Of a stretch of 64,000 nt of DNA, positions 1 through 64,000 are shown one piece after another (positions within the stretch are counted from its first letter, which is position 1; each line of letters begins with the position of its first letter). This DNA comes from Oceanimonas smirnovii ATCC BAA-899 (lineage in GTDB: Bacteria > Pseudomonadota > Gammaproteobacteria > Enterobacterales > Aeromonadaceae). A model generated the notes under the pieces. The model was given only the letters and a program-made list of their open reading frames with translations, ran no database searches and was not told the origin of the DNA. Both the position numbers and the translations under genes were made by a program. The DNA lies in assembly GCF_000381965.1 (NCBI RefSeq), contig NZ_KB908457.1:186001-250000 (forward strand), written 5' to 3'.

Positions 1-380
1 CCATTATCGACAAGCGCCGCCCCCGCGCCAACGTGTCTCAGGTAATGCACCTTATCGGTGACGTGGAAGGCCGTGACTGCGTGATCGTCGACGACATGAT
101 CGACACCGGCGGCACCCTGTGCAAGGCCGCTGAAGCGCTGAAAAACCGTGGTGCCAAGCGCGTATTTGCCTATGCCACCCATGCCGTGTTCTCCGGCAAC
201 GCCGCCCAGAACATCAAGGACTCAGTAATCGATGAAGTCATCATCACCGACTCCGTGCCCCTGAGCGATGAAATCAAGGCCATCAGCAAGGTCAAGCAAC
301 TGACCCTGTCGCCCATGATGGCCGAGGCCATTCGTCGCATCAGCAACGAAGAGTCCATCTCCGCCATGTTCGAGCAATAA
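1..380 (+). CDS. prs: Ribose-phosphate pyrophosphokinase, C-terminal part (5' end outside window)
   Basis: Makes PRPP from ribose 5-phosphate and ATP for purine, pyrimidine, NAD, histidine and tryptophan synthesis in the cytoplasm. The reading frame enters at base 3 and gives the last 125 residues of the protein. It begins with [13 protein letters not shown] and contains the PRPP-binding loop [10 protein letters not shown], both near-identical to E. coli Prs as I remember it. It ends in ISAMFEQ, the usual terminus, so the 3' end is complete. A strong terminator follows 24 nt later. Identification is by direct recognition of the sequence. Confidence 0.97.
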
Positions 381-403
381 GCACGGACAAAACAGCTGGA
401 AGT

Positions 404-433
404 AAAAGCCCGCGAGATTCGCGGGCTTTTTTG
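404..433 (+). terminator. Rho-independent terminator of prs
   Basis: GCCCGCGA and TCGCGGGC pair around a GAT-centred loop, preceded by AAAA and followed by TTTTTT. It works on the plus strand for prs; the flanking A-run would also let it work for the convergent permease gene. Confidence 0.9.
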
Positions 434-505
434 TAATTGCAACGGACATGCATACAGTCAACGCCAATGTTTAATGAAGCAGCAGTGGGGATTGCCGAAG
501 CCGAC

Positions 506-533
506 CGTCAAATGTCATGGATGACATTTGACG
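506..533. repeat. Perfect 13-bp-arm palindrome in prs/TSUP intergenic region
   Basis: CGTCAAATGTCAT, a GG spacer, then the exact reverse complement. It lies in the 170-nt gap between the convergent prs and permease genes and is followed by a second, imperfect dyad (GTCCCAGGGATGGGC) at about 537-551. It has no T-run, so it is not a classical terminator. It looks like an interspersed extragenic palindrome; no second copy was seen in this window. Confidence 0.6.
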
Positions 534-604
534 AGCGTCCCAGGGATGGGCCCGAAGCGTGTCGGCGGAGCGTAACCGCACTGATGCTTCACATTGCGTA
601 TCCA

Positions 605-1348
605 TTACAGCTCCCCGAAGGGGGTGTAAAAACGAATAAAATAATACCCGCTCAGCGCCATACCAAAGGCGACAATGCCCCAGGCCAGCAGGCGGGGTTT
701 TATCCATTCCAGCACCCGGGCACCCAGCTTGCCGCCAAGCAGATAACCCAGCGCCAGCAGCAGCGCCTCATGCCAGTACACCAGCCCCGACACGGAATAC
801 ACCACTATAGTGGCACCGCTGGCCAGCATCGACAGATACAACTTGATGGCATGTTGCTGCAAACTGGAGCCCATGCGCAGCTGGCCCATCAGCGCCATCA
901 GCAGAACCCCAAGGCCACCGCCAAAAAAGCCGCCGTAAAAACTGCCCCCCAGGAGTGCCGGCCAGGCTGCAGGTTTCATCAGCAAAGGCCCCTCAAACCC
1001 TTTGCTGCTCAGCAGCTGGCGGCCATAAAGCAGGCTCACCCCCAGCAGCAGCCAGGGCACCAGATAGTTAAAATTGTCAGCCTGAAACCGGGTCAGGGCA
1101 AAAGCCCCCAGACCGCCACCGGCAAGGCCAATCAGCGTCAGCGCCAGCAGCGGGCCGCCCCGCAGGCGCTTGCGCATGCCCCAGAAGGCGCTCACATAAC
1201 CGGGCCAGGACGCCACACTGGCGGTGGCCACGGCCCCGGTGCTGGGAATGCCTGCCCCCAACAGTGCCGGCAGAGTAAAAAACAGACCGCCACCGGCCAG
1301 CGCATTAACCACGCCGGCAAGCAGGGACCAGCCCAAAAGTTCAAGCAT
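605..1348 (-). CDS. TSUP (TauE/SafE) family membrane permease
   Basis: A 247-residue, very hydrophobic protein with about seven to eight predicted membrane segments. Glycine-rich pairs (VNALAGGGLFFTLPALL near the N-terminus and GSFYGGFFGGGLGVLLMALMG in the middle) form the internal repeat typical of the TSUP family, whose members export sulfite, sulfoacetate or related anions. The ATG at 1348 is preferred because it places the first membrane helix (MLELLGWSLLAGVV) directly at the start; an upstream ATG would add 13 unlikely residues. Monocistronic and convergent with prs. The substrate cannot be told from sequence. Confidence 0.85.
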   Translation of the reverse strand: MLELLGWSLLAGVVNALAGGGLFFTLPALLGAGIPSTGAVATASVASWPGYVSAFWGMRKRLRGGPLLALTLIGLAGGGLGAFALTRFQADNFNYLVPWLLLGVSLLYGRQLLSSKGFEGPLLMKPAAWPALLGGSFYGGFFGGGLGVLLMALMGQLRMGSSLQQHAIKLYLSMLASGATIVVYSVSGLVYWHEALLLALGYLLGGKLGARVLEWIKPRLLAWGIVAFGMALSGYYFIRFYTPFGEL

Positions 1349-1461
1349 GATGATGTCCGTAAAATAGATTCTGTGCAGATAAAGCAAAAAGTGAAGGACT
1401 CACTTTTGAATGAACAATCATAGCACAGATTGTAAACAATTAATCTGAAAGTCCCTCATGG

Positions 1462-1490
1462 TGGCCATTATCACCGCACTTCATTAGAAT
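1462..1490 (+). promoter_or_regulatory. Predicted sigma-70 promoter for pth-ychF
   Basis: TGGCCA (1462-1467), a 17-nt spacer, and TAGAAT (1485-1490), 30 nt upstream of the pth ATG. The -35 matches 4 of 6 and the -10 matches 5 of 6 consensus positions. The same hexamer pair with the same spacer occurs before miaB. Confidence 0.45.
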
Positions 1491-1519
1491 ATGGCGTCAT
1501 TTTAACGGCCAATTCAGCT

Positions 1520-2116
1520 ATGCAATCTATCGAACTTATTGTCGGACTGGCTAACCCCGGCCCGGAATACGCCCAGACCCGGCACAATGCCGGTGCCTGG
1601 TATGTGGCCGAGCTGGCCCGCATGCACGGCACTCAGCTCAAGGAAGAAGGCAAATTCTTCGGCTGGACCGGGCGCGTGCGCATTGGCGGCAAAGAGGTGC
1701 GTCTGCTGGTGCCCGCCACCTTTATGAACCGCTCGGGTAAAGCGGTAGCGGCTCTGGCCAACTTTTACCAGATCCCGCCCGAGTCAATTCTGGTGGCCCA
1801 CGACGAGCTGGACCTGTCACCGGGCATAGCCCGCTTCAAGCAGGGCGGCGGCCATGGCGGCCATAATGGCCTGCGCGACATTATCAGTTGCCTTGGCAAC
1901 AACAAGAACTTTTACCGGCTGCGGCTGGGCATAGGCCATCCGGGCGATAAATCCCGGGTCTCTGGCTTTGTACTGACCAAGGCCCCGGCTGCCGAGCAGA
2001 CTCTGCTTGATGCCGCCGTGGACGAAGCTGCCCGCGCCACCGATATTTTATTCAGTGACGGCATGGTCAAGGCAATGAACCGCCTGCATGCCTTCAACGC
2101 CAATTCCACCAAGTAA
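1520..2116 (+). CDS. pth: Peptidyl-tRNA hydrolase
   Basis: Releases tRNA from peptidyl-tRNAs that drop off ribosomes, recycling tRNA in the cytoplasm. The 198 residues match the usual length of bacterial Pth. Visible family signatures are [17 protein letters not shown] at residues 9-25 with the catalytic His22, the FMNRSG substrate loop and the HDELDLSPG segment carrying the catalytic-site Asp. It is followed 14 nt later by ychF, the same pair as in enterobacteria, so the two are probably cotranscribed. The ATG start is supported by the conserved N-terminus. Confidence 0.97.
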
Positions 2117-2130
2117 TTCAGGACATTATC

Positions 2131-3222
2131 ATGGGTTTTAAATGCGGTATTGTGGGTCTGCCCAACGTAGGCAAATCCACCCTGTTCAACGCACTGACCA
2201 AGGCCGGCATCGAAGCGGCCAACTTTCCGTTCTGTACCATAGAGCCGAACACCGGCGTGGTGCCGGTGCCGGACAAGCGTCTCGACGCCCTGGCCAAAAT
2301 TGTTAACCCTCAGCGGGTGCTGCCCACCACCATGGAGTTTGTGGACATCGCCGGTCTGGTAGCAGGTGCTTCCAAGGGCGAAGGTCTTGGCAACAAGTTC
2401 CTGGCCAATATTCGCGAGACAGATGCCATCGGTCATGTAGTACGCTGCTTTGAAAACGACAATATAGTGCATGTGGCCGGCAAGGTATCACCGAAAGACG
2501 ATATCGAAATCATTAATACCGAGCTGGCCCTGGCGGATCTCGACACCTGCGAGCGTGCCATTACCCGCAATGCCAAGAAAGCCAAGGGCGGCGACAAGGA
2601 TGCCAAGTTCGAGGTCTCGGTACTGGAAAAACTGCTGCCGGTACTGGAAGAAGCCAAAGTGCTGCGCAGCGTGGAGCTGACCAAGGAAGAGCGGGCGGCC
2701 ATCGACTATCTGAACTTCCTTACCATCAAACCCACCATGTACATTGCCAACGTCAATGAAGACGGCTTTGAAAACAATCCCCTGCTGGCCGAGGTGGAAG
2801 CCATTGCTGCCGCTGAAAACGCCATCGTAGTGCCGGTATGTGCCGCCATGGAGTCGGAAATTGCCGAGCTGGATGCAGAAGAAGCCGCCGAATTCATGGA
2901 CGACATGGGTCTGGAAGAGCCGGGTCTGAACCGGGTGATCCGCGCCGGTTATGAGCTGCTTAACCTGCAGACTTACTTTACTGCCGGAGTGAAAGAAGTA
3001 CGCGCCTGGACCATTCCTGTGGGTGCCACCGCCCCTCAGGCCGCCGGTAAAATTCATACCGACTTTGAAAAAGGCTTTATACGCGCCCAGACCATAGCTT
3101 ATGAAGACTACATCACCTATAAAGGTGAACAGGGTGCCAAGGAAGCGGGCAAACAGCGTGCCGAGGGCAAGGATTACATCGTTAAAGACGGTGATGTGAT
3201 GAACTTCCTGTTTAACGTGTAA
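2131..3222 (+). CDS. ychF: Redox-regulated ATPase YchF (Obg-family)
   Basis: A 363-residue P-loop protein of the Obg/OLA1 family that binds ribosomes and favours ATP over GTP. The P-loop GLPNVGKS is at residues 9-16 and the G3 motif DIAG at 72-75. The G4 position reads NVNED rather than NKxD, which is the known basis of the ATP preference. A coiled-coil region (about 120-200) and a C-terminal TGS domain ending [10 protein letters not shown] follow. Length and ends are those of the family, and it lies directly after pth as usual. Confidence 0.96.
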
Positions 3223-3236
3223 GCCCTTTTGAGGGA

Positions 3237-3258
3237 AGGTTGGGACTCGTCCCAACCT
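3237..3258. repeat. REP-like palindrome, copy 1 (GGTTGGGAC/GTCCCAACC)
   Basis: AGGTTGGGAC, TC, GTCCCAACCT: 10-bp perfect arms, flanked by GGGAA on the left and CTTCC on the right, which could extend the stem. It sits 14 nt after ychF and may also slow or end transcription, but it lacks a T-run. An inverted-orientation copy is at 56503-56525. Confidence 0.6.
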
Positions 3259-3375
3259 ACTTCCTCCCTAATCCCCCAATGCTGTAAATCTCACCGGCTT
3301 TTGCTCAGCTTCACGACAAGCCGTTCAGTTTGTGGCCAACCGGCTGCTGCAAAGCAATTTTTTGAAGAAAAGAGG

Positions 3376-3404
3376 TTGACGCTGTCGGAACGGATACGCA
3401 TAAT
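3376..3404 (+). promoter_or_regulatory. Stable-RNA promoter of the tRNA operon
   Basis: TTGACG (3376-3381), a 17-nt spacer and CATAAT (3399-3404), followed by the GC-rich discriminator GCGCCCC, which is the hallmark of ppGpp/DksA-controlled tRNA promoters. It lies 39 nt before the first tRNA. Confidence 0.8.
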
Positions 3405-3442
3405 GCGCCCCGTTCGGTGACGGAAGGTCATCAACAAGCAGT

Positions 3443-3519
3443 GGCTATGTAGCTCAGTTGGTTAGAGCACATCACTCATAATGATGGGGTCGCAGGTTCG
3501 AATCCCGCCATAGCCACCA
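3443..3519 (+). tRNA. tRNA-Met (anticodon CAT), copy 1
   Basis: A 77-nt cloverleaf with acceptor GGCTATG/CATAGCC, anticodon loop CTCATAA, TTCGAATC T-loop and encoded CCA. The G1-C72 pair fits an elongator Met tRNA rather than an initiator. It is identical to the copy at 3843-3919. Confidence 0.93.
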
Positions 3520-3523
3520 TTGC

Positions 3524-3598
3524 TGGGGTATCGCCAAGCGGTAAGGCAGCGGGTTTTGATCTCGCCATTCCCAGGTTCGAATCCTGGTACCCCAGCCA
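3524..3598 (+). tRNA. tRNA-Gln (anticodon TTG), copy 1
   Basis: A 75-nt cloverleaf with acceptor TGGGGTA/TACCCCA, anticodon loop TTTTGAT (TTG) and encoded CCA. It resembles E. coli tRNA-Gln(UUG). It is one of three identical copies in this operon. Confidence 0.95.
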
Positions 3599-3687
3599 TT
3601 TTCAGAAAAGGTTGAAGAAAAATTTTCTGCTTATCTTCAGCCATTTTCAAATGTGCTGGTATATGTTAAAAATACGGGCGCAGCTGT

Positions 3688-3762
3688 TGGGGTATCGCCA
3701 AGCGGTAAGGCAGCGGGTTTTGATCTCGCCATTCCCAGGTTCGAATCCTGGTACCCCAGCCA
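3688..3762 (+). tRNA. tRNA-Gln (anticodon TTG), copy 2
   Basis: Identical to the copy at 3524-3598. The 3' flank (CATTTTCAGGAAATGTTGAAG) also resembles the flank of copy 1, suggesting a tandem duplication that included downstream spacer. Confidence 0.95.
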
Positions 3763-3842
3763 TTTTCAGGAAATGTTGAAGATACAGCACCAGATGCACT
3801 TCAGACGTTTCAGGAACATTGAGGCGACTCAATGCTTTATGT

Positions 3843-3919
3843 GGCTATGTAGCTCAGTTGGTTAGAGCACATCACTCATAATGATGGGGTCGCAGGTTCG
3901 AATCCCGCCATAGCCACCA
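3843..3919 (+). tRNA. tRNA-Met (anticodon CAT), copy 2
   Basis: Identical over 77 nt to the copy at 3443-3519, including encoded CCA. The two preceding bases (GT) are the same in both copies, while sequence further upstream differs. Confidence 0.93.
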
Positions 3920-3926
3920 CTCTTTT

Positions 3927-4011
3927 GCGGGAGTGGCGAAATTGGTAGACGCACCAGATTTAGGTTCTGGCGCCGCAAGGTGTGCGAGTTCAAGTCTCGC
4001 CTCCCGCACCA
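3927..4011 (+). tRNA. tRNA-Leu (anticodon TAG)
   Basis: An 85-nt class II tRNA with acceptor GCGGGAG/CTCCCGC, anticodon loop TTTAGGT (TAG, reading CUN codons), a long variable arm (CGCCGCAAGGTGTG region) and encoded CCA. Confidence 0.95.
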
Positions 4012-4021
4012 TTTAAAAAAT

Positions 4022-4096
4022 TGGGGTATCGCCAAGCGGTAAGGCAGCGGGTTTTGATCTCGCCATTCCCAGGTTCGAATCCTGGTACCCCAGCCA
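4022..4096 (+). tRNA. tRNA-Gln (anticodon TTG), copy 3
   Basis: Third identical 75-nt Gln tRNA with encoded CCA, the last gene of the operon. The terminator begins 7 nt later. Met, Leu and Gln tRNA clusters next to ubiF are also found in E. coli. Confidence 0.95.
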
Positions 4097-4103
4097 TATA
4101 TCG

Positions 4104-4130
4104 AAAAGCCGGCCTCTGAGCCGGTTTTTT
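4104..4130 (+). terminator. Terminator of the tRNA operon
   Basis: CCGGC, a CTCTGA loop and GCCGG, preceded by AAAAG and followed by six T. It sits immediately after the third tRNA-Gln. Confidence 0.85.
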
Positions 4131-4140
4131 GCTTTCTGAG

Positions 4141-4241
4141 ATTAGGGATTAGGGATTAGGGATTAGGGATTAGGGATTAGGGATTAGGGATTAGGGATTA
4201 GGGAATCGTACCTGTCCCAATTCCCCATTCCCTGCTCCCCC
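4141..4241. repeat. Heptad array A1: nine perfect ATTAGGG units plus C-rich heptad arm
   Basis: ATTAGGG is repeated nine times without error at 4141-4203. After about 11 nt the strand turns C-rich in 7-nt steps (TCCCAAT, TCCCCAT, TCCCTGC, TCCCCC at 4215-4241), roughly complementary to the left arm. It fills the gap between the tRNA operon terminator and the 3' end of ubiF, a convergent junction. Nine GGG runs with 4-nt spacers also satisfy the G-quadruplex pattern on the plus strand. Confidence 0.9.
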
Positions 4242-4245
4242 GCAG

Positions 4246-5415
4246 TTAAAGTCCCATGGCGTATTTCATCACTTGCTTTTTCAGCGGTCCGCTGTGCTCG
4301 GCGGCCTTTAGCCCCAGGTTACGCAGCAGCTTGAGCGGTGGCAGCTCGTTGCTGAAGGCCTGATAAAACACATCCATGGCCCCCTGCATCAGCAAGTTGT
4401 CGGGACGGCGGCGGCGTTCAAAGCGCTTGAGCAGCTCAGGGGCGGCAATATCCTCACCCTGCTCCACCGCCTGATGAACCAGCTCACTCAGCACCGCCAC
4501 GTCCTTGAAGCCCAGGTTTACCCCCTGCCCCGCCAGCGGATTGATGGTGTGGGCTGCATCCCCCAGCAGCACCACCCTTCCCTTTACGTACTGGTTGGCA
4601 TGACGCCGGCGCAGAGGAAAGTGGCCTTTATCGAGCACGGTCACCGGGCCAAGCCGGGGCGGAAAATGCGCCGCCACCTCGGCAGCCAGCGCCTCATTAC
4701 TCAGGGCCGCCAGCTGCTCAATACGGTCTTTGCTGTCATACCACACCAGCGAGGCTTTGCCGTTGCCCAGCGGTAACAGCGCCCGGGGGCCGGATGAACA
4801 GAACTGCTGCCAGGTAATGTCCTGCTCAAGCTGCGCTCCTGCCACGCTGATCAGCATACACTGCTGGGCATAGTCCCAGGCGGTCACGCCCATGCCCGCC
4901 AGCTGCCGCACCCGGGACTCGGCCCCGTCACAGGCCAGCACCAGCCGGGCCTGCAATTGCTCGCCATTACCCAGGGTGAGCAAGGCACCTTCGGGGGTTT
5001 GTTGCAGTGTCTCCATGGTCTGAGGGCAGTCGATGGTCACGTTATGCCACTGGGCCAGGGTCTGCCACAGACCCAACTGAATAATACGGTTTTCCAGCAT
5101 GTAGCCCAGATACTCACAGTCCAGCTCTTCAGCACTGAAATGAGTGGCAAAGCCCTGCCACTCGCTCGCCTCCAGCTTTTGGTAAGGCCAGGCGCGCATG
5201 TGAGTAATGGCCTGCCAGGCACCGGCCTGCTGCAACAGCCTTACCGAGGCGGCACTGATGGAAGAAATACGCAGATCATGAGGTTGTGCGGGTGAAAACT
5301 CGACGGGCTGGCGGCCTTCCAGCACGCGAATGGATAGCCCGGCAGATGCCAGCATGGCAGCGGCCAACGCCCCTACCATGCCGCCGCCTACAATAGCGAT
5401 ATCACACTGTTGCAT
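4246..5415 (-). CDS. ubiF: 3-demethoxyubiquinol hydroxylase (UbiF-type FAD monooxygenase)
   Basis: Hydroxylates the benzoquinol ring in ubiquinone synthesis (3-demethoxyubiquinol step). The 389 residues fit the UbiH/UbiF/VisC family. Visible are the N-terminal FAD dinucleotide motif AIVGGGMVG at 7-15, the DG motif ACDGAESRVR around residue 163, and the second FAD motif LLGDAAHTINPLAGQG at 284-299. UbiF is preferred over the paralogues UbiH/UbiI because it lies between the Met/Gln/Leu tRNA cluster and miaB, as in E. coli; family membership itself is certain. Confidence 0.88.
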   Translation of the reverse strand: MQQCDIAIVGGGMVGALAAAMLASAGLSIRVLEGRQPVEFSPAQPHDLRISSISAASVRLLQQAGAWQAITHMRAWPYQKLEASEWQGFATHFSAEELDCEYLGYMLENRIIQLGLWQTLAQWHNVTIDCPQTMETLQQTPEGALLTLGNGEQLQARLVLACDGAESRVRQLAGMGVTAWDYAQQCMLISVAGAQLEQDITWQQFCSSGPRALLPLGNGKASLVWYDSKDRIEQLAALSNEALAAEVAAHFPPRLGPVTVLDKGHFPLRRRHANQYVKGRVVLLGDAAHTINPLAGQGVNLGFKDVAVLSELVHQAVEQGEDIAAPELLKRFERRRRPDNLLMQGAMDVFYQAFSNELPPLKLLRNLGLKAAEHSGPLKKQVMKYAMGL

Positions 5416-5514
5416 TGTTTACCCTCCGGATTTTTCCGTTATTCTACCCTAACTCTCATTGTTTGGCCGACGGCAATTTGCTCATTTGGCACCGGACCGC
5501 GACTGGATATTATC

Positions 5515-5543
5515 TGGCCACTGTGCAGAGAAAAGAGTAGAAT
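5515..5543 (+). promoter_or_regulatory. Predicted sigma-70 promoter for miaB
   Basis: TGGCCA (5515-5520), a 17-nt spacer and TAGAAT (5538-5543), 43 nt before the miaB ATG and divergent from ubiF. It has the same architecture as the predicted pth promoter. Confidence 0.45.
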
Positions 5544-5586
5544 GCCCGGTCCAAAATGCACGACTCACAGCAGTAACTAGAGCGCC

Positions 5587-7017
5587 ATGAGCAAAAAACT
5601 TCATATCAAAACCTGGGGCTGTCAGATGAACGAATACGATTCATCCAAGATGGCCGATCTGCTGGATGCCAGCCACGGCTACCAGCTTACCGAAGAAGCA
5701 GACCAAGCCGATGTGCTGCTGCTTAACACCTGCTCCATTCGCGAGAAGGCCCAGGAGAAGGTCTTTCATCAGCTCGGGCGCTGGCGTCCGCTCAAGGAAG
5801 CCAACCCCAAACTGGTGATTGGTGTGGGCGGCTGCGTGGCGTCCCAGGAAGGAGATGCCATTCGTGCCCGCGCGCCTTTTGTGGACATTGTGTTCGGTCC
5901 GCAAACCCTGCACCGGCTGCCCGCCATGATCAAATCCGTGCTTGAGGGCCGTGGTGCTCAGGTAGACGTGGCATTCCCGGAAATTGAAAAGTTCGACAAC
6001 CTGCCCGAGCCCAAAGCCGAAGGGGCCACCGCCTTTGTGTCCATTATGGAAGGCTGCTCCAAATATTGCTCCTTCTGCGTGGTGCCCTATACCCGCGGCG
6101 AGGAAGTGAGCCGCCCGCTGGACGATGTGCTTTATGAAATCGCCCAGCTTGCCGATCAGGGCGTGCGGGAAGTGAACCTGCTGGGCCAGAACGTCAACGC
6201 CTACCGGGGCGAAACCCATGACGGCGACATTTGCACCTTTGCCGAGCTGCTGCGGCTGGTGGCCGCCATCGACGGCATCGACCGCATTCGTTACACCACC
6301 AGTCATCCCATCGAGTTCACCGATGACATTATTGAGGTGTATAAAGACACGCCTGAAGTAGTAAGTTTCCTGCACCTGCCGGTGCAAAGCGGCTCGGATC
6401 GCATTCTCACCCTGATGAAGCGCCCGCACACCGCCATTGAATACAAGTCCAAGATTCGCAAGCTCAGGGCCGCGCGCCCCGACATCACCATCAGCTCCGA
6501 CTTTATTGTGGGCTTTCCCGGGGAAGAGGCCGACGACTTTGAAAAGACCATGAAACTCATTGAAGACGTGGGCTTTGATATGAGCTTCAGCTTTATTTAC
6601 AGCCCCCGTCCGGGCACACCGGCCGCCGATTTGCCCGACGATATTTCGATGGAAGAGAAAAAACAGCGCCTGTACCGGTTGCAGAACACCATCAATAATC
6701 AGGCACAGCTGATCAGCCGGCAGATGCTCGGCTCCGTCCAGCGTATTCTGGTGGAAGGGCCGTCCAAGCTGAACCCCATGGAGCTGCGCGGTCGCACCGA
6801 GAACAACCGGGTGGTGAACTTTGAAGGCCCGCATACCCTGATTGGCGGTTTTGCCGATGTGGAGATCACCGAAGTGATGCCCCACAGCCTGCGCGGCAAA
6901 TTCCTGCACGGCGAAGACGGCATGGATCTGCGCACTCAGGTGTCACCCCAAAGCATTCTGGCCCGCCGCCCAGACGGCGTGCCCGACGACACCGGTGTCG
7001 CCACTTTTACCCCTTAA
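5587..7017 (+). CDS. miaB: tRNA-2-methylthio-N6-dimethylallyladenosine synthase
   Basis: Radical-SAM methylthiotransferase that adds the 2-methylthio group to i6A37 of tRNAs reading UNN codons. The N-terminal UPF0004 domain carries the auxiliary-cluster cysteines C12, C49 and C83. The radical-SAM cluster is C157-C161-C164 in [17 protein letters not shown], and a C-terminal TRAM domain follows (about 375-440). The 476-residue length is typical. It starts the miaB-ybeZ-ybeY-ybeX-lnt series, separated from ybeZ by a heptad-repeat hairpin. Confidence 0.97.
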
Positions 7018-7021
7018 CAGC

Positions 7022-7102
7022 AGCTTGAAGCTGGAAGCTGGAAGCTGGAAGTCAACAGCAAGTCACTCCGCTTCCAGCTTCGAGCTTATCGCTTCCAGCT
7101 TT
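7022..7102. repeat. Heptad array B1 between miaB and ybeZ
   Basis: Left arm AGCTTGA followed by three AGCTGGA units in register (7022-7049). A 20-nt unique loop follows, then a complementary right arm built from CTTCCAG-like units (7070-7102). The arms can pair over about 25 nt. The right arm ends just before the ybeZ ribosome-binding site, so the hairpin could affect expression of the downstream genes. Confidence 0.85.
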
Positions 7103-7117
7103 TGAACAGGAGTTACC

Positions 7118-8155
7118 TTGACAGCCAACGTCACTCATCTGGACCTTGAACTGCAACCCGCCGACGGCCAGCGTCTGGTCAGCCTGTGCGGCCCCTTTGA
7201 CGACAATATCAAACAGCTGGAACGCCGTTTAGGGGTGGAAATCAACCACAGCGATGAGCACTTTCAGATTGTCGGCCCCGCGCGTCTGGCTCAGGTGGCC
7301 AACGACATTCTCACCCGCCTTTACGTCGACACTCAGTCCGTCAAGGGCCAGCCCGTGCCCGATATCACCCCTGAACAGGTACATCTGGCCATCAAGGAAA
7401 GCCGCGTGCTGGAGCAGGACGACGAAGACGATGCCGGCTATCGCTACGGCAAGGAAGTGACCATCAAGACCAAGCGGGGCCTTATCAAGCCGCGCAGCCC
7501 CAATCAGGCGCACTATGTGGCCCATATTCTGAGCCACGATATCACCTTTGGTATTGGCCCGGCAGGCACCGGCAAAACCTATCTGGCGGTAGCTGCGGCA
7601 GTCGACGCGCTAGAGCGTCAGGAAATCCGCCGCATTCTGCTTACCCGGCCGGCAGTGGAAGCAGGCGAGAAGCTTGGCTTTCTGCCCGGCGATCTGAGCC
7701 AGAAAGTGGATCCTTACCTGCGCCCGCTTTACGATGCCCTGTTTGAAATGCTGGGCTTTGAGCGGGTGGAAAAGCTCATTGAGCGCAACGTCATTGAAGT
7801 GGCCCCGCTGGCCTACATGCGCGGACGCACCCTGAACGATGCCTTTGTGATCCTGGATGAAAGCCAGAACACCACTGTGGAGCAGATGAAAATGTTCCTC
7901 ACCCGTATTGGCTTTAATTCCAAGGCGGTGATCACCGGTGACATCACGCAGATTGACCTGCCCCGCAACGCCAAATCCGGCCTGCGCCACGCCATTGAGG
8001 TCTTGAGCGGCGTAGAAGGCCTGTCGTTCAACTTCTTTCGCGCCGAAGACGTGGTACGCCACCCTGTGGTGGCACGCATAGTGCGCGCCTATGAAGCCTT
8101 TGATGACGCCCAGAAGCGCCAGCAAAGCAACACCAACGGAGCATCATCAGCATGA
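7118..8155 (+). CDS. ybeZ: PhoH-like ATPase YbeZ
   Basis: A cytoplasmic P-loop ATPase of the PhoH family that works with the endoribonuclease YbeY in ribosome/RNA quality control. The Walker A motif GPAGTGKT is at 147-154 and the Walker B-like segment [10 protein letters not shown] lies near 245. The TTG at 7118 is the likely start: it is preceded by AGGAG at good spacing and gives a normal family N-terminus. Its last codons overlap the ybeY start (ATGA), implying translational coupling. Length is 345 residues. Confidence 0.94.
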
Positions 8156-8619
8156 CACTGTGGCTGGATCTGCAAATCGCCTGCGATGAGGCACCCGGCC
8201 TGCCAACCGAGCAGGATTTTGAGCGGTGGCTGACTGCCGCCCTCAACGGTGAGCGCGATGAAACCGAAATGACGGTGCGGCTGGTAGATGAAGCAGAAAG
8301 TCAGGCGCTTAACCGGGACTACCGCGGCAAAGACAAACCAACCAATGTGCTGTCGTTTCCGTTTGAGGCACCACCCGGCATAGCGCTGCCGCTGCTGGGC
8401 GATCTGGTGATCTGCCGGCAGGTAGTAGAGCGGGAAGCCGCCGAGCAAAATAAGCCCTTGCAGGCACACTGGGCGCACATGGTGGTGCATGGTTGCTTGC
8501 ATTTACTCGGGTTTGACCATATTAAGGATGATGAAGCCGAAGAAATGGAGGCCAGAGAGATTGTTATTCTGGCCGGGCTGGGCATGGATAACCCCTATCA
8601 AGACGACGACGAAGGTTAA
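8152..8619 (+). CDS. ybeY: Endoribonuclease YbeY
   Basis: Single-strand RNA endonuclease needed for 16S rRNA 3'-end maturation and 70S quality control. The zinc-binding signature [11 protein letters not shown] (His113, His117, His123) is complete. The 155-residue length is normal. It overlaps ybeZ by 4 nt and precedes ybeX by 3 nt, the conserved ybeZYX-lnt operon. Confidence 0.96.
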
Positions 8620-8622
8620 CAA

Positions 8623-9504
8623 GTGAGCGACGACAATTCACACTCAGACAACGGTTCGTCCGCAAAGAAAAACTGGCTTGAACGACTGGGCCAGATGTTT
8701 CAGGGCGAACCGAAGAACCGGGAAGAACTGGTAGAAGTAATCATGGACGCGGGTGAACGGGATCTGATTGATCAGGACACCAAAGACATGATTGAAGGCG
8801 TACTGGAAGTGAGCGAACTCAGGGTTCGCGACATCATGATCCCCCGCTCCCAGATGGTGACGGTGGAAAAATCCCAGCCGGTCTCCAGCTTTTTGCCCAT
8901 GATCATCGAGTCTACCCACTCCCGTTTTCCGGTGGTGAACGAAGACAAGGATCATATTGAAGGCATACTGCTGGCCAAGGATCTGCTGCCCTACGGCTTT
9001 GGCCTCACCGAAGAAGACTTTTCCATTGAAAAGGTCCTTCGTCCCGCCGTGGTGGTGCCCGAGAGTAAACGCCTCGACAAGCTGCTCAAGGAATTCCGCG
9101 AAGAGCGCTACCACATGGCCATCGTCGTGGATGAATTTGGCGGCGTGTCGGGCCTGGTCACCATTGAAGATATTCTCGAGCTGATTGTGGGTGATATTGA
9201 AGACGAGTTTGATGCCGAAGAAAGCGCTGAAATCCGCCAGATCAGCAAGCGGGTGTTCTCGGTGGCGGCACTTACCGACATTGATGATTTCAACGACTTT
9301 TTCAACTCCGACTTCAGCGATGAAGAAGCCGATACCGTCGGCGGTCTGGTGATGCACGCTTTTGGCCACCTGCCCGGCAAGGGCGAACAGCTGGAGCTGA
9401 ACGGTTTTGTATTTAAGGTGGCTCATGCCGACCGTCGACGCCTGCTGCAGTTACAGGTTAAGATACCGGACAATCAGGAAACCTCCTCATCGGAGCCGGC
9501 ATAA
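8623..9504 (+). CDS. ybeX: CorC/YbeX-type protein with paired CBS domains
   Basis: A 293-residue cytoplasmic protein with two CBS domains (about residues 65-190; [14 protein letters not shown] and [18 protein letters not shown] are recognisable) and a C-terminal CorC/HlyC transporter-associated domain (about 205-285). Named for a role in Mg2+/Co2+ efflux; YbeX is also linked to ribosome maturation, consistent with its neighbours. The GTG start follows the ybeY stop by 3 nt. No membrane segments. Confidence 0.93.
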
Positions 9505-11025
9505 GTGTATAAATTGCTGCCATTATTCGGGGCCCTGCTATGCGGGGCCCTTGGCGTTTTAGCCTTCAGTCCTTTTGATATCTGGCCTCTGGCGCTGGTA
9601 TCACTGACGGGCCTGTTTGCCTTAACTCATCACTGCGCCCCGGGCGCTGCTGCCCGCCGTGGCTTTGCCTGGAGCCTGGGCTTGTACCTGCCCGGCCTGT
9701 GGTGGATCCACAACAGCATGACACTGTTCGGCGGCCTGCCGCTGCCGGTGGCCTTTGTGCTGGTGGCCCTGCTGGCGGCCTATCTGTCGGCCTATACCGG
9801 CCTGGCGCTGTGGCTGGCCCATCGCTTTGTGGCCTCGCCCCGGGCGCGGTTACTGTGGGTGCTGCCGGTATTGCTGATAGGCGCCGACTGGCTGCGGGGC
9901 TGGGTGCTGACCGGCTTTCCCTGGCTGTGGGCGGGCTACTCTCAGCTCGACGGCCCGGTGGCAGGGCTGGCCCCCATACTGGGAGTGCAGGGCATCAGCT
10001 GGCTGCTGACCTTTTCTGCCGCTGTGCTCTGGTGGGCAGGGGCAAACCGGCGCTGGCGTGCACTGGCCTTTACCGGTGTGCTCTGGGGGCTGGGGGTGGC
10101 CAGTCAGCAACTGCAATGGGTGTCTCCCACACAACCGCTTAGAGTGGCTCTGGTGCAGGGCAACATAGAGCAATCCCTGAAGTGGATTCCGGGCCAGCTG
10201 GAGCTGAGCCTGCAACGTTATCTGGATCTGACCCGCCCGGCATTAAATGCCGATGTGGTGATCTGGCCCGAGTCAGCTCTGCCTGCCTCGGAGCAGCAAC
10301 TGGCTCCCTGGCTGGAGCAGGTCGACAAACTGATGTTTGAACGGGGACAATCGCTGATCACCGGCCTGGTGTCCCGCCCCAACGACGACCATGTTTATAA
10401 CGCCGTACTGGGCCTTGGCAGCGGTGATTATCAGCCCGGTCAGAGTAACCGCTATTACAAACAACAACTGGTGCCCATTGGTGAGTTTGTGCCCTTTGGT
10501 AATCTGCTGCGCCCGCTGGCTCCCTTTTTCAACCTGCCCATGTCGTCTTTTTCCCGGGGCACAAACGAGCAGGCGGATCTGAAGGCCGCCGGCAGGGACA
10601 TGAGTGTGGCTATCTGCTATGAAGTGGCCTTTCCCGGCCTGGTACGCGATAACCTGAAGCCGGAAACCGACTTTCTGCTGACGGTATCGAACGACACCTG
10701 GTTTGGCCGCTCCATCGGCCCCTGGCAACATCAGCAAATTGCCCGCATGCGTGCCCTTGAGCTGGGCCGGCCCATGATCCGTGCTACCAATAATGGCGTC
10801 ACGCTGGTGACCGATGAAAAAGGCCGCATGACCGCCAGTCTGCCTCAGTTTGAAAAAGGGGTGCTGACCGCCGACGTCATTGGTATGACTGGGCTGACAC
10901 CCTACGCCCGATTTGGCAGCCTGCCGCTGCTGGGCATATTGGCATTCAGCCTGCTGATTGGCCTGCGTTGCCGCCAGCCGGCCAACAACCGGCTGGTCAT
11001 GGCAGAGCGACAATTATTTAAATAA
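9505..11025 (+). CDS. lnt: Apolipoprotein N-acyltransferase
   Basis: Adds the third acyl chain to the N-terminal cysteine of lipoproteins in the inner membrane. About eight N-terminal membrane segments (residues 5-205) are followed by a periplasmic nitrilase-like domain. The catalytic triad is visible as Glu256 (IWPESALP), Lys319 (YYKQQLVPIGEF) and Cys371 (AICYEVAFP). GTG start directly after the ybeX stop. Length of 506 is normal. Confidence 0.96.
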   Translation: MYKLLPLFGALLCGALGVLAFSPFDIWPLALVSLTGLFALTHHCAPGAAARRGFAWSLGLYLPGLWWIHNSMTLFGGLPLPVAFVLVALLAAYLSAYTGLALWLAHRFVASPRARLLWVLPVLLIGADWLRGWVLTGFPWLWAGYSQLDGPVAGLAPILGVQGISWLLTFSAAVLWWAGANRRWRALAFTGVLWGLGVASQQLQWVSPTQPLRVALVQGNIEQSLKWIPGQLELSLQRYLDLTRPALNADVVIWPESALPASEQQLAPWLEQVDKLMFERGQSLITGLVSRPNDDHVYNAVLGLGSGDYQPGQSNRYYKQQLVPIGEFVPFGNLLRPLAPFFNLPMSSFSRGTNEQADLKAAGRDMSVAICYEVAFPGLVRDNLKPETDFLLTVSNDTWFGRSIGPWQHQQIARMRALELGRPMIRATNNGVTLVTDEKGRMTASLPQFEKGVLTADVIGMTGLTPYARFGSLPLLGILAFSLLIGLRCRQPANNRLVMAERQLFK

Positions 11026-11038
11026 TCAATGTTCTGGT

Positions 11039-11055
11039 AACGCCCTCAGGGCGTT
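11039..11055. terminator. Hairpin between convergent lnt and ybeL
   Basis: AACGCCC, TCA, GGGCGTT; it overlaps the ybeL stop codon. It has no clear T-run on either strand, so a terminator role is only likely from its position at a convergent junction. Confidence 0.4.
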
Positions 11056-11531
11056 AACGGATGGCGAATAAAGGTGTGGTGATTGCACTCCAGGCAGGTA
11101 GTCAGCACCTCGGGGTGAGTCACCTCGTGGCGGTGGGCGCACAGGGTGCAGTCATACAGACCCGGCCCCACCACTTCACCGGCCTGATATTCGCCGTGAT
11201 GAGCCAGGTCTTCGCGCAGCTCCTGCCATTCCAGCTGGCTTCTGTCGGTAATGTCAGCCAGCCAGCTCCATACCGTCTCACTGATGCGACGATAAAACAG
11301 GCTGTCGCGAAAGCCGCCTTTCTCTTCGCCAAAAGCGGCCAGATCCCGTTTTACATATTCAGCGATGAGCGCAAGCTCGTCTTTGGTCAGATCGCTGGCC
11401 GCTTCCATATAGGCCTGGGTTTTTTCCACCGCTTCTTTTAGCGTGGTGGTTTCAGCCATTTCCCACTGACGCTGCAGCTCTTCCACAAAGGCGTCATACC
11501 CTTTTTTCTGCTTGTCGTCTTGTTCGCTCAT
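11046..11531 (-). CDS. ybeL: Zinc-ribbon-containing protein YbeL (DUF1451)
   Basis: A 161-residue soluble protein of the DUF1451 family, of unknown function. The N-terminal two thirds is helical and charged, including W-rich [19 protein letters not shown]. The C-terminal zinc ribbon has Cys pairs YDCTLCAH and TTCLECNH. In E. coli ybeL also lies near leuS. It is transcribed divergently from leuS. Confidence 0.9.
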
Positions 11532-11645
11532 GACGTTATCCTCACAGTCAGTGCCGGGGCCGGTATTGTTGCCGGCTACCCCCTAAGGTATTCTATGCCG
11601 ATTTATCGCTGGTGTTACCACTCATTTACGGAACCGGACGTCATA

Positions 11646-14225
11646 ATGCAAGAGCAATATAACCCCCAGAATATCGAACCCCAGGTGCAACGCCATTGGG
11701 ACGAGCAGCAGACCTTCAAGGCCACCGAACAAGCCGGCAAAGACAAATTTTATTGCCTTTCGATGTTCCCCTATCCTTCAGGTCGGCTACATATGGGGCA
11801 CGTCCGTAACTACACCATAGGCGACGTTATCTCCCGCTATCAACGGTTGCAGGGCAAAAATGTGCTGCAGCCCATCGGCTGGGATGCCTTTGGTCTGCCC
11901 GCCGAAAACGCTGCCATCAACAACAAGACAGCGCCGGCCCCCTGGACCTACGAAAATATCGACTACATGAAAAACCAGCTCAAGCGACTGGGTTTTGGTT
12001 ACGACTGGAACCGTGAGCTGGCCACCTGCACGCCGGAATATTACCGCTGGGAGCAGTGGTTCTTTACCAAGCTGTATGAAAAAGGCCTGGTATATAAAAA
12101 GACCTCTTCAGTGAACTGGTGCCCCAACGACGAAACCGTGCTCGCCAACGAGCAGGTCAACGACGGCTGCTGCTGGCGCTGCGACACGCCGGTAGAGCAA
12201 AAGGAAATTCCTCAGTGGTTTATCAAGATCACCGACTACGCCGATGAGCTGCTGCGCGATATCGACGAGCTGGAAGGCTGGCCCGATCAGGTGAAAACCA
12301 TGCAGCGTAACTGGATTGGCCGCAGTGAAGGCGTGACCCTGCGCTTTGATGTGGCCGGAGCCGACGACAGCTTTGAGGTGTACACCACCCGCCCCGATAC
12401 CCTGTTTGGTGTGACCTATGTTGGCATTGCCGCCGGTCACCCGCTGGCCGCCAAAGCCGCCGAAAACAATCCGGAGCTGGCTGCCTTTATCGACGACTGC
12501 AAACATAACAAGGTGGCCGAAGCCGAGATGGCCACCATGGAGAAAAAGGGCATGGCCACCGGCCTGATGGCGGTGCACCCGCTCACCGGCAAGCAGGTGC
12601 CGGTGTGGGTGGCCAACTTTGTGCTGATGGATTACGGCTCCGGTGCTGTTATGGCCGTGCCCGCCCACGATCAGCGTGACTATGAGTTTGCCGGCAAGTA
12701 CGGCCTCGACATAGTACCGGTGATCAAGCCCGCCGACGGCAGCGAGCTGGACGTAAGCACCGAGGCCTACACCGAGAAAGGCCTGCTGTTCGGCTCCGGT
12801 GAGTTTGACGGCCTCGACTTCGCTCAGGCCTTTGACGCCATCGCCAAGACCCTGGAAGAAAAAGGCCTGGGCCGCAAGACCGTGAATTTCCGCCTGCGCG
12901 ACTGGGGCGTGAGCCGCCAGCGCTACTGGGGCGCGCCCATTCCCATGCTCAATCTGGAAGACGGCACAGTCGTGGGTGCGCCGGAAGACACACTGCCGGT
13001 GGTGCTGCCGGAAGACGTGGTGATGGACGGCATTCAGAGCCCGATCAAGGCGGATCCCGAGTGGGCCAAAACCACTTATAACGGCCAGCCGGCGCGGCGT
13101 GAAACCGACACCTTTGACACCTTTATGGAGTCGTCCTGGTACTATGCCCGCTACTGCAGCCCGAACTATGACGAAGGCATGCTGGACGTGGAAAAGGCCA
13201 ACTACTGGCTGCCGGTGGATCAGTACATCGGCGGCATTGAGCACGCCTGTATGCACCTGCTCTACGCCCGCTTCTTTCACAAGCTGCTGCGTGACACTGG
13301 TCTGGTCGAGTCCGACGAGCCGTTCAAGCGTCTGCTGTGTCAGGGCATGGTACTGGCCGACGCCTTCTACTACACCGACGACAAGGGTGCCCGCGTCTGG
13401 GTAAGCCCGCTCGACGTGACCGTGGAGCGGGACGAAAAAGGCCGCATCAAGAAAGCCACCGACGCCGACGGCCACGAGCTGGTGCACACCGGCATGACCA
13501 AGATGTCCAAGTCCAAGAACAACGGCATTGATCCCCAGGTCATGATCGACCGCTACGGTGCCGATACCGTGCGCCTGTTTATGATGTTCGCCTCTCCCGC
13601 CGACATGACCCTGGAGTGGTCCGACTCCGGGGTGGAAGGTGCCCAGCGCTTCCTCAAGCGGGTGTGGAAGCTGGTGTTTGAGCACCAGTCTCATGGCACT
13701 GCTCCGGCTCTGAACAAGGCTGCTCTTGATGGCAACCAGAAAACCCTGCGTCGGGAACTGCACAAAACCATTGCCAAGGTGAGCGACGATATCGGCCGCC
13801 GCCAGACCTTTAACACTGCCATTGCCGCCATTATGGAGCTGCTCAACCATCTGGCCAAAGTGGACATGAGCGACGAGCAGAACCGCGCCCTGCTGCAGGA
13901 AGCGCTGGAAGCCGTGGTAGTGATGCTGCACCCGATTGTGCCCCACACCTGCTTTGAGCTGTGGCGTGCCCTGGGCCATAACGACATCGATCACGCCGCC
14001 TGGCCGGTAGTGGATACCGACGCCCTGGTGGAAGACGAAAAACTGGTGGTAGTACAGGTAAACGGCAAGGTACGGGGCAAAATCACCGTGCCCGCCGATG
14101 CGGATAAAGACGCGGTAGAAGCCGCCGGCACCGCCGATGACAACGTGGCCCGCCACCTGGACGGCAAGACCATTCGCAAGGTGATCTACGTACCCGGCAA
14201 GCTGCTGAACATAGTGGCTAATTGA
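11646..14225 (+). CDS. leuS: Leucyl-tRNA synthetase
   Basis: Class Ia synthetase charging tRNA-Leu. The ATG at 11646 ([13 protein letters not shown]) is chosen because it gives 859 residues, matching E. coli LeuS at 860; the frame is open further upstream. The HIGH motif is HMGH at 49-52, the CP1 editing domain lies about 220-420, and KMSKS is at 619-623 ([10 protein letters not shown]). It heads the leuS-lptE-holA-nadD cluster, with an 18-unit heptad array between it and lptE. Confidence 0.97.
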
Positions 14226-14226
14226 T

Positions 14227-14419
14227 AGCTGGAAGCTGGAAGCTGGAAGCTGGAAGCTAGAAGCTAGAAGCTAGAAGCTAGAAGCTAGAAGCTAGAAGCT
14301 AGAAGCTAGAAGCTAGAAGCTAGAAGCTAGAAGCTAGAAGCTAGAAGCTAGAAAAAAGCATGACACAACAAGCTGGTGTGTCTGTGTTTTTCTTCAAGCT
14401 TCCGGCTTCCAGCTTCAGA
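14227..14419. repeat. Heptad array B2: 4x AGCTGGA + 14x AGCTAGA, with inverted arm
   Basis: Four AGCTGGA units (14227-14254) run in register into fourteen AGCTAGA units (14255-14352), 126 nt of perfect 7-nt period. After 39 nt a complementary right arm of four heptads follows (CTTCAAG, CTTCCGG, CTTCCAG, CTTCAGA; 14392-14419). It starts two bases after the leuS stop and ends 12 nt before the lptE Shine-Dalgarno sequence. The array contains 14 CTAG tetramers, a tetranucleotide normally scarce in gammaproteobacteria. Confidence 0.95.
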
Positions 14420-14440
14420 CTATGTTTTATAGGAGTAGTT

Positions 14441-14926
14441 ATGCTCACTCGAATCAAGGCCATTGTGCTGCTGTCGCTGACCCTGGCACTGGCCGGTTGC
14501 GGCTTTCAGCTGCGCGGCGGGGATAACCTGCCGCCTCAGCTGCAGCGGCTGGTGCTGAATGGCGATGACAAAACCCAGTTCTACCGGCTGGTGTCGGCCC
14601 GGTTGCTGCGCGCCGGTGTGGTGCTGGTAGACAACGACGGTGATACCCCTGTTCTCTCTATTACCGGTGTCGGTCAGGGCAACACCACAGCGTCGGTCAA
14701 GCCTTCCGGTGACACCCTGGAATATGCCATGCGTTTTGGCACTCGCTTTACCCTGGATATGCCCGATGAGCCCCGTCAGGTATTTAATGTTACCTTTAAC
14801 CGCAGCTTTCTCGACAAGTCGTCTCAGGCGCTGGCATCAAGCCGGGAACAACAGCAACTGCGGGAGCAGATGGAGCATGAAGCCGCAGAGCAAATTGTGC
14901 GGCAGCTGAGCCGTCTGTCATTCTGA
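14441..14926 (+). CDS. lptE: LPS-assembly lipoprotein LptE
   Basis: Outer-membrane lipoprotein that plugs the LptD barrel and delivers LPS to the outer leaflet. The ATG at 14441 follows AGGAG with good spacing and gives a lipoprotein signal peptide with lipobox LALAGC (Cys20) and the conserved GFQLRG just after it. 161 residues; the frame is open upstream but that part overlaps the repeat. The stop shares one base with the holA ATG, so the two are translationally coupled. Confidence 0.93.
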   Translation: MLTRIKAIVLLSLTLALAGCGFQLRGGDNLPPQLQRLVLNGDDKTQFYRLVSARLLRAGVVLVDNDGDTPVLSITGVGQGNTTASVKPSGDTLEYAMRFGTRFTLDMPDEPRQVFNVTFNRSFLDKSSQALASSREQQQLREQMEHEAAEQIVRQLSRLSF

Positions 14927-15948
14927 TGCGTCTGTATCCGGAGCAACTGAGTAAACATCTTCAGGCAGGGCTGGCCCCCTGCTATTTTATTTATGGTGAT
15001 GAGCCACTGCTCAGGCAGGAGGCCCTGGATCAGTTGCGCCGGGCCGCCCGGGCACAGGGCTTTGATGAGCGTTACCGCTTCGATGCCGACGACGGCCCGG
15101 ACTGGGATGCGATTTTTGATGCCAGTCAGAGCATGAGCCTGTTCAGCAGCCGGCAGATTATCGAGCTGGCACTCCCGGAGAAACTGGACAAAACCGCCTC
15201 AGACCGGCTCAGAGAGCTGCTTGCTCAAAGCCACTCCGATCTGTTGTTACTGATAAGCGGTCCCCGCCTTAACCAGCAGCAACAAAAAACCGCCTGGTAC
15301 AAAGCCCTCGCTGCCGCCGGCCCGGTGATCCCGGTATTTACACCCGATGCCCGCCACCTGGCACGCTGGCTCGAGCTGCGCCTGCGCCAGCATCAGCTTG
15401 CTGCCGAGCCCGATGCCCTGCACTGGCTGACTCTGGCCTTTGAAGGTAACCTGCTGGCCGCTGCCGGCGAAATTGAAAAGCTGGCCCTGCTTAACCTGCC
15501 TCAGCCGCTGACCTTACCGGCGCTGCAGCAGCATGTGCAGCCCCATTACCATTTCAACCCGTTTCAGCTGCTGGATCCTTTGTTGCAGGGCAAGGTAAAG
15601 CGGGGCTGCCGTATTCTGCAGCAGCTTCGCCAGGAAGGTGTAGAAGCAGGCATGCTTTGTTACCTGCTGACCAAAGAGCTGAATACACTGCAAAGCCTGC
15701 ACGCGGCACTGGCCGGCGGACAGTCTTTTCAGCAGGCCGCTGCCGCTTTGCATGTGTGGTCCAGTCGCCAGCCGCTGATGCAGGCCGCACTCAACCGGCT
15801 TAAAGGCCCTAAAATTACCGCCCTCTCCCGCATGCTGGCTGCGGCCGATGCTGCCGTGGCCGGGTTTGATGACGACAGTGCCTGGCGCTGGCTGCAGGCC
15901 CTGTGCGTTGGATTTTTCGACGACAAGGAGCCCGTCATACTGCCATGA
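14926..15948 (+). CDS. holA: DNA polymerase III delta subunit
   Basis: Clamp-loader subunit that opens the beta clamp. 340 residues, as in E. coli (343). Recognisable features are the N-terminal YPEQLSKHLQAGLAPCYFIYGDEPLL, the AAA+-like domain without a usable P-loop, and the C-terminal collar region. It overlaps lptE by 1 nt and nadD by 4 nt, the conserved lptE-holA-nadD order. Confidence 0.95.
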   Translation: MRLYPEQLSKHLQAGLAPCYFIYGDEPLLRQEALDQLRRAARAQGFDERYRFDADDGPDWDAIFDASQSMSLFSSRQIIELALPEKLDKTASDRLRELLAQSHSDLLLLISGPRLNQQQQKTAWYKALAAAGPVIPVFTPDARHLARWLELRLRQHQLAAEPDALHWLTLAFEGNLLAAAGEIEKLALLNLPQPLTLPALQQHVQPHYHFNPFQLLDPLLQGKVKRGCRILQQLRQEGVEAGMLCYLLTKELNTLQSLHAALAGGQSFQQAAAALHVWSSRQPLMQAALNRLKGPKITALSRMLAAADAAVAGFDDDSAWRWLQALCVGFFDDKEPVILP

Positions 15949-16592
15949 CTGCCCCCATCGGATTACTCGGAGGGACCTTTGATCCCGTCCACATTGCTCA
16001 TCTGCGTACTGCCATTGTGGCCAAAGAACAACTGGGCCTGAATGAAGTGCGGCTGCTGCCCAATCATATTCCTCCTCACAGAGCTACCCCCGACAGCGCA
16101 CCGGCACACCGGCTGGCCATGGTGCGCCTGGCCGCTGCGGCTACCCCAGGACTGGTGGCAGACGAACGCGAACTGACCCGCAGCACACCCTCTTATACGG
16201 TCGACACCCTGGCAGCCCTTCGTGCCGAGCAGGGTGACCGGCCCTTGTGCTTTATTATGGGTATGGACTCGCTGTGCAGTCTTGATAAATGGCATCGCTG
16301 GCAGGAGCTGCTGGAATATGCGCATCTGGTGGTCAGTCACAGGCCCGGCTGGAAACCGAAGCTGAACACCAGGTTAACCGCCCTGCTTGAGCATCACGGC
16401 ACTCAGGACAGAGAGCGACTGCATCAGACACCCGCCGGCCATATTTTTCTGCTGAACAACCCCGAGCTTGAAGTATCATCCACACAAATACGCAACAGCA
16501 TCAAAGCGGGGAACAATCCGCAATATTTGTTGCCCGAGGCAGTGGCCAACTACATTCGACAGCAGGGACTCTATACCGGCACCATGGTATAA
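15945..16592 (+). CDS. nadD: Nicotinate-nucleotide adenylyltransferase
   Basis: Converts nicotinate mononucleotide and ATP to deamido-NAD. The N-terminal nucleotidyltransferase motif [12 protein letters not shown] contains the HxxH site, and the C-terminal [10 protein letters not shown] (ISSTxxR) motif is present. The ATG at 15945 overlaps the holA stop (ATGA) and places GLLGGTFDP at the family position; longer upstream starts lie inside holA. 215 residues. Confidence 0.95.
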
Positions 16593-16624
16593 TTCACGGT
16601 TGTATCATCAAGGAGAATGCACTT

Positions 16625-16969
16625 TTGCAAGACAAAGCACTGCACGATTTTATCGTCGATAAACTGGACGATCTCAAAGCCCGGGACATTCGTGTGCTGG
16701 ATGTAACCGGTAAATCCACTATCACAGACTGCATGATCGTCTGTTCCGGTAATTCAAGCCGGCACGTTAACTCCATTGCAGACCACCTGGCTACCGAAGC
16801 CAAGCATGCCGGCCTTAATCTGCTGAGCATGGCGGGTCAGGATGCCGGTGAATGGGTGCTGGTCGATTTGGGTGATGCCATCGTCCATGTGATGCAGGAA
16901 GAAACCCGCGATTTTTATCAGCTGGAAAAACTCTGGGGTGGCAGCGCCGCCGGAGCCATGGCCGGATGA
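16625..16969 (+). CDS. rsfS: Ribosome silencing factor RsfS
   Basis: Binds L14 (uL14) and blocks subunit joining when nutrients are scarce. 114 residues with the conserved [19 protein letters not shown] and [21 protein letters not shown] segments. The TTG at 16625 is the start: AAGGAG precedes it and the N-terminus matches relatives; a nearby ATG is out of frame. It overlaps rlmH by 4 nt. Confidence 0.94.
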
Positions 16970-17436
16970 AACTCCAGCTGGTGGCGGTCGGTACCAAAAT
17001 GCCGGCCTGGGTAACCACGGGCTTTCAGGAATATCAGCGTCGCTTTCCCCGGGATATGCCTCTGGAACTCACCGAGATCAGCGCCGGCAAGCGGGGAAAA
17101 AATGCCGATATTGACCGCATTCTGCATAAAGAAGGCGAACAGATGCTGGCTGCCATCAATAAATCAGCCCGCATCGTCACCCTGGATATTCCCGGCAGAC
17201 CCTGGACCACAGAGCAGCTGGCCGAGCAACTTACCCGCTGGCAGCACGACGGCCGGGATGTGGCCATTCTGATCGGTGGCCCCGAAGGGCTGGCGCCGGC
17301 CTGCAAGGCAGCTGCCGAGCAAAGCTGGTCACTTTCACCGCTCACTTTGCCCCATCCGCTGGTTAGGGTGCTGGCTGCTGAAAGCCTTTATCGTGCCTGG
17401 AGCATCAACAATAACCATCCCTATCACCGGGAGTAA
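16966..17436 (+). CDS. rlmH: 23S rRNA pseudouridine-1915 N3-methyltransferase
   Basis: SPOUT-class methyltransferase acting on helix 69 of the 70S ribosome. 156 residues, matching the family. The SAM knot is seen in [15 protein letters not shown] and [25 protein letters not shown], and the C-terminal NNHPYHRE is the invariant family end. ATGA overlap with rsfS and 3 nt before mrdA. Confidence 0.96.
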
Positions 17437-17439
17437 GTC

Positions 17440-19329
17440 GTGGCCAAATCCCGGGTAAAAATGCGCGATCATGTCGCCGAATCTTCTTTGCACTGGCGGC
17501 GCACCCTGGTGTCGTTTATCGCCATTGTGCTGATGATGGGCGGCCTGTTTGCCAACCTCTATCATCTGCAGATTGAAGAGCATCAGAGCTACCAGACCAG
17601 GTCCAACGACAACCGCATCAAGGTGGTGCCCATCGCACCTACCCGGGGGCTGATTTATGATCGTAACGGCGTGCTGCTGGCAGAAAACCGCCCCATTTAC
17701 AGCCTGGAGATCACGCCGGAAAAGTCGAATGACCTCAATGATACCATCGAGCAGCTGATCACCCTGCTGGATCTGGATCCTGAGCTGAAAGAACGTTTTT
17801 TTCATGATGTACAGCGTCATCGCCGTTTTAACCCGGTGGTGCTGGTCAGCCGTCTGAATGAAGATCAGGTGGCCCGTTTCAGTATTAATCAGCACAAGTT
17901 CCCCGGCGCGTCCATTGAAGCCTACCTGAAGCGTTACTATCCCTACAAAGACACACTTACCCACGTACTGGGCTATATGGCCAAAATCAATGACAGAGAC
18001 GTGGAGCGACTGAAACAGGACAACAAGCTGGCCAACTATGCTGCCACCCGGGATATCGGCAAACTGGGCGTTGAGCGCTATTACGAAGACCTGCTGCATG
18101 GTCATGTGGGCTACCAGGAAGTGGAGGTCAACAACCGGGGCCGGGTGATCCGCACGCTGAAATATGAGCCACCGGTGCCCGGCACCGACATTTATCTTAA
18201 TCTTGATATTCGCCTGCAGCAGCAGGCCCAGGCATTGCTGGACGGCAAGCGCGGTGCCATTGTGATGATGACCCCGAAAGACGGTCAGGTACGGGCGCTG
18301 GTCTCCAACCCCAGCTATGATCCCAACCTGTTTGTGCACGGCATCAGTGGTCCGGATTATCGCGAGTTGCTGCAAAATCCCGATCGCCCTCTGATTAACC
18401 GCGCCAGCCAGGGTATTTATGCCCCCGCCTCGACGGTCAAGCCCATGCTGTCGGTTATGGCGCTGAATGAGGGAGCCATTACACCGTCTACCCGTTTTTT
18501 TGGTGGTCCTTACTTTCAGATCCCCAATACCAAACGTAAATTCCGTGACTGGCGGCGCTGGGGGCATGGCTGGATGGACGTATACAGAGCCATTGAAATC
18601 TCGGCTGATACATTCTTTTACGATATAGCCTACCGGCTGGGCATAGATACCATGCACGATTACATGAGCCGTTTTGGCTTTGGCCAGAACTCGGGCATTG
18701 ATCTGCACGAAGAAGCAAGCGGCACCATGCCATCCCGGGACTGGAAACAACGCCGGCATAAGCAGCCCTGGTATCAGGGCGACACCATTTCCGTGGGCAT
18801 AGGTCAGGGTTACTGGACCGCCACCCCGCTGCAGCTGGCCCGGGCCACGTCCATTATGGTCGATCACGGCGATACCGTGCATCCGCGCCTGCTCAATGCC
18901 ATTGTATTGAATGGTAAAAAAGTCAGCATGCCGATCAGTCATGGCGATCCTATCGAGCTCAAGCAGGATAATCACTGGAATGTGGCGCTCACCGGCATGT
19001 GGCGGGTCATTAACGGCAAGGAGGGCACTGCCCGCCGGGCCTTTGCCGATACTCCCTATATTGCCGGCGGCAAGTCAGGTACGGCTCAGGTGTTCAGTCT
19101 GGCGGAAAACCAACAGTATGATCATCAAAGTCTGAAGGAACACCTGCGGGATAATGCCCTGTTTGTGGCCTTTGCTCCCTTTGATGAACCTGAAGCCGTG
19201 GTCTCTGTGGTACTGGAAAATGTCGGTGGCGGCAGCTCTCATGCCGCTCCCGTGGCCAGGGCCATGCTGGACGCCTATCTGTTGCCTGATACGCCCGAGC
19301 TGAATGAAGAGGTCACCGCTCATGAATAA
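17440..19329 (+). CDS. mrdA: Penicillin-binding protein 2 (elongasome transpeptidase)
   Basis: Cross-links peptidoglycan during cylindrical elongation together with RodA. One N-terminal membrane anchor (about 22-42), a dimerisation domain (about 65-240), then the transpeptidase with SxxK nucleophile Ser331 (PASTVK), an SAD-like motif (ISADTFFYD) and KSGT near residue 545. GTG start after a 3-nt gap from rlmH. 629 residues, close to the E. coli enzyme. Confidence 0.96.
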
Positions 19330-20422
19330 GCATCGCCGCTCTTTGGGTGAGCGCCTGCATCTGGACTGGCCGCTGCTGGGCGGCCTGCTGATCTTACTTA
19401 CTGCCAGCCTGGTGATTCTCTATTCTGCCAGCGGGGAAAATACCGATACCTTAACCCGTCAGGGCATACATATTGCTGTATCACTCAGTGTGATGGTGAT
19501 ACTGGCCCAGTTCTCTCCGGGCTTTTATGCTCGCTGGGCTCCTCCTGTCTTTATCATTGGCGTTGTGCTGCTGATATTGGTGCTGCTAATCGGTGATGTT
19601 GGCAAGGGAGCCCAGCGCTGGCTGGAAATTGGCTCATTCCGGTTTCAGCCGTCAGAAGCACTGAAGCTGGCCATGCCCATTACCATTGCTGCCTATATCA
19701 GCCGCTATCCGCTGCCGCCCAGCCTGCTGCATGTGGCACTGGCTTTTGCCCTGGTGCTGGTCCCTACTCTGCTGATTGCCAAGCAGCCGGATCTGGGGAC
19801 GTCTCTGCTGGTTGCCGCCTCTGGTCTGTTCGTTATTTTTCTTGCCGGTCTGCCCTGGCGCCTGATCATGCTGGCACTGGCGGGTCTGGCGGCCTTTTTG
19901 CCGGCGCTCTGGTATTTTCTGATGCACGACTATCAGAAACGACGAGTACTGACCCTACTCAACCCGGAAAGTGATCCACTCGGTGCCGGCTATCATATTA
20001 TTCAGTCTAAAATCGCCATAGGCTCAGGCGGGCTGTGGGGGAAAGGCTGGCTGCACGGCACTCAGTCTCAGCTGGAATTTCTGCCCGAACGCCATACCGA
20101 CTTTATTTTTGCGGTGCTGGCAGAAGAATTCGGGCTGGTGGGAGTCAGTGTGCTGATCCTGATGTATCTGTTTATTATTGGCCGGGGCCTGCAAATTTCA
20201 GTACAGGCTCAGGGAGCTTTTCCCAGGCTGCTGGCAGGTGCACTGACACTGACCTTTTTTGTTTATGTGTTCGTGAATATCGGTATGGTCAGCGGCCTGC
20301 TGCCGGTGGTGGGCGTCCCGCTGCCGCTGATCAGTTATGGTGGCACCTCCATGGTGACACTGATGGCCGGATTTGGCATTCTCATGTCCGTGCACACTCA
20401 CAAACGCCTGTTGGCAAAATAA
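19322..20422 (+). CDS. mrdB: Peptidoglycan glycosyltransferase RodA
   Basis: SEDS-family polymerase of the elongasome with about ten membrane segments; partner of PBP2. SEDS signatures include [25 protein letters not shown] and [28 protein letters not shown]. The ATG at 19322 is chosen over one at 19304 because GAGG lies at usable spacing before it. It overlaps mrdA by 8 nt. 366 residues. Confidence 0.95.
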
Positions 20423-20440
20423 CACACAAGGAATCACGCA

Positions 20441-21412
20441 ATGCGCCTCGCTCTCCTTTCAGCGGCACTTTGGTTTTCAACCTCGGTTTCAGCCGCCCCC
20501 ACTGTTACCGAGCAGCAGCAATGGCTGAATGAGCTGGCGGACAAATTTGAGTTGAGCCAGCAAGATCTGGATCAGGCCATTGCCGGCGCTACCTATCAGC
20601 AGTCCATTATTGATGCCATGACCCGTCCGGCCGAGGCCAAACCCTGGCGTGATTATCGCCCCATTTTTCTGACCGACAAGCGTATTGAGCAGGGTGCCGT
20701 TTTCTGGAAAAAGCATGAGGCTCTGCTGGCCCGCGCCGAGCAGGAGCTGCAGGTGCCGGCCCAGATCATTACCGCCATTATTGGTGTGGAAACCTACTAT
20801 GGTGCCCACATGGGCACTCACAGGGTACTGGATGCACTCTATACTCTTGGCTTTCATTACCCGCCCAGAGGCGCATTTTTCCGCTCCGAACTGGGCCATT
20901 ACCTGAAACTGGCCGAGCAGCAGCAGTGGGCACTGGATGAACAAAAAGGCTCCTATGCCGGTGCCATGGGCATGGGCCAGTTTATTTCCTCCAGCTACCG
21001 TCACTATGCGCTCGATTTTAATGATGACGGCCACATCAATCTGTTTGAGCCTGTGGACGCCATTGGCAGCGTGGCTAACTATTTCCACCAGCATAAATGG
21101 CAGCCGGGTGAGCCCGTGGTGCACAAGGCCAGCGTGACCGATACCGATGCTGCCGATGCCATGGTGTCTGCCGCTCTTGAGCTGGATTACAGCTGGGCCG
21201 AGCTGAACGCTGCCGGCATTACCACCGCCGTCAAACTGGCCTCGGATACGCCGGTCAAACTGCTCAAACTGGAAGGTGCAGATGGTCCGGAATATTGGGT
21301 GGCACAGCATAACTTTTATGTCATTACCCGTTATAATCGCAGCCCGCTCTATGCCATGGCGGTGTATCAACTGAGTGAAGAGATAAAACATGCGTTTGAA
21401 CAACAGCGTTAA
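20441..21412 (+). CDS. mltB: Lytic murein transglycosylase B
   Basis: Cleaves the MurNAc-GlcNAc bond to anhydromuropeptides. 323 residues with the catalytic Glu117 in AIIGVETYYG and the GAMGMGQFISSSYRHYALDF signature. The signal sequence ends SVSAAP with no lipobox, so this looks like a soluble periplasmic form, unlike the E. coli lipoprotein. Located between mrdB and rlpA and overlapping rlpA by 23 nt, which suggests coupling. Confidence 0.94.
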   Translation: MRLALLSAALWFSTSVSAAPTVTEQQQWLNELADKFELSQQDLDQAIAGATYQQSIIDAMTRPAEAKPWRDYRPIFLTDKRIEQGAVFWKKHEALLARAEQELQVPAQIITAIIGVETYYGAHMGTHRVLDALYTLGFHYPPRGAFFRSELGHYLKLAEQQQWALDEQKGSYAGAMGMGQFISSSYRHYALDFNDDGHINLFEPVDAIGSVANYFHQHKWQPGEPVVHKASVTDTDAADAMVSAALELDYSWAELNAAGITTAVKLASDTPVKLLKLEGADGPEYWVAQHNFYVITRYNRSPLYAMAVYQLSEEIKHAFEQQR

Positions 21413-22235
21413 GCTTGTGCGCTCCGGGCTGCTGCTGCCACTGGCGGCACTGCTGCTGGCCGCCTGCAGCAGCCAGCCCGATGCTCCGGAGCAGACCAAA
21501 GATGACAGCTACGACCGGGAAACCGCCGGTGGCCGCTATTCCATGCGCCAGGATAAGGCACCGGGCGAAATGCCCGACATGTCTCATGTCAAGGATGCGG
21601 TGCCGCGCTTTGAGCCTTACAGCCGCCGGGGCAATAAAGATTACAACGTCTGGGGTCAGGACTATGAAGTCTGGCGCGAGGTAGAAAATTACCGGGATGA
21701 AGGCATGGCCTCATGGTATGGAGCCAAGTTTCATGGTCACGACACATCCAACGGTGAGGTGTACGACATGTATACCATGACGGCTGCTCACAAGAACCTG
21801 CCGCTGCCGTCGTTTGTCAAAGTGACCAATACTGCCAACGGCAGACAGGTCATAGTGCGAGTAAACGACCGCGGACCGTTTCACGACGGCCGTATTATCG
21901 ATTTGTCTTATGCTGCGGCCTGGAAGCTGGGTATGCTCGATAAAGGCACAGCCCCGGTAAAGATCGAGCTGATTAAAATGTCTCCCGGCAAGCAGGACAG
22001 TCTTCTGGCCAATAAAGCCACAGGTCGTCATATTCAGCTGCTGGCTACCCGTTCCGGCGACAAGGCCAGAGCACTTGCTGCCCGCCTGAGCAAAGAGTAT
22101 GGTTTTCCGGCCCGGGTAGAGCAGCGTTCTGATTGGTACCGATTGCAAATGGGTCCCATTCCGGCTACTCAAACAGATAAGATTCTTACCCGTTTGGTGG
22201 CTGAAGGCTTTGAACAGGCATATTTCCTGAACTAA
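21390..22235 (+). CDS. rlpA: Septal-ring lytic transglycosylase RlpA family lipoprotein
   Basis: Lipoprotein (lipobox LLLAAC, Cys26) with a double-psi beta-barrel domain (about 105-195: GMASWYGAKFHGHDTSNGEVYDM and VNDRGPFHDGRIIDLS) and a C-terminal SPOR domain (about 208-280) that binds denuded glycan at the septum. In Pseudomonas such proteins are lytic transglycosylases acting on stem-less strands; the equivalent His and Asp residues appear present. 281 residues. Starts inside the end of mltB. Confidence 0.93.
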   Translation: MRLNNSVKLVRSGLLLPLAALLLAACSSQPDAPEQTKDDSYDRETAGGRYSMRQDKAPGEMPDMSHVKDAVPRFEPYSRRGNKDYNVWGQDYEVWREVENYRDEGMASWYGAKFHGHDTSNGEVYDMYTMTAAHKNLPLPSFVKVTNTANGRQVIVRVNDRGPFHDGRIIDLSYAAAWKLGMLDKGTAPVKIELIKMSPGKQDSLLANKATGRHIQLLATRSGDKARALAARLSKEYGFPARVEQRSDWYRLQMGPIPATQTDKILTRLVAEGFEQAYFLN

Positions 22236-22304
22236 ATAACCTGATATCCATCATAAAACGGCAATTCACGCCATTCATTATTTAATAAAGGTCTGATTTA
22301 CCTT

Positions 22305-23477
22305 ATGCGTACGGTCAACATTCTGCCTACTCTCGCCATTGCCGGCCTGATGTCTTTTTCCGCTCAGGCACAAAATACCATTTCCATGATCCCCGAGCCG
22401 CCGGCCATTGCGGCCAAATCTTATGTGCTGATGGACTATGCCAGCGGCCAGGTGCTGGTGGCAGAAAATGCTGATCAGAAGCTGCCGCCGGCCAGCCTGA
22501 CCAAAATGCTGACCTCCTATGTGCTGGGCCAGGCACTGGAAGAAGGCAAGGTCAAGCGTGACGACATGGTGACCATCAGTGAAGCGGCCTGGGCCCAGAA
22601 CTTTCCCGGCTCTTCGGTGATGTTTCTGGAAGTCGGCAAACAAGTGAGTATTGATGATCTGAACCGGGGCATCATTATTCAGTCGGGTAACGATGCCACC
22701 GTGGCCGTAGCCGAACACCTGGCGGGCAGCGTCAACTCCTTTGCGGACCTGATGAACTCCTGGGCCGCACGGCTGGGAATGAATGACAGCCACTTTGTCA
22801 CGCCCCACGGCCTGCACAGTGATGAGATGTATACCACCGCCCGGGATATGGCCAAACTGGGTCAGGCGCTGATCCGCGATGTGCCCGAGGAATATGCCAT
22901 CTATGCCGAGAAGTCGTTTAGCTTTAACGGTATTACTCAGCACAACCGCAATTCCCTGCTGTGGGATCAGTCCCTCAATGTAGACGGCATCAAAACCGGC
23001 CATGTCAGTGCTGTAGGGTACAACCTGGTATCTTCTGCCACCAAGGATGATATGCGTCTGATTGCGGTAGTGATGGGTGCCAGCAGCGAGCGTGCCCGGG
23101 CGGCCGAAAGTAAAAAACTGCTGACTTATGGCTTTCGCTTCTACCAGACCCTGACCCCGTATGAAGCGGGCAGCAAGCTGGTAGATCAGCAAATCTGGAT
23201 GGGTGACAAAGACACTGTCGCCCTGGGCGTAGACAAGGCGGTGGCAGTGACCATTCCCCGTGGCCAGGCTCAGAACCTGCAAGCCGACTTCACCCTGGAT
23301 CAGGCCCTGAAGGCACCGCTGGCGAAAGGCGAACAGGTAGGCACACTGCACCTGAAGCTGAATGACAGTGAAGTCGCTACCGTACCGCTGGTGGCGCTGG
23401 AAAATGTAGAGCAGGGTGGTCTGTTCAGCCGGTTTATTGACTATATTACGCTGCTGATTCAAGGTCTGTTTAAATAA
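22305..23477 (+). CDS. dacA: D-alanyl-D-alanine carboxypeptidase (PBP5)
   Basis: Trims the terminal D-Ala from pentapeptides. Signal peptide ends SAQAQ. Penicillin-binding motifs are SLTK (Ser64, Lys67), SGN (IIQSGNDATV) and KTG (GIKTGHVS). The C-terminal PBP5 domain ends with an amphipathic helix (SRFIDYITLLIQGLFK) for membrane attachment. 390 residues. A 69-nt gap from rlpA may hold its own promoter. Confidence 0.96.
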   Translation: MRTVNILPTLAIAGLMSFSAQAQNTISMIPEPPAIAAKSYVLMDYASGQVLVAENADQKLPPASLTKMLTSYVLGQALEEGKVKRDDMVTISEAAWAQNFPGSSVMFLEVGKQVSIDDLNRGIIIQSGNDATVAVAEHLAGSVNSFADLMNSWAARLGMNDSHFVTPHGLHSDEMYTTARDMAKLGQALIRDVPEEYAIYAEKSFSFNGITQHNRNSLLWDQSLNVDGIKTGHVSAVGYNLVSSATKDDMRLIAVVMGASSERARAAESKKLLTYGFRFYQTLTPYEAGSKLVDQQIWMGDKDTVALGVDKAVAVTIPRGQAQNLQADFTLDQALKAPLAKGEQVGTLHLKLNDSEVATVPLVALENVEQGGLFSRFIDYITLLIQGLFK

Positions 23478-23486
23478 TATCTTATT

Positions 23487-23508
23487 GGGGCCGCACTCAA
23501 ACGGCCCC
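23487..23508. terminator. GC hairpin after dacA
   Basis: GGGGCCG, CACTCAAA loop, CGGCCCC, beginning 10 nt after the dacA stop. The T content downstream is low, so it may be a weak terminator or a processing/stability hairpin before ybeD. Confidence 0.45.
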
Positions 23509-23642
23509 GTTCCCGCTTCTCTCTTCACCAATAACCCTGCAAGTTGTCGGTTTCAGATTAACCGTTTTTATGTTAGAAATGCGACATGGGTTGTGAAAAT
23601 TTACACCATTCCCGATTGAATACTGCTGTTTCAAAGGTTGCC

Positions 23643-23906
23643 ATGAATACCAAATTTGATGAGTTGCTTGATTTTCCCTGCCACTTTCCCTTCAAGGTGC
23701 TGGGCCTGGCTGACGAGCGCCTGCCCGATCTGATCGTGGAAGTACTGCAGCAGCACGCTCCCGGCGACTACAGTCCCAAGGTGCGTCCCAGCAGCAAAGG
23801 CAATTATCACGCTGTCAGCGTCAATGTGACGGTGCACAGCAAAGAGCACATAGAGCTGCTTTATACCGAGCTTGGCAAAATCGAGCTGGTTAAATACGTA
23901 CTCTGA
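23643..23906 (+). CDS. ybeD: YbeD family protein (DUF493)
   Basis: An 87-residue ACT-like fold protein of unknown function, always found beside lip[12 protein letters not shown] and [19 protein letters not shown] are family signatures. The ATG at 23643 gives the usual length; an upstream in-frame ATG would add 19 residues not seen in relatives. lipB starts 11 nt later. Confidence 0.93.
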
Positions 23907-23917
23907 GGCACTCACTC

Positions 23918-24574
23918 ATGCAGCAGGACAAACTCACCATCAGAAACTGGGGGCTGGCGTCTTACGAGCACGTCTGGCACACCATGCAACACTTCACCGA
24001 CCAGCGTGATCAAAACACCGGTGATGAGTTCTGGCTGGTGGAGCATATGCCGGTATTTACCCAGGGTCAGGCCGGCAAGGCTGAGCATGTGCTTAACGCC
24101 GGTGATATTCCGGTCATTCAGGCCGATCGTGGCGGTCAGGTTACCTATCACGGCCCTGGCCAGCTGGTGCTGTATCTGCTGCTGGATGTGCGCCGCAAAA
24201 AACTGGGGGTGCGTAACCTGGTTACCGCCATGGAAGAGTCAATTGTCGCCCTGCTGAAAGAATATAACGTGGAAGCCTACGCCAAGGCCGATGCTCCCGG
24301 CGTGTATGTCGCCGACAGCAAAATTGCCTCTCTGGGCCTGCGGGTACGTCGGGGCTGCTCTTTTCATGGGCTGGCGCTTAACGTCAACATGGATCTCAGT
24401 CCGTTTTTGCGTATTAACCCCTGCGGCTATGCCGGTATGGCCATGACCCAGTGCAGTACTCTGGGTGGTCCTCAGAACCTGGATGAAGCCCAATCTCGCC
24501 TGGTCCCCCTGCTGGCCGGCCGGTTGGGCTATCAACATCTCTACTACACCACAGAGAAGTATCATTATGAGTAA
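23918..24574 (+). CDS. lipB: Octanoyl-(acyl-carrier-protein)-protein N-octanoyltransferase
   Basis: Transfers octanoate from ACP to lipoyl domains, the first step of lipoate assembly. 218 residues with [20 protein letters not shown], catalytic Lys135 ([11 protein letters not shown]) and Cys169 (INPCGYAGM). It overlaps lipA by 8 nt, so the two lipoate enzymes are coupled. Confidence 0.96.
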
Positions 24575-25532
24575 ACCTGTGCGCGTCGAACCCGGCGTTA
24601 AACTGCGCGACGCCGACAAAATGGCCCTTATTCCGGTCAAATTCATGCCCGAGCAAGAAGAAGAAGTGCTGCGCAAGCCGGAGTGGATGAAGATTAAACT
24701 TCCTCCCAGCAATCAGCGCATACAGGGTCTCAAAAACATTATGCGCGAGAACAACCTGCATTCTGTGTGCGAGGAAGCCTCCTGCCCCAATCTGGCCGAA
24801 TGCTTTAACCACGGCACCGCCACCTTTATGATTCTGGGTGCCATCTGTACTCGCCGCTGCCCCTTCTGCGATGTGGCTCACGGCCGCCCGCTGCCGGTGG
24901 ATCCGGAAGAGCCAGCCAAGCTGGCCAAGACCATCAAAGAGCTGGGTCTGAAATATGTGGTGATCACCTCGGTCGACCGGGACGACCTGCGCGATGGCGG
25001 TGCCCAGCACTTTGCCGACTGCATCAAGGCCATTCGCGAGCAAAGCCCCAATACCAAAATTGAAATTCTGACCCCGGACTTCCGTGGCCGCATGGACACG
25101 GCGCTGGAGATCCTCAAAGACACGCCGCCGGATGTGTTCAACCACAACCTGGAAACCGCCCCCCGCCTGTATCGGGTAGCCCGCCCCGGCGCCGACTATA
25201 AATGGTCACTGGAGCTGCTGCGCCGGTTCAAGGAAATGCATCCTCAGGTGGCCACCAAGTCTGGCCTGATGATGGGGCTGGGTGAAACCAATGAAGAGAT
25301 CATGGAAGTGCTTAAGGATCTGCGTGAACATAACGTCACCATGCTGACCCTGGGCCAGTATCTGCAGCCCAGCCGTCACCACCTGCCGGTGAAGCGCTAT
25401 GTGCCGCCCGCGGAGTTTGACGAACTGAAAGACTTTGCTGACGGCATTGGCTTTACTCATGCCGCCTGTGGCCCCTTTGTGCGCTCCTCTTATCATGCCG
25501 ATCTGCAGGCGCAGGGTGTGGAAGTGAAATAA
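24567..25532 (+). CDS. lipA: Lipoyl synthase
   Basis: Radical-SAM enzyme inserting two sulfurs into octanoyl groups. Auxiliary cluster cysteines are C68, C73 and C79; the SAM cluster is C94-C98-C101 (CTRRCPFC). The C-terminal RSSY serine that ligates the auxiliary cluster is present. The ATG at 24567 gives 321 residues, the E. coli length, and overlaps the lipB stop. Confidence 0.97.
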
Positions 25533-25535
25533 CCC

Positions 25536-25686
25536 CGTGAGGGTGAGGGGTGAAGGGTGAAGAGAAAAGTCCAGCCCTTCCATCATCACCATCAGACACA
25601 AAAAAGGAGCCTAAAGGCTCCTTTTTTGTTCAGCTCAGAAGTCGGAGGTAGTTAACCCCCTCCCCCCCTGACTCCTCTCTCCTCAC
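25536..25686. repeat. Heptad array C flanking the lipA/aroG terminator
   Basis: The left arm steps in 7s through GTGAGGG, TGAGGGG, TGAAGGG, TGAAGAG (25538-25565 region). A pyrimidine-rich right arm before aroG (about 25657-25686) contains CTCCTCT and CTCCTCA in the same period. A standard terminator lies between them. The heptad identity is looser than in arrays A and B. Confidence 0.6.
25599..25628. terminator. Bidirectional terminator between lipA and aroG
   Basis: AAAAAAGGAGCC, TAAA, GGCTCCTTTTTT: a near-perfect hairpin with an A-run on one side and a T-run on the other, suited to both convergent transcripts. Confidence 0.92.
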
Positions 25687-25691
25687 TTAGA

Positions 25692-26747
25692 TTACGCCTG
25701 ACGGCGGGCCGCCACGGCTTCTGCCAGCTGTGCCAGCATTTTCTCGGTATCTTCCCAGCCGATGCAGGCATCGGTAATGCTCTGACCCCAGGTCAGCTCA
25801 CAGCCCTCTTTCAGATCCTGGCGGCCTTCCACCAGGTGACTTTCCACCATCACGCCCATAATGGCCTGCTGACCGGCAGCAATCTGGCCGCACACGTCTT
25901 CCGCCACCAGCATCTGCCGCTGATATTGCTTGCTGCTGTTGGCATGGCTGAAGTCGATCATCAGCTTTTGCGGTAAACCGGCTTTTTCCAGCCCTTCACA
26001 CACCGCCGCAACATGCTCTGCGCTGTAGTTGGGCTCTTTGCCGCCCCGCAGAATAATATGGCAGTCCGGGTTGCCGGCAGTGGAAACAATGGCGGAATGG
26101 CCGTATTTGGTAACCGACAGAAAATGATGAGAGGCACTGGCCGCACCAATGGCATCAGCCGCCACCTTGATGGTGCCGTCTGTGCCGTTCTTGAAGCCCA
26201 CCGGGCAGGACAGACCCGACGCCAGCTCGCGGTGCACCTGAGACTCGGTAGTACGGGCACCAATGGCGCCCCAGCTCATCAGATCTGCCAGATATTGCGG
26301 CGTGATCATGTCGAGAAACTCGCTTGCGGCAGGCAGACCCATATCGTTGAGATCCAGCAGCAGCTTGCGGCCGATGCGCAGCCCGTCATTGATCTGAAAG
26401 CTGTTGTCGAGATAAGGATCGTTGATAAGTCCTTTCCAGCCAACGGTAGTACGCGGCTTTTCAAAGTAGACCCGCATCACCACTTCCAGCGTGTCGGCAT
26501 AGCGCTCACGCAGCGCCTTCAGCTTCCGGCCATACTCAATGGCAGCGTCGGTGTTGTGAATGGAGCAGGGCCCCACCACTACCAGCAGGCGATCGTCTTC
26601 ACCGGCCAGAATGCGGTGAATGGCCTCCCGGGATTCAAACACGGTGGCCGAGGCGGTGTCGGTGGCCGGATATTTCTCCAGCACCGCCACCGGCGGCAAC
26701 AGTTCTTTGATTTCGTTAATGCGGATATCGTCGGTCTGAAAATGCAT
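25692..26747 (-). CDS. aroG: 3-deoxy-7-phosphoheptulonate synthase, AroG type
   Basis: First enzyme of the shikimate pathway, joining PEP and erythrose 4-phosphate. 351 residues; the run VVGPCSIH, FEKPRTTVGWKGLINDP and SVTKYGHSAIV is close to E. coli AroG, whose Phe-sensitive class it resembles more than AroF or AroH (from memory). The ATG at 26747 is chosen because MHFQTDDIRINEIKELLPP aligns with the known N-terminus. Which amino acid inhibits it is not proven by sequence. I saw no convincing TyrR box upstream. Confidence 0.92.
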   Translation of the reverse strand: MHFQTDDIRINEIKELLPPVAVLEKYPATDTASATVFESREAIHRILAGEDDRLLVVVGPCSIHNTDAAIEYGRKLKALRERYADTLEVVMRVYFEKPRTTVGWKGLINDPYLDNSFQINDGLRIGRKLLLDLNDMGLPAASEFLDMITPQYLADLMSWGAIGARTTESQVHRELASGLSCPVGFKNGTDGTIKVAADAIGAASASHHFLSVTKYGHSAIVSTAGNPDCHIILRGGKEPNYSAEHVAAVCEGLEKAGLPQKLMIDFSHANSSKQYQRQMLVAEDVCGQIAAGQQAIMGVMVESHLVEGRQDLKEGCELTWGQSITDACIGWEDTEKMLAQLAEAVAARRQA

Positions 26748-26905
26748 GAGCAACCCTGCTTTATATTTACTGATGAGCACCCTGGCTCGAATTCACTGTG
26801 TTTTTTCCAATCTATCCCGAGCAGGGTCCGGCTGTAAACGCTCCATTAGCCTTACAGCCCATTTGTAACAGAGAAAATGCCGATGAAACCGATAACAAGG
26901 AACGA

Positions 26906-26934
26906 TTGGACCTATTTACAATAATAATTATCAT
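26906..26934 (+). promoter_or_regulatory. Promoter overlapped by a Fur box
   Basis: CAATAATAATTATCA at 26919-26933 matches the Fur 7-1-7 consensus TGATAATNATTATCA at 13 of 15 positions. It overlaps a candidate promoter, TTGGAC (26906-26911), a 17-nt spacer and TATCAT (26929-26934). Binding of Fur-Fe2+ would block the -10 region. The promoter faces the DUF2061 gene 37 nt downstream. Confidence 0.65.
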
Positions 26935-26970
26935 TTGAGATGTGAACCCCCTTTGCTCAAGGAGCCTGTT

Positions 26971-27171
26971 ATGTACAAAACACTGACCTTCGCACTGGTG
27001 CATTTCACCGTCGCTTTCAGTGTGGCCTGGCTGCTTTCAGGCAGTCTGCTGGTAGGCGGGCTGATTGCACTGGTGGAGCCCTTGATCAATACAGTGGCCT
27101 ACTTCTTTCATGAAAAGGCATGGCAACGCTTTCATGCGCATAAGCTGGACAAAACCACTGGTGTAGTGTGA
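26971..27171 (+). CDS. DUF2061 small membrane protein, predicted Fur target
   Basis: A 66-residue protein with two membrane segments (about 5-24 and 27-45) and a basic C-terminal tail; DUF2061 family, function unknown. The ATG at 26971 is preceded by AAGGAG. The promoter carries a Fur box, so expression is probably induced by iron shortage. Gap to the next gene is 34 nt. Confidence 0.85.
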   Translation: MYKTLTFALVHFTVAFSVAWLLSGSLLVGGLIALVEPLINTVAYFFHEKAWQRFHAHKLDKTTGVV

Positions 27172-27205
27172 ACATGCCAGCTAATTCACCAGAGCGAGAA
27201 CCGGT

Positions 27206-27607
27206 ATGAGCTATACCCTCAATGAACAAGACAAGGCGCAGGTACTGAGCCTGAGCGATAACGAGCGTTTCAATCACCTGGTCAACCGGGTAAACGAACA
27301 ACAGGAGCTCTGGATCCTCACCGATGAACACGGCTGCATGATGCTGACCACAGACGATGATGAAGACTGCATTCCGGTATGGCCCCACGCCGGCTATGCC
27401 CAGGACTGGGCCCAGGGCGACTGGCAGCACTGCAAACCGGAAGCCATCAGCCTGAATGTGTGGCTGAAGCGCTGGGTGCCGGGCATGACCGACGACGAGC
27501 TGCTGGTGGCCGTATTCCCTACCCTGAATGAAACCGGCATAGTGGTGGATCCTTACGAGCTGAAAGACGCGCTGGATCGCAAAAAGTCCTCAGGGCGGCA
27601 CAACTGA
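27206..27607 (+). CDS. DUF2750 family protein
   Basis: A 133-residue soluble, acidic protein with the DUF2750 pattern ([14 protein letters not shown] near the N-terminus, [34 protein letters not shown]). Function unknown. Its stop overlaps the yaiI ATG by one base (TGATG), so the two are cotranslated. Confidence 0.82.
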
Positions 27608-28053
27608 TGCAGGTTTGGGTAGATGCGGATGCCTGCCCCCGGGTTATTCGGGATATCTTGCTGCGCGCCGCCGAGCGCACCGGCACACCACTGATTCTGG
27701 TGGCCAATCATGTGTTGCCGGTTCCCGCCTCAAAACTGGTGCGCCAGCTGCAGGTGGCGAAAGGGTTTGACGTAGCTGATAACGAAATTGTGCAACGTAT
27801 TGAGCCCGGTGATTTGCTCATTACCGCGGATATTCCACTGGCGGCAGAGGCCCTGGAACAGGGAGCTGACGTGCTCAGCCCCCGTGGCGAGCGCTTTGAC
27901 AAGGGCACCATTCGCGCCAAACTGACCATGCGTGATTTTATGGACACAATGCGCGCCAGCGGCGTACAAACCGGCGGCCCGCCCACCCTGAACCAGGCCG
28001 ACCGTCAGGCCTTTGCCAACCAGCTTGACCGGCTTTTAAGCTCAAGGCCATAG
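27607..28053 (+). CDS. yaiI: UPF0178/DUF188 family protein YaiI
   Basis: 148 residues of the YaiI/YqxD family with the PIN/NYN-like N-terminal acidic motif [15 protein letters not shown] and [13 protein letters not shown], suggesting a metal-dependent nuclease fold, though activity is not established. C-terminal motif [22 protein letters not shown] is conserved. Follows DUF2750 with 1-nt overlap. Confidence 0.92.
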
Positions 28054-28069
28054 GCTTTTCGCAGCGGCC

Positions 28070-28217
28070 AGCTTTAAGCTGTAAGACAAGATGGCTTGTA
28101 CGCGCTGAAACATGAACAAAAAACTTACACTTTTTGCCGGGCTGCAGGCTTTAAACCAAGGTTCGCAGTCATGCAGAAGTAGTTTTACTTATAGCTGACA
28201 GCTTACGGCTTACAGCT
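28070..28217. repeat. Heptad array B3 between yaiI and the DUF1439 gene
   Basis: Left arm AGCTTTA, AGCTGTA (28070-28083); about 104 nt of non-repeated sequence; right arm CTTATAG, CTGACAG, CTTACGG, CTTACAG, CT (28188-28217), complementary to AGCTGTAAG-type units. The array ends 17 nt before the next start codon. The loop has no ORF I would support. Confidence 0.75.
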
Positions 28218-28234
28218 CCCGAAAGAGGTACACC

Positions 28235-28780
28235 ATGTTCAGAACCCTTACCCTTGCTCTTGGTGCTCTGCTGCTGAGCGCCTGCGCCGGCGTCAGTCAA
28301 TACAGCGTGTCTGAAAGCGAGCTGGAAAAAGCGCTTTATACTCAGCTGGAGCAGCAGGCCCCTACACTCACGCAGGGGCTGGTAGAAACACGCATTGACG
28401 ATTTGAATCTCACCATAGGGCCGGATAACCGTCAGGTGGTGCGCCTCGATATTCGCGGCGAAACCGCCATCAATGCCATAGTGGCACGTTTTCCCGCCAT
28501 GCTGGATCTGCAGATTGAAGGCCGTCCGGTCTACGATCGTCAGAAAAACGCCATCTTTATTCGGGATCTCAATCTGCTGAACAGCAAGGTCAATGCCTTT
28601 GGCTATCAGGGGGAAGTCGGGGTCGCGTCAGCCGGCATGATGCAGCTGGTGCGAGCTGTGCTTGAAAACCAGCCGGTATACCGTCTTGATGATGGCCGTT
28701 ATCGCTGGGTAAAAAATGTACCGCTGGCGCTGGATATTGTGCCCGGCCGGCTGGTACTCAGCCCCCGTTTCAGTGACTGA
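28235..28780 (+). CDS. DUF1439 family lipoprotein (YceB-like)
   Basis: 181 residues with lipoprotein signal (LLLSAC, Cys17). The SQYSVSESELEKAL segment and RPVYDRQKNAIFIRDLNLL resemble E. coli YceB, a DUF1439 (tubular lipid-binding fold) lipoprotein with no settled function. Likely anchored in the outer membrane. Monocistronic between a heptad array and a LysE-type gene. Confidence 0.85.
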   Translation: MFRTLTLALGALLLSACAGVSQYSVSESELEKALYTQLEQQAPTLTQGLVETRIDDLNLTIGPDNRQVVRLDIRGETAINAIVARFPAMLDLQIEGRPVYDRQKNAIFIRDLNLLNSKVNAFGYQGEVGVASAGMMQLVRAVLENQPVYRLDDGRYRWVKNVPLALDIVPGRLVLSPRFSD

Positions 28781-28796
28781 CACAAACGCGCCGGGC

Positions 28797-28826
28797 TGGC
28801 CTGATAGATGGCATTTGGCCTACAAT
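28797..28826 (+). promoter_or_regulatory. Possible promoter for the LysE-type gene
   Basis: TGGCCT (28797-28802), an 18-nt spacer and TACAAT (28821-28826), about 50 nt before the proposed start. Moderate match only. Confidence 0.3.
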
Positions 28827-28891
28827 GGCGATGATTGTATTTAGTCCTAGCGCCACTGGCAGGCAGGTGATCTATTAACGCATCGGTTTTA

Positions 28892-29494
28892 ATGGTGTTT
28901 GTGCCCACTTTTTTCTTTGTGTCCATCACCCCGGGCATGTGCATGACACTGGCGCTGTCACTGGGTATGACAGTGGGCGTTAAACGCACCCTGTGGATGA
29001 TGCTGGGGGAGCTGGCGGGCGTGGGGCTGGTGGCCTGTCTGGCGGTAGTGGGAGTGGCTGCTCTGATGCTGCAATACCCGCAGCTGTTTCTGCTGCTTAA
29101 ATACGGCGGCGGTCTTTATCTGGCCTGGCTCGGTATTCAGCTGTGGCGTTCCAGAGGCAAGCTGGCGTTAAGTCCGGTGGATGCAGGTCCGCGCCATATT
29201 CCGGCTGTTAACCTGATTAGTCAGGGCTTTATTACCGCCATTGCCAATCCCAAGGGCTGGGCTTTTTTTATTGCCCTGCTGCCTCCCTTTATCGATAACC
29301 GGGCACCACTGCCCGGGCAGCTGGCCGGACTGATATCCATTATTCTGACGCTGGAGTTTATCTGTATGCTGCTCTATGCCAGCGGCGGCCGGACATTGAG
29401 CCGGATATTGCAGCAAAAAGGTAAGGTTCAGCTGATGAACCGCATTGCCGGCAGTCTGATGCTGGGTGTGGCGTTATGGCTGGCACTGGGCTGA
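28892..29494 (+). CDS. LysE/RhtB family exporter
   Basis: About 200 residues, five to six membrane helices, with the LysE family N-terminal motif FFFVSITPGMCMTLALSLGMTVG and IANPKGWAFFIALLPPF. Exports an amino acid or derivative; the substrate is not predictable. The first ATG (28892) leaves the first helix short and has no ribosome-binding site. An in-frame ATT at 28874, preceded by AGGTGA, would restore six more N-terminal residues and may be the true start (no ATG/GTG/TTG lies between the stop at 28868 and 28892). Confidence 0.85.
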   Translation: MVFVPTFFFVSITPGMCMTLALSLGMTVGVKRTLWMMLGELAGVGLVACLAVVGVAALMLQYPQLFLLLKYGGGLYLAWLGIQLWRSRGKLALSPVDAGPRHIPAVNLISQGFITAIANPKGWAFFIALLPPFIDNRAPLPGQLAGLISIILTLEFICMLLYASGGRTLSRILQQKGKVQLMNRIAGSLMLGVALWLALG

Positions 29495-29823
29495 GCCGGG
29501 GCCGGCTGGCCATTATGCTGGTGTTGCTGGTGGGCGTGCTTTGCCTGGGTCAGCGTATGGGCATAATGAACTCATGTGTGCAACAAACCCAGATAAGCCA
29601 GAGCGACGATGCCGCCGGCGCGGACAGCCATGAGCGCTGCTCGCTGTCGGAACAACTGCTGACCAAGTTCTGGGATCATCCCGACAGCCTGCTGCTTGGA
29701 CTGATTACCCTGTTATTCTGGTGGTGGCTGCCCCCCCGCCGTCATGGCCGCCGGCTGATACCTCCGCCAGAACCGGTGCCTGAATACCGGCGACACCTGT
29801 TACTGTGTGTATTCCGGGAATGA
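29476..29823 (+). CDS. Small membrane protein upstream of scsB, function unknown
   Basis: Up to 115 residues, starting inside the LysE-type gene (19-nt overlap); an alternative ATG lies at 29515. One helix (about 12-29), an acidic periplasmic-type loop of about 40 residues with Cys35 and Cys58, a second helix (LLLGLITLLFWWWLPP) and a Pro/Arg-rich tail ending CVFRE. It occupies the place of scsA in scsABCD clusters, but I cannot confirm homology. Gap to scsB is 53 nt, so cotranscription is likely. Confidence 0.65.
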   Translation: MAGTGLSRGRLAIMLVLLVGVLCLGQRMGIMNSCVQQTQISQSDDAAGADSHERCSLSEQLLTKFWDHPDSLLLGLITLLFWWWLPPRRHGRRLIPPPEPVPEYRRHLLLCVFRE

Positions 29824-29876
29824 CAGCCAAGGTAAGACTTTCTTATCTTTTGCGTTGATCACCGGAGACATTAATC

Positions 29877-31919
29877 GTGTATAGACTTTTTTACTTCTGT
29901 TTGCTGCTTGTCACCCTGAGCGCTCAGGCCACCGACACCGGCTGGCTGCAAGCTCCCGACCATCCGCCTGTGCAGGTGCGGCTGGTACAAAACGGCCCGT
30001 TGAACGAGGCCACCGGTCAATATGCCGCCCTGCTGCAGGTGCGTCTGGCTGACGACTGGAAAACCTACTGGCGCTCTCCCGGTGAGGGCGGCATAGCGCC
30101 CAAACTCGACTGGCAGACATCACAAAATGTTCAGGCCTTTGACTGGCGCTGGCCCCTGCCCGAGCGCTTTCATCTGCTGGGCATAGAAACTCAGGGTTAT
30201 CAGCACGATGTGAACTTTCCGGTCTATATCACACCAGAAAAACGCCAGGCACCGGCTACCTTCAATGCCACTCTGACCCTGCCCAGCTGCACCACCATCT
30301 GTGTGCTCACCGAATATCAGCTGACGCTGCCGCTGCAGGCTGATGCTCCCCTGAATGAAACCGTTAACCATGATTTTCAGCAGGCGCTGTCGCAAGTGCC
30401 GCGTCCGGCAACGCTTGTGCAGGCCGGTGACTGGCGCTGGGACGCAGAAAAAGAACAGCTGGCCATTCGCTTGCTGCACGACGCTGGCTGGAGCAGCCCG
30501 AAGGTATTTGTAGACGATACCGACACCGCCGTATTCAGCCAGCCTCAACTCAGCACTACAGGCAACCAACTGGAAGCGCGCTTTACCGTCAGCAGCTGGG
30601 ATCCGGAGCTCAACCTGCATGACCAACAGCTCACCGTTACCGTGGCCGATGACAACCTGGCCGAAGAGCTGAGCGCTTCGGTGACCCAAGGCACACTGGC
30701 AGCTGCAGCCAGCAGTCAGCCCGGCCTGCTGCTGGTGCTCGGTTATGCCCTGCTCGGCGGTCTTATTCTCAACATCATGCCCTGTGTGCTGCCAGTGCTG
30801 GGGCTGAAGCTAAACACCCTGTTACTGGGCGAGCGCAGCCGTGCACAGGTACGCAAACCGCTGCTGCTGTCTGCTGCCGGCATCATGCTGTCGTTCTGGG
30901 GTCTGGCAGCCTTTATGCTGTTCCTCACCTGGTCCGGCGCTCAGCTTGGCTGGGGCATTCAGTTTCAGCAGCCGGGCTTTATCGGCTTTATGCTGGCGGT
31001 CACAGCCCTGTTTTCTCTTAACCTGTTCGGGTTATTTGAAATTCGTCTGCCCAGCGCTCTGAGTACCTGGCTGGCCACCCGTCCGGGCGGCGGCAACAGC
31101 AGCCATCTGCTGCAGGGCATGTTTGCCACTTTGCTGGCTACTCCCTGCAGTGCACCGTTTCTGGGCACCGCAGTGGCGGCGGCCCTGGCGTCATCACCAC
31201 TGATCCTGATTGCCATCTTTACTGGTCTGGGGCTGGGCATGGCCCTGCCCTGGCTGGTGCTGGCGGCCTTTCCGGGCTTTGTGCGCTTTATGCCCAGGCC
31301 CGGCCCCTGGATGGTCAAAGTCAAATGGCTGTTTGGCCTGATGCTGCTGGCCACCAGCCTGTGGTTGCTGTCGTTGCTGTCAGCTACTCTGGGTGGCCCC
31401 ATCAGCCTGTTACTGGCCGCTCTGTTGGTCATATTGCCGCTCTGGTCCCTGCTGCGCCGTCATGGCATGCGCGCGCTTGTCTTTGGTGCCGCCGGCATCA
31501 GCCTGGCCGGTGCGGTACTGGGCGGTGTGGCACTGCTTACCCAGGAGCACTGGGTCACGCCGGCCAAGCCAGAGCTGCCCTGGCAGCCCCTTGATGTGGC
31601 CCGCATCGAGCAGGAAGTGGCGGCGGGCAAGCGTGTATTTGTAGATATCACTGCTGACTGGTGCATTACCTGCAAGGCCAACAAGGTGGGCGTGATCCAG
31701 CGGGATCCGGTATACAGTGCACTGAGCAAGCATGATGTGGTGCTGATGCAGGGCGACTGGACCCGGCCCGATCCGGCCATCACCGACTACCTGCGGGCCC
31801 ATGGCCGGGCTGGTATTCCCTTTAATCAGGTGTTTGGTCCCGGCTTGCCCGAAGGACGGGATCTGGAGGTGCTGCTGACCAGCGACAGGGTTATTTCAGC
31901 ACTGGAAGCGGCACAATGA
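29877..31919 (+). CDS. scsB: ScsB-like thiol:disulfide interchange protein (DsbD family)
   Basis: Moves electrons from cytoplasmic thioredoxin across the inner membrane. Signal peptide, an N-terminal periplasmic domain with Cys138/Cys142 (SCTTIC), an eight-helix DsbD core with PC motifs (MPC at 301-303, TPC at 422-424) and a C-terminal thioredoxin domain with C596-x2-C599 (WCITC). 680 residues. GTG start. The C-terminal codons overlap the scsD start. In enteric bacteria this system feeds ScsC and gives copper tolerance; no scsC gene is present here. Confidence 0.88.
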   Translation: MYRLFYFCLLLVTLSAQATDTGWLQAPDHPPVQVRLVQNGPLNEATGQYAALLQVRLADDWKTYWRSPGEGGIAPKLDWQTSQNVQAFDWRWPLPERFHLLGIETQGYQHDVNFPVYITPEKRQAPATFNATLTLPSCTTICVLTEYQLTLPLQADAPLNETVNHDFQQALSQVPRPATLVQAGDWRWDAEKEQLAIRLLHDAGWSSPKVFVDDTDTAVFSQPQLSTTGNQLEARFTVSSWDPELNLHDQQLTVTVADDNLAEELSASVTQGTLAAAASSQPGLLLVLGYALLGGLILNIMPCVLPVLGLKLNTLLLGERSRAQVRKPLLLSAAGIMLSFWGLAAFMLFLTWSGAQLGWGIQFQQPGFIGFMLAVTALFSLNLFGLFEIRLPSALSTWLATRPGGGNSSHLLQGMFATLLATPCSAPFLGTAVAAALASSPLILIAIFTGLGLGMALPWLVLAAFPGFVRFMPRPGPWMVKVKWLFGLMLLATSLWLLSLLSATLGGPISLLLAALLVILPLWSLLRRHGMRALVFGAAGISLAGAVLGGVALLTQEHWVTPAKPELPWQPLDVARIEQEVAAGKRVFVDITADWCITCKANKVGVIQRDPVYSALSKHDVVLMQGDWTRPDPAITDYLRAHGRAGIPFNQVFGPGLPEGRDLEVLLTSDRVISALEAAQ

Positions 31920-32404
31920 GCTGGCTTAAACGCTTGCTGGGCTATGCCCTGGTATTGCTGGTGGTGATGACGGCTGTAGATTTATGGCGCAGCCGCAGTC
32001 TGCCGGCTTCGGCTGACGCACTGGACGGTCTGGTCACTCTGCAGGGCAAGCCGGTGAGTCTGGCCACGCAAAGTCAGCACGAGCCGGTGCTGCTGTATGT
32101 GTGGGCCAGCTGGTGCGGCGTATGCCGGCTGGTGTCCCCCATGGTGGATCTGGTACCGGGCCGGGTGATGAGTATTGCCATTGCGTCAGGCAGCCGTGAA
32201 AAAGTACAGGCCTATATGAACGACAAGGGCTATGACTTTCCGGTGATTAACGATGAAAACAACCGGCTGGCACGTGCGCTGGGCATTGGCGTAACGCCCA
32301 CCCTGATGATAGTGCACAAGGGTGAACTGAAACTGGCCACTACCGGCTTTACCACGCTGCCGGGCATGATGCTCAGACGCTGGCTGGTTCAGTTCGGGGA
32401 CTAA
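31916..32404 (+). CDS. scsD: ScsD-like membrane-tethered thioredoxin-fold protein
   Basis: 162 residues: one N-terminal membrane helix (about 7-24), then a periplasmic thioredoxin/TlpA-like domain with WCGVC (Cys67, Cys70) and a cis-Pro loop GVTPTLMIV. Probably a reductase partner of the preceding ScsB, whose stop it overlaps (ATGA). Named by context and domain; a general TlpA-like protein is the alternative. Confidence 0.82.
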   Translation: MSWLKRLLGYALVLLVVMTAVDLWRSRSLPASADALDGLVTLQGKPVSLATQSQHEPVLLYVWASWCGVCRLVSPMVDLVPGRVMSIAIASGSREKVQAYMNDKGYDFPVINDENNRLARALGIGVTPTLMIVHKGELKLATTGFTTLPGMMLRRWLVQFGD

Positions 32405-32460
32405 GGACTGGGGGCTGGGGATTGGGGATGCTATTCCCTATTCCCCGCTCCCCATTCTCT
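32405..32460. repeat. Heptad array A2 between convergent scsD and zinc-ribbon gene
   Basis: Eight 7-nt units in perfect register: GGACTGG, GGGCTGG, GGATTGG, GGATGCT, then ATTCCCT, ATTCCCC, GCTCCCC, ATTCTCT. The first half is G-rich and the second half is its C-rich complement, so the array forms a hairpin. It begins at the scsD stop and ends 4 nt before the stop of the minus-strand gene. Confidence 0.85.
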
Positions 32461-32464
32461 GCCG

Positions 32465-32893
32465 TTAAAACAGCACCCGCCGGCCTTTAAGGCATGTCCG
32501 GCAGGTGGGATCCCCCATCAGCGAGCCCAGCTCTTCGGGCGCACAGCGTTTGCCGCAGTGGCTGCATTCATGAAATGACTTCAGCCGCAGGGCAATGCCT
32601 TCTTCAACCAGCGCCAGCAACTGCTCCAGGGTGCCGGTATTGCCGTCTACCACGCCCTGAGAGGTGGGCTTGGTCGTTTGCATATCATGATGCCGCCACT
32701 CCATGGCAGGCAATAACACTTCCGCCTGACCATGCTGAAACGACACGATAACCAGCACAGGATCGCCGATAAACAGACTTTGGGCTCCCTGCACCGGATA
32801 GTTCAGGTGATTAATCAGATGCTGACGCCAGGACTCCAGCGTGGGCGATAACGGCATCGCCAGCAACAGGGCATCCAGCAACTTGGATGGCAT
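32465..32893 (-). CDS. Uncharacterised protein with C-terminal zinc ribbon
   Basis: 142 residues. The N-terminal 100 residues look like a compact alpha/beta domain (SPTLESWRQHLINHLNYP, DPVLVIVSFQHGQAEVLLP). The C-terminus has two Cys pairs, CSHCGKRC and CRTCLKGRRVLF, forming a likely zinc ribbon. I do not recognise the family. It lies alone between array A2 and proA, on the same strand as proA but downstream of its hairpin. Confidence 0.75.
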   Translation of the reverse strand: MPSKLLDALLLAMPLSPTLESWRQHLINHLNYPVQGAQSLFIGDPVLVIVSFQHGQAEVLLPAMEWRHHDMQTTKPTSQGVVDGNTGTLEQLLALVEEGIALRLKSFHECSHCGKRCAPEELGSLMGDPTCRTCLKGRRVLF

Positions 32894-32919
32894 ATCAGTC
32901 CTCTCCCCTCAATAAAGTT

Positions 32920-32941
32920 CCGGCCCCTGATACGGGGCCGG
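32920..32941 (-). terminator. Terminator-like hairpin after proA
   Basis: CCGGCCCC, a 6-nt loop and GGGGCCGG, 4 nt past the proA stop; on the minus strand it is followed by AACTTTATT. GC-rich stem with a weak T-tract. Confidence 0.55.
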
Positions 32942-32944
32942 TGG

Positions 32945-34201
32945 TTACTCGCGAATAAGATAATCGGCCTGGCCTACCCATTTGTAGCTGGTCAGCTCTT
33001 CCAGCCCCATTGGCCCCCGGGCATGCAGCTTCTGGGTAGAGACCGCCACTTCGGCCCCCAGGCCAAACTGGGCACCATCGGTAAAGCGGGTAGATGCATT
33101 CACGTACACAGCCGCAGACGGCGCGCCATTAATAAAACGCTCGGCATTAACCAGACTATTGGTCAGAATGGCATCGGAGTGAGCCGCATTGTGTGCCCGC
33201 AAATGGGCCAGCGCCGCGTCAACATCGCTCACCAGCTTCACGCCCAGCGTCAGGCTCAGCCATTCGGTATCAAAGTCGCCGTCTTCAGCAGCGCGCACCG
33301 TGGCGGGGCCGTTTTGCAATAGTGCCAGTGCCGGCGGAGCAGCCACCAGGGTCACATTTTTTTCCGCCATGCGAACACTCAGGGCTGGCAGCAGGTCAGC
33401 GGCAACCCGTTCATGCACCAGCAGCGTGTCTATGGTGTTGCATACACTGGGACGCTGGGTCTTGGCATTATCAATGACCTCAACAGCACGCACCAGGTCG
33501 GCACTTTCGTCCACAAACATATGGCCAATACCAAAGCCACCGATAATGACCGGAATGGTAGACTGCTCCTTGCACAGCTGGTGCAGACCGGGGCCGCCAC
33601 GCGGAATAATCATGTCTACATACTGATCCAGCTTGAGCAAACCGCTCACCCACTCCCGTCCCGGCTCACCGATATACTGCACACAGGATTCAGGCAAATC
33701 GCAGGCTGTCAGTGCCTGACGGATCACTTTTACCAGCTCCTGATTGGTATGAAAGGTTTCCCGGCCACCGCGCAAAATGCTGGCATTTCCGGTTTTCAGG
33801 CACAGAGCAGCAATGTCGATGGTGACATTCGGGCGAGCTTCATAAATAACGCCTACCACGCCCAGCGGTACCCGGCGGCGGGACAGCCGCATGCCATTCT
33901 CCAGCACCCGGGACTCAAGCTCGGCACCCACCGGGTCCGGCAGCCGCACCACATTGCGTACATCGTCGGCAATGGCGGTAAGCCGTGCGCTGTTCAGCAT
34001 CAAACGGTCGAGCATGGCATCACCAATGCCGTTTTCCCGGGCAATGGCCAGATCCTTTTCATTAGCCGCCAGAATGGCAGCCGCGTTTTGCTCAAGTGCA
34101 CCGGCCATGGCAATGAGGGCCGCATTCTTGGTTTGGGTACTGGCTTGCGCCAGCACATAAGAGGCCTGTTGGGCAGCATCGCCCATTTGTTGCAAATCCA
34201 T
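32945..34201 (-). CDS. proA: Gamma-glutamyl phosphate reductase
   Basis: Second enzyme of proline synthesis, reducing gamma-glutamyl phosphate to the semialdehyde. 418 residues, aldehyde-dehydrogenase fold, catalytic Cys254 in [13 protein letters not shown]; cofactor and substrate segments [25 protein letters not shown] are intact. ATG start at 34201, 8 nt after proB, giving the usual proBA operon. Confidence 0.96.
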
Positions 34202-34209
34202 GATATCTC

Positions 34210-35313
34210 CTACAAAAGCACCAGATCGTCACGATGAATGGCAACACTGCCATAGCCATAGCCAAGCAGTGTTTCTATTTGATCTGAGTGCTGTCCTTTA
34301 ATATGGTCCAGATCCTGTGCGTCGTAACGACAAATTCCCCGGGCCACTTCCCGGCCGTCGGCATTGACAATGCGCACGGCCTCACCCCGGCGAAAACGCC
34401 CTTCCACCCGTACTATGCCCTTGGGCAGCAGGCTGGATCCCTTGTCTGTTACCGCCCGCACAGCGCCGGTATCAATATGAATCTCACCATGGGGAGGCGG
34501 GCCCGCCAGGATCCAGCGCTTGCGGCTTTCCAGCGGCGTGGCCAGTGCCGGAAAACGGGTACCCACCCGCTCGCCGGCAGCCAGCCGGCCTACCACTTCC
34601 GGAATCTGACCGGTAGCAATCACCACATCCACCCCGGCCCGGCGGGCGACGTCGGCGGCCTGCAGCTTGGTGGCCATACCACCGGTGCCCAGACCAGTGA
34701 CACTGCCCCCGGCCAGCTTGCGCAGGGTATCGTCTATGGTCTGCACTTCTTCAATCAGCTGGGCATCGGGGTTATTGCGCGGATCGGCAGTAAAGAGACC
34801 ACGCTGATCGGTCAGCAGGATTAACAAGTCGGCCTCGGCCAGAATGGCGGCGCGGGCAGACAGATTATCGTTATCCCCCACCTTGATCTCATTGGTGGCC
34901 ACGGCGTCGTTTTCGTTGATCACCGGAATAATACGGTGATCCAGCAGGGCACGCAGACTGTCCCGGGCGTTGAGATAGCGCTCTCTGTCTTCCAGATCGG
35001 CACGGGTCAGCAGCAACTGGCCCACATGCAGGCCATAGATATTGAATAACGACTGCCAGGTCTGGATCAGCTGGGTCTGGCCAACGGCTGCCAGCATCTG
35101 CTTGTTGGCCATGGTACCGGCCAGTTCAGGAAAGCCCAGGTGCTCACGGCCGGCAGCAATAGCGGCTGAGGTAACGACAATAATGCGGTGGCCAGCCCGG
35201 TGCAGGCTGGCGCACTGGCGCACCAGCTCCACCATGTGTGCCTTGTCGAGATGGCGGGTGCCGCCGGTGAGCACACTGGTACCCAGTTTTACAACAATGG
35301 TTTTGCCTTTCAT
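34210..35313 (-). CDS. proB: Glutamate 5-kinase
   Basis: First, feedback-inhibited step of proline synthesis. Amino-acid kinase domain (about 5-255: [34 protein letters not shown]) followed by a PUA domain (about 275-360). The ATG at 35313 gives 367 residues, equal to E. coli ProB; an upstream ATG would add 14 residues. Lies between crl and proA, as in E. coli apart from phoE. Confidence 0.96.
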
Positions 35314-35407
35314 GGAACGCCCTGCGGCTCCTTTACTACACAGCAATGCCGGCATGGTGCCGGCAATTGTTATTTAAAATTTGGTTTTGCGGCGGGCCGA
35401 AAAACGC

Positions 35408-35809
35408 TTAGGCGGGGCTCAGCAGGTGCTTGTCACCAAGCTCCGGTGCCGGGCCGGCACTGAGAGAAAGTTCGTCAAGACAGGCAGCCAGCTTGTCGTA
35501 GAAGTCACGCAGGGTACGGGCAACTTCCTCTTCATGCTTGCGGGGAATATCCCGCTCCTGCCACTCACCCCCTTCGCCACCAAAGTGACCAAGACGATAA
35601 TGAAATTCAAAATACTGGTCGCTTTTAGGCACAAGCTTCAGCCACCAGCCCCAGAATTCCCGTTTTTCCGGCTCCGCCTTGGCACTGACGCACACCGCCA
35701 GGCAATCAAAGAAGTAACCGTCCTGACTGGACTGCTCACTGCGCAGATAGGGGCCAATGGCCGCAAACAGACGCAACAGCTTGCCATGACTTACTGTTTC
35801 AGTACTCAT
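35408..35809 (-). CDS. crl: Sigma factor-binding protein Crl
   Basis: Small protein that helps sigma-S assemble with core RNA polymerase in stationary phase. 133 residues; FFDCLAVCVSAK and REFWGWWLKL are hallmark segments of Crl. The ATG at 35809 is preferred because AGGAGGT lies just upstream; a GTG six bases earlier is inside that region. Its position beside proB and frsA matches E. coli. Indicates an RpoS system in this organism. Confidence 0.93.
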   Translation of the reverse strand: MSTETVSHGKLLRLFAAIGPYLRSEQSSQDGYFFDCLAVCVSAKAEPEKREFWGWWLKLVPKSDQYFEFHYRLGHFGGEGGEWQERDIPRKHEEEVARTLRDFYDKLAACLDELSLSAGPAPELGDKHLLSPA

Positions 35810-35915
35810 AACCACCTCCCTGGTAACTGGCCTATATGTAACGCTTTTTCGCTCAAGAATAAAGGATACACAGCACTGATGAGCAAAAAAGTCGCAACCA
35901 TACCTTGCCCCGAAT

Positions 35916-37163
35916 TTAAAGGTGGTCTAGCAACCAGTCACGGGCACGGGTCAAGGCAGTTTCATATACATCCAGCAAGGGCAGTTTATCCAGCACCTGC
36001 GCCTGGCCACTGCGGCTGATCCCCGCCAGCGCCTGAATTTCCTGCTCCGGGCATAAAAAGTCATGACGATGGCCAATACTGAGCAGGGGGACGGAGGTTT
36101 TTCGTGCCATCAGTCCCTGGGTTTTTAAAGACAGTCCCCGGCAATGATGAAACACGCTGTTCCAGTCGTTACTGATCATGCCCAGCCGGTTGGCCACACT
36201 GTCTCTCAGCATGGCCGGTGCCCGCATAAAGCGCTCCTGTTCGCTGAAAAACAAATTGGCGGCACCGGCAATGCTGACGGCAGCCCGCAGCCGGAATGGC
36301 TCCAGACTGGCCAGCCGGGCCGCCACATTGCCGCCCATGCGCACCCCCAGCATGGCGACCCGGCGTTCATCAACCCAGGGAATATTCGGCACATAATGCA
36401 GCACCGCCTGATGCAGCCGGCTGCTGTCCTGTACCAGAGGCCAGTGAGAAGAGTAACCGATACCGGGCATGTCAACGGTCAGCATGGCAATACCCGCCGG
36501 AGCCAGAAAACGATGATAAAAATGCCAGAAGTCGAGCTGCAGGCTGTCCAGGCTACCGCTTACTATCACTAAAGGCAGTGGTCTGTCGGCGGCGGGCAGA
36601 TGCAGATAACCCTGCACTTCCTTGCCGTTAAAGGGAATACGCAGTTCTTTTAACGGCACCGGCAGCAACCGCCCGGCTTCCCGGTAAGCCTGATTGGCCA
36701 GTAACTGAGCCTGCAACGCAAGCCGGTCACCTTTCAGATGAGGATAACTGGCCAGCGAAAAGTAACGGGCCGCGGCCAGAAAGTGCTGCTGAGCCTGATG
36801 CTGACCACTGGCCTGACGCGCCTGTTGTTGTGCCGCCGCTCCCAGCTGACTCCACTCAAATACCCAGTGGCCGGGCCCATATTCCACCAGCGTATCCAGC
36901 CAGGCATCCACACTGCGCCTGCCGGTAGCCATGGCCATGCGCGCCAGTGTGGCTTCTATTTCGATACTGTCTATACCCTGCCAGTGCCAGAGAGCCCGCT
37001 TTTGCAGCCGGTAAAAGGCGGGCAGATCGGCACCATCTACAAATGGAGCCGGCTCTTGTGGTACCGCCGTGCGCCGGCCGGCATAGCTGATGGTGGATGT
37101 TTCAGGAACATGGTGTACAGCTGAAAACAATTGCTCGGTCAGGTTGCTTTGCAGGTCTGTCAT
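35916..37163 (-). CDS. frsA: Alpha/beta-hydrolase-like protein FrsA
   Basis: 415 residues, close to E. coli FrsA (414), with an N-terminal helical cap (about 1-165) and an alpha/beta-hydrolase core (PLVIVSGSLDSLQLDFWHF, AMLTVDMPGIGYSSHWP). The nucleophile elbow reads GVRMGG, so the usual catalytic Ser is absent, as also in enteric FrsA. Linked to fermentation/respiration balance through IIA-Glc; biochemical activity is debated. ATG at 37163 has GGAG at proper spacing. Confidence 0.9.
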   Translation of the reverse strand: MTDLQSNLTEQLFSAVHHVPETSTISYAGRRTAVPQEPAPFVDGADLPAFYRLQKRALWHWQGIDSIEIEATLARMAMATGRRSVDAWLDTLVEYGPGHWVFEWSQLGAAAQQQARQASGQHQAQQHFLAAARYFSLASYPHLKGDRLALQAQLLANQAYREAGRLLPVPLKELRIPFNGKEVQGYLHLPAADRPLPLVIVSGSLDSLQLDFWHFYHRFLAPAGIAMLTVDMPGIGYSSHWPLVQDSSRLHQAVLHYVPNIPWVDERRVAMLGVRMGGNVAARLASLEPFRLRAAVSIAGAANLFFSEQERFMRAPAMLRDSVANRLGMISNDWNSVFHHCRGLSLKTQGLMARKTSVPLLSIGHRHDFLCPEQEIQALAGISRSGQAQVLDKLPLLDVYETALTRARDWLLDHL

Positions 37164-37185
37164 CGGCACTCCGGCGTCTGAAAAT

Positions 37186-37211
37186 AAAAAAGGCTCCGAA
37201 GAGCCTTTTTA
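37186..37211 (-). terminator. Terminator of gpt
   Basis: AAAAAAGGCTC, CGAA, GAGCCTTTTT; directly downstream of the gpt stop on the minus strand and upstream of frsA. GNRA-type tetraloop and symmetric A/T flanks. Confidence 0.85.
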
Positions 37212-37682
37212 TCATGCCTGGTCCTGATCGCACAGAGGCGTTACAAAGGTCACGCTCATGTCCCAGGGTTGTTCAATCCAGGTATCCTGGCCAACACGCA
37301 CTTCAAAGTCATCTACCAGCGGCTCGCCTTTGGGCTTGGCAAACACGGTAATGAACTTGGCCTTGGGATACAGCTCGCGGATCACCTTGGCGGTATTACC
37401 GGTATCAACCAGATCATCCACAATCAGGAAACCTTCGCCGTCGCCGTTTACCTGCTTGAGTACCTGCAGATCATCACGCTGCTGATTATGGTCGTAGCTG
37501 GAAATGCACAGGGTGTCTACGTGACGAATACCCAGCTCACGGGCCAGAATGGCGGCAGGCACCAGACCACCGCGGCTGACGGCAATAATGCCTTTCCACT
37601 GGCTGGCCGGCAGCTGGCGGGCGGCCAGCTTGCGCGCTTCGCGCTGAAAAGAGTCCCAGGTGACGACGAATTTGTTGGACAT
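37212..37682 (-). CDS. gpt: Xanthine phosphoribosyltransferase
   Basis: Salvages xanthine, guanine and hypoxanthine with PRPP. 156 residues; PRPP loop [15 protein letters not shown] at 85-99 and [24 protein letters not shown] are the family signatures. The ATG at 37682 ([10 protein letters not shown]) matches the enteric N-terminus. In E. coli gpt lies beside frsA and pepD as here. Confidence 0.95.
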
Positions 37683-37836
37683 ATAAAAGAACCTTTGGGT
37701 GTTGGCTTTAAAACAGAATGGCCACCCGGCAGCCTGCATTGACGGACTGGCGGGCAAACAATGGGCGCATTATAAAGATCGCGCTCATTCTTGACCAGCT
37801 AAACAGCTTTTTCGGCGAAGATCCTTCCCCACCATG

Positions 37837-37852
37837 TTAGACCAAAGTCTAA
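37837..37852. promoter_or_regulatory. TTAGAC-N4-GTCTAA inverted repeat upstream of chemoreceptor
   Basis: Six-base perfect arms around CAAA in the 272-nt gap between divergent gpt and the chemoreceptor gene, about 105 nt before the latter. Could be an operator; the binding protein is unknown. A possible -10 (TAGAAT, 37907-37912) with a weak -35 (TTACTT, 37885-37890) lies downstream. Confidence 0.35.
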
Positions 37853-37954
37853 GACGACTTTATCTCATTTCCCTGAATACATACTTACTTTGTGGGAATT
37901 AGTACCTAGAATGAGTTCGGCACGGAATCTGACCACAATAAAAAGGAATTTAAT

Positions 37955-39589
37955 GTGAACTGGCTTCGCTCTCTGACCATCGCAAAACGGCTCTACCTGA
38001 ATCTGTTATTACTGTCTGCAGGCATTCTTGGTGTCACTCTGCTGATGTTATGGTTTTTTTATCAGAGCCTGGTAGAAGAAAAGCGCACTCAGGCCATGCA
38101 TCAGGTACAGCAGGCCAGCAGTGTTATTCAACATTATTACGCTCAGCAATTAAGCGGCCAGCTTTCAGAAGCCCAGGCCCGCTCGCTGGCCAAGGTCGCG
38201 GTAGCCGGCCTGCGCTATGGCAACGATGACTATTTCTGGATCAATGATCATCACCCCCGCATGATACTGCATCCCATGAAGCCGGAGCTGAACGGTGAAG
38301 ACCTGAGCGGCTTTCAGGATCCCAATGGCAAGCGGCTTTTTGTTGAAATGGTGCGGGAAATAGAAACCGGTGGCCGCGGCTTTGTACACTATCTCTGGCC
38401 CAAGCCCGGCCTGAGTGAACCGGTAGAAAAAGTCTCTTACGTCCAGCTGTTCGACCCCTGGGGCTGGATTATCGGCACCGGTATTTATATTGATGATGTA
38501 GAAACTCAGCTGTTTGAGCTGGCAGGCAAGGTCATGCTGCTGATGCTGGGCCTGGGTGCCGTGGCGGTGCTGGTAGCCGTGGTACTGATCCGCAGCATTC
38601 TTAATCCGGTGAGTCAGACAGTCAGTGCCCTGAGGGATATTTCTCACGGTGAGGGTGACTTGCGCCAGCGCCTGGATGAAAGCGGCAGGGATGAAATTAC
38701 CCAGCTCAGCCAGAGCTTTAACCAGTTCTGTGCCCGCCTGGGCGACACCATTCGCCGGCTCTCGCCCATCAGCCAGGAAGTTACGCAGGCATCCGGCCGG
38801 CTGTCGGAAATCGTACGTCATAACCGCAGTGTGTCGGAGCAGCAGTCCGCTGAAACCGAGCAAGTGGCCACCGCCATGCAGGAAATGCTGGCCACCAGCA
38901 GTGAGGTTGCCCGCTCTGCCGGCCAGGCTGCCAACGCCAGCCGGGAGTCCTCCGTTGCTGCCCAGCAGGGCTCGCAACAGGTAGCAGAGACCTGCGAGCA
39001 TTCCTCCGCGCTGGTCAATGAACTCAGTCAGGCTCAGCAACGGCTGGGAGCGCTGGCAGAACGTACCAAGGAAATTGGTACCGTGCTGGAGGTGATCCGT
39101 ACCATTGCCGAGCAAACCAACCTGCTGGCACTGAATGCCGCCATTGAAGCAGCCCGGGCCGGTGAGCAGGGCCGCGGCTTTGCGGTGGTGGCCGACGAGG
39201 TGCGGGAGCTGGCCACCCGCACCCAAAGTTCCACCAATGAGATTGAGCAAATTATTCATGGTCTTCAGCAGGAGTCGGATGATACTGTCACCCGCATGCA
39301 GACGCTGATGCAGCGCGCCGAGGAAACTCAGGGCAGCGCGGTACAGGCAGGTGAGGCTCTGGCGACCATTACCGAGCGTATGACGCTGATTAACGACATG
39401 AACAACCAGATTGCCACCGCCGCCGAGCAGCAGCGCCAGACCACGGAAGAAATGAGCCGCAACCTCAGCCGTCTGAGCGAACTGGCAGAAGAAGTGCGCA
39501 GCAAAACCCATGAAACCGACAGTGCCGGCACCGCCTTGCTCGGTCTGGGACAGCGGCTGTCAGCAGAAGTTGACGGTTTTAAAGCCTGA
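37955..39589 (+). CDS. Methyl-accepting chemotaxis protein with sCache sensor domain
   Basis: 544-residue chemoreceptor. Membrane helix 1 (about 13-36), a periplasmic single-Cache domain (about 40-185; [20 protein letters not shown] and [16 protein letters not shown] are typical), membrane helix 2 (about 190-212), HAMP (about 213-265) and the signalling domain with hairpin tip [35 protein letters not shown]. The ligand is probably a small carboxylate, as for related sCache receptors, but this is a guess. GTG start with AAGGA upstream. Monocistronic. Confidence 0.93.
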
Positions 39590-39674
39590 GCCTCTCAGAT
39601 TTTGAGGCCGGTAATGGATAACGGCCGCAGAGGCAGGGTAAGCTGAATGCACTGTTTTATTTGCCGGTAACCGC

Positions 39675-41138
39675 ATGACTTCCATACGTACTTTAGCCCC
39701 GGCCAGTGTCTGGGGCTTTTTTGACACCATCTGCAGCATTCCTCACCCTTCCGGCCATGAAGCCGAACTGCGTCGCTGGATCACTCTATGGGCCAACGAT
39801 CTTGGCCTGGTGGTACAACAGGATGAGATCGGTAACCTGCTTATTAAAAAGCCCGCCAGTCCCGGCATGGAAAACCGCAAGGGAGTGGTGCTGCAGGCCC
39901 ACCTTGATATGGTGCCTCAGGCCAATGCCGGCACGCAGCATGACTTTACCAGGGATCCCATTCGTCCGCGCATTGACGGTGACTGGGTCTGTGCCACCGG
40001 CACCACCCTGGGTGCCGACAATGGCATCGGTATGGCCGCCTGTCTGGCCGTGCTGGCCGACAACACACTCACACACGGTCCGCTGGAAGTGCTGCTGACC
40101 GTCGATGAAGAAAGCGGCATGACAGGCGCTTTTAATCTTCAGCCTGGCTGGCTTGAAGGCGAGATACTGCTCAATACCGACTCGGAGCAGGACGGTGACG
40201 TTTATATGGGCTGTGCCGGTGGTGTGGATGCCAACATTACCCTGCCCTATCAGGCCGAGCCGGTACCACCAGGCCTGGTGGCGCTGCAGCTGAACATCAA
40301 GGGCCTGCGTGGTGGTCATTCCGGCATCAATATTCATGAAGGCCGGGCCAGTGCCAACAAGCTGCTGGCAGAGCTGCTGCATGCCTTCAGCCGGTTTGAG
40401 CAAGTGCGGCTGAGCACGCTTGCCGGCGGTACCCTGCGCAATGCCATCGCCCGGGAAGCCAGTGCTGTGCTGGTATTGCCCGAGCAGGACCAGCCCGAAC
40501 TGCACGCGCTGCTGGCGCAATATCAGCAGCAATACTGCAGTGAGTTTCAGGGTGTTGACGATTTTATTCAGCTAGAACTGCTTCCTTGCGCACTGCCCGG
40601 GCGAATAATGAACCGGCCCCTCCAGCAACAGCTGGTGCGGGCTCTGCTGGCCTGCCCTCACGGTGCCCTGGCCATGAGCCGTACCATGCCTGACGTTACA
40701 CAGACGTCCAGTAACCTGGGAGTCATTGAAACCCGCGATGATCATATTCATGTGCAATGCCTGATCCGCTCGCTGGATAATGCCGGACGAGACAGGGTGG
40801 CCGCCATGACCACCGCTGTATTTGAGCTGGCCGGTGCCACCGTGATGCTGGACGGTGCCTATCCGGGCTGGCAGCCCAACCCGGACTCCCCCATCATGAA
40901 GCTGGTGCTGGATACGCACAAAGACGTATTTGGCGAGCTGCCGGCGGTTAAGGTTATTCATGCCGGCCTGGAATGCGGTTTGCTGGGCCATGTGTACCCG
41001 CACTGGGACATGGTGTCGTTCGGGCCGACCATTCAGGGTGCTCACTCTCCCGATGAGCGGGTCAGCATCAGTGCTGTGGAGCGCTTCTGGCAATTACTGG
41101 TGCGCGTACTGGAGCAAACACCCGAGCGCGTCAGTTAA
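39675..41138 (+). CDS. pepD: Aminoacyl-histidine dipeptidase (peptidase D)
   Basis: Zinc M20C dipeptidase cleaving Xaa-His and other dipeptides in the cytoplasm. 487 residues. Metal and catalytic residues: His76/Asp78 in QAHLDMVPQ, Asp115 in LGADNGIG, Glu145-Glu146 in VDEESGMTG, and a C-terminal HSPDERVS His. Lies near gpt as in E. coli. Confidence 0.95.
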   Translation: MTSIRTLAPASVWGFFDTICSIPHPSGHEAELRRWITLWANDLGLVVQQDEIGNLLIKKPASPGMENRKGVVLQAHLDMVPQANAGTQHDFTRDPIRPRIDGDWVCATGTTLGADNGIGMAACLAVLADNTLTHGPLEVLLTVDEESGMTGAFNLQPGWLEGEILLNTDSEQDGDVYMGCAGGVDANITLPYQAEPVPPGLVALQLNIKGLRGGHSGINIHEGRASANKLLAELLHAFSRFEQVRLSTLAGGTLRNAIAREASAVLVLPEQDQPELHALLAQYQQQYCSEFQGVDDFIQLELLPCALPGRIMNRPLQQQLVRALLACPHGALAMSRTMPDVTQTSSNLGVIETRDDHIHVQCLIRSLDNAGRDRVAAMTTAVFELAGATVMLDGAYPGWQPNPDSPIMKLVLDTHKDVFGELPAVKVIHAGLECGLLGHVYPHWDMVSFGPTIQGAHSPDERVSISAVERFWQLLVRVLEQTPERVS

Positions 41139-41217
41139 CGACAAAGACAAGGCCGAAGACATATTCAGCACAGGGATTTTCGCTTATGATTTGGGCAGTT
41201 TATTATGGAGGTGCCCG

Positions 41218-41562
41218 ATGAAAGCAAAATCCCTGTTACTGCTTGGTGTGCTGGTGACCACACCGGCACTGGCCGACAACCTTCTCAGCCGGGCTGTTGA
41301 TTTTGGCCGTGAACTGCTGGATGAAACCCGCAAGCTGGCCCCGGGTGTGCAGAATGACTACAGCAATGACGGCTACCAGCAAAACCAGGCCCATCCCGAT
41401 GACGGCCGTGATGCGCCGGCACTGGAGCCGGGCACAGCCACGACAAGCTCAGCGCAGGCACAGAGCAGCGGTCCCGCCGCCGTGGTGGGCAGCGTACAAG
41501 CCGCACCGGCGGCACCACAATCTAATCAGGGCTGGTTTGTGGAAGAAGATCACCTTAAATAA
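41218..41562 (+). CDS. Small periplasmic protein, function unknown
   Basis: 114 residues starting at an ATG preceded by GGAGGTG. Signal peptide MKAKSLLLLGVLVTTPALA with cleavage before DN. The mature part begins with an amphipathic helix (LLSRAVDFGRELLDETRKL) and then a low-complexity Ala/Ser/Gln/Pro-rich stretch ending WFVEEDHLK. No family recognised. Its 3' end abuts heptad array A3. Confidence 0.7.
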   Translation: MKAKSLLLLGVLVTTPALADNLLSRAVDFGRELLDETRKLAPGVQNDYSNDGYQQNQAHPDDGRDAPALEPGTATTSSAQAQSSGPAAVVGSVQAAPAAPQSNQGWFVEEDHLK

Positions 41563-41565
41563 CCC

Positions 41566-41614
41566 GGGAATGGGGAGTCGGGAATAGGGAATCCCTGCTC
41601 CCTAATCCCTATTC
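41566..41614. repeat. Heptad array A3 between convergent genes before dinB
   Basis: Seven 7-nt units in register: GGGAATG, GGGAGTC, GGGAATA, GGGAATC, CCTGCTC, CCTAATC, CCTATTC. The G-rich left arm pairs with the C-rich right arm. It lies between the stop at 41562 and the dinB stop at 41622, a convergent junction. Confidence 0.85.
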
Positions 41615-41621
41615 ACTGGTT

Positions 41622-42665
41622 TCAATCCCACTCAAACCCGAGCTGGACGCCGCTGTCTTCCCCAGCCAGCTCCGCGCTTATGCCCACCAGCCGCACGCCG
41701 CGGCCTTCTGCCCGCTCCCAGATATGTTCACACAGCTTAAGGGCTGACTCCAGCTCGGGCACTGTGGTGCGCCGTGATAGTGTGGTCTGCTCAAAATCGT
41801 CAAACTTGAGCTTGATACACAGACCACTGATGGGCCGTTCAGCCAGCCGGCGCAGCAGTTCCGGCCAGAGCTGCTGTAATATTTCCCTGCCCTGCTCAGC
41901 AGCATAAATATCCGCAGCCAGTGTGGTTTCCACGCCCACCGATTTGCGTATTCTGTCGGTCTGCACCGGCCGTTCGTCAACGCCCTGAGCCCGCTGCCAC
42001 AGCGCATAACCAAACTTGCCGAAATGGCGCACCAGAGTGTCTTCACCGGCAGCCACGGCCTGAGCGCAGGTTTCCAGCCCCATGGCAGCGAGTTTTTCTG
42101 CGGTTTTCTGGCCTACACCGGGAATCTTGCTCAGTGCCAGGCCACGCACATACTCAGGCACTTTCCCCGGTGACAGCACAAAGAGACCATCGGGTTTGTT
42201 TTCATCAGAAGCAATTTTGGCCAGAAACTTGTTGGGAGCCACGCCTGCCGAAGCAGTCAGCTGCAGCTCGTCACGAATGGCACGGCGTATATCCTCGGCA
42301 ATTAAGGTGGCGCTGCCGTTAAACAGCGGGCTGCCGGTCACATCCAGATAGGCTTCATCAAGGGAAAGGGGCTCCACCAGTTCGGTGTAGCGATGAAAGA
42401 TGGCCCGGATTTGCTGAGATACCCGCTTGTATTCCGCCATATTACCGCGAATAAGCAACAGATGAGGGCACAACCGCAGCGCCTGATGACTGGGCATGGC
42501 CGAGCGCACACCAAACTGACGCGCCGGGTAGTTGCAGGTGGCAATCACTCCCCGCCGGCTGGCACTGCCGCCAATGGCCAGGGGAATATTCCGCCACTCA
42601 GGGTGAGCCCGCATCTCCACCGCCGCGAAGAAACAGTCCATGTCCACATGAATGATTTTACGCAT
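41622..42665 (-). CDS. dinB: DNA polymerase IV
   Basis: Y-family translesion polymerase. 347 residues; the metal-binding residues are Asp8 in HVDMDCFFAAVE and the DE pair in LSLDEAYLDV (about 103). GVAPNKFLAKIASDENKPDG and the HhH motif LSKIPGVGQKTAEKLAAMG are intact. No clear LexA box was seen in the repeat-filled upstream gap. Follows nqrM on the minus strand after array B4. Confidence 0.95.
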   Translation of the reverse strand: MRKIIHVDMDCFFAAVEMRAHPEWRNIPLAIGGSASRRGVIATCNYPARQFGVRSAMPSHQALRLCPHLLLIRGNMAEYKRVSQQIRAIFHRYTELVEPLSLDEAYLDVTGSPLFNGSATLIAEDIRRAIRDELQLTASAGVAPNKFLAKIASDENKPDGLFVLSPGKVPEYVRGLALSKIPGVGQKTAEKLAAMGLETCAQAVAAGEDTLVRHFGKFGYALWQRAQGVDERPVQTDRIRKSVGVETTLAADIYAAEQGREILQQLWPELLRRLAERPISGLCIKLKFDDFEQTTLSRRTTVPELESALKLCEHIWERAEGRGVRLVGISAELAGEDSGVQLGFEWD

Positions 42666-42672
42666 AAAACAA

Positions 42673-42840
42673 AGCTGTAAGCTTTAAGCTATCAGCTGTA
42701 AGCAGCCCGAGTGCGTTGTAGATAATGAGTCCAGCCAAGCAACACAACAAATAAAACCGTAAGCCAGAACCACAGACTGCTTCGAGCAGCTGATGGCTTC
42801 AAGCTTACGGCTTATAACTGCCTTTTAACGGCTTACAGCT
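42673..42840. repeat. Heptad array B4 between nqrM and dinB
   Basis: Left arm AGCTGTA, AGCTTTA, AGCTATC, AGCTGTA (42673-42700); about 94 nt of unique sequence; right arm GGCTTCA, AGCTTAC, GGCTTAT, two degenerate units, GGCTTAC, AGCT (42795-42840), complementary to the left. It fills nearly the whole 181-nt gap between two codirectional minus-strand genes. Confidence 0.8.
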
Positions 42841-42846
42841 GCTCTT

Positions 42847-43071
42847 TCAGATAATGCGGTTTTCTTCCAGCATTTGGCGGCGGGCTTCTTCCTTGGCCAT
42901 TTTCTTTTTGCGGTTGTCGCACGGATCCGGGCAGTCACAGGCTTTTTCAACGCCAATGCCACCCAGGCCGCCGCAGGAGCCGGAAATGGTCTTGCGCTGA
43001 ATAATATAGCCAATGGCCATGGCCGCCACCACCAGCGCAAAGACGCCAAAAGTAATCAGAAAATACAGCAT
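42847..43071 (-). CDS. nqrM: Na+-NQR maturation protein NqrM
   Basis: 74 residues: one membrane helix (about 3-24) followed by a Cys cluster (C33, C45, C47, C51) and a basic tail. NqrM (DUF539) is needed to insert the iron centre held between NqrD and NqrE. Last gene of the nqr operon, one base after apbE. Confidence 0.92.
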   Translation of the reverse strand: MLYFLITFGVFALVVAAMAIGYIIQRKTISGSCGGLGGIGVEKACDCPDPCDNRKKKMAKEEARRQMLEENRII

Positions 43072-43072
43072 A

Positions 43073-44107
43073 TCAACCTCTTAGATACTTCTTGAAGGCG
43101 CTGGACATATCCACTTTAAAGCCATCGTCCGTTTTGGTCAGCAGATAGACCGCCAGCCCCCGCTGCTCGGCAAATGCCAGTGCTCGCTCGGTTCCCATCA
43201 CCGTCAGCGCCGTGGCCAGACCGTCTGCCATCATACAGGACGGATGAATGACTGTCACCGACGCCAGCCGGTGAGTAATGGGCTTGCCGGTAGCCGGATC
43301 AATGGTATGAGAAACCCGCTCACCATCCAGCTCGTAGTAATTACGATAATCACCGGAAGTCGCCACACTGGTACCGGCAATGGCTACCACCTGCTGTACC
43401 ATGCCCTCACCTGCACCGGGTTTTTCCACCGCTATACGCCAGTCCTGACCATGAGCATTCAGGCCCCGGGTTCTCACCTCACCACCAATTTCCACCAGAT
43501 GATTGGTCAGCCCCTGCTCGGAGAGGTATTCCGACACCGCATCCACACCAAAGCCCTTGGCAATGGACGACAAATCCACATAAAGCTCAGGCAATGACTT
43601 TTGCAGATAATCGCCGTCAGCAGTGGCGATCACGCTCAGATGTTCCAGGCCGGTTTGTGCTTTAACATCATTCAGTTGCCCGTCATCGGGGATATGACTT
43701 GGCCTGGCATCAGGCCCAAAGCCCCACAGGTTCACCAGAGGCCCTACCGTCACATCCAGGGCACCGTCCGTTATACGCCCCAGCTGCAGCGCTGCCGTGA
43801 CTACCTTTGCAGTATCAACAGACACCGCAAAGGGAATATCAGCCTGGTGCTGATTAAACCGGCTCAGCTCTGAGTGTTCACGGTACGTGGACATTTGATC
43901 GTTGACCAGCTCCAGCCGGCGATCGATCTCTGCCTGCAGCTGCTCTGCCCGGTCTTCCCCGGCACCCACAACCTTGATGGAATAGTAGGTACCCATGGTA
44001 TTGCCGGTCAGATGCAGTTGTGGTGCAGCATCGTTTGCAGGCTGGCAGGCCGCCAATAAAAAGGCCAGCCCCAGTGGGGCCAGCCAGTTAATTACGCGAA
44101 TCATCAT
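43073..44107 (-). CDS. apbE: FAD:protein FMN transferase
   Basis: Attaches FMN covalently to Thr in NqrB and NqrC. 344 residues; lipoprotein signal with LLAAC (Cys21), then the ApbE domain (TGNTMGTYYSIKVV, LSSIAKGFGVDAVSEYL, GEVRTRG, ASVTVIHPSCMMADGLATALTVMG with the metal site). Located 6 nt after nqrF, so it is made together with its targets. Confidence 0.95.
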   Translation of the reverse strand: MMIRVINWLAPLGLAFLLAACQPANDAAPQLHLTGNTMGTYYSIKVVGAGEDRAEQLQAEIDRRLELVNDQMSTYREHSELSRFNQHQADIPFAVSVDTAKVVTAALQLGRITDGALDVTVGPLVNLWGFGPDARPSHIPDDGQLNDVKAQTGLEHLSVIATADGDYLQKSLPELYVDLSSIAKGFGVDAVSEYLSEQGLTNHLVEIGGEVRTRGLNAHGQDWRIAVEKPGAGEGMVQQVVAIAGTSVATSGDYRNYYELDGERVSHTIDPATGKPITHRLASVTVIHPSCMMADGLATALTVMGTERALAFAEQRGLAVYLLTKTDDGFKVDMSSAFKKYLRG

Positions 44108-44113
44108 TTGTGA

Positions 44114-45337
44114 TTAACCACCAAAGTCATCCAGCATGATGTTCTCGTCTTCCACACCCAGGTTCTTGAGCATGTTAATCACGGCGGCGTTCATCACGGG
44201 CGGACCACACATGTAGTATTCACAATCTTCCGGCGCTTCATGATCACGCAGGTAGTTTTCATACAAGACATTGTGGATGAAGCCGGTGTAGCCGTCCCAG
44301 TTATCATCGGGCAGCGGATCACTGAGGGCAACATGCCACTGGAAGTTCTCACACTGCTCCTGCAGACCGTCGAAATCTTCCACATAGAACATTTCACGCT
44401 TGGAACGGGCACCGTACCAGAAGCTGATCTTGCGCTTGGAGTTCAGGCGCTTGAGCTGGTCAAAGATGTGCGAACGCATCGGCGCCATACCGGCACCACC
44501 ACCAATGAACACCATCTCGGCATCAGTATCTTTGGCGAAGAACTCACCGAAGGGACCGGAAATGGTGGCCTTGTCGCCGGGCTTCAGCGACCAGATGTAG
44601 GAAGACATCTTGCCGGGAGGCGCGGTCCAGTTGCTGGGCGGCGGCGTGGCAATCCGCACGTTCAGCATAATGATGCCTTCTTCTTCCGGATAGTTGGCCA
44701 TGGAGTAGGCACGAATGGTTTCTTCGTCTACCTTGGACTCCAGATCAAAGATCTTGAACTTGTCCCAGTCTTCGCGGAATTTCTCCGGTACATCAAAGTC
44801 TTTGTACTTGACGTGGTGAGGCGGCGCTTCAATCTGAATATAACCACCGGCGCGGAAAGGTACGCTTTCGCCGTTGGGAATCTTCAGCTTGAGTTCCTTG
44901 ATAAAGGTCGCCTTGTTATCGTTGGAGATAACTTCACAGTCCCACTTCTTGATGCCGAACACTTCTTCCGGCAGCTCGATCTTCATGTCCTGCTTAACGT
45001 TTACCTGACAGGACAGACGCTCGCCTTCACGGGCTTCGCGCTTGGAAATATGATCCAGCTCGGTCGGCAGAATTTCACCGCCACCGTCCAGAACCCGCAC
45101 CCGGCACTGGCCACAGGAGCCACCGCCGCCACAGGCAGAAGAGACGAAGATACCGTTGGCCGCCAGAGCACCCAGCAGCTTGACACCGGCACCGGATGTG
45201 ATCGCCTTGTCGGGATCGTCATTGATGCTGATAGTCACATCCCCTTCCGCAACCAGCTTGGACTTGGCAAACAAAATGATGCTTACCAAAGCCAGCACGA
45301 TCACGGTGAACATGACCACACCTAAAATGATTTCCAT
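44114..45337 (-). CDS. nqrF: Na+-translocating NADH:quinone reductase subunit F
   Basis: Electron-entry subunit. N-terminal membrane helix (about 3-23), a [2Fe-2S] domain with C69, C75, C78 and C110, then an FAD/NADH reductase domain ([11 protein letters not shown] for [20 protein letters not shown] for NADH). 407 residues, typical. In order with nqrE upstream and apbE downstream. Confidence 0.97.
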
Positions 45338-45363
45338 CGTTTATTCCTTTTCCGTCACTGGGT

Positions 45364-45960
45364 TTACAGGGAAATGCCAGAGAAAGACATGAAGCCAAGG
45401 GCCATCAGACCGGCGGAAATAAAGGTGATACCCAGACCACGCAGGCCATCGGGCACATCCGCATACTTCATCTTCTCACGCAAACCGGCCAGCAGTACGA
45501 TAGCCAGCATCCAGCCCACACCGGAACCAAAACCGTAGACGATAGACTCGCTAAAGTTGTAGTCCCGCTGCACCATGAACGACACACCACCAAAGATGGC
45601 GCAGTTTACGGTGATCAGCGGCAGAAAGATGCCCAGGGCGTTGTAAAGTGCCGGAAAGAACTTATCCAGGGTCATTTCCAGGATCTGCACCAGCGCCGCA
45701 ATTACCCCGATAAAGGTAATGAAGTTCAGGAAGCTCAGATCCACCCCTTCAGTCAGGGCACCGTCTTTCAGAATGAAGTTGTAGATGAGGTTGTTAACCG
45801 GCACTGAAATAGTCAGTACCACAATAACCGCCACACCCAGACCAAAAGAGGTCTTTACCTTCTTGGACACCGCCAGAAAGGTACACATCCCCAGGAAGAA
45901 AGCCAGGGCCAGGTTCTCGATGAACACGGAACGAACAAACAGACTCAGATAATGTTCCAT
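45364..45960 (-). CDS. nqrE: Na+-translocating NADH:quinone reductase subunit E
   Basis: 198 residues, six membrane helices. Conserved [14 protein letters not shown] and [18 protein letters not shown] contain the Cys residues (C26 and one near 120) that help hold the membrane iron centre with NqrD. Starts 3 nt after nqrD. Confidence 0.96.
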
Positions 45961-45963
45961 CTT

Positions 45964-46596
45964 TTACTCCTTGGCCTCCACCTGCTCGGGGCGGAAGGTA
46001 CGCAGTACCCAGATAAAGCCACCAATAATAAAGAAGGCGCTCGGCGGCAGCAGCAGCAGACCATTGGCCTGATACCAGCCACCGTTTTTGATCAGCGGCA
46101 GAATTTCAATGCCGAACCAGGTACCGGAGCCAAACAGTTCACGAATGGTCGCTACTACCAGCAGGATAAGACCATAGCCCAGACCGTTACCGATACCGTC
46201 CAGGAACGACATCATGGGCGGGCTCTTCATGGCATAGGCTTCGGCGCGGCCCATTACGATACAGTTGGTGATGATCAGACCTACGAATACCGACAGCTGC
46301 TTGGAGATGTCATAGGCGTAGGCTTTCAGGATCTGGTCTACCACAATTACCAGAGAAGCGATGATCGCCATCTGGGCAATGATCCGTACCGAGTTGGGGA
46401 TCTGGTTGCGAATAAGCGAGATAAACAGGTTGGAGAACGCTGTTACCGCAATTACCGCCAGCGACATTACAAATGCCGTCTGCATCTGCGAGGTCACCGC
46501 CAGGGCAGAACAGATACCCAGCACCTGAAGGGCGATGGGGTTGTTGCCGATGATGGGACCGAACAGAACCTTTTTCATTTCAGCTTTATCAGCCAT
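45964..46596 (-). CDS. nqrD: Na+-translocating NADH:quinone reductase subunit D
   Basis: 210 residues, six membrane helices, homologous to Nqr[14 protein letters not shown] and [17 protein letters not shown] carry the paired Cys motif for the intramembrane iron site. Overlaps nqrC by 8 nt. Confidence 0.96.
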
Positions 46597-47359
46597 TGTT
46601 CAGTTCTCCTTCACGAACCTTGGCCAGGAAAGGACCATAGCCCTGTTCACCAAACCAGAATTCAAAGGTTTTTTGCACACCGTCAGAGGTCAGGGTGGCA
46701 CCGGACAGGCCATCCACGCTGGAAGGGGCACCCTGAGGAGCACCGCCCTTCACCACTCTCAGTGCCGGCTTGCCGTTTTCATCAAACAGCTTTTTGCCAA
46801 CAAACTGAGCGCGCCAGTTCGGGTTTTCTACCTCACCGCCGAGTCCGGGAGTTTCACCCTGCTCGTAGTAGGTGATGCCCTTGATGGTGTTGCCATCGGG
46901 AGCCACAGCCACAAACGCATACATGGTGGACCACAGGCCCTGGCCATGGATCGGCAGAATGATGCTGTCCAGCTCACCGTTTTCATCTTTAGCCAGATAA
47001 ACCGGTGCCAGGTTGGCACGACGACGAATGCCGGCCGGATCTTCGTCGGGGCTCAGCTGAATGCTGGTTTCCGGATCCTTGGCGGCATTGCGCTGGTTAA
47101 AGCCGGCAGCAGACTTGTCAGTCAGCTTGTCTGTGGTGAGATCGAGCAGACGGGCATCAATGAAGCGGTCATAGGTTTCCGCAACATTGTCACGGCCCAG
47201 ACCCGCCACACTGACGATATTGGTCTGCACGTCCAGCGCCTGATTACGCTGCTGAGTCGGCTTCAGCGAGACAGCAGCGCCGGATACGATGATGGAGCAG
47301 ACCAGGCACAGGCCGCCGACAACGGCAAAAGTTCTGCCGATAGTTTCTTTCTTAGCCAC
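46589..47359 (-). CDS. nqrC: Na+-translocating NADH:quinone reductase subunit C
   Basis: 256 residues: one N-terminal helix and a periplasmic FMN-binding domain. FMN is linked to Thr222 in the motif SGAT ([10 protein letters not shown]). Overlaps nqrB by 8 nt. Confidence 0.97.
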
Positions 47360-48590
47360 GGGCCAGCCTCCGTTTGATATTTGCCTGAACCACGAAGTGA
47401 TCGAACAGGGGAGCGAACAGGTTGGCGAACAGAATGGCCAGCATCATGCCTTCAGGGAAGGCCGGGTTGACCACACGGATCAGCACCACCATCAGGCCAA
47501 TCAGGGCGCCGTACCACCATTTACCCTTGTTGGTAAAGGAGGCAGAAACCGGATCGGTGGCCATAAACATCATACCGAAAGCAAAACCACCCAGTACCAG
47601 GTGCCAGTACCATGGCATGGAGAACATGGCGTTGGTATCGGAGCCGATAAAGTTGAACAGGGTGGCAGTTACGACCATACCCACCATCACACCGGCCACA
47701 ATGCGCCAGGAAGCAATGCCCATATAGATGATGAACAGACCACCAATCAGAATGGCAAGGGTAGATACTTCACCGATAGAGCCCTGAATGTTACCGATAA
47801 AGGCATCCATCCAGCTGATGACAGCACCGGTGTTGGCGTCCATCAGCGCAGCCTGGCCGCCGGCAGCCCACTGTCCCAGCGCAGTCGCGCCGGAGAAGCC
47901 GTCTACGGCAGTCCAGACGGTGTCACCGGAGATCTCGGCCGGATAGGCAAAGAACAGGAAAGCACGGCCTGCCAGTGCCGGGTTAAGGAAGTTCTTGCCG
48001 GTACCGCCAAAGATTTCCTTGGCCATGACCACACCAAAGGTGATGCCCAGCGCCGCCTGCCACAGCGGCAGGGTTGCGGGTACGATCAGTGCGAACAGTA
48101 CGGAAGTTACGAAGAAGCCTTCGTTTACTTCATGCTTGCGCACAGAGGCAAACAGCACTTCCCAGAAACCACCGACAATAAATACCGTCAGGTAGATGGG
48201 CAGGAAGTAGGTGGCACCCAGCAGCATTTTACTGCCCCAGCCGGCACCTTCGCCCAGGGTCGCCCCCAGACCACTGGCCAGACTGTAACGCCAGTTGCCA
48301 TCAATCACACCAGCCAGATCGGCCGGGCTGTACATGCTGGTAAGGGCCGCAATCGCCTGGCCGCCAACGTTGTACATACCAAAGAACATGGCCGGGAAAG
48401 TCGCCATCCACACCATGATCATGATGCGCTTCAGATCGATGCTGTCACGAACATGGGAAGATTTACGGGTAACCATACCCGGGGTATAGAGCACGGTAGC
48501 AACCGCTTCATACAGAGCGTAAAACTTCTCGTATTTACCGCCCTGCTCAAAGTGGTGCTCCATGTTTTCCAGAGTCTGCTTTAAGCTCAT
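47352..48590 (-). CDS. nqrB: Na+-translocating NADH:quinone reductase subunit B
   Basis: 412 residues, about ten membrane helices. Covalent FMN site Thr236 in [10 protein letters not shown] is at the same number as in Vibrio cholerae NqrB; riboflavin and the Na+ path also lie in this subunit in characterised enzymes. Starts 3 nt after nqrA. Confidence 0.97.
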
Positions 48591-48593
48591 TTC

Positions 48594-49937
48594 TTAGCCC
48601 TCCAGCTCAATCTTGGTCAGGCACTCACGCAACACCTGGCCATAATCGTATTTGCCCGGGCAAACATAGGTGCACAGCGCCAGATCTTCTTCATCCAGCT
48701 CCAGGCAGCCCAGGCTTTGGGCGCTGTCGGTGTCACCGGACAGCAAATCACGCAGCAACAGGGTCGGCAGAACATCCAGCGGCATCACGCGCTCATAGTT
48801 ACCAATTGGTACCATGGCACGGGCAGAGCCGTTGGTGGTCGTGGTCAGGTCAAACAGCTTGCCCTTGGCCAGATGGCCCAGGTAAGCACGGGTAACCGAG
48901 AACTTGTTGGAACCCGGAGCCAGCCAGCCGAACAATTCCTTCTCGCGGCCTTCCTTCAGTGCGGAGACCTGCAAATGGTAGCGACCCAGATAAGCATGCG
49001 GACCATTAGCGTTGGTGCCGGCCAGTACCGAGCCGGAAATCACGCGGTTTTCACCCTCCTGCAGCTCGCCGGCAGTCAGCTCATCCAGAGATGCGCCGAT
49101 ACGGGTGCGCAGCAGGCGGGGCTTGTTCACCACGGGGCCGCCCAGAGCAACCACACGGTCGGTGCAGATTTCACCGCTGGTGAACAGCTTGCCAAAGGCA
49201 ATCACGTCCTGATAGTTGATGTACCAGACCACCTTGCCGGGTACCACAGGATCAATGAAATGAATGTGGGTACCGGCCAGACCAGCAGGGTGCACACCGC
49301 TGAAAACGTGTTCTTTTACGTTCGCGGAGTTGGCCTGTGGCAGGCTGCCTTCACCTTTACATACATGCACCTGACCGTCGGTCAGGCGGCTCAGCACCTG
49401 CAGACCATCGGTAAACGCCTGGGCGTTTTCCTTGATCACCAGCTCGGCATTGGCACTGAGCGGGTTGGTGTCCATGGCGGTCACAAAGATGGAGCGCGGA
49501 GCAGAGTCCAGCGCCGGCACCTTGCTGAAGGGGCGGGTACGAAGCGCAGTCCACATGCCGGATTCAACCAGCTGCTCCTGCACAGTTTCACGTTCCAGTT
49601 TGGCCAGTTCGGCAGAGCTATAGCTTTTAAAAGTAATCTGCTCTTCGCTGTCGTCTACGGCAATAACAACAGACTGCAAAACACGCTTGGCACCCCGGTT
49701 GATTTCAACCACGGTACCTGCGGCGGGAGCTGTGAATTTAACGCCAGGATTCTTTTTATCTTCAAACAGAATCTGACCTTTCTTGACGCGATCCTCTACC
49801 TTGACGTGCATGGTAGGGCGCATACCCACATACTCCTCGCCCAGCGTAGCAACGCGCTTGATGGAGGGACCATCGTAGATTACTTGCTCTGGTGCCCCGG
49901 CAATTGGGAGGTCCAGTCCTTTTTTAATTGTAATCAT
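48594..49937 (-). CDS. nqrA: Na+-translocating NADH:quinone reductase subunit A
   Basis: 447 residues, the peripheral quinone-binding subunit and first gene of the operon. The N-terminus [18 protein letters not shown] at the ATG at 49937 matches known NqrA; an upstream GTG-type start would add 4 residues. [25 protein letters not shown] is a clear family segment. The promoter must lie in the 365-nt gap to bolA. Confidence 0.97.
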
Positions 49938-50191
49938 ACTCACTTGCACTACTTGTTAGGGGAAGACAGGTACTTGCCATGAAAAACATGACAACATGCT
50001 GATGAGTCGCTACCGGCATGTTGGCATCGCCCTGACAACAGCACGACTACACTCCGGTAACATCCAGCCCGATTTAAAAGGCGCGTAATTCTAGCACTTT
50101 TAAAGCGGCGGCTGCCACGGCAATTGCTAAAATTTACCGCCGCAGTCAGTAAAACCAGCTTGTTTCATTTTTCACCAAGCAAAAATAAGGC

Positions 50192-50215
50192 CATGATTTT
50201 CAAGGCAGAATCATG
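50192..50215. other. Hairpin in the nqrA-bolA gap (possible bolA terminator)
   Basis: CATGATT, 10-nt loop, AATCATG; on the minus strand it is followed by GGCCTTATTTTTG. An outer ACCAAGC/GCTTTGGT pair (about 50173-50222) could extend it. It lies in the 365-nt gap 49938-50302, which otherwise must hold the nqr promoter; I could not fix that promoter with confidence. Confidence 0.4.
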
Positions 50216-50302
50216 CTTTGGTCGCACAAGGCGGAAAAATGGAAGTGATTTCCAGTCACATCGGGCTGGTAACAAATCTGCTAACCACAAATAACAGATG
50301 TC

Positions 50303-50620
50303 TTAAACCGACACTCCCGCCTTGCCCATGCAGTTGGGGCTGTCGGGCACACCGCCACGGGCACGCCATTCGGCAGGCGTCAGGGTATGCAGTGCCAGCG
50401 CATGCACACCACCGGCCAGCTCCTCGGCCAGCAGGGTGTTCAGGGTACGATGACGGGCCAGCAGCCGCTGACCTTCAAAGGCATCGCTCACCACCACCAG
50501 CTTGAAGTGGGTTTCCGAGCCGGGCTCCACTCTGTGCATGTAGCTTTCATTTATCACGTCCAGATGCTCAGGTGACAGCGCAGCCATCACTTTTTGTTCA
50601 ATGGTGTTCTGAATCGACAT
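50303..50620 (-). CDS. bolA: BolA family transcriptional/iron-sulfur regulator
   Basis: 105 residues with the BolA fold; HFKLVVVSDAFEGQRLLARHRTLNTLLAEEL is the signature including the invariant His that binds [2Fe-2S] with monothiol glutaredoxins. C-terminal tail carries an extra Cys (SPNCMGK). In E. coli bolA also adjoins yajG and ampG, which lie 1.9-3.0 kb away here. Confidence 0.93.
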   Translation of the reverse strand: MSIQNTIEQKVMAALSPEHLDVINESYMHRVEPGSETHFKLVVVSDAFEGQRLLARHRTLNTLLAEELAGGVHALALHTLTPAEWRARGGVPDSPNCMGKAGVSV

Positions 50621-50673
50621 GTTAATCTCCGGTGATATTCACAACAAAGGACAGGTCCGACGCTCGGGCACTT

Positions 50674-51264
50674 TCACCCGGTGCCGGCAAACCGCCGAAA
50701 TGTGAGGTTGATACGCAAATTTGGCTCCCGGGCCATTTTGGGCAGGGCATGCTGCCAATGATGCTGCATTTGCCCCGCCATCACCAGCAGACTGCCGTGC
50801 TCCAGCCATAATTCACGCTGCTCCCCCTGATGATGACGCAGCAAAAAACGCCTGCCTGCTCCCAGACTGACCGACGCTATCATGGGGTCCCGGCCCAGCT
50901 CGGGCTCATTGTCGGCATGCCAGCCCATGCTGTCCTGGCCGTTGCGGTAACAATTAAGCAGCACACCATCAAAGGGCTGACCGCAAATTCGCTCAAGACG
51001 GCCGGCTATTTCCTTTACCAAAGGATGCCAGGGCTCAGGCGCACGCTGCCGGCCGGAATAACGATAGGGCCAGTCGCCCATCCAGCAGGACAGCCGCGGC
51101 TCACTCAGCTCGCGACCAAACATCATTAACCGGTGCTGCTGCCAGGGAATGCTTTGCTCAAGCTCAGCCTGCCAGGCACCGGCGTCGGCGGCAAAGGCGT
51201 CCGGCCACCATAAAAGACGGCCCTGCTTGAGCGTGAGCCACTCTGGCTCTGACCATAGCTGCAT
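50674..51264 (-). CDS. AlkB-like 2-oxoglutarate/Fe(II) dioxygenase
   Basis: 196 residues. Iron ligands His116, Asp118 (WHADNE) and His172, and 2-oxoglutarate-binding Arg184 and Arg190 (NLRINLTFR), all in the pattern of AlkB proteins. The layout (EPRLSCWMGDWPYRYSG, NCYRNGQDSMGWHADNEPELG) is nearer to the ALKBH2/3 branch than to E. coli AlkB, so direct reversal of alkyl damage on DNA or RNA is likely. Divergent from rlmG. Confidence 0.88.
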   Translation of the reverse strand: MQLWSEPEWLTLKQGRLLWWPDAFAADAGAWQAELEQSIPWQQHRLMMFGRELSEPRLSCWMGDWPYRYSGRQRAPEPWHPLVKEIAGRLERICGQPFDGVLLNCYRNGQDSMGWHADNEPELGRDPMIASVSLGAGRRFLLRHHQGEQRELWLEHGSLLVMAGQMQHHWQHALPKMAREPNLRINLTFRRFAGTG

Positions 51265-51326
51265 GCTGATTTTCCTCTTTAAACTGCTAAAATGCCGCTC
51301 TTTGCAAATAATCAGGCATCAACCCC

Positions 51327-52463
51327 ATGAATCATCACTTTCCTCTTGCCGAGGGCGGCGAGCTGACGCTGCACCGCTACCCCCGCCAGGCCCGCCACGG
51401 TCTGCAGGCCTGGGAAGCGGCGGACGAATATATCATGAACGAACTGGCCACCCTGGAGTGGGACCGGACTGCTCCCCTGGTGATTCTTAACGATGGCTTT
51501 GGTGCCCTGACGCTGGGCCTGCACCAGTACCGGCCCTTTACCGTTACCGACTCCCGGGTAGCCGGGCTGGCGCTGGCTGCCAACGCCGCCGACAACGGGC
51601 TTGAGCCTGAGTGGCACTCGCTCACCAGCCTGGACGAGTTGCCCGCCGCGCCCGGCCTGGTGATCCTCAAGCTGCCCAAGACCAATGCCATGCTTGAACA
51701 CCAGCTCGCCGCCATCAGCCGGGTAGCGGGGCCAAACACGCGAATAGTGGCCGGCGCCAAGGCCAAGGACGTGCATACATCTACTCTAAAGCTGTTTGAG
51801 CAGTTGCTTGGCCCCACCCGCACCAGCCTGGCCTGGAAAAAGGCGAGGCTGATTTTTACCGAGCGGAATATGGCCATTGCCCCCTCTCCCGCGCCGGCCC
51901 CGCTGGCCTGGCCGCTGGAGGGCAGCGCCTTCACCATTTATAACCATGCCGCTGTGTTCTCCCGCGCCAGCCTGGATATTGGTGCCCGCTTTATGCTGGA
52001 GCAGCTGCCCGCCAACCGGCCGGGCAGAATCATCGACCTGGGCTGCGGCAACGGTGTGCTCGGGCTGATGGCCCTGGCCCGCAATCCGCAAGCCACCGTC
52101 ACCTTTGTGGATGAATCCCATATGGCAGTGGCCAGTGCCCGGCTTAATGTGGAGCACAACCTGCCCGATGCCCTGCCCCGGGCGCGCTTTATGGTCAATA
52201 ACTGTCTTGACGGCGTAGCCCCCGACAGTGCCGATCTGGTGCTGTGCAATCCGCCCTTTCATCAGCAGCAGGCCATTACCGATCATATTGCCTGGCAAAT
52301 GATGACCGATGCCCGCCGGGTACTGCGCCGGGGCGGCGAGCTGTTACTGGTGGGTAACCGCCACCTCGACTATCACCAGAAACTTAAACGACTGTTCGGT
52401 AATCAGCGAGTAGTGGCATCCAACCGCAAATTCGTTATTCTGAGAGCCATTCATACCGCCTGA
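51327..52463 (+). CDS. rlmG: 23S rRNA guanine-1835 N2-methyltransferase
   Basis: 378 residues: an N-terminal catalytically dead methyltransferase-like half and a C-terminal SAM domain (IIDLGCGNGVLGLMAL) with catalytic motif NPPF at 308-311. Matches RlmG rather than RsmC by length and by EYIMNELATLEWD near the N-terminus. 11 nt before yajG. Confidence 0.9.
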   Translation: MNHHFPLAEGGELTLHRYPRQARHGLQAWEAADEYIMNELATLEWDRTAPLVILNDGFGALTLGLHQYRPFTVTDSRVAGLALAANAADNGLEPEWHSLTSLDELPAAPGLVILKLPKTNAMLEHQLAAISRVAGPNTRIVAGAKAKDVHTSTLKLFEQLLGPTRTSLAWKKARLIFTERNMAIAPSPAPAPLAWPLEGSAFTIYNHAAVFSRASLDIGARFMLEQLPANRPGRIIDLGCGNGVLGLMALARNPQATVTFVDESHMAVASARLNVEHNLPDALPRARFMVNNCLDGVAPDSADLVLCNPPFHQQQAITDHIAWQMMTDARRVLRRGGELLLVGNRHLDYHQKLKRLFGNQRVVASNRKFVILRAIHTA

Positions 52464-52474
52464 AGGACCTGTTC

Positions 52475-53056
52475 ATGAATCGTATCAAATGGTTAACTAT
52501 TCCCCTGCTGGCCCTGGGCCTGTCTGCCTGTGCCAGCTATTACCCTATAGCGGTAGATGTAAATCCCGCTACCGCCAACGTGAGCGGCGGTGTTTATCGT
52601 GGCCAGACCCTGGCGCTGTCCAGCAGTGACAACCGCAGCAGTGACTTCATCATTCAGATTGAACAAAAAGACAAATCACCGGTGGTGGTGGGTGCGGCCA
52701 ATAATCTGCGGCTGCAGCTGGAGCAGGCGCTGGCGCAAGGGTTCAGCACGCAGGGAGCCTTTGTTGAGCAGGGTGCCAACACCCGCGCTACCCTGGAGCT
52801 GCAGGAAGTACTGGCCCGGGTGATCCGCGGTCATATCAGCTATGACGTGGTGCAGAAGGTAAGAGTACAGCTGGTGCTGGAGCGCAACGGCCAGCGCATT
52901 ACCAAGCAATATCGCCGCAGCGCCCAGCAGGAATTTCCCGGCCGTCTGCATCCGGAGCTGGACAAGGTCACCGATGCCCTTAACCGTCAGCTGAGCCTGA
53001 TGGTGCAGGACATACTGGCCGATCGTGACGTACAAAGCTTTATTAACGGTAACTAA
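52475..53056 (+). CDS. yajG: YajG family lipoprotein
   Basis: 193 residues with lipobox LGLSAC (Cys19) and the family segments SSDNRSSDFIIQIEQKD and RVIRGHISYDVVQKVRVQLVLERNG. Function unknown; almost always beside ampG and bolA. The cyclophilin gene starts immediately after its stop. Confidence 0.9.
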   Translation: MNRIKWLTIPLLALGLSACASYYPIAVDVNPATANVSGGVYRGQTLALSSSDNRSSDFIIQIEQKDKSPVVVGAANNLRLQLEQALAQGFSTQGAFVEQGANTRATLELQEVLARVIRGHISYDVVQKVRVQLVLERNGQRITKQYRRSAQQEFPGRLHPELDKVTDALNRQLSLMVQDILADRDVQSFINGN

Positions 53057-53611
53057 ATGAAAAACATATTAATCCTGCTGGCGGGCCTGCTGTCCGCCAC
53101 CGCCCTGGCCGGCCCCCGCGTGGAGCTGGTCACCAGTCTGGGCACCCTGGAAGTGGAGCTGAACGAACAGGCCGCCCCCAAGACAGTGGCCAACTTTTTG
53201 AGCTATGTGGACGACGGCAGCTATGCCGGCTCCATTTTTCACCGGCTGATCCCGGGGTTTGTGGTTCAGGGTGGCGGCTTTACTGCCGATTATGAGCGTT
53301 TGCCCACCCGTGATCCGGTGCAGAATGAGTCGGGTAATGGCCTGTCGAACAGTACCGGCACCATCGCCATGGCCCGCACTCAGGATCCGCACAGCGCCAC
53401 CCGCCAGTTTTATATCAACCTCGCTGATAACACCTCGCTGGACGGCGGCCGCCGTGCCGGTTACACCGTCTTTGGCAAAGTGGTAAAGGGTGAGGAAGTA
53501 TTGCAGCGCATGGCTGCCGTCCCCACCGGCATGAACCTGCAGCTGCGCTCCCGGGAAGTACCGGAAGAGCCCATTATTCTTGAGCAGGTTCGTCGCCTGC
53601 CCGGAGAATAA
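53057..53611 (+). CDS. Periplasmic peptidyl-prolyl cis-trans isomerase (cyclophilin)
   Basis: 184 residues: signal peptide ending ATALAG, then a compact cyclophilin domain with FHRLIPGFVVQGGGF, the active-site Arg in that segment, and TGTIAMARTQDPHSATRQFYINLADN. Probably PpiA-like. It sits between yajG and ampG, so it is likely cotranscribed with both. Confidence 0.92.
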   Translation: MKNILILLAGLLSATALAGPRVELVTSLGTLEVELNEQAAPKTVANFLSYVDDGSYAGSIFHRLIPGFVVQGGGFTADYERLPTRDPVQNESGNGLSNSTGTIAMARTQDPHSATRQFYINLADNTSLDGGRRAGYTVFGKVVKGEEVLQRMAAVPTGMNLQLRSREVPEEPIILEQVRRLPGE

Positions 53612-53679
53612 CCATCAAAACCCGGGCACTGAAATGGCAGCAAAGTCTGTCGCTCTACACTGAGCGGCGCGTACTGATT

Positions 53680-54984
53680 ATGCTGGCCTTGGGGTTTTCC
53701 TCCGGCCTGCCGCTGCTGCTGGTGTTTGGCACCCTGTCGTTCTGGCTGCGCGAGGCCGGCATCAGCCGCACCAGCATTGGCTTTTTCAGCTGGGTGGCGC
53801 TGGCCTACGGGGTAAAATGGCTGTGGTCACCGCTGGTAGACAGGCTGCCGCTGCCACTGTTATCCCGCATGATGGGCCGGCGGCGTAGCTGGATGCTGTT
53901 TTCCCAGCTGATTATTATGGCGGCGCTGGCGGGCATGGCGTTTTCTGATCCCACCGTCAGCCTGGTGCAACTGGCACTGTTTGCGCTTGCCGTCGCGTTT
54001 GCTTCAGCCACGCAAGACATAGTGATAGACGCCTATCGCATAGAGTCAGCTCCGGAGCGGCTGCAGGGGGCGCTGGCTGCCGCCTACATGACCGGCTACC
54101 GGCTGGCGATGATCATGGCCGGGGCCGGTGCGCTGGCCATTGCCGCCTGGGCCGGCTCCGACATCAGCTACAGCATGTACGGCTGGCAGGTGGCCTATCT
54201 GACCATGGCCGGCTGCATGCTGGTGGGTGTACTGACCTGCCTGCTGCTGCACGAGCCGAAGGTAGACCTGGGTGAGCAGCAACGGTCTCAGCAGGAGCAC
54301 AAGGCGCAGCTGATAAACCGGGGCTGGCCGGCCTGGCTGGCCGGCTTTCTCGCGTTTGGCAAAAGCGCCGTGGTCAACCCCTTTGCCGACTTTTTTCAGC
54401 GCTATGGCTGGCATGCTCTGTTGATCCTGAGTCTGATTGCCAGCTATCGGGTGGCAGATGTCGTCATGGGCGTGATGGCCAATCCCTTTTATGTGGATAT
54501 GGGCTTTACCAAAACCGAAATTGCCACCGTGACCAAGGTGTATGGCGTGATCATGACGCTGCTGGGCGCCGCCCTGGGTGGTGTGCTGGTGGTGCGCTTT
54601 GGCACACTGCGCATTCTGATGCTGGGTGCCGTGCTGACTGCCGGCACCAATGTGCTCTTTGCCCTGATGAGCCAGCTGGGCCCGGATGTGCGCCTGCTGA
54701 CGGTGATTATCTCGCTGGATAACTTAAGCGCCGGCATTGCTACCGCCGCCTTTGTGACTTATCTCTCCAGCCTGACCAATGTGGCCTTCTCTGCCACTCA
54801 ATATGCGCTGTTCAGCTCAGTGATGCTGCTGCTGCCCAAATTTATGGCCGGCTTCTCGGGAGTGGTGGTGGACGCCATGGGCTATGCGGTCTTCTTTACC
54901 GGCACCGCCGCCCTTGGCCTGCCGGTGCTGGTACTGATTGCGGTGGTCGCCCGGCGGGTCGGCAAGCTGGAAGCCGAAAGCTAG
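53680..54984 (+). CDS. ampG: Muropeptide MFS transporter AmpG
   Basis: Imports GlcNAc-anhydroMurNAc peptides for wall recycling. Twelve or more membrane helices with family motifs GFSSGLPLLLVFGTLSFWLREAG and WSPLVDRLPLP. The first standard start (ATG 53680) falls inside the first family block; relatives have about 20 residues before it. An in-frame ATC at 53614, preceded by GGAGA with 6-nt spacing, would supply them and may be the true start. The last codons and TAG stop lie in an AGCTGGA/AGCTAGA heptad tract. Confidence 0.9.
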   Translation: MLALGFSSGLPLLLVFGTLSFWLREAGISRTSIGFFSWVALAYGVKWLWSPLVDRLPLPLLSRMMGRRRSWMLFSQLIIMAALAGMAFSDPTVSLVQLALFALAVAFASATQDIVIDAYRIESAPERLQGALAAAYMTGYRLAMIMAGAGALAIAAWAGSDISYSMYGWQVAYLTMAGCMLVGVLTCLLLHEPKVDLGEQQRSQQEHKAQLINRGWPAWLAGFLAFGKSAVVNPFADFFQRYGWHALLILSLIASYRVADVVMGVMANPFYVDMGFTKTEIATVTKVYGVIMTLLGAALGGVLVVRFGTLRILMLGAVLTAGTNVLFALMSQLGPDVRLLTVIISLDNLSAGIATAAFVTYLSSLTNVAFSATQYALFSSVMLLLPKFMAGFSGVVVDAMGYAVFFTGTAALGLPVLVLIAVVARRVGKLEAES

Positions 54985-54985
54985 A
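54965..54985 (+). repeat. Three in-register AGCTGGA-type heptads at the ampG stop codon
   Basis: AGCTGGA, AGCCGAA, AGCTAGA occupy 54965-54985, followed by AGCC. The ampG C-terminal residues and its TAG stop are encoded by these units, which match arrays B1/B2. Confidence 0.55.
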
Positions 54986-54991
54986 AGCCAT

Positions 54992-55010
54992 GCCGGGTAC
55001 GAAACCCGGC
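54992..55010. terminator. Hairpin between convergent ampG and yajQ
   Basis: GCCGGGT, ACGAA loop, ACCCGGC, between the ampG and yajQ stop codons. T-run poor, but the position suits a bidirectional terminator. Confidence 0.5.
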
Positions 55011-55020
55011 CTTGGCTGCC

Positions 55021-55503
55021 TTAATCCCGAAAGTTATTAAACTGCAGCGGCTGCTCCTGCTCTTCGGCGCGCAGCATGGCCATCACCTGCTGCAGATCGT
55101 CCCGCTTCTTGCCGGTAACCCGCAGCTGCTCGCCCTGAATGGACGCCTGCACCTTGATTTTGCTGTCTTTAATCTTCTTTACCAGCTTTTTTGCCAGTGC
55201 ACTGTCAATGCCCTGCAGAAAGCTCATTTCCTGCACATGGCGTTTTCCGGTGCGATTAATGCTGCCGGCGTCCAGCACCCGTACATCAATGCCTCGCTTG
55301 ATTAAGGCACCGCGTAATATGTCACGCATCTGCTGCAGCTGCATGTCGGCTTCTGCTTCCAGCTTTACCTTGTTGTCGTTCAGCTCAAAGCTGGCTTCCA
55401 CACCACGAAAATCATAGCGGGTGGTCAGCTCGCGGCTGGCGTTTTCAACAGCGTTGCGTACTTCATTCATTTCCACTTCGGAAACAATATCAAAAGAAGG
55501 CAT
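55021..55503 (-). CDS. yajQ: YajQ family nucleotide-binding protein
   Basis: 160 residues; [32 protein letters not shown] is the invariant family start and fixes the ATG at 55503. YajQ proteins bind nucleotides or RNA, and a Xanthomonas homologue is a c-di-GMP effector; the role here is open. Divergent from panE. Confidence 0.94.
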
Positions 55504-55606
55504 GAAAGCTCCTTGAGTAAGCGCCGAAACCGCTGGCAAGCCAAGCGGTTCACGGCTAACGTATGGGATCAATAACGCAGAATAATATCAAAAAACCGGA
55601 GAGAGA

Positions 55607-56506
55607 ATGATGCGTGAGTGGACCATATTGGGAGCTGGCGCGCTGGGCTGCACCTTTGCTGCTTTGCTGACCGAACAAAAAAGGCCGGTATCGCTGATGC
55701 TGAGCGACCGTCGCCGCCGACATTTTCACCCGGCATTTGAGTTTATTGCCCTGAATGAGCGCCGCCGGCTGGTAAGCCCTCACTACCGTTTTGCCGAGCA
55801 GGCAGCCGATATTGAGTGTTTGCTGGTGATGACCAAAGCCTATCAGGTACTGCCCGCGCTGGGCAGTTTGCGGGGGCTGTCTCGTGAGGTGCCGGTAATA
55901 TTGCTGCACAACGGCATGGGCATTGCCGAAGACGTAGCCAAACTGCTGCCTCACAACCCGCTGCTGGCCGGCGTAACCAGCCATGGTGCTCTGCGGGAAG
56001 GTAACTCACAGGTGCGCCACACCGGTAAGGGCGAAACCTGGCTGGGGCCGGTTAATGAGAAAGGCAAGGCCTTCTCACCCCTGACAAAACCGCTGGCCTC
56101 AGCCCTGGGCCATGCCGGGTGGAGTGAAGACATACTCTCACTGCAGCGGCGCAAGCTCGCCATTAATGCCGTGATTAATCCGCTCACGGCCTGCCACAAT
56201 ATTTATAACGGTCAGCTCAGTGAACCCCGCTTTGCCGATGTGGTGGAGCAGCTGAGCCAGGAAGTGCACACTGTGCTGAGCGCGCTGGGTGAAACCGAAA
56301 CCCTGGAGCAATATCGCCGCCGGCTGAACAGTGTAATTGAACTGACCGCCACCAACTATTCTTCCATGCACCAGGATCTGGCCCACGGCCGGCCCACGGA
56401 AATTGACTACATCACAGGGTATCTGCTCAAGCACGCCGGTGAACTGCCGGTGCCGGTGTGCCAGCAGTTGTATCAGGAAGTGAAAAAGCACGAGGGGCAG
56501 GCGTAG
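55607..56506 (+). CDS. panE: 2-dehydropantoate 2-reductase
   Basis: Makes pantoate for coenzyme A, using NADPH. 299 residues; Rossmann motif ILGAGALGCTFAALL near the N-terminus, conserved Lys in VMTKAYQ, and catalytic Lys/Asn region RKLAINAVINPLTACHNIYNG. ATG at 55607 or the adjacent 55610, after GGAGAG. The stop codon lies in REP-like copy 2. Confidence 0.92.
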   Translation: MMREWTILGAGALGCTFAALLTEQKRPVSLMLSDRRRRHFHPAFEFIALNERRRLVSPHYRFAEQAADIECLLVMTKAYQVLPALGSLRGLSREVPVILLHNGMGIAEDVAKLLPHNPLLAGVTSHGALREGNSQVRHTGKGETWLGPVNEKGKAFSPLTKPLASALGHAGWSEDILSLQRRKLAINAVINPLTACHNIYNGQLSEPRFADVVEQLSQEVHTVLSALGETETLEQYRRRLNSVIELTATNYSSMHQDLAHGRPTEIDYITGYLLKHAGELPVPVCQQLYQEVKKHEGQA

Positions 56507-56525
56507 GCTGGGACGAGTCCCAACG
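56503..56525. repeat. REP-like palindrome, copy 2 (GTAGGCTGGGACGAGTCCCAACG)
   Basis: GCTGGGAC-GA-GTCCCAAC, the inverse orientation of the 3237-3258 element (centre GA versus TC). The panE TAG stop is formed by its left edge. It lies between convergent panE and thiI. Confidence 0.6.
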
Positions 56526-56537
56526 TGTCAACTAAAT

Positions 56538-57986
56538 TCAGGGCTTATACACTTTTACGTTTTCAAAGCCCTGCTCTTTCAGATGAATGGCCTGCAGCCG
56601 GCTCATCACGCCGCGGGCACAGTAAAGCAGGTAGGTTTTGTTCTGGTCCAGCTCGCCAAACTGGTTGGCCAGGCGGAAAAACGGCAGACGTATCACTCTG
56701 TGGCCGGCCACTTCCAGCGGAGACTGCTCTTCTTCTTCCGGCGCACGAATATCGAGGATCACCTCCTGCTCCGTTACCTGTTCGCTGATTTCCACTTCCG
56801 GCACCTCCCATACTCTGTCCAGATCGCGCACGTCTTCCACAAAAGAGGACTGCACGGCGGTGTCGAGTACACCAAAGTCAAAATTGGCTTCTTCTTCTTC
56901 CACCTTGCTCAGCACCGCTTTAATGGTGGGCTTTTGCGAAATAACACCGCAATATTCCGGCATTTTTTCCGCATAAGGCGCAGTACCGATGGCCCGAGCC
57001 TGATCGATAATGTCCTGCTTGTCGGTGGCGATCAAGGGCCGCAGTATCAGGGTGTCGGTCACTCTGTCGATCACATTGAGATTGGTCACCGTCTGGCTGG
57101 ATACCTGGCCCATGGACTCACCGGTAACCAGCGCATTAACCGCCAGGCGCCGGGCCACTTCGGCACCGGCGCGCATCATCATGCGCTTGAGCACCACCCC
57201 CATATGGCCCTTGTCGATTTTTTCCAGGATCTCGGCCACCACCCCTTCAAAGGGCACCGAAATAAACTTCACCCGGTGAGACGAGCCGTATTTCTTCCAC
57301 AAAAAGTGCACCACCTCGCGCACGCCGGCTTCATGCTCGCGCCCGCCCAGGTTGAAGAAGCAGTAATGCACCCGGCTGCCGCGCTTGATGAACTGAAACG
57401 ACGACACGCCCGAGTCGTAGCCACCGGACATCAGGCTGAGCACACTTTCCTGAGTGGCAATGGGATAACCGCCCATGCCGGCGTGCTGCTTGCTCACCAG
57501 ATACAGCCGCTCGTCATCCAGTTCCAGATTAATCTGCACATCGGGCTGCTTGAGTTTAACACCGGCGGTGTTGCAACGCTGGTTCAGGCCGCCGCCCACA
57601 TAGCGCTCCACATCCAGCGAGCTGAACGCCTGCTTGCCCCGGCGCTTGGCACGCACACAAAAGGTTTTGCCGGCAAGCTGGTCACCAAACATGGCCTGGG
57701 CGTGTTCCAGAATGTCATCCAGGGAGCTGACCTTGAACTCCACCACCTCCAGAAACGACTGAATGCCGGGAATGCAGCCGAGCGCCTCTGTCAGCTGCTG
57801 GCGGCTGGCCTCGTCATTGTTATTGCTGCGTACCACCATCTTGTCCCAGTCCACCCGCACTTTAACGGTTTCATCCAGTGGCCTGAGGGTATTGCGAATG
57901 TTGCCCGAGAGGATCTTGCTCATGCGCTGGCGCACCGACTTGCTCTTGATGGTCATTTCAGGATGAAGCTTGATAATAAATTTCAT
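56538..57986 (-). CDS. thiI: tRNA 4-thiouridine sulfurtransferase
   Basis: Adds s4U8 to tRNA and supplies sulfur for thiamine. THUMP domain (about 60-165), PP-loop ATP site SLMSGGYDSGVSS, and a C-terminal rhodanese domain with active Cys in LLYCARGVMS. The ATG at 57986 gives 482 residues, the E. coli length; a longer frame upstream is not needed. Its -10 may lie in the pomAB terminator loop. Confidence 0.95.
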   Translation of the reverse strand: MKFIIKLHPEMTIKSKSVRQRMSKILSGNIRNTLRPLDETVKVRVDWDKMVVRSNNNDEASRQQLTEALGCIPGIQSFLEVVEFKVSSLDDILEHAQAMFGDQLAGKTFCVRAKRRGKQAFSSLDVERYVGGGLNQRCNTAGVKLKQPDVQINLELDDERLYLVSKQHAGMGGYPIATQESVLSLMSGGYDSGVSSFQFIKRGSRVHYCFFNLGGREHEAGVREVVHFLWKKYGSSHRVKFISVPFEGVVAEILEKIDKGHMGVVLKRMMMRAGAEVARRLAVNALVTGESMGQVSSQTVTNLNVIDRVTDTLILRPLIATDKQDIIDQARAIGTAPYAEKMPEYCGVISQKPTIKAVLSKVEEEEANFDFGVLDTAVQSSFVEDVRDLDRVWEVPEVEISEQVTEQEVILDIRAPEEEEQSPLEVAGHRVIRLPFFRLANQFGELDQNKTYLLYCARGVMSRLQAIHLKEQGFENVKVYKP

Positions 57987-58018
57987 AATTTCGGTACGCT
58001 CGAACAACACATAAAAAA

Positions 58019-58052
58019 ATAAGCCCGGCATTATACACGTGCCGGGCTTATG
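58019..58052 (-). terminator. Terminator of pomAB, loop contains TATAAT
   Basis: Read on the minus strand: ATAAGCCCGGCA, CGTGTATAA loop, TGCCGGGCTTAT, then TTTTTT. A strong hairpin ending the stator operon 18 nt after the pomB stop. The loop includes a perfect -10 hexamer (58030-58035). Confidence 0.9.
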
Positions 58053-58069
58053 GTTAAAAGAAAAGCAGT

Positions 58070-58963
58070 TCAGGGGGTGTTGGGCGCAACCGCCTCTACC
58101 GGCTCTGTGTAGACCGGCTTGCCCTGAGAAATGGTAATTTCCACCCGCCGGTTAAGGCGGCGGTTTTCAGGTGTATCGTTGGGTGCCAGGGGCTTGGTGT
58201 CGGCCAGGCCCATGACCACCATGCGGCTGTCGTCAAAGCCTTCGGTGCGCCTGAGCTGATCCGCTACCGCCAGTGCCCGCTGAGTAGACAATTCCCAGTT
58301 GGAACTGAACAGCTCATAGCCGCTGCCAATGTCGTCGGAATGGCCCGACACCAGAATTTCACCGGGCACATCTTTTACCAGCGCCCCTACCTGGCGAATA
58401 ACCGGCCAGAACTTGGGCTGCAAAAATGCCGAGCCGGCGGGAAAAGACGCATTTTCCCGAATGCGGATCACCACCTGCTGGCCCAGCGCTTCAATCTCAA
58501 TGGCGTCCTGTTCAATGGCGCTGCTCAGCTGCTCGGCCATGGCCTGAGCCAGACTGATGGCTTCGGCACTGGTCTGCTCCGGCTGCTGGCTGCCGCTCAT
58601 GTTGCCATCTTCCCTGCTCTGGCCCGAGGCCCGGTCCGACTCGCCGGGCTGAAAGTCCAGCTCGGCCAGGGTAGAGTCGGTGGTATGCTGCATGATGGTA
58701 TTAATGGGCGTAGGCTCGGGCCGGCCGGGGCGAAACTCCAGCGCAATCACGGAGGTACCCTTGGGAATTTCCGATACCTCAATCTGATTCTGCACCCCAA
58801 AGGCAAACTTCATGCTGCCGGCAATTTGCTTGAACTTGAGCACATCCATTTCGGCAAAGGCCAGCAGCAGCACAAAAAAGCTCATCAGAATGGTGGCCAG
58901 GTCTGCAAAGGTGGCCATCCAGGCGGGAGCACCTGCCGGTGCCGGCTTGTTCTTTTTGGCCAC
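58070..58963 (-). CDS. pomB: Flagellar stator protein, PomB/MotB type
   Basis: 297 residues: one N-terminal helix with the ion-carrying Asp21 (ATFADLATILMSFFVLLL), a linker, and a C-terminal OmpA-like peptidoglycan-binding domain (ILVSGHSDDIGS, LSTQRALAVADQL, NRRLNRRVEI). With the PomA-like partner it probably conducts Na+. GTG start shares a base with the pomA stop. Confidence 0.9.
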   Translation of the reverse strand: MAKKNKPAPAGAPAWMATFADLATILMSFFVLLLAFAEMDVLKFKQIAGSMKFAFGVQNQIEVSEIPKGTSVIALEFRPGRPEPTPINTIMQHTTDSTLAELDFQPGESDRASGQSREDGNMSGSQQPEQTSAEAISLAQAMAEQLSSAIEQDAIEIEALGQQVVIRIRENASFPAGSAFLQPKFWPVIRQVGALVKDVPGEILVSGHSDDIGSGYELFSSNWELSTQRALAVADQLRRTEGFDDSRMVVMGLADTKPLAPNDTPENRRLNRRVEITISQGKPVYTEPVEAVAPNTP

Positions 58964-59718
58964 TATTCCTCCTTGGTGCGCTTATTCTCTGCCAGATAGT
59001 TTTCCAGCAGCGCCTGCAGCACCCGGGGGTTCTGGCCGTCCTGAATGCCCAGCACGGCGTCCATGATCAACGTGCGGTTAAGACGCTCTTCTTCCGAACG
59101 CAAATCCAGCTTGTCGGCAATGGGCAGGGCTATCATATTGGCCAGCATGGCACCGTAAAGGGTCGTGAGCAGAGCAATGGCCATGGCCGGGCCAATGGCC
59201 TTGGGATCGTCCATGTTGGCCAGCATGGCCACCAGACCAATCAGGGTGCCAATCATGCCCATGGCGGGAGCTACATCCCCCAGCGAGCGGAAGATTTTGG
59301 CCCCCTGCTCCTGGCGCTCGGCATTCAGATCAATGTCTTTTTCCAGCGCGGCTTTCACTACCGCCTGATCGTGGCCGTCCACCAGCATGTTCACCGCCTT
59401 TTGCAGAAACGGATTGGTAATTTCTGCTTCTTCCAGCGCCAGAAAGCCGCCCTTACGGGCCGAGTCGGCCAGCTGTACCACCCGCTCAATCAGCTCTTCG
59501 GGCTTTTCCAGCTTGAACATAAACGCCTTGCCCGCCACCTTGGCCGCTCCCAGAAACTGGCCCAGGTTGAACTTCATCATCACCACGAACAGTGAACCCA
59601 CAAACACAATAAAAATGGACGGCACATCCACATACATGGTGATGCTGCCACCCAAAACCATTGCCATGCCAACAAAGGCCAGTCCGCCAATCAGTCCTAG
59701 GAGTGTTGCCAAATCCAA
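58963..59718 (-). CDS. pomA: Flagellar stator protein, PomA/MotA type
   Basis: 251 residues, four membrane helices. MDLATLLGLIGGLAFVGMAMVLGGS and DVAPAMGMIGTLIGLVAMLANMDDPKAIGPAMAIALLTTLYGA are close to Vibrio PomA as I remember it, which is the reason for calling it sodium-type rather than proton-type. Preceded by a sigma-28 promoter. Confidence 0.92.
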   Translation of the reverse strand: MDLATLLGLIGGLAFVGMAMVLGGSITMYVDVPSIFIVFVGSLFVVMMKFNLGQFLGAAKVAGKAFMFKLEKPEELIERVVQLADSARKGGFLALEEAEITNPFLQKAVNMLVDGHDQAVVKAALEKDIDLNAERQEQGAKIFRSLGDVAPAMGMIGTLIGLVAMLANMDDPKAIGPAMAIALLTTLYGAMLANMIALPIADKLDLRSEEERLNRTLIMDAVLGIQDGQNPRVLQALLENYLAENKRTKEE

Positions 59719-59799
59719 AATGGGAGTCCTCTTTCTGTCAATGCGGGCAAAAAACGGCTCAATCTTACCCCTTTGCCCCGGCAGTTGTCGCCGTTGTTG

Positions 59800-59825
59800 T
59801 TATCGGCACAGCGCAAAAATGTTTA
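59800..59825 (-). promoter_or_regulatory. Sigma-28 (FliA) promoter of pomAB
   Basis: On the minus strand TAAA, 14 nt, GCCGATAA. The -10 is an exact match to the FliA consensus and the -35 core is present at near-ideal spacing. It lies about 80 nt upstream of the pomA start, so the stator is a late flagellar gene. Confidence 0.8.
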
Positions 59826-59930
59826 ACAGCGAAGCAGTTCTGCAACTGAATGTTGCTAATCCTTCGCCAAATTCCGGACAGCGGTGTTACTATTGGCCCA
59901 ATTTTGCACGTGATTGAACAGAGGATGCCC

Positions 59931-60173
59931 GTGGCTGCCAAAAAACCGGAAAACATGGACTTTGAAAGCGCCCTCGCCGAGCTGGAAGGCCTGGTGGATC
60001 AGCTGGAGCAGGGCGAGCTGAGCCTGGATCAGGCACTTAAATCATTTGAACGGGGCGTGCAGCTGGTGCGTGCCGGCCAGCAACGACTGAGCCAGGCCGA
60101 GCAACAGGTAAAAATTCTGATGAAAGACGGCGATACTCTGGCCGACTTCACTCCGTCGGAGAAACCGGCGTGA
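59931..60173 (+). CDS. xseB: Exodeoxyribonuclease VII small subunit
   Basis: About 80 residues, helical; FESALAELEGLVDQLEQGELSLDQALKSFERGVQLVR is the family core. The GTG at 59931 has GAGG six bases upstream; an ATG at 59925 is the alternative, but GAGG would then touch it. ispA overlaps the stop by 4 nt. Confidence 0.93.
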   Translation: MAAKKPENMDFESALAELEGLVDQLEQGELSLDQALKSFERGVQLVRAGQQRLSQAEQQVKILMKDGDTLADFTPSEKPA

Positions 60174-61057
60174 TCACCCAATGGCACCAGCAATATGGTG
60201 AACGCATTAATGCTGTTCTGCAGCAGGCCCTTGGCCGGCTGGGTCCGCTCTCACCGCAACTGCGTGACGCCATGGAATATGGCCTGACCCAGGGCGGTAA
60301 ACGGGTGCGCCCCATGCTGGTTTATGCCACTGCCGGTCTTGCCGAGGATGCAGATCCGGCGGCTGCCGATGCCGCCGCCGCCGCCATTGAATGCATCCAT
60401 GCCTATTCGCTGATCCACGACGATTTGCCCGCCATGGACAACGACGATCTGCGCCGGGGCCAGCCTACGGTACACAAGGCGTTTGACGAAGCCACCGCCA
60501 TTCTTGCCGGCGACGCCCTGCAAACTCTGGCCTTTGAGCTGCTGAGCAATGCCGGAGGCCGGCTGCCAGCCGAGCGCCGGCTGCAGCTGGTGCAGGAGCT
60601 GGCCACCGCCAGCGGCTACGGCGGCATGTGCGGTGGTCAGGCACTGGATATTTATCATGAAGGCCGGCAAATAGAAGCTGCTACGCTTGAAACCATTCAC
60701 CGGCATAAAACCGGTGCGCTTATTCGTGCGGCCGTGCGCATGGGGGCGCTCTGCTCGGTGTCGGTGCAGCCTGAAGAGCTGGATGCCCTGAGCCGCTACG
60801 CCGAAGCCATTGGCCTGGCGTTTCAGGTGCAGGACGATATTCTCGACATTACTGCCAGCACCGAAACCCTGGGCAAAACCCGGGGCAAGGATCTGGAACA
60901 GCAAAAAAGCACCTACCCTGCCCTGCTGGGGCTGGACGGTGCCCGAGCCCTGGCCGATCGCCTGCATAACGATGCCCTGGCCGCACTGGCCGGCCTTTCT
61001 TACAATACCGACACACTGGAAGCTTTCGCCCACTACATAGTGCAGCGCGAATACTAA
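60170..61057 (+). CDS. ispA: Farnesyl diphosphate synthase
   Basis: Condenses IPP with DMAPP and GPP. 295 residues; first Asp-rich motif DDLPAMD at 84-90, second motif DDILD near 223, [12 protein letters not shown] near 42-53. GTG start in a GTGA overlap with xseB; dxs follows 14 nt later, grouping isoprenoid enzymes. Confidence 0.95.
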
Positions 61058-61071
61058 ATAACGATAAGCCT

Positions 61072-62937
61072 ATGAGTCTGAATATTGCCGATTATCCCAC
61101 ACTGGCCCTGGCCAACCTGCCGGAAGAGCTGCGCAGCCTGCCGCAAGAGCGGCTGCCGGCCCTGTGTGAGGAGCTGAGATCCTATTTGCTGCACTCGGTA
61201 AGCCGCAGCAGCGGCCACCTGGCCTCGGGCCTGGGCGTCGTAGAGCTGACAGTGGCGCTGCACTATGTGTATAACACTCCCTTTGACCGGCTGGTATGGG
61301 ATGTGGGCCATCAGGCCTATCCGCACAAAATTCTCACCGGCCGGCGCGAGCGCATGAGCAGCATTCGCCAGCTGGACGGCCTGCATCCCTTTCCCTGGCG
61401 GGAAGAAAGCGAATATGACACTCTTTCCGTGGGTCACTCCAGCACCAGCATAGGCGCGGCACTGGGCATGGCTATTGCGGCCGATGCCGAGCAGCAAAAC
61501 CGCAAAGTAGTGGCGGTGATTGGTGACGGTGCCCTTACCGCCGGCATGGCCTTTGAAGCGCTCAACCACGCCGGTGATCTGCATAAAGATCTGCTGGTGG
61601 TGCTGAACGACAACGAAATGTCCATTTCCGAGAACGTGGGCGCGCTCAACAACCATCTGGCGCGCATTATGTCGGGCTCGCTTTACAGCACACTGCGCGA
61701 AGGCGGCAAAAAAGCGCTGGAAATTCTGCCGCCGCTGAAAGAGCTGGCCAGACGCACCGAAGAACATCTCAAGGGCATGGTGGTGCCCGGCACCCTGTTT
61801 GAAGAATTTGGCTTTAATTATGTGGGTCCGATAGACGGCCACGACATAGCTGCCCTGACCGATACTCTGCGCAATATGCGCAAGCTCAAGGGCCCGCAGC
61901 TGCTGCACGTCATGACCCGCAAGGGCAAAGGCTATTTGCCCGCCGAGCAGGATCCCATTGGTTACCATGGTGTGCCCAGGTTTGATCCGGCCACCAGCAG
62001 TCTGCCCAAAAGCACACCGGCCAGCCCCAGCTATTCCGCTATTTTTGGCAACTGGCTGTGCGACATGGCCGGCCAGTGCAACAAGCTGATGGCCATTACT
62101 CCCGCCATGCGCGAAGGCTCAGGGTTAGTGCGCTACTCCCGGGAGTTTCCCGACCGCTACTTTGATGTGGCCATTGCCGAGCAGCACGCCGTCACTCTGG
62201 CGGCAGGCATGGCCATAGAGGGCAAAAAGCCGATCGTTGCCATTTACTCCACCTTTTTGCAGCGAGCTTATGACCAGCTTATTCATGATGTGGCGCTGCA
62301 GAACCTGGATGTGCTCTTTGCCATTGACCGTGCCGGCATAGTGGGCGCCGACGGCCCCACTCATCAGGGTGCCTACGACTTAAGCTTTATGCGCACCGTG
62401 CCCAACATGGTGATCATGACGCCGGCGGACGAAAACGAATGCCGGCAAATGCTCTACACCGGCTATATGCACCCCGGCCCCGCCGCCGTGCGCTACCCGC
62501 GTGGCGGCGGCCCAGGTGCCGAAGTGAACAGCACCATGACGGCACTGGAAATTGGCAAGGGCCGGCGGCTGCGCCAGGGCAGCAAGATTGCCCTGCTGAA
62601 CTTTGGTACTCTGCTGCCCGAGGCCGAAGCCGCCGCAGCAGCACTGAATGCCACCCTGGTAGATATGCGTTTTGTAAAACCCCTGGACGAAGCCCTGCTG
62701 CTGGAGCTGACTGCCGATCACGAGCTGCTGGTCACACTGGAAGAAAACGCCATTATGGGCGGTGCCGGCTCGGCGGTGAACGAATGCCTGATGCGGCATA
62801 AAAAGCCCATGCCGGTGCTGAACCTGGGGTTACCCGACCGCTTTGTGGAGCAAGGCAGCCAGCAGCAAATCTGGGCCCGTCTGGGTCTGGATGCCGCCGG
62901 CATCATCCAGGCTGTGCAGCACTATCAACAGCGTTAA
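61072..62937 (+). CDS. dxs: 1-deoxy-D-xylulose-5-phosphate synthase
   Basis: First step of the MEP isoprenoid pathway, a thiamine-diphosphate enzyme. 621 residues; [20 protein letters not shown] motif [20 protein letters not shown], and [38 protein letters not shown]. Last gene of the xseB-ispA-dxs operon; a cupin gene follows by 13 nt. Confidence 0.96.
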
Positions 62938-62950
62938 CAAGGAACAGTCA

Positions 62951-63238
62951 ATGTCTGAACGTCCGGTTTTGCAGATTACCCAGCAAATTGATAACGAGCG
63001 CACCTGCGTTAATCACCTGCTGTTTCCTGCCGGTGGCGAAAGCCGGTGGCACCGTCATGAACGCGACTATGTCATTGTGCCCATGCAAAACTGTGTGCTG
63101 CACATTGATACCGGCGATGGTCCCAAACCGGCAGAAATGCGTGCCGGTGAGTGCTATTACCGGCCGGCCGGCACTGAGCACAATGTGCTGAATAACAGCA
63201 GTCAGGATATAGTGCTGATTGAGACGGAGCTGAAATAA
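62951..63238 (+). CDS. Small cupin-domain protein
   Basis: 95 residues forming one cupin barrel: motif 1 SRWHRHERDYVIVPM with two His, and motif 2 GECYYRPAGTEHNVLNNS with a further His. Metal binding is likely; substrate unknown. The ATG at 62951 has AAGGA upstream. Codirectional with dxs, convergent with the next gene. Confidence 0.85.
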   Translation: MSERPVLQITQQIDNERTCVNHLLFPAGGESRWHRHERDYVIVPMQNCVLHIDTGDGPKPAEMRAGECYYRPAGTEHNVLNNSSQDIVLIETELK

Positions 63239-63241
63239 CCC

Positions 63242-63841
63242 TCAGGCTCCCGCCACCAGCGTGATTGCAATGGTAGTCATCATCACCCCCACCACAAACT
63301 CCAGCACCCGCCAGGCCTGGGGCCGCTGAAAGACCGGAGCCAGCACACGGGCTCCGTAACCCAGACTGAAAAAGAACACCAGTGACGCACAAATGGCGCC
63401 AAAGGCAAACAGTCCCTGGGCCTGATATTGGGTAGAAATGGAGCCCAGCAGCACCATGGTATCCAGATAAACGTGCGGATTAAGCCAGGTAAAGGCCAGA
63501 CACATGGCCACGGTTTTCAGCAGCGACTGCTGCGTATCTCCGGCCGCCGTCATGGCATGGCGGTTACTGAAGGCCGATTTAAAGCTTAACAGCGCATACA
63601 CCGCCAAAAAAGCCGCCCCGCCATAACGGGCCACCGTTTCAATGGCCGGAAACTGCTTCACCATGGCACCAAAACCCGCCACCCCCAACGAGATAAGCAC
63701 CGCATCAGACAGGGCACACACAGCACACACCACAAACACATGATGGCGCTTAATGCCCTGCTTCAGCACAAAGGCATTCTGGGAGCCAATGGCCAGAATA
63801 AGAGAAAAGCTCAAGGCAAAACCGGAAAAAAACGTGGACAT
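63242..63841 (-). CDS. argO: LysE/ArgO family amino-acid exporter
   Basis: 199 residues, six membrane helices; FALSFSLILAIGSQNAFVLKQGIKRHH and TWLNPHVYLDTMVLLGSIS are ArgO/LysE signatures. Probably exports arginine and/or lysine. The symbol is by similarity to E. coli ArgO; the regulator ArgP is not in the window. Confidence 0.85.
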   Translation of the reverse strand: MSTFFSGFALSFSLILAIGSQNAFVLKQGIKRHHVFVVCAVCALSDAVLISLGVAGFGAMVKQFPAIETVARYGGAAFLAVYALLSFKSAFSNRHAMTAAGDTQQSLLKTVAMCLAFTWLNPHVYLDTMVLLGSISTQYQAQGLFAFGAICASLVFFFSLGYGARVLAPVFQRPQAWRVLEFVVGVMMTTIAITLVAGA

Positions 63842-63907
63842 GAGTGAACAGCGCCCTGTAAAGAGTAAACCGATAATGGTACAGGCAGACAGAGCCGGAA
63901 TGTAGCC

Positions 63908-64000
63908 TTACGGCTGTTTATTCGGCAAGTCACTGAAAGCTGGCACTCCATCTGGCTGTTTACTCCAGTCCGCCTGATGGCAGGTAAAAATGCGCGCCGT
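63908..64000 (-). CDS. Possible 3' end of a gene continuing past the window
   Basis: An open minus-strand frame of 30 codons runs in from the window edge to a TAA at 63908-63910. It reads RIFTCHQADWSKQPDGVPAF in its first part. No family recognised and codon bias is weak, so this may be non-coding; about 65 nt separate it from argO. Confidence 0.25.
   Translation of the reverse strand, partial: TARIFTCHQADWSKQPDGVPAFSDLPNKQP

Follow-up and report, generated by a model that had tools for sequence, protein, structure and literature searches.

A heptad array between leuS and lptE of Oceanimonas smirnovii as a possible expanded arm of an intercistronic stem-loop

REP, BIME and similar intercistronic stem-loop repeats are dispersed, longer conserved palindromes, and we know of no REP or BIME element that is built from 7-base tandem units. 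Rehm et al. (2015, PMC4692102) described the heptads GGGAATC of Xanthomonas and GGGGAYT of Nostoc as dispersed and mostly intergenic, with 2–26 units and with convergent array pairs in 70 cases among 186 arrays of one genome and in 75 cases among 183 arrays of another. In Xanthomonas, arrays at the same junctions differ in length in two closely related species, and 83% of the heptad repeats were reported to have retained their context, with changes in length and some repeats mutated or missing (PMC4692102). The role of these repeats was left to be found in that paper, which frames the Xanthomonas case around G-quadruplexes (PMC4692102). The STRR of cyanobacteria are usually 7-bp repeats, as in the hupS–hupL spacer, and transcript stability, translational coupling or termination have been suggested as their roles (PMC2670836). 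In Beggiatoaceae 169 direct-repeat sets of the single unit TAACTGA lie mostly just upstream of start codons, with one indirect repeat and little predicted structure (MacGregor 2015, PMC4679880). A literature search combining Oceanimonas with tandem repeats and intergenic DNA found no paper.

The window, as we call the whole stretch of 64,000 nucleotides from Oceanimonas smirnovii that was analyzed here, contains 18 perfect heptads at positions 14227–14352 of its plus strand, on which leuS, lptE and the arms of the elements described below are also given. Four AGCTGGA units (14227–14254) are followed by 14 AGCTAGA units (14255–14352) with one switch point, exactly as a first-pass annotation had described this tandem array of 7-base units with its 14 CTAG sites between leuS and lptE. 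It starts 1 base past the leuS stop codon (14223–14225), ends 88 bases upstream of the lptE start (14441) and has the highest tandem-array score of the 64 kb (226, the runner-up reaching 130). Exact self-matches in runs of at least 12, searched at lags 2–40 in the window, all fall at lag 7 and its multiples, except one at lag 3. With 14 CTAG in the array and 9 in the remaining 64 kb, where 37.6 are expected from a Markov model of the window with the array masked, CTAG is depleted about fourfold in the window, and across 450 kb of this genome, with such arrays masked, 74 were observed against 242 expected; the assumed rarity of this tetranucleotide is therefore real. Vsr repair was dropped as the source of the depletion, as Vsr was found in two of the 23 genomes of the genus and not in this one.

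The upstream cistron is leuS (ORF as listed 11520–14225; TIGR00396, 1258 bits), whose true start lies further in, as the family match begins only at residue 47. The downstream cistron (14441–14926) matches NF008062 with E 4.5e-25 and 88.6 bits, below the model cut-off of 235, and the name lptE is backed by its place between leuS and holA (TIGR01128, 234 bits) and by the lipobox-like N-terminus MLTRIKAIVLLSLTLALAGC, recognized by eye. Its start was set to 14441 by the ribosome-binding site and the N-terminus, the ORF list giving an upstream in-frame ATG at 14360. The identity of the LptE product to those of named relatives is 90–93% for Oceanimonas, 83% for Zobellella and 78–79% for Oceanisphaera (7 loci).

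Between the array and lptE the spacer continues with a core stem-loop (14353–14391), found in the sequence and the predicted fold, which is terminator-like by eye and ends in a T-rich tail (TGTGTTTTTC); its loop, judged by eye, exceeds the limit of 8 of the terminator scan, which made no call here or elsewhere in 13950–14500. It is followed by CTTCCAG, the heptad in reverse complement, in about 3.6 units (14392–14416), a 3' arm on which the first-pass annotation was silent, as it was on the element at 7022–7101, the array at 4140–4204 and the repeats across the genome, and by the AGGAG ribosome-binding site of lptE (14431–14435, by eye). The RNA of 14223–14460 is predicted to fold with −96.7 kcal/mol (z −4.91; one of 200 shuffles was equally low), which makes it a predicted heptad hairpin between co-directional genes of the kind known from hupS–hupL. 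In this predicted fold the first AGCTGGA units pair with the 3' arm and most AGCTAGA units pair among themselves, the expanded AGCTAGA units being without a mirror in the 3' arm. When the array length is varied in the model, the first four units take the fold from −57.8 to −96.2 kcal/mol, and each later unit adds about 2.5 kcal/mol. Rfam gave three matches, all to microRNA families and far below their gathering scores. The earlier proposal that variable copy number would alter the distance and structure before lptE found no backing as far as an effect on lptE is concerned: in the model, opening its ribosome-binding site costs 6.8–7.1 kcal/mol at every length from 0 to 26 units, a consensus scan of 13950–14500 for one promoter type showed no sigma-70-like promoter, and the array lies upstream of the lptE reading frame.

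In order to compare the junction among relatives we used one genome per species, drafts included, and assigned spacer types by eye. LptE was found in 22 of the 23 genomes of the genus (no match in G058), and 21 spacers were readable, the locus of G035 being short and without the leuS end. Six spacers are of the AGCTRGA type, eight carry a different heptad hairpin of the type GTGAGGR (G001, G006, G014, G023, G048, G044, G052 and G050) and seven are of other types; on a four-protein tree these labels are clustered, with 7 changes against 10.3 in shuffled labels (as low in 3 of 200 shuffles). The 5' arm of the AGCTRGA spacers counts 18 units in G000, 14 in G029, 5 in G046, 11 in G038, 6 in G020 and 5 in G042, so the copy number that had been supposed to be variable does differ between species at this one junction. 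In G029, G046 and G038 the sequence after the array is 91–95% identical, and the spacer of the window is 81% identical to that of G042 downstream of the array. As a 23-unit AGCTAGA array in G035 stops at the end of contig C32, draft assemblies may understate unit numbers. Folding with z below −2 was found in 18 of the 21 spacers of the genus; unusual folding was absent in G038 (−1.03), G020 (−0.98) and G056 (−0.59). Outside the genus, leuS–lptE was read in 28 of the 37 genomes of the family that gave a match. A GC-rich stem-loop was seen by eye in 21 of the 23 genomes of genus g4, and in seven genomes (G003, G011, G015, G005, G002, G022 and G039) the 18–49 bases counted from the leuS stop, with the first lptE codons included, leave too little room for a hairpin, which is thus not essential. 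Hardly any gap separates leuS from lptE in five relatives, which fits a single transcript.

Two blocks with one switch point are present in 8 of the 10 fully seen mixed AGCTGGA/AGCTAGA arrays of at least four units, the exceptions reading GAGG and AGGGA, and one GTGAGGR array (G017) has four switches. The first-pass annotation had explained the switch by a single G-to-A variant that then spread by expansion. The two-block form is what local expansion predicts, and in form this part is supported, but a single origin of AGCTAGA is unnecessary, as pure AGCTAGA arrays are found in other genera of the order (G104, G155, G169, G123 and G182, one genus; G128; G136). In all, 11 of the 148 genomes searched in the order matched, and G165 has an AGCTCGA family for which the reversed control fires as well. 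A constant GG-to-AG polarity, with old units outside and new ones on the loop side, holds in 14227–14352 and in two G029 arrays as listed and was dropped because mixed arrays elsewhere run in both directions (AAAAAAGGGG, AAAAAAAG and AGGG versus GGAAAAAAA and GGAAAA).

To see how far such repeats extend we searched for arrays of periods 4–13 with at least 16 of 18 matches at the lag, with rough gene calls from greedy ORFs. In 450 kb of the own genome 11 arrays have period 7 (6 intergenic) and 2 have other periods (none intergenic); in 400 kb of G029 there are 20 (16 intergenic) and 12 (2 intergenic), and in 400 kb of G023 six, all intergenic, and six, none intergenic. Period 7 thus accounts for 6 of 6, 16 of 18 and 6 of 6 intergenic arrays in the own genome, G029 and G023, respectively, and the arrays of the own 450 kb are dispersed and mostly intergenic with period 7 above the others. 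No array of periods 4–13 was found in 400 kb of G008, a member of the same family from genus g4, which we take to be Aeromonas. Overlapping AGCTNGA doublets number 60 in the whole own genome and 0 in the reversed control. The units are diverse (AGCTGGA, AGCTAGA, AGCCGGA, GATTAGG, GACTGGG, GTGAGGG, AAGCGTG and others) and include GGGGACT and GGGATTN, which resemble those of Xanthomonas and Nostoc. The 1.25 Mb of the own genome, G023 and G029 contain 37 heptad arrays, of which 18 are accompanied by a reverse-complement partner in convergent orientation that lies no more than 150 bp away and matches in at least 16 of 21 bases, compared with 2 divergent partners and 1 in the mirror/complement control, so that convergent inverted pairs as in Xanthomonas are present; with the threshold lowered to 15 of 21 the counts become 24, 3 and 8 and the excess shrinks. 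The array 14227–14352 itself scores 17 for the convergent partner, 9 for the divergent one and 15 for the control. All four gene-orientation contexts are represented among the 37 arrays (11, 8, 7 and 11, with the rough gene calls), and a purely 3'-end role is therefore not general. The same contexts contradict the idea that arrays always lie just past a stop codon on the purine-rich strand, and a unit rule of five purines and two pyrimidines holds for 23 of 37 arrays, yet for only about 6 of 17 distinct units (hand count; chance 0.11); both were rejected. In predicted hairpin arms the self-match at lags 7, 14 and 21 is 0.297, 0.298 and 0.342 in the own genome, 0.366, 0.380 and 0.435 in G029 and 0.266, 0.259 and 0.309 in G008, the excess being strongest in G029, clear in the own genome, weaker in G023 and absent in G008. 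When all intergenic DNA is taken together, lag 7 gives a modest signal that does not exceed those of the coding-like lags 3 and 6.

In the window a third array, GATTAGG with 9.3 units (4140–4204, tandem scan), directly follows a cluster of six tRNAs (3443–4096), and a possible degenerate C-rich partner was seen by eye before a convergent gene (4216–4241; 15 of 21, no better than the control). Weak period-7 arrays are located at 28188–28217, 32396–32445, 41565–41611 and 42672–42847, with the units CTTACAG, GGGGACT, CGGGAAT/AATCCCT and AAGCTGT, and some have an inverse neighbour by eye. At G000:C3:39079-39228 two unrelated heptads, (CGGAAGC)8 and (CAGAGTC)12, lie 10 bases apart.

A second AGCTGGA hairpin is found upstream of a phoH-like gene in a spacer at 7018–7117, between two ORFs which we take to be miaB and phoH/ybeZ. 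Its 5' arm (7022–7051) has 4.3 units of AGCTGGA and its 3' arm (7070–7101) 4.6 imperfect units of GCTTCCA, both from the tandem scan. The downstream protein is present in all 23 genomes of the genus, and all 23 spacers were read, the start of the G042 spacer being unsure, and sorted by eye into AGCTRGA (5), RGGGAYT (7), CTGTAAG-like (6 plus G058), GTRARGR (3) and none (1). On the four-protein tree (22 rows with G058 left out; G052 on a long branch) the four labels need 11 changes against a shuffled mean of 11.8, as low in 72 of 200 shuffles, and thus the spacer type does not follow descent at miaB–phoH. The sister pair G000/G026 (support 98/96) has different types at both junctions, and distant spacers of the same type are alike (G038/G048 90% over 93% of the length, G038/G035 88% over 93%, G026/G042 80% over 88%). 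Since their units are one base apart in register, mutation may turn the AGCTGGA and CTGTAAG types into each other. A firmer case of recurrence is the RGGGAYT type, with 6 changes of which at least 3 are forced by well-supported branches (the long-branch row G052 included). In 1.65 Mb sampled from four genomes other than its sources (the own genome, G023, G008 and G029), no sequence matches its ordered 38-base arm with fewer than 9 mismatches, so this recurrence does not look like repeat dispersal. The alignment of the RGGGAYT spacers shows seven invariant triplets in a 7-base register, four of GGG and three of CCC, the GGG runs being present in 7 of 7 spacers, and covariation is slight in the two aligned spacer types (double changes in 4 of 25 pairs and a covariation term of +0.45 for RGGGAYT, in 1 of 25 and a term of +0.64 for the other). 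Between species the RGGGAYT spacers are 69–91% identical, and in the 11 of 21 pairs with at least 150 readable sites, the other 10 being out of frame, they exceed the phoH fourfold sites in likeness by 0.03–0.15. We infer that whole spacers were exchanged through recombination. Bacteria are known to exchange regulatory spacers in this way.

Two further generalizations failed at this junction. Expansion restricted to the 5' arm holds in the six AGCTRGA genomes at leuS–lptE and is refuted by expanded 3' arms in G029 and G046 at miaB–phoH. The idea that each genome has a unit type of its own seemed to hold, as the heptad that is more frequent in the genome is also the leuS–lptE type in 11 of the 12 genomes that are informative (G052 and G050 had neither heptad), a count that includes the site itself and whose reversed control fires for GTGAGGR, up to 20 in G017. 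The idea is confounded by kinship and is broken at miaB–phoH by G001, which has GTGAGGA at one junction and AGCTGGA at the other.

Our preferred explanation, held with slightly more confidence than doubt, is that the 18 units form the expanded 5' arm of a heptad stem-loop between the two cistrons, one arm of which grows and shrinks. In the sequence, two inverted arms of one heptad flank the core hairpin of the leuS–lptE spacer, and whole heptads would be gained and lost in one arm, most likely by replication strand slippage, so that the long AGCTAGA block would be a by-product at the loop end of a stem for whose saturation, in the model, four units suffice. The lasting feature would then be a hairpin at the junction, as the folding energies of 18 of the 21 readable spacers suggest. 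From its position, its structure and the suggestions made for the cyanobacterial hupS–hupL repeats (PMC2670836), it may well act on the 3' end or the stability of the leuS message, with less read-through to lptE, for which the copy number itself is probably near-neutral. A contingency (phase-variation) locus, in which array copy number tunes the essential lptE, would agree with the differences in copy number between species and with the place of the array directly upstream of this gene. We consider it very improbable, since the modelled opening cost is independent of unit number, the promoter scan gave no match, the same repeats occur at many other genome sites and phase variation of the Xanthomonas heptads was likewise considered unlikely by Rehm et al., on similar grounds (PMC4692102); going by the models, array length is probably not a switch on lptE.

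The possibility that the repeats have no function at all deserves to be taken seriously, even if we tend to doubt it. Replication would favour 7-base duplications that survive in hairpin-forming spacers, the inverted arms being copied across the hairpin, and this would agree with the many unrelated 7-base units within one genome, with arrays in all gene contexts, with the unmirrored AGCTAGA units and with reports that in many prokaryotes heptads rank first among the longer repeats, for which a polymerase footprint of 7 was proposed (Mrazek 2007, cited in PMC4679880 and PMC4692102). Against it stand the junction hairpin, which stays although its sequence is replaced, and the likeness of the RGGGAYT spacers, which exceeds that of the phoH fourfold sites in 11 pairs. 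Replacement at orthologous sites, seen in the sisters G000 and G026 at both junctions, might also be due to mobile hairpin elements, MITE- or REP-like, that are inserted and excised as units, which is very improbable given that the 38-base arm is without a match under 9 mismatches in the 1.65 Mb sampled from four genomes other than its sources, and that spacers of one type resemble each other from species to species along most of their length. Least probable for the array at leuS–lptE is a G-quadruplex element as discussed for the GGGAATC heptads: the four GGG runs in 7-base register of the RGGGAYT spacers would suit it, but AGCTGGA and AGCTAGA form the same architecture without any GGG. Finally, as a tentative and rather unlikely extension, the heptads might be interchangeable parts, selection keeping a heptad-armed hairpin at each junction while the unit is free and spacers are swapped via recombination in the flanking genes. 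As the unit sequence would be free, spacers with unrelated heptads could be exchanged between species, and unit length and inverted pairing would be the common principle.

Coming back to the expanded-arm explanation and the described systems, the present repeats are like those of Xanthomonas and Nostoc in period 7, intergenic position, convergent pairs and length variation, and unlike them in that AGCTRGA has no GGG run and that the unit family is replaced at orthologous junctions. With the cyanobacterial STRR they share heptads with hairpin potential in an intercistronic spacer, in contrast to which they come from a different phylum and have different units; the account of STRR in PMC2670836, in the parts dealing with these repeats, makes no mention of unequal expansion of one arm. 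The TAACTGA repeats of Beggiatoaceae are likewise gammaproteobacterial heptamer arrays in spacers, and differ from the AGCTRGA hairpins as one direct-repeat unit near start codons with little structure (PMC4679880). As dispersed intercistronic stem-loops the present repeats also resemble REP and BIME. Heptameric intergenic repeats, their inverted pairing and length variation (Xanthomonas) and intercistronic heptad hairpins (cyanobacteria) are thus already in print, and what is added here, from sequence comparison, is a GGG-free unit in the same architecture and the replacement of the unit family at two orthologous junctions. GGG-free heptads laid out as inverted pairs in this marine group, with several families at one orthologous junction, make slippage, selection for a hairpin and quadruplex formation separable, and the leuS–lptE case is a caution that a striking repeat upstream of an essential gene is not in itself a switch. 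If the heptads are indeed interchangeable, unit length and inverted pairing, and not sequence or G-quadruplexes, would unite the heptads of Xanthomonas, of cyanobacteria and of the genomes described here.
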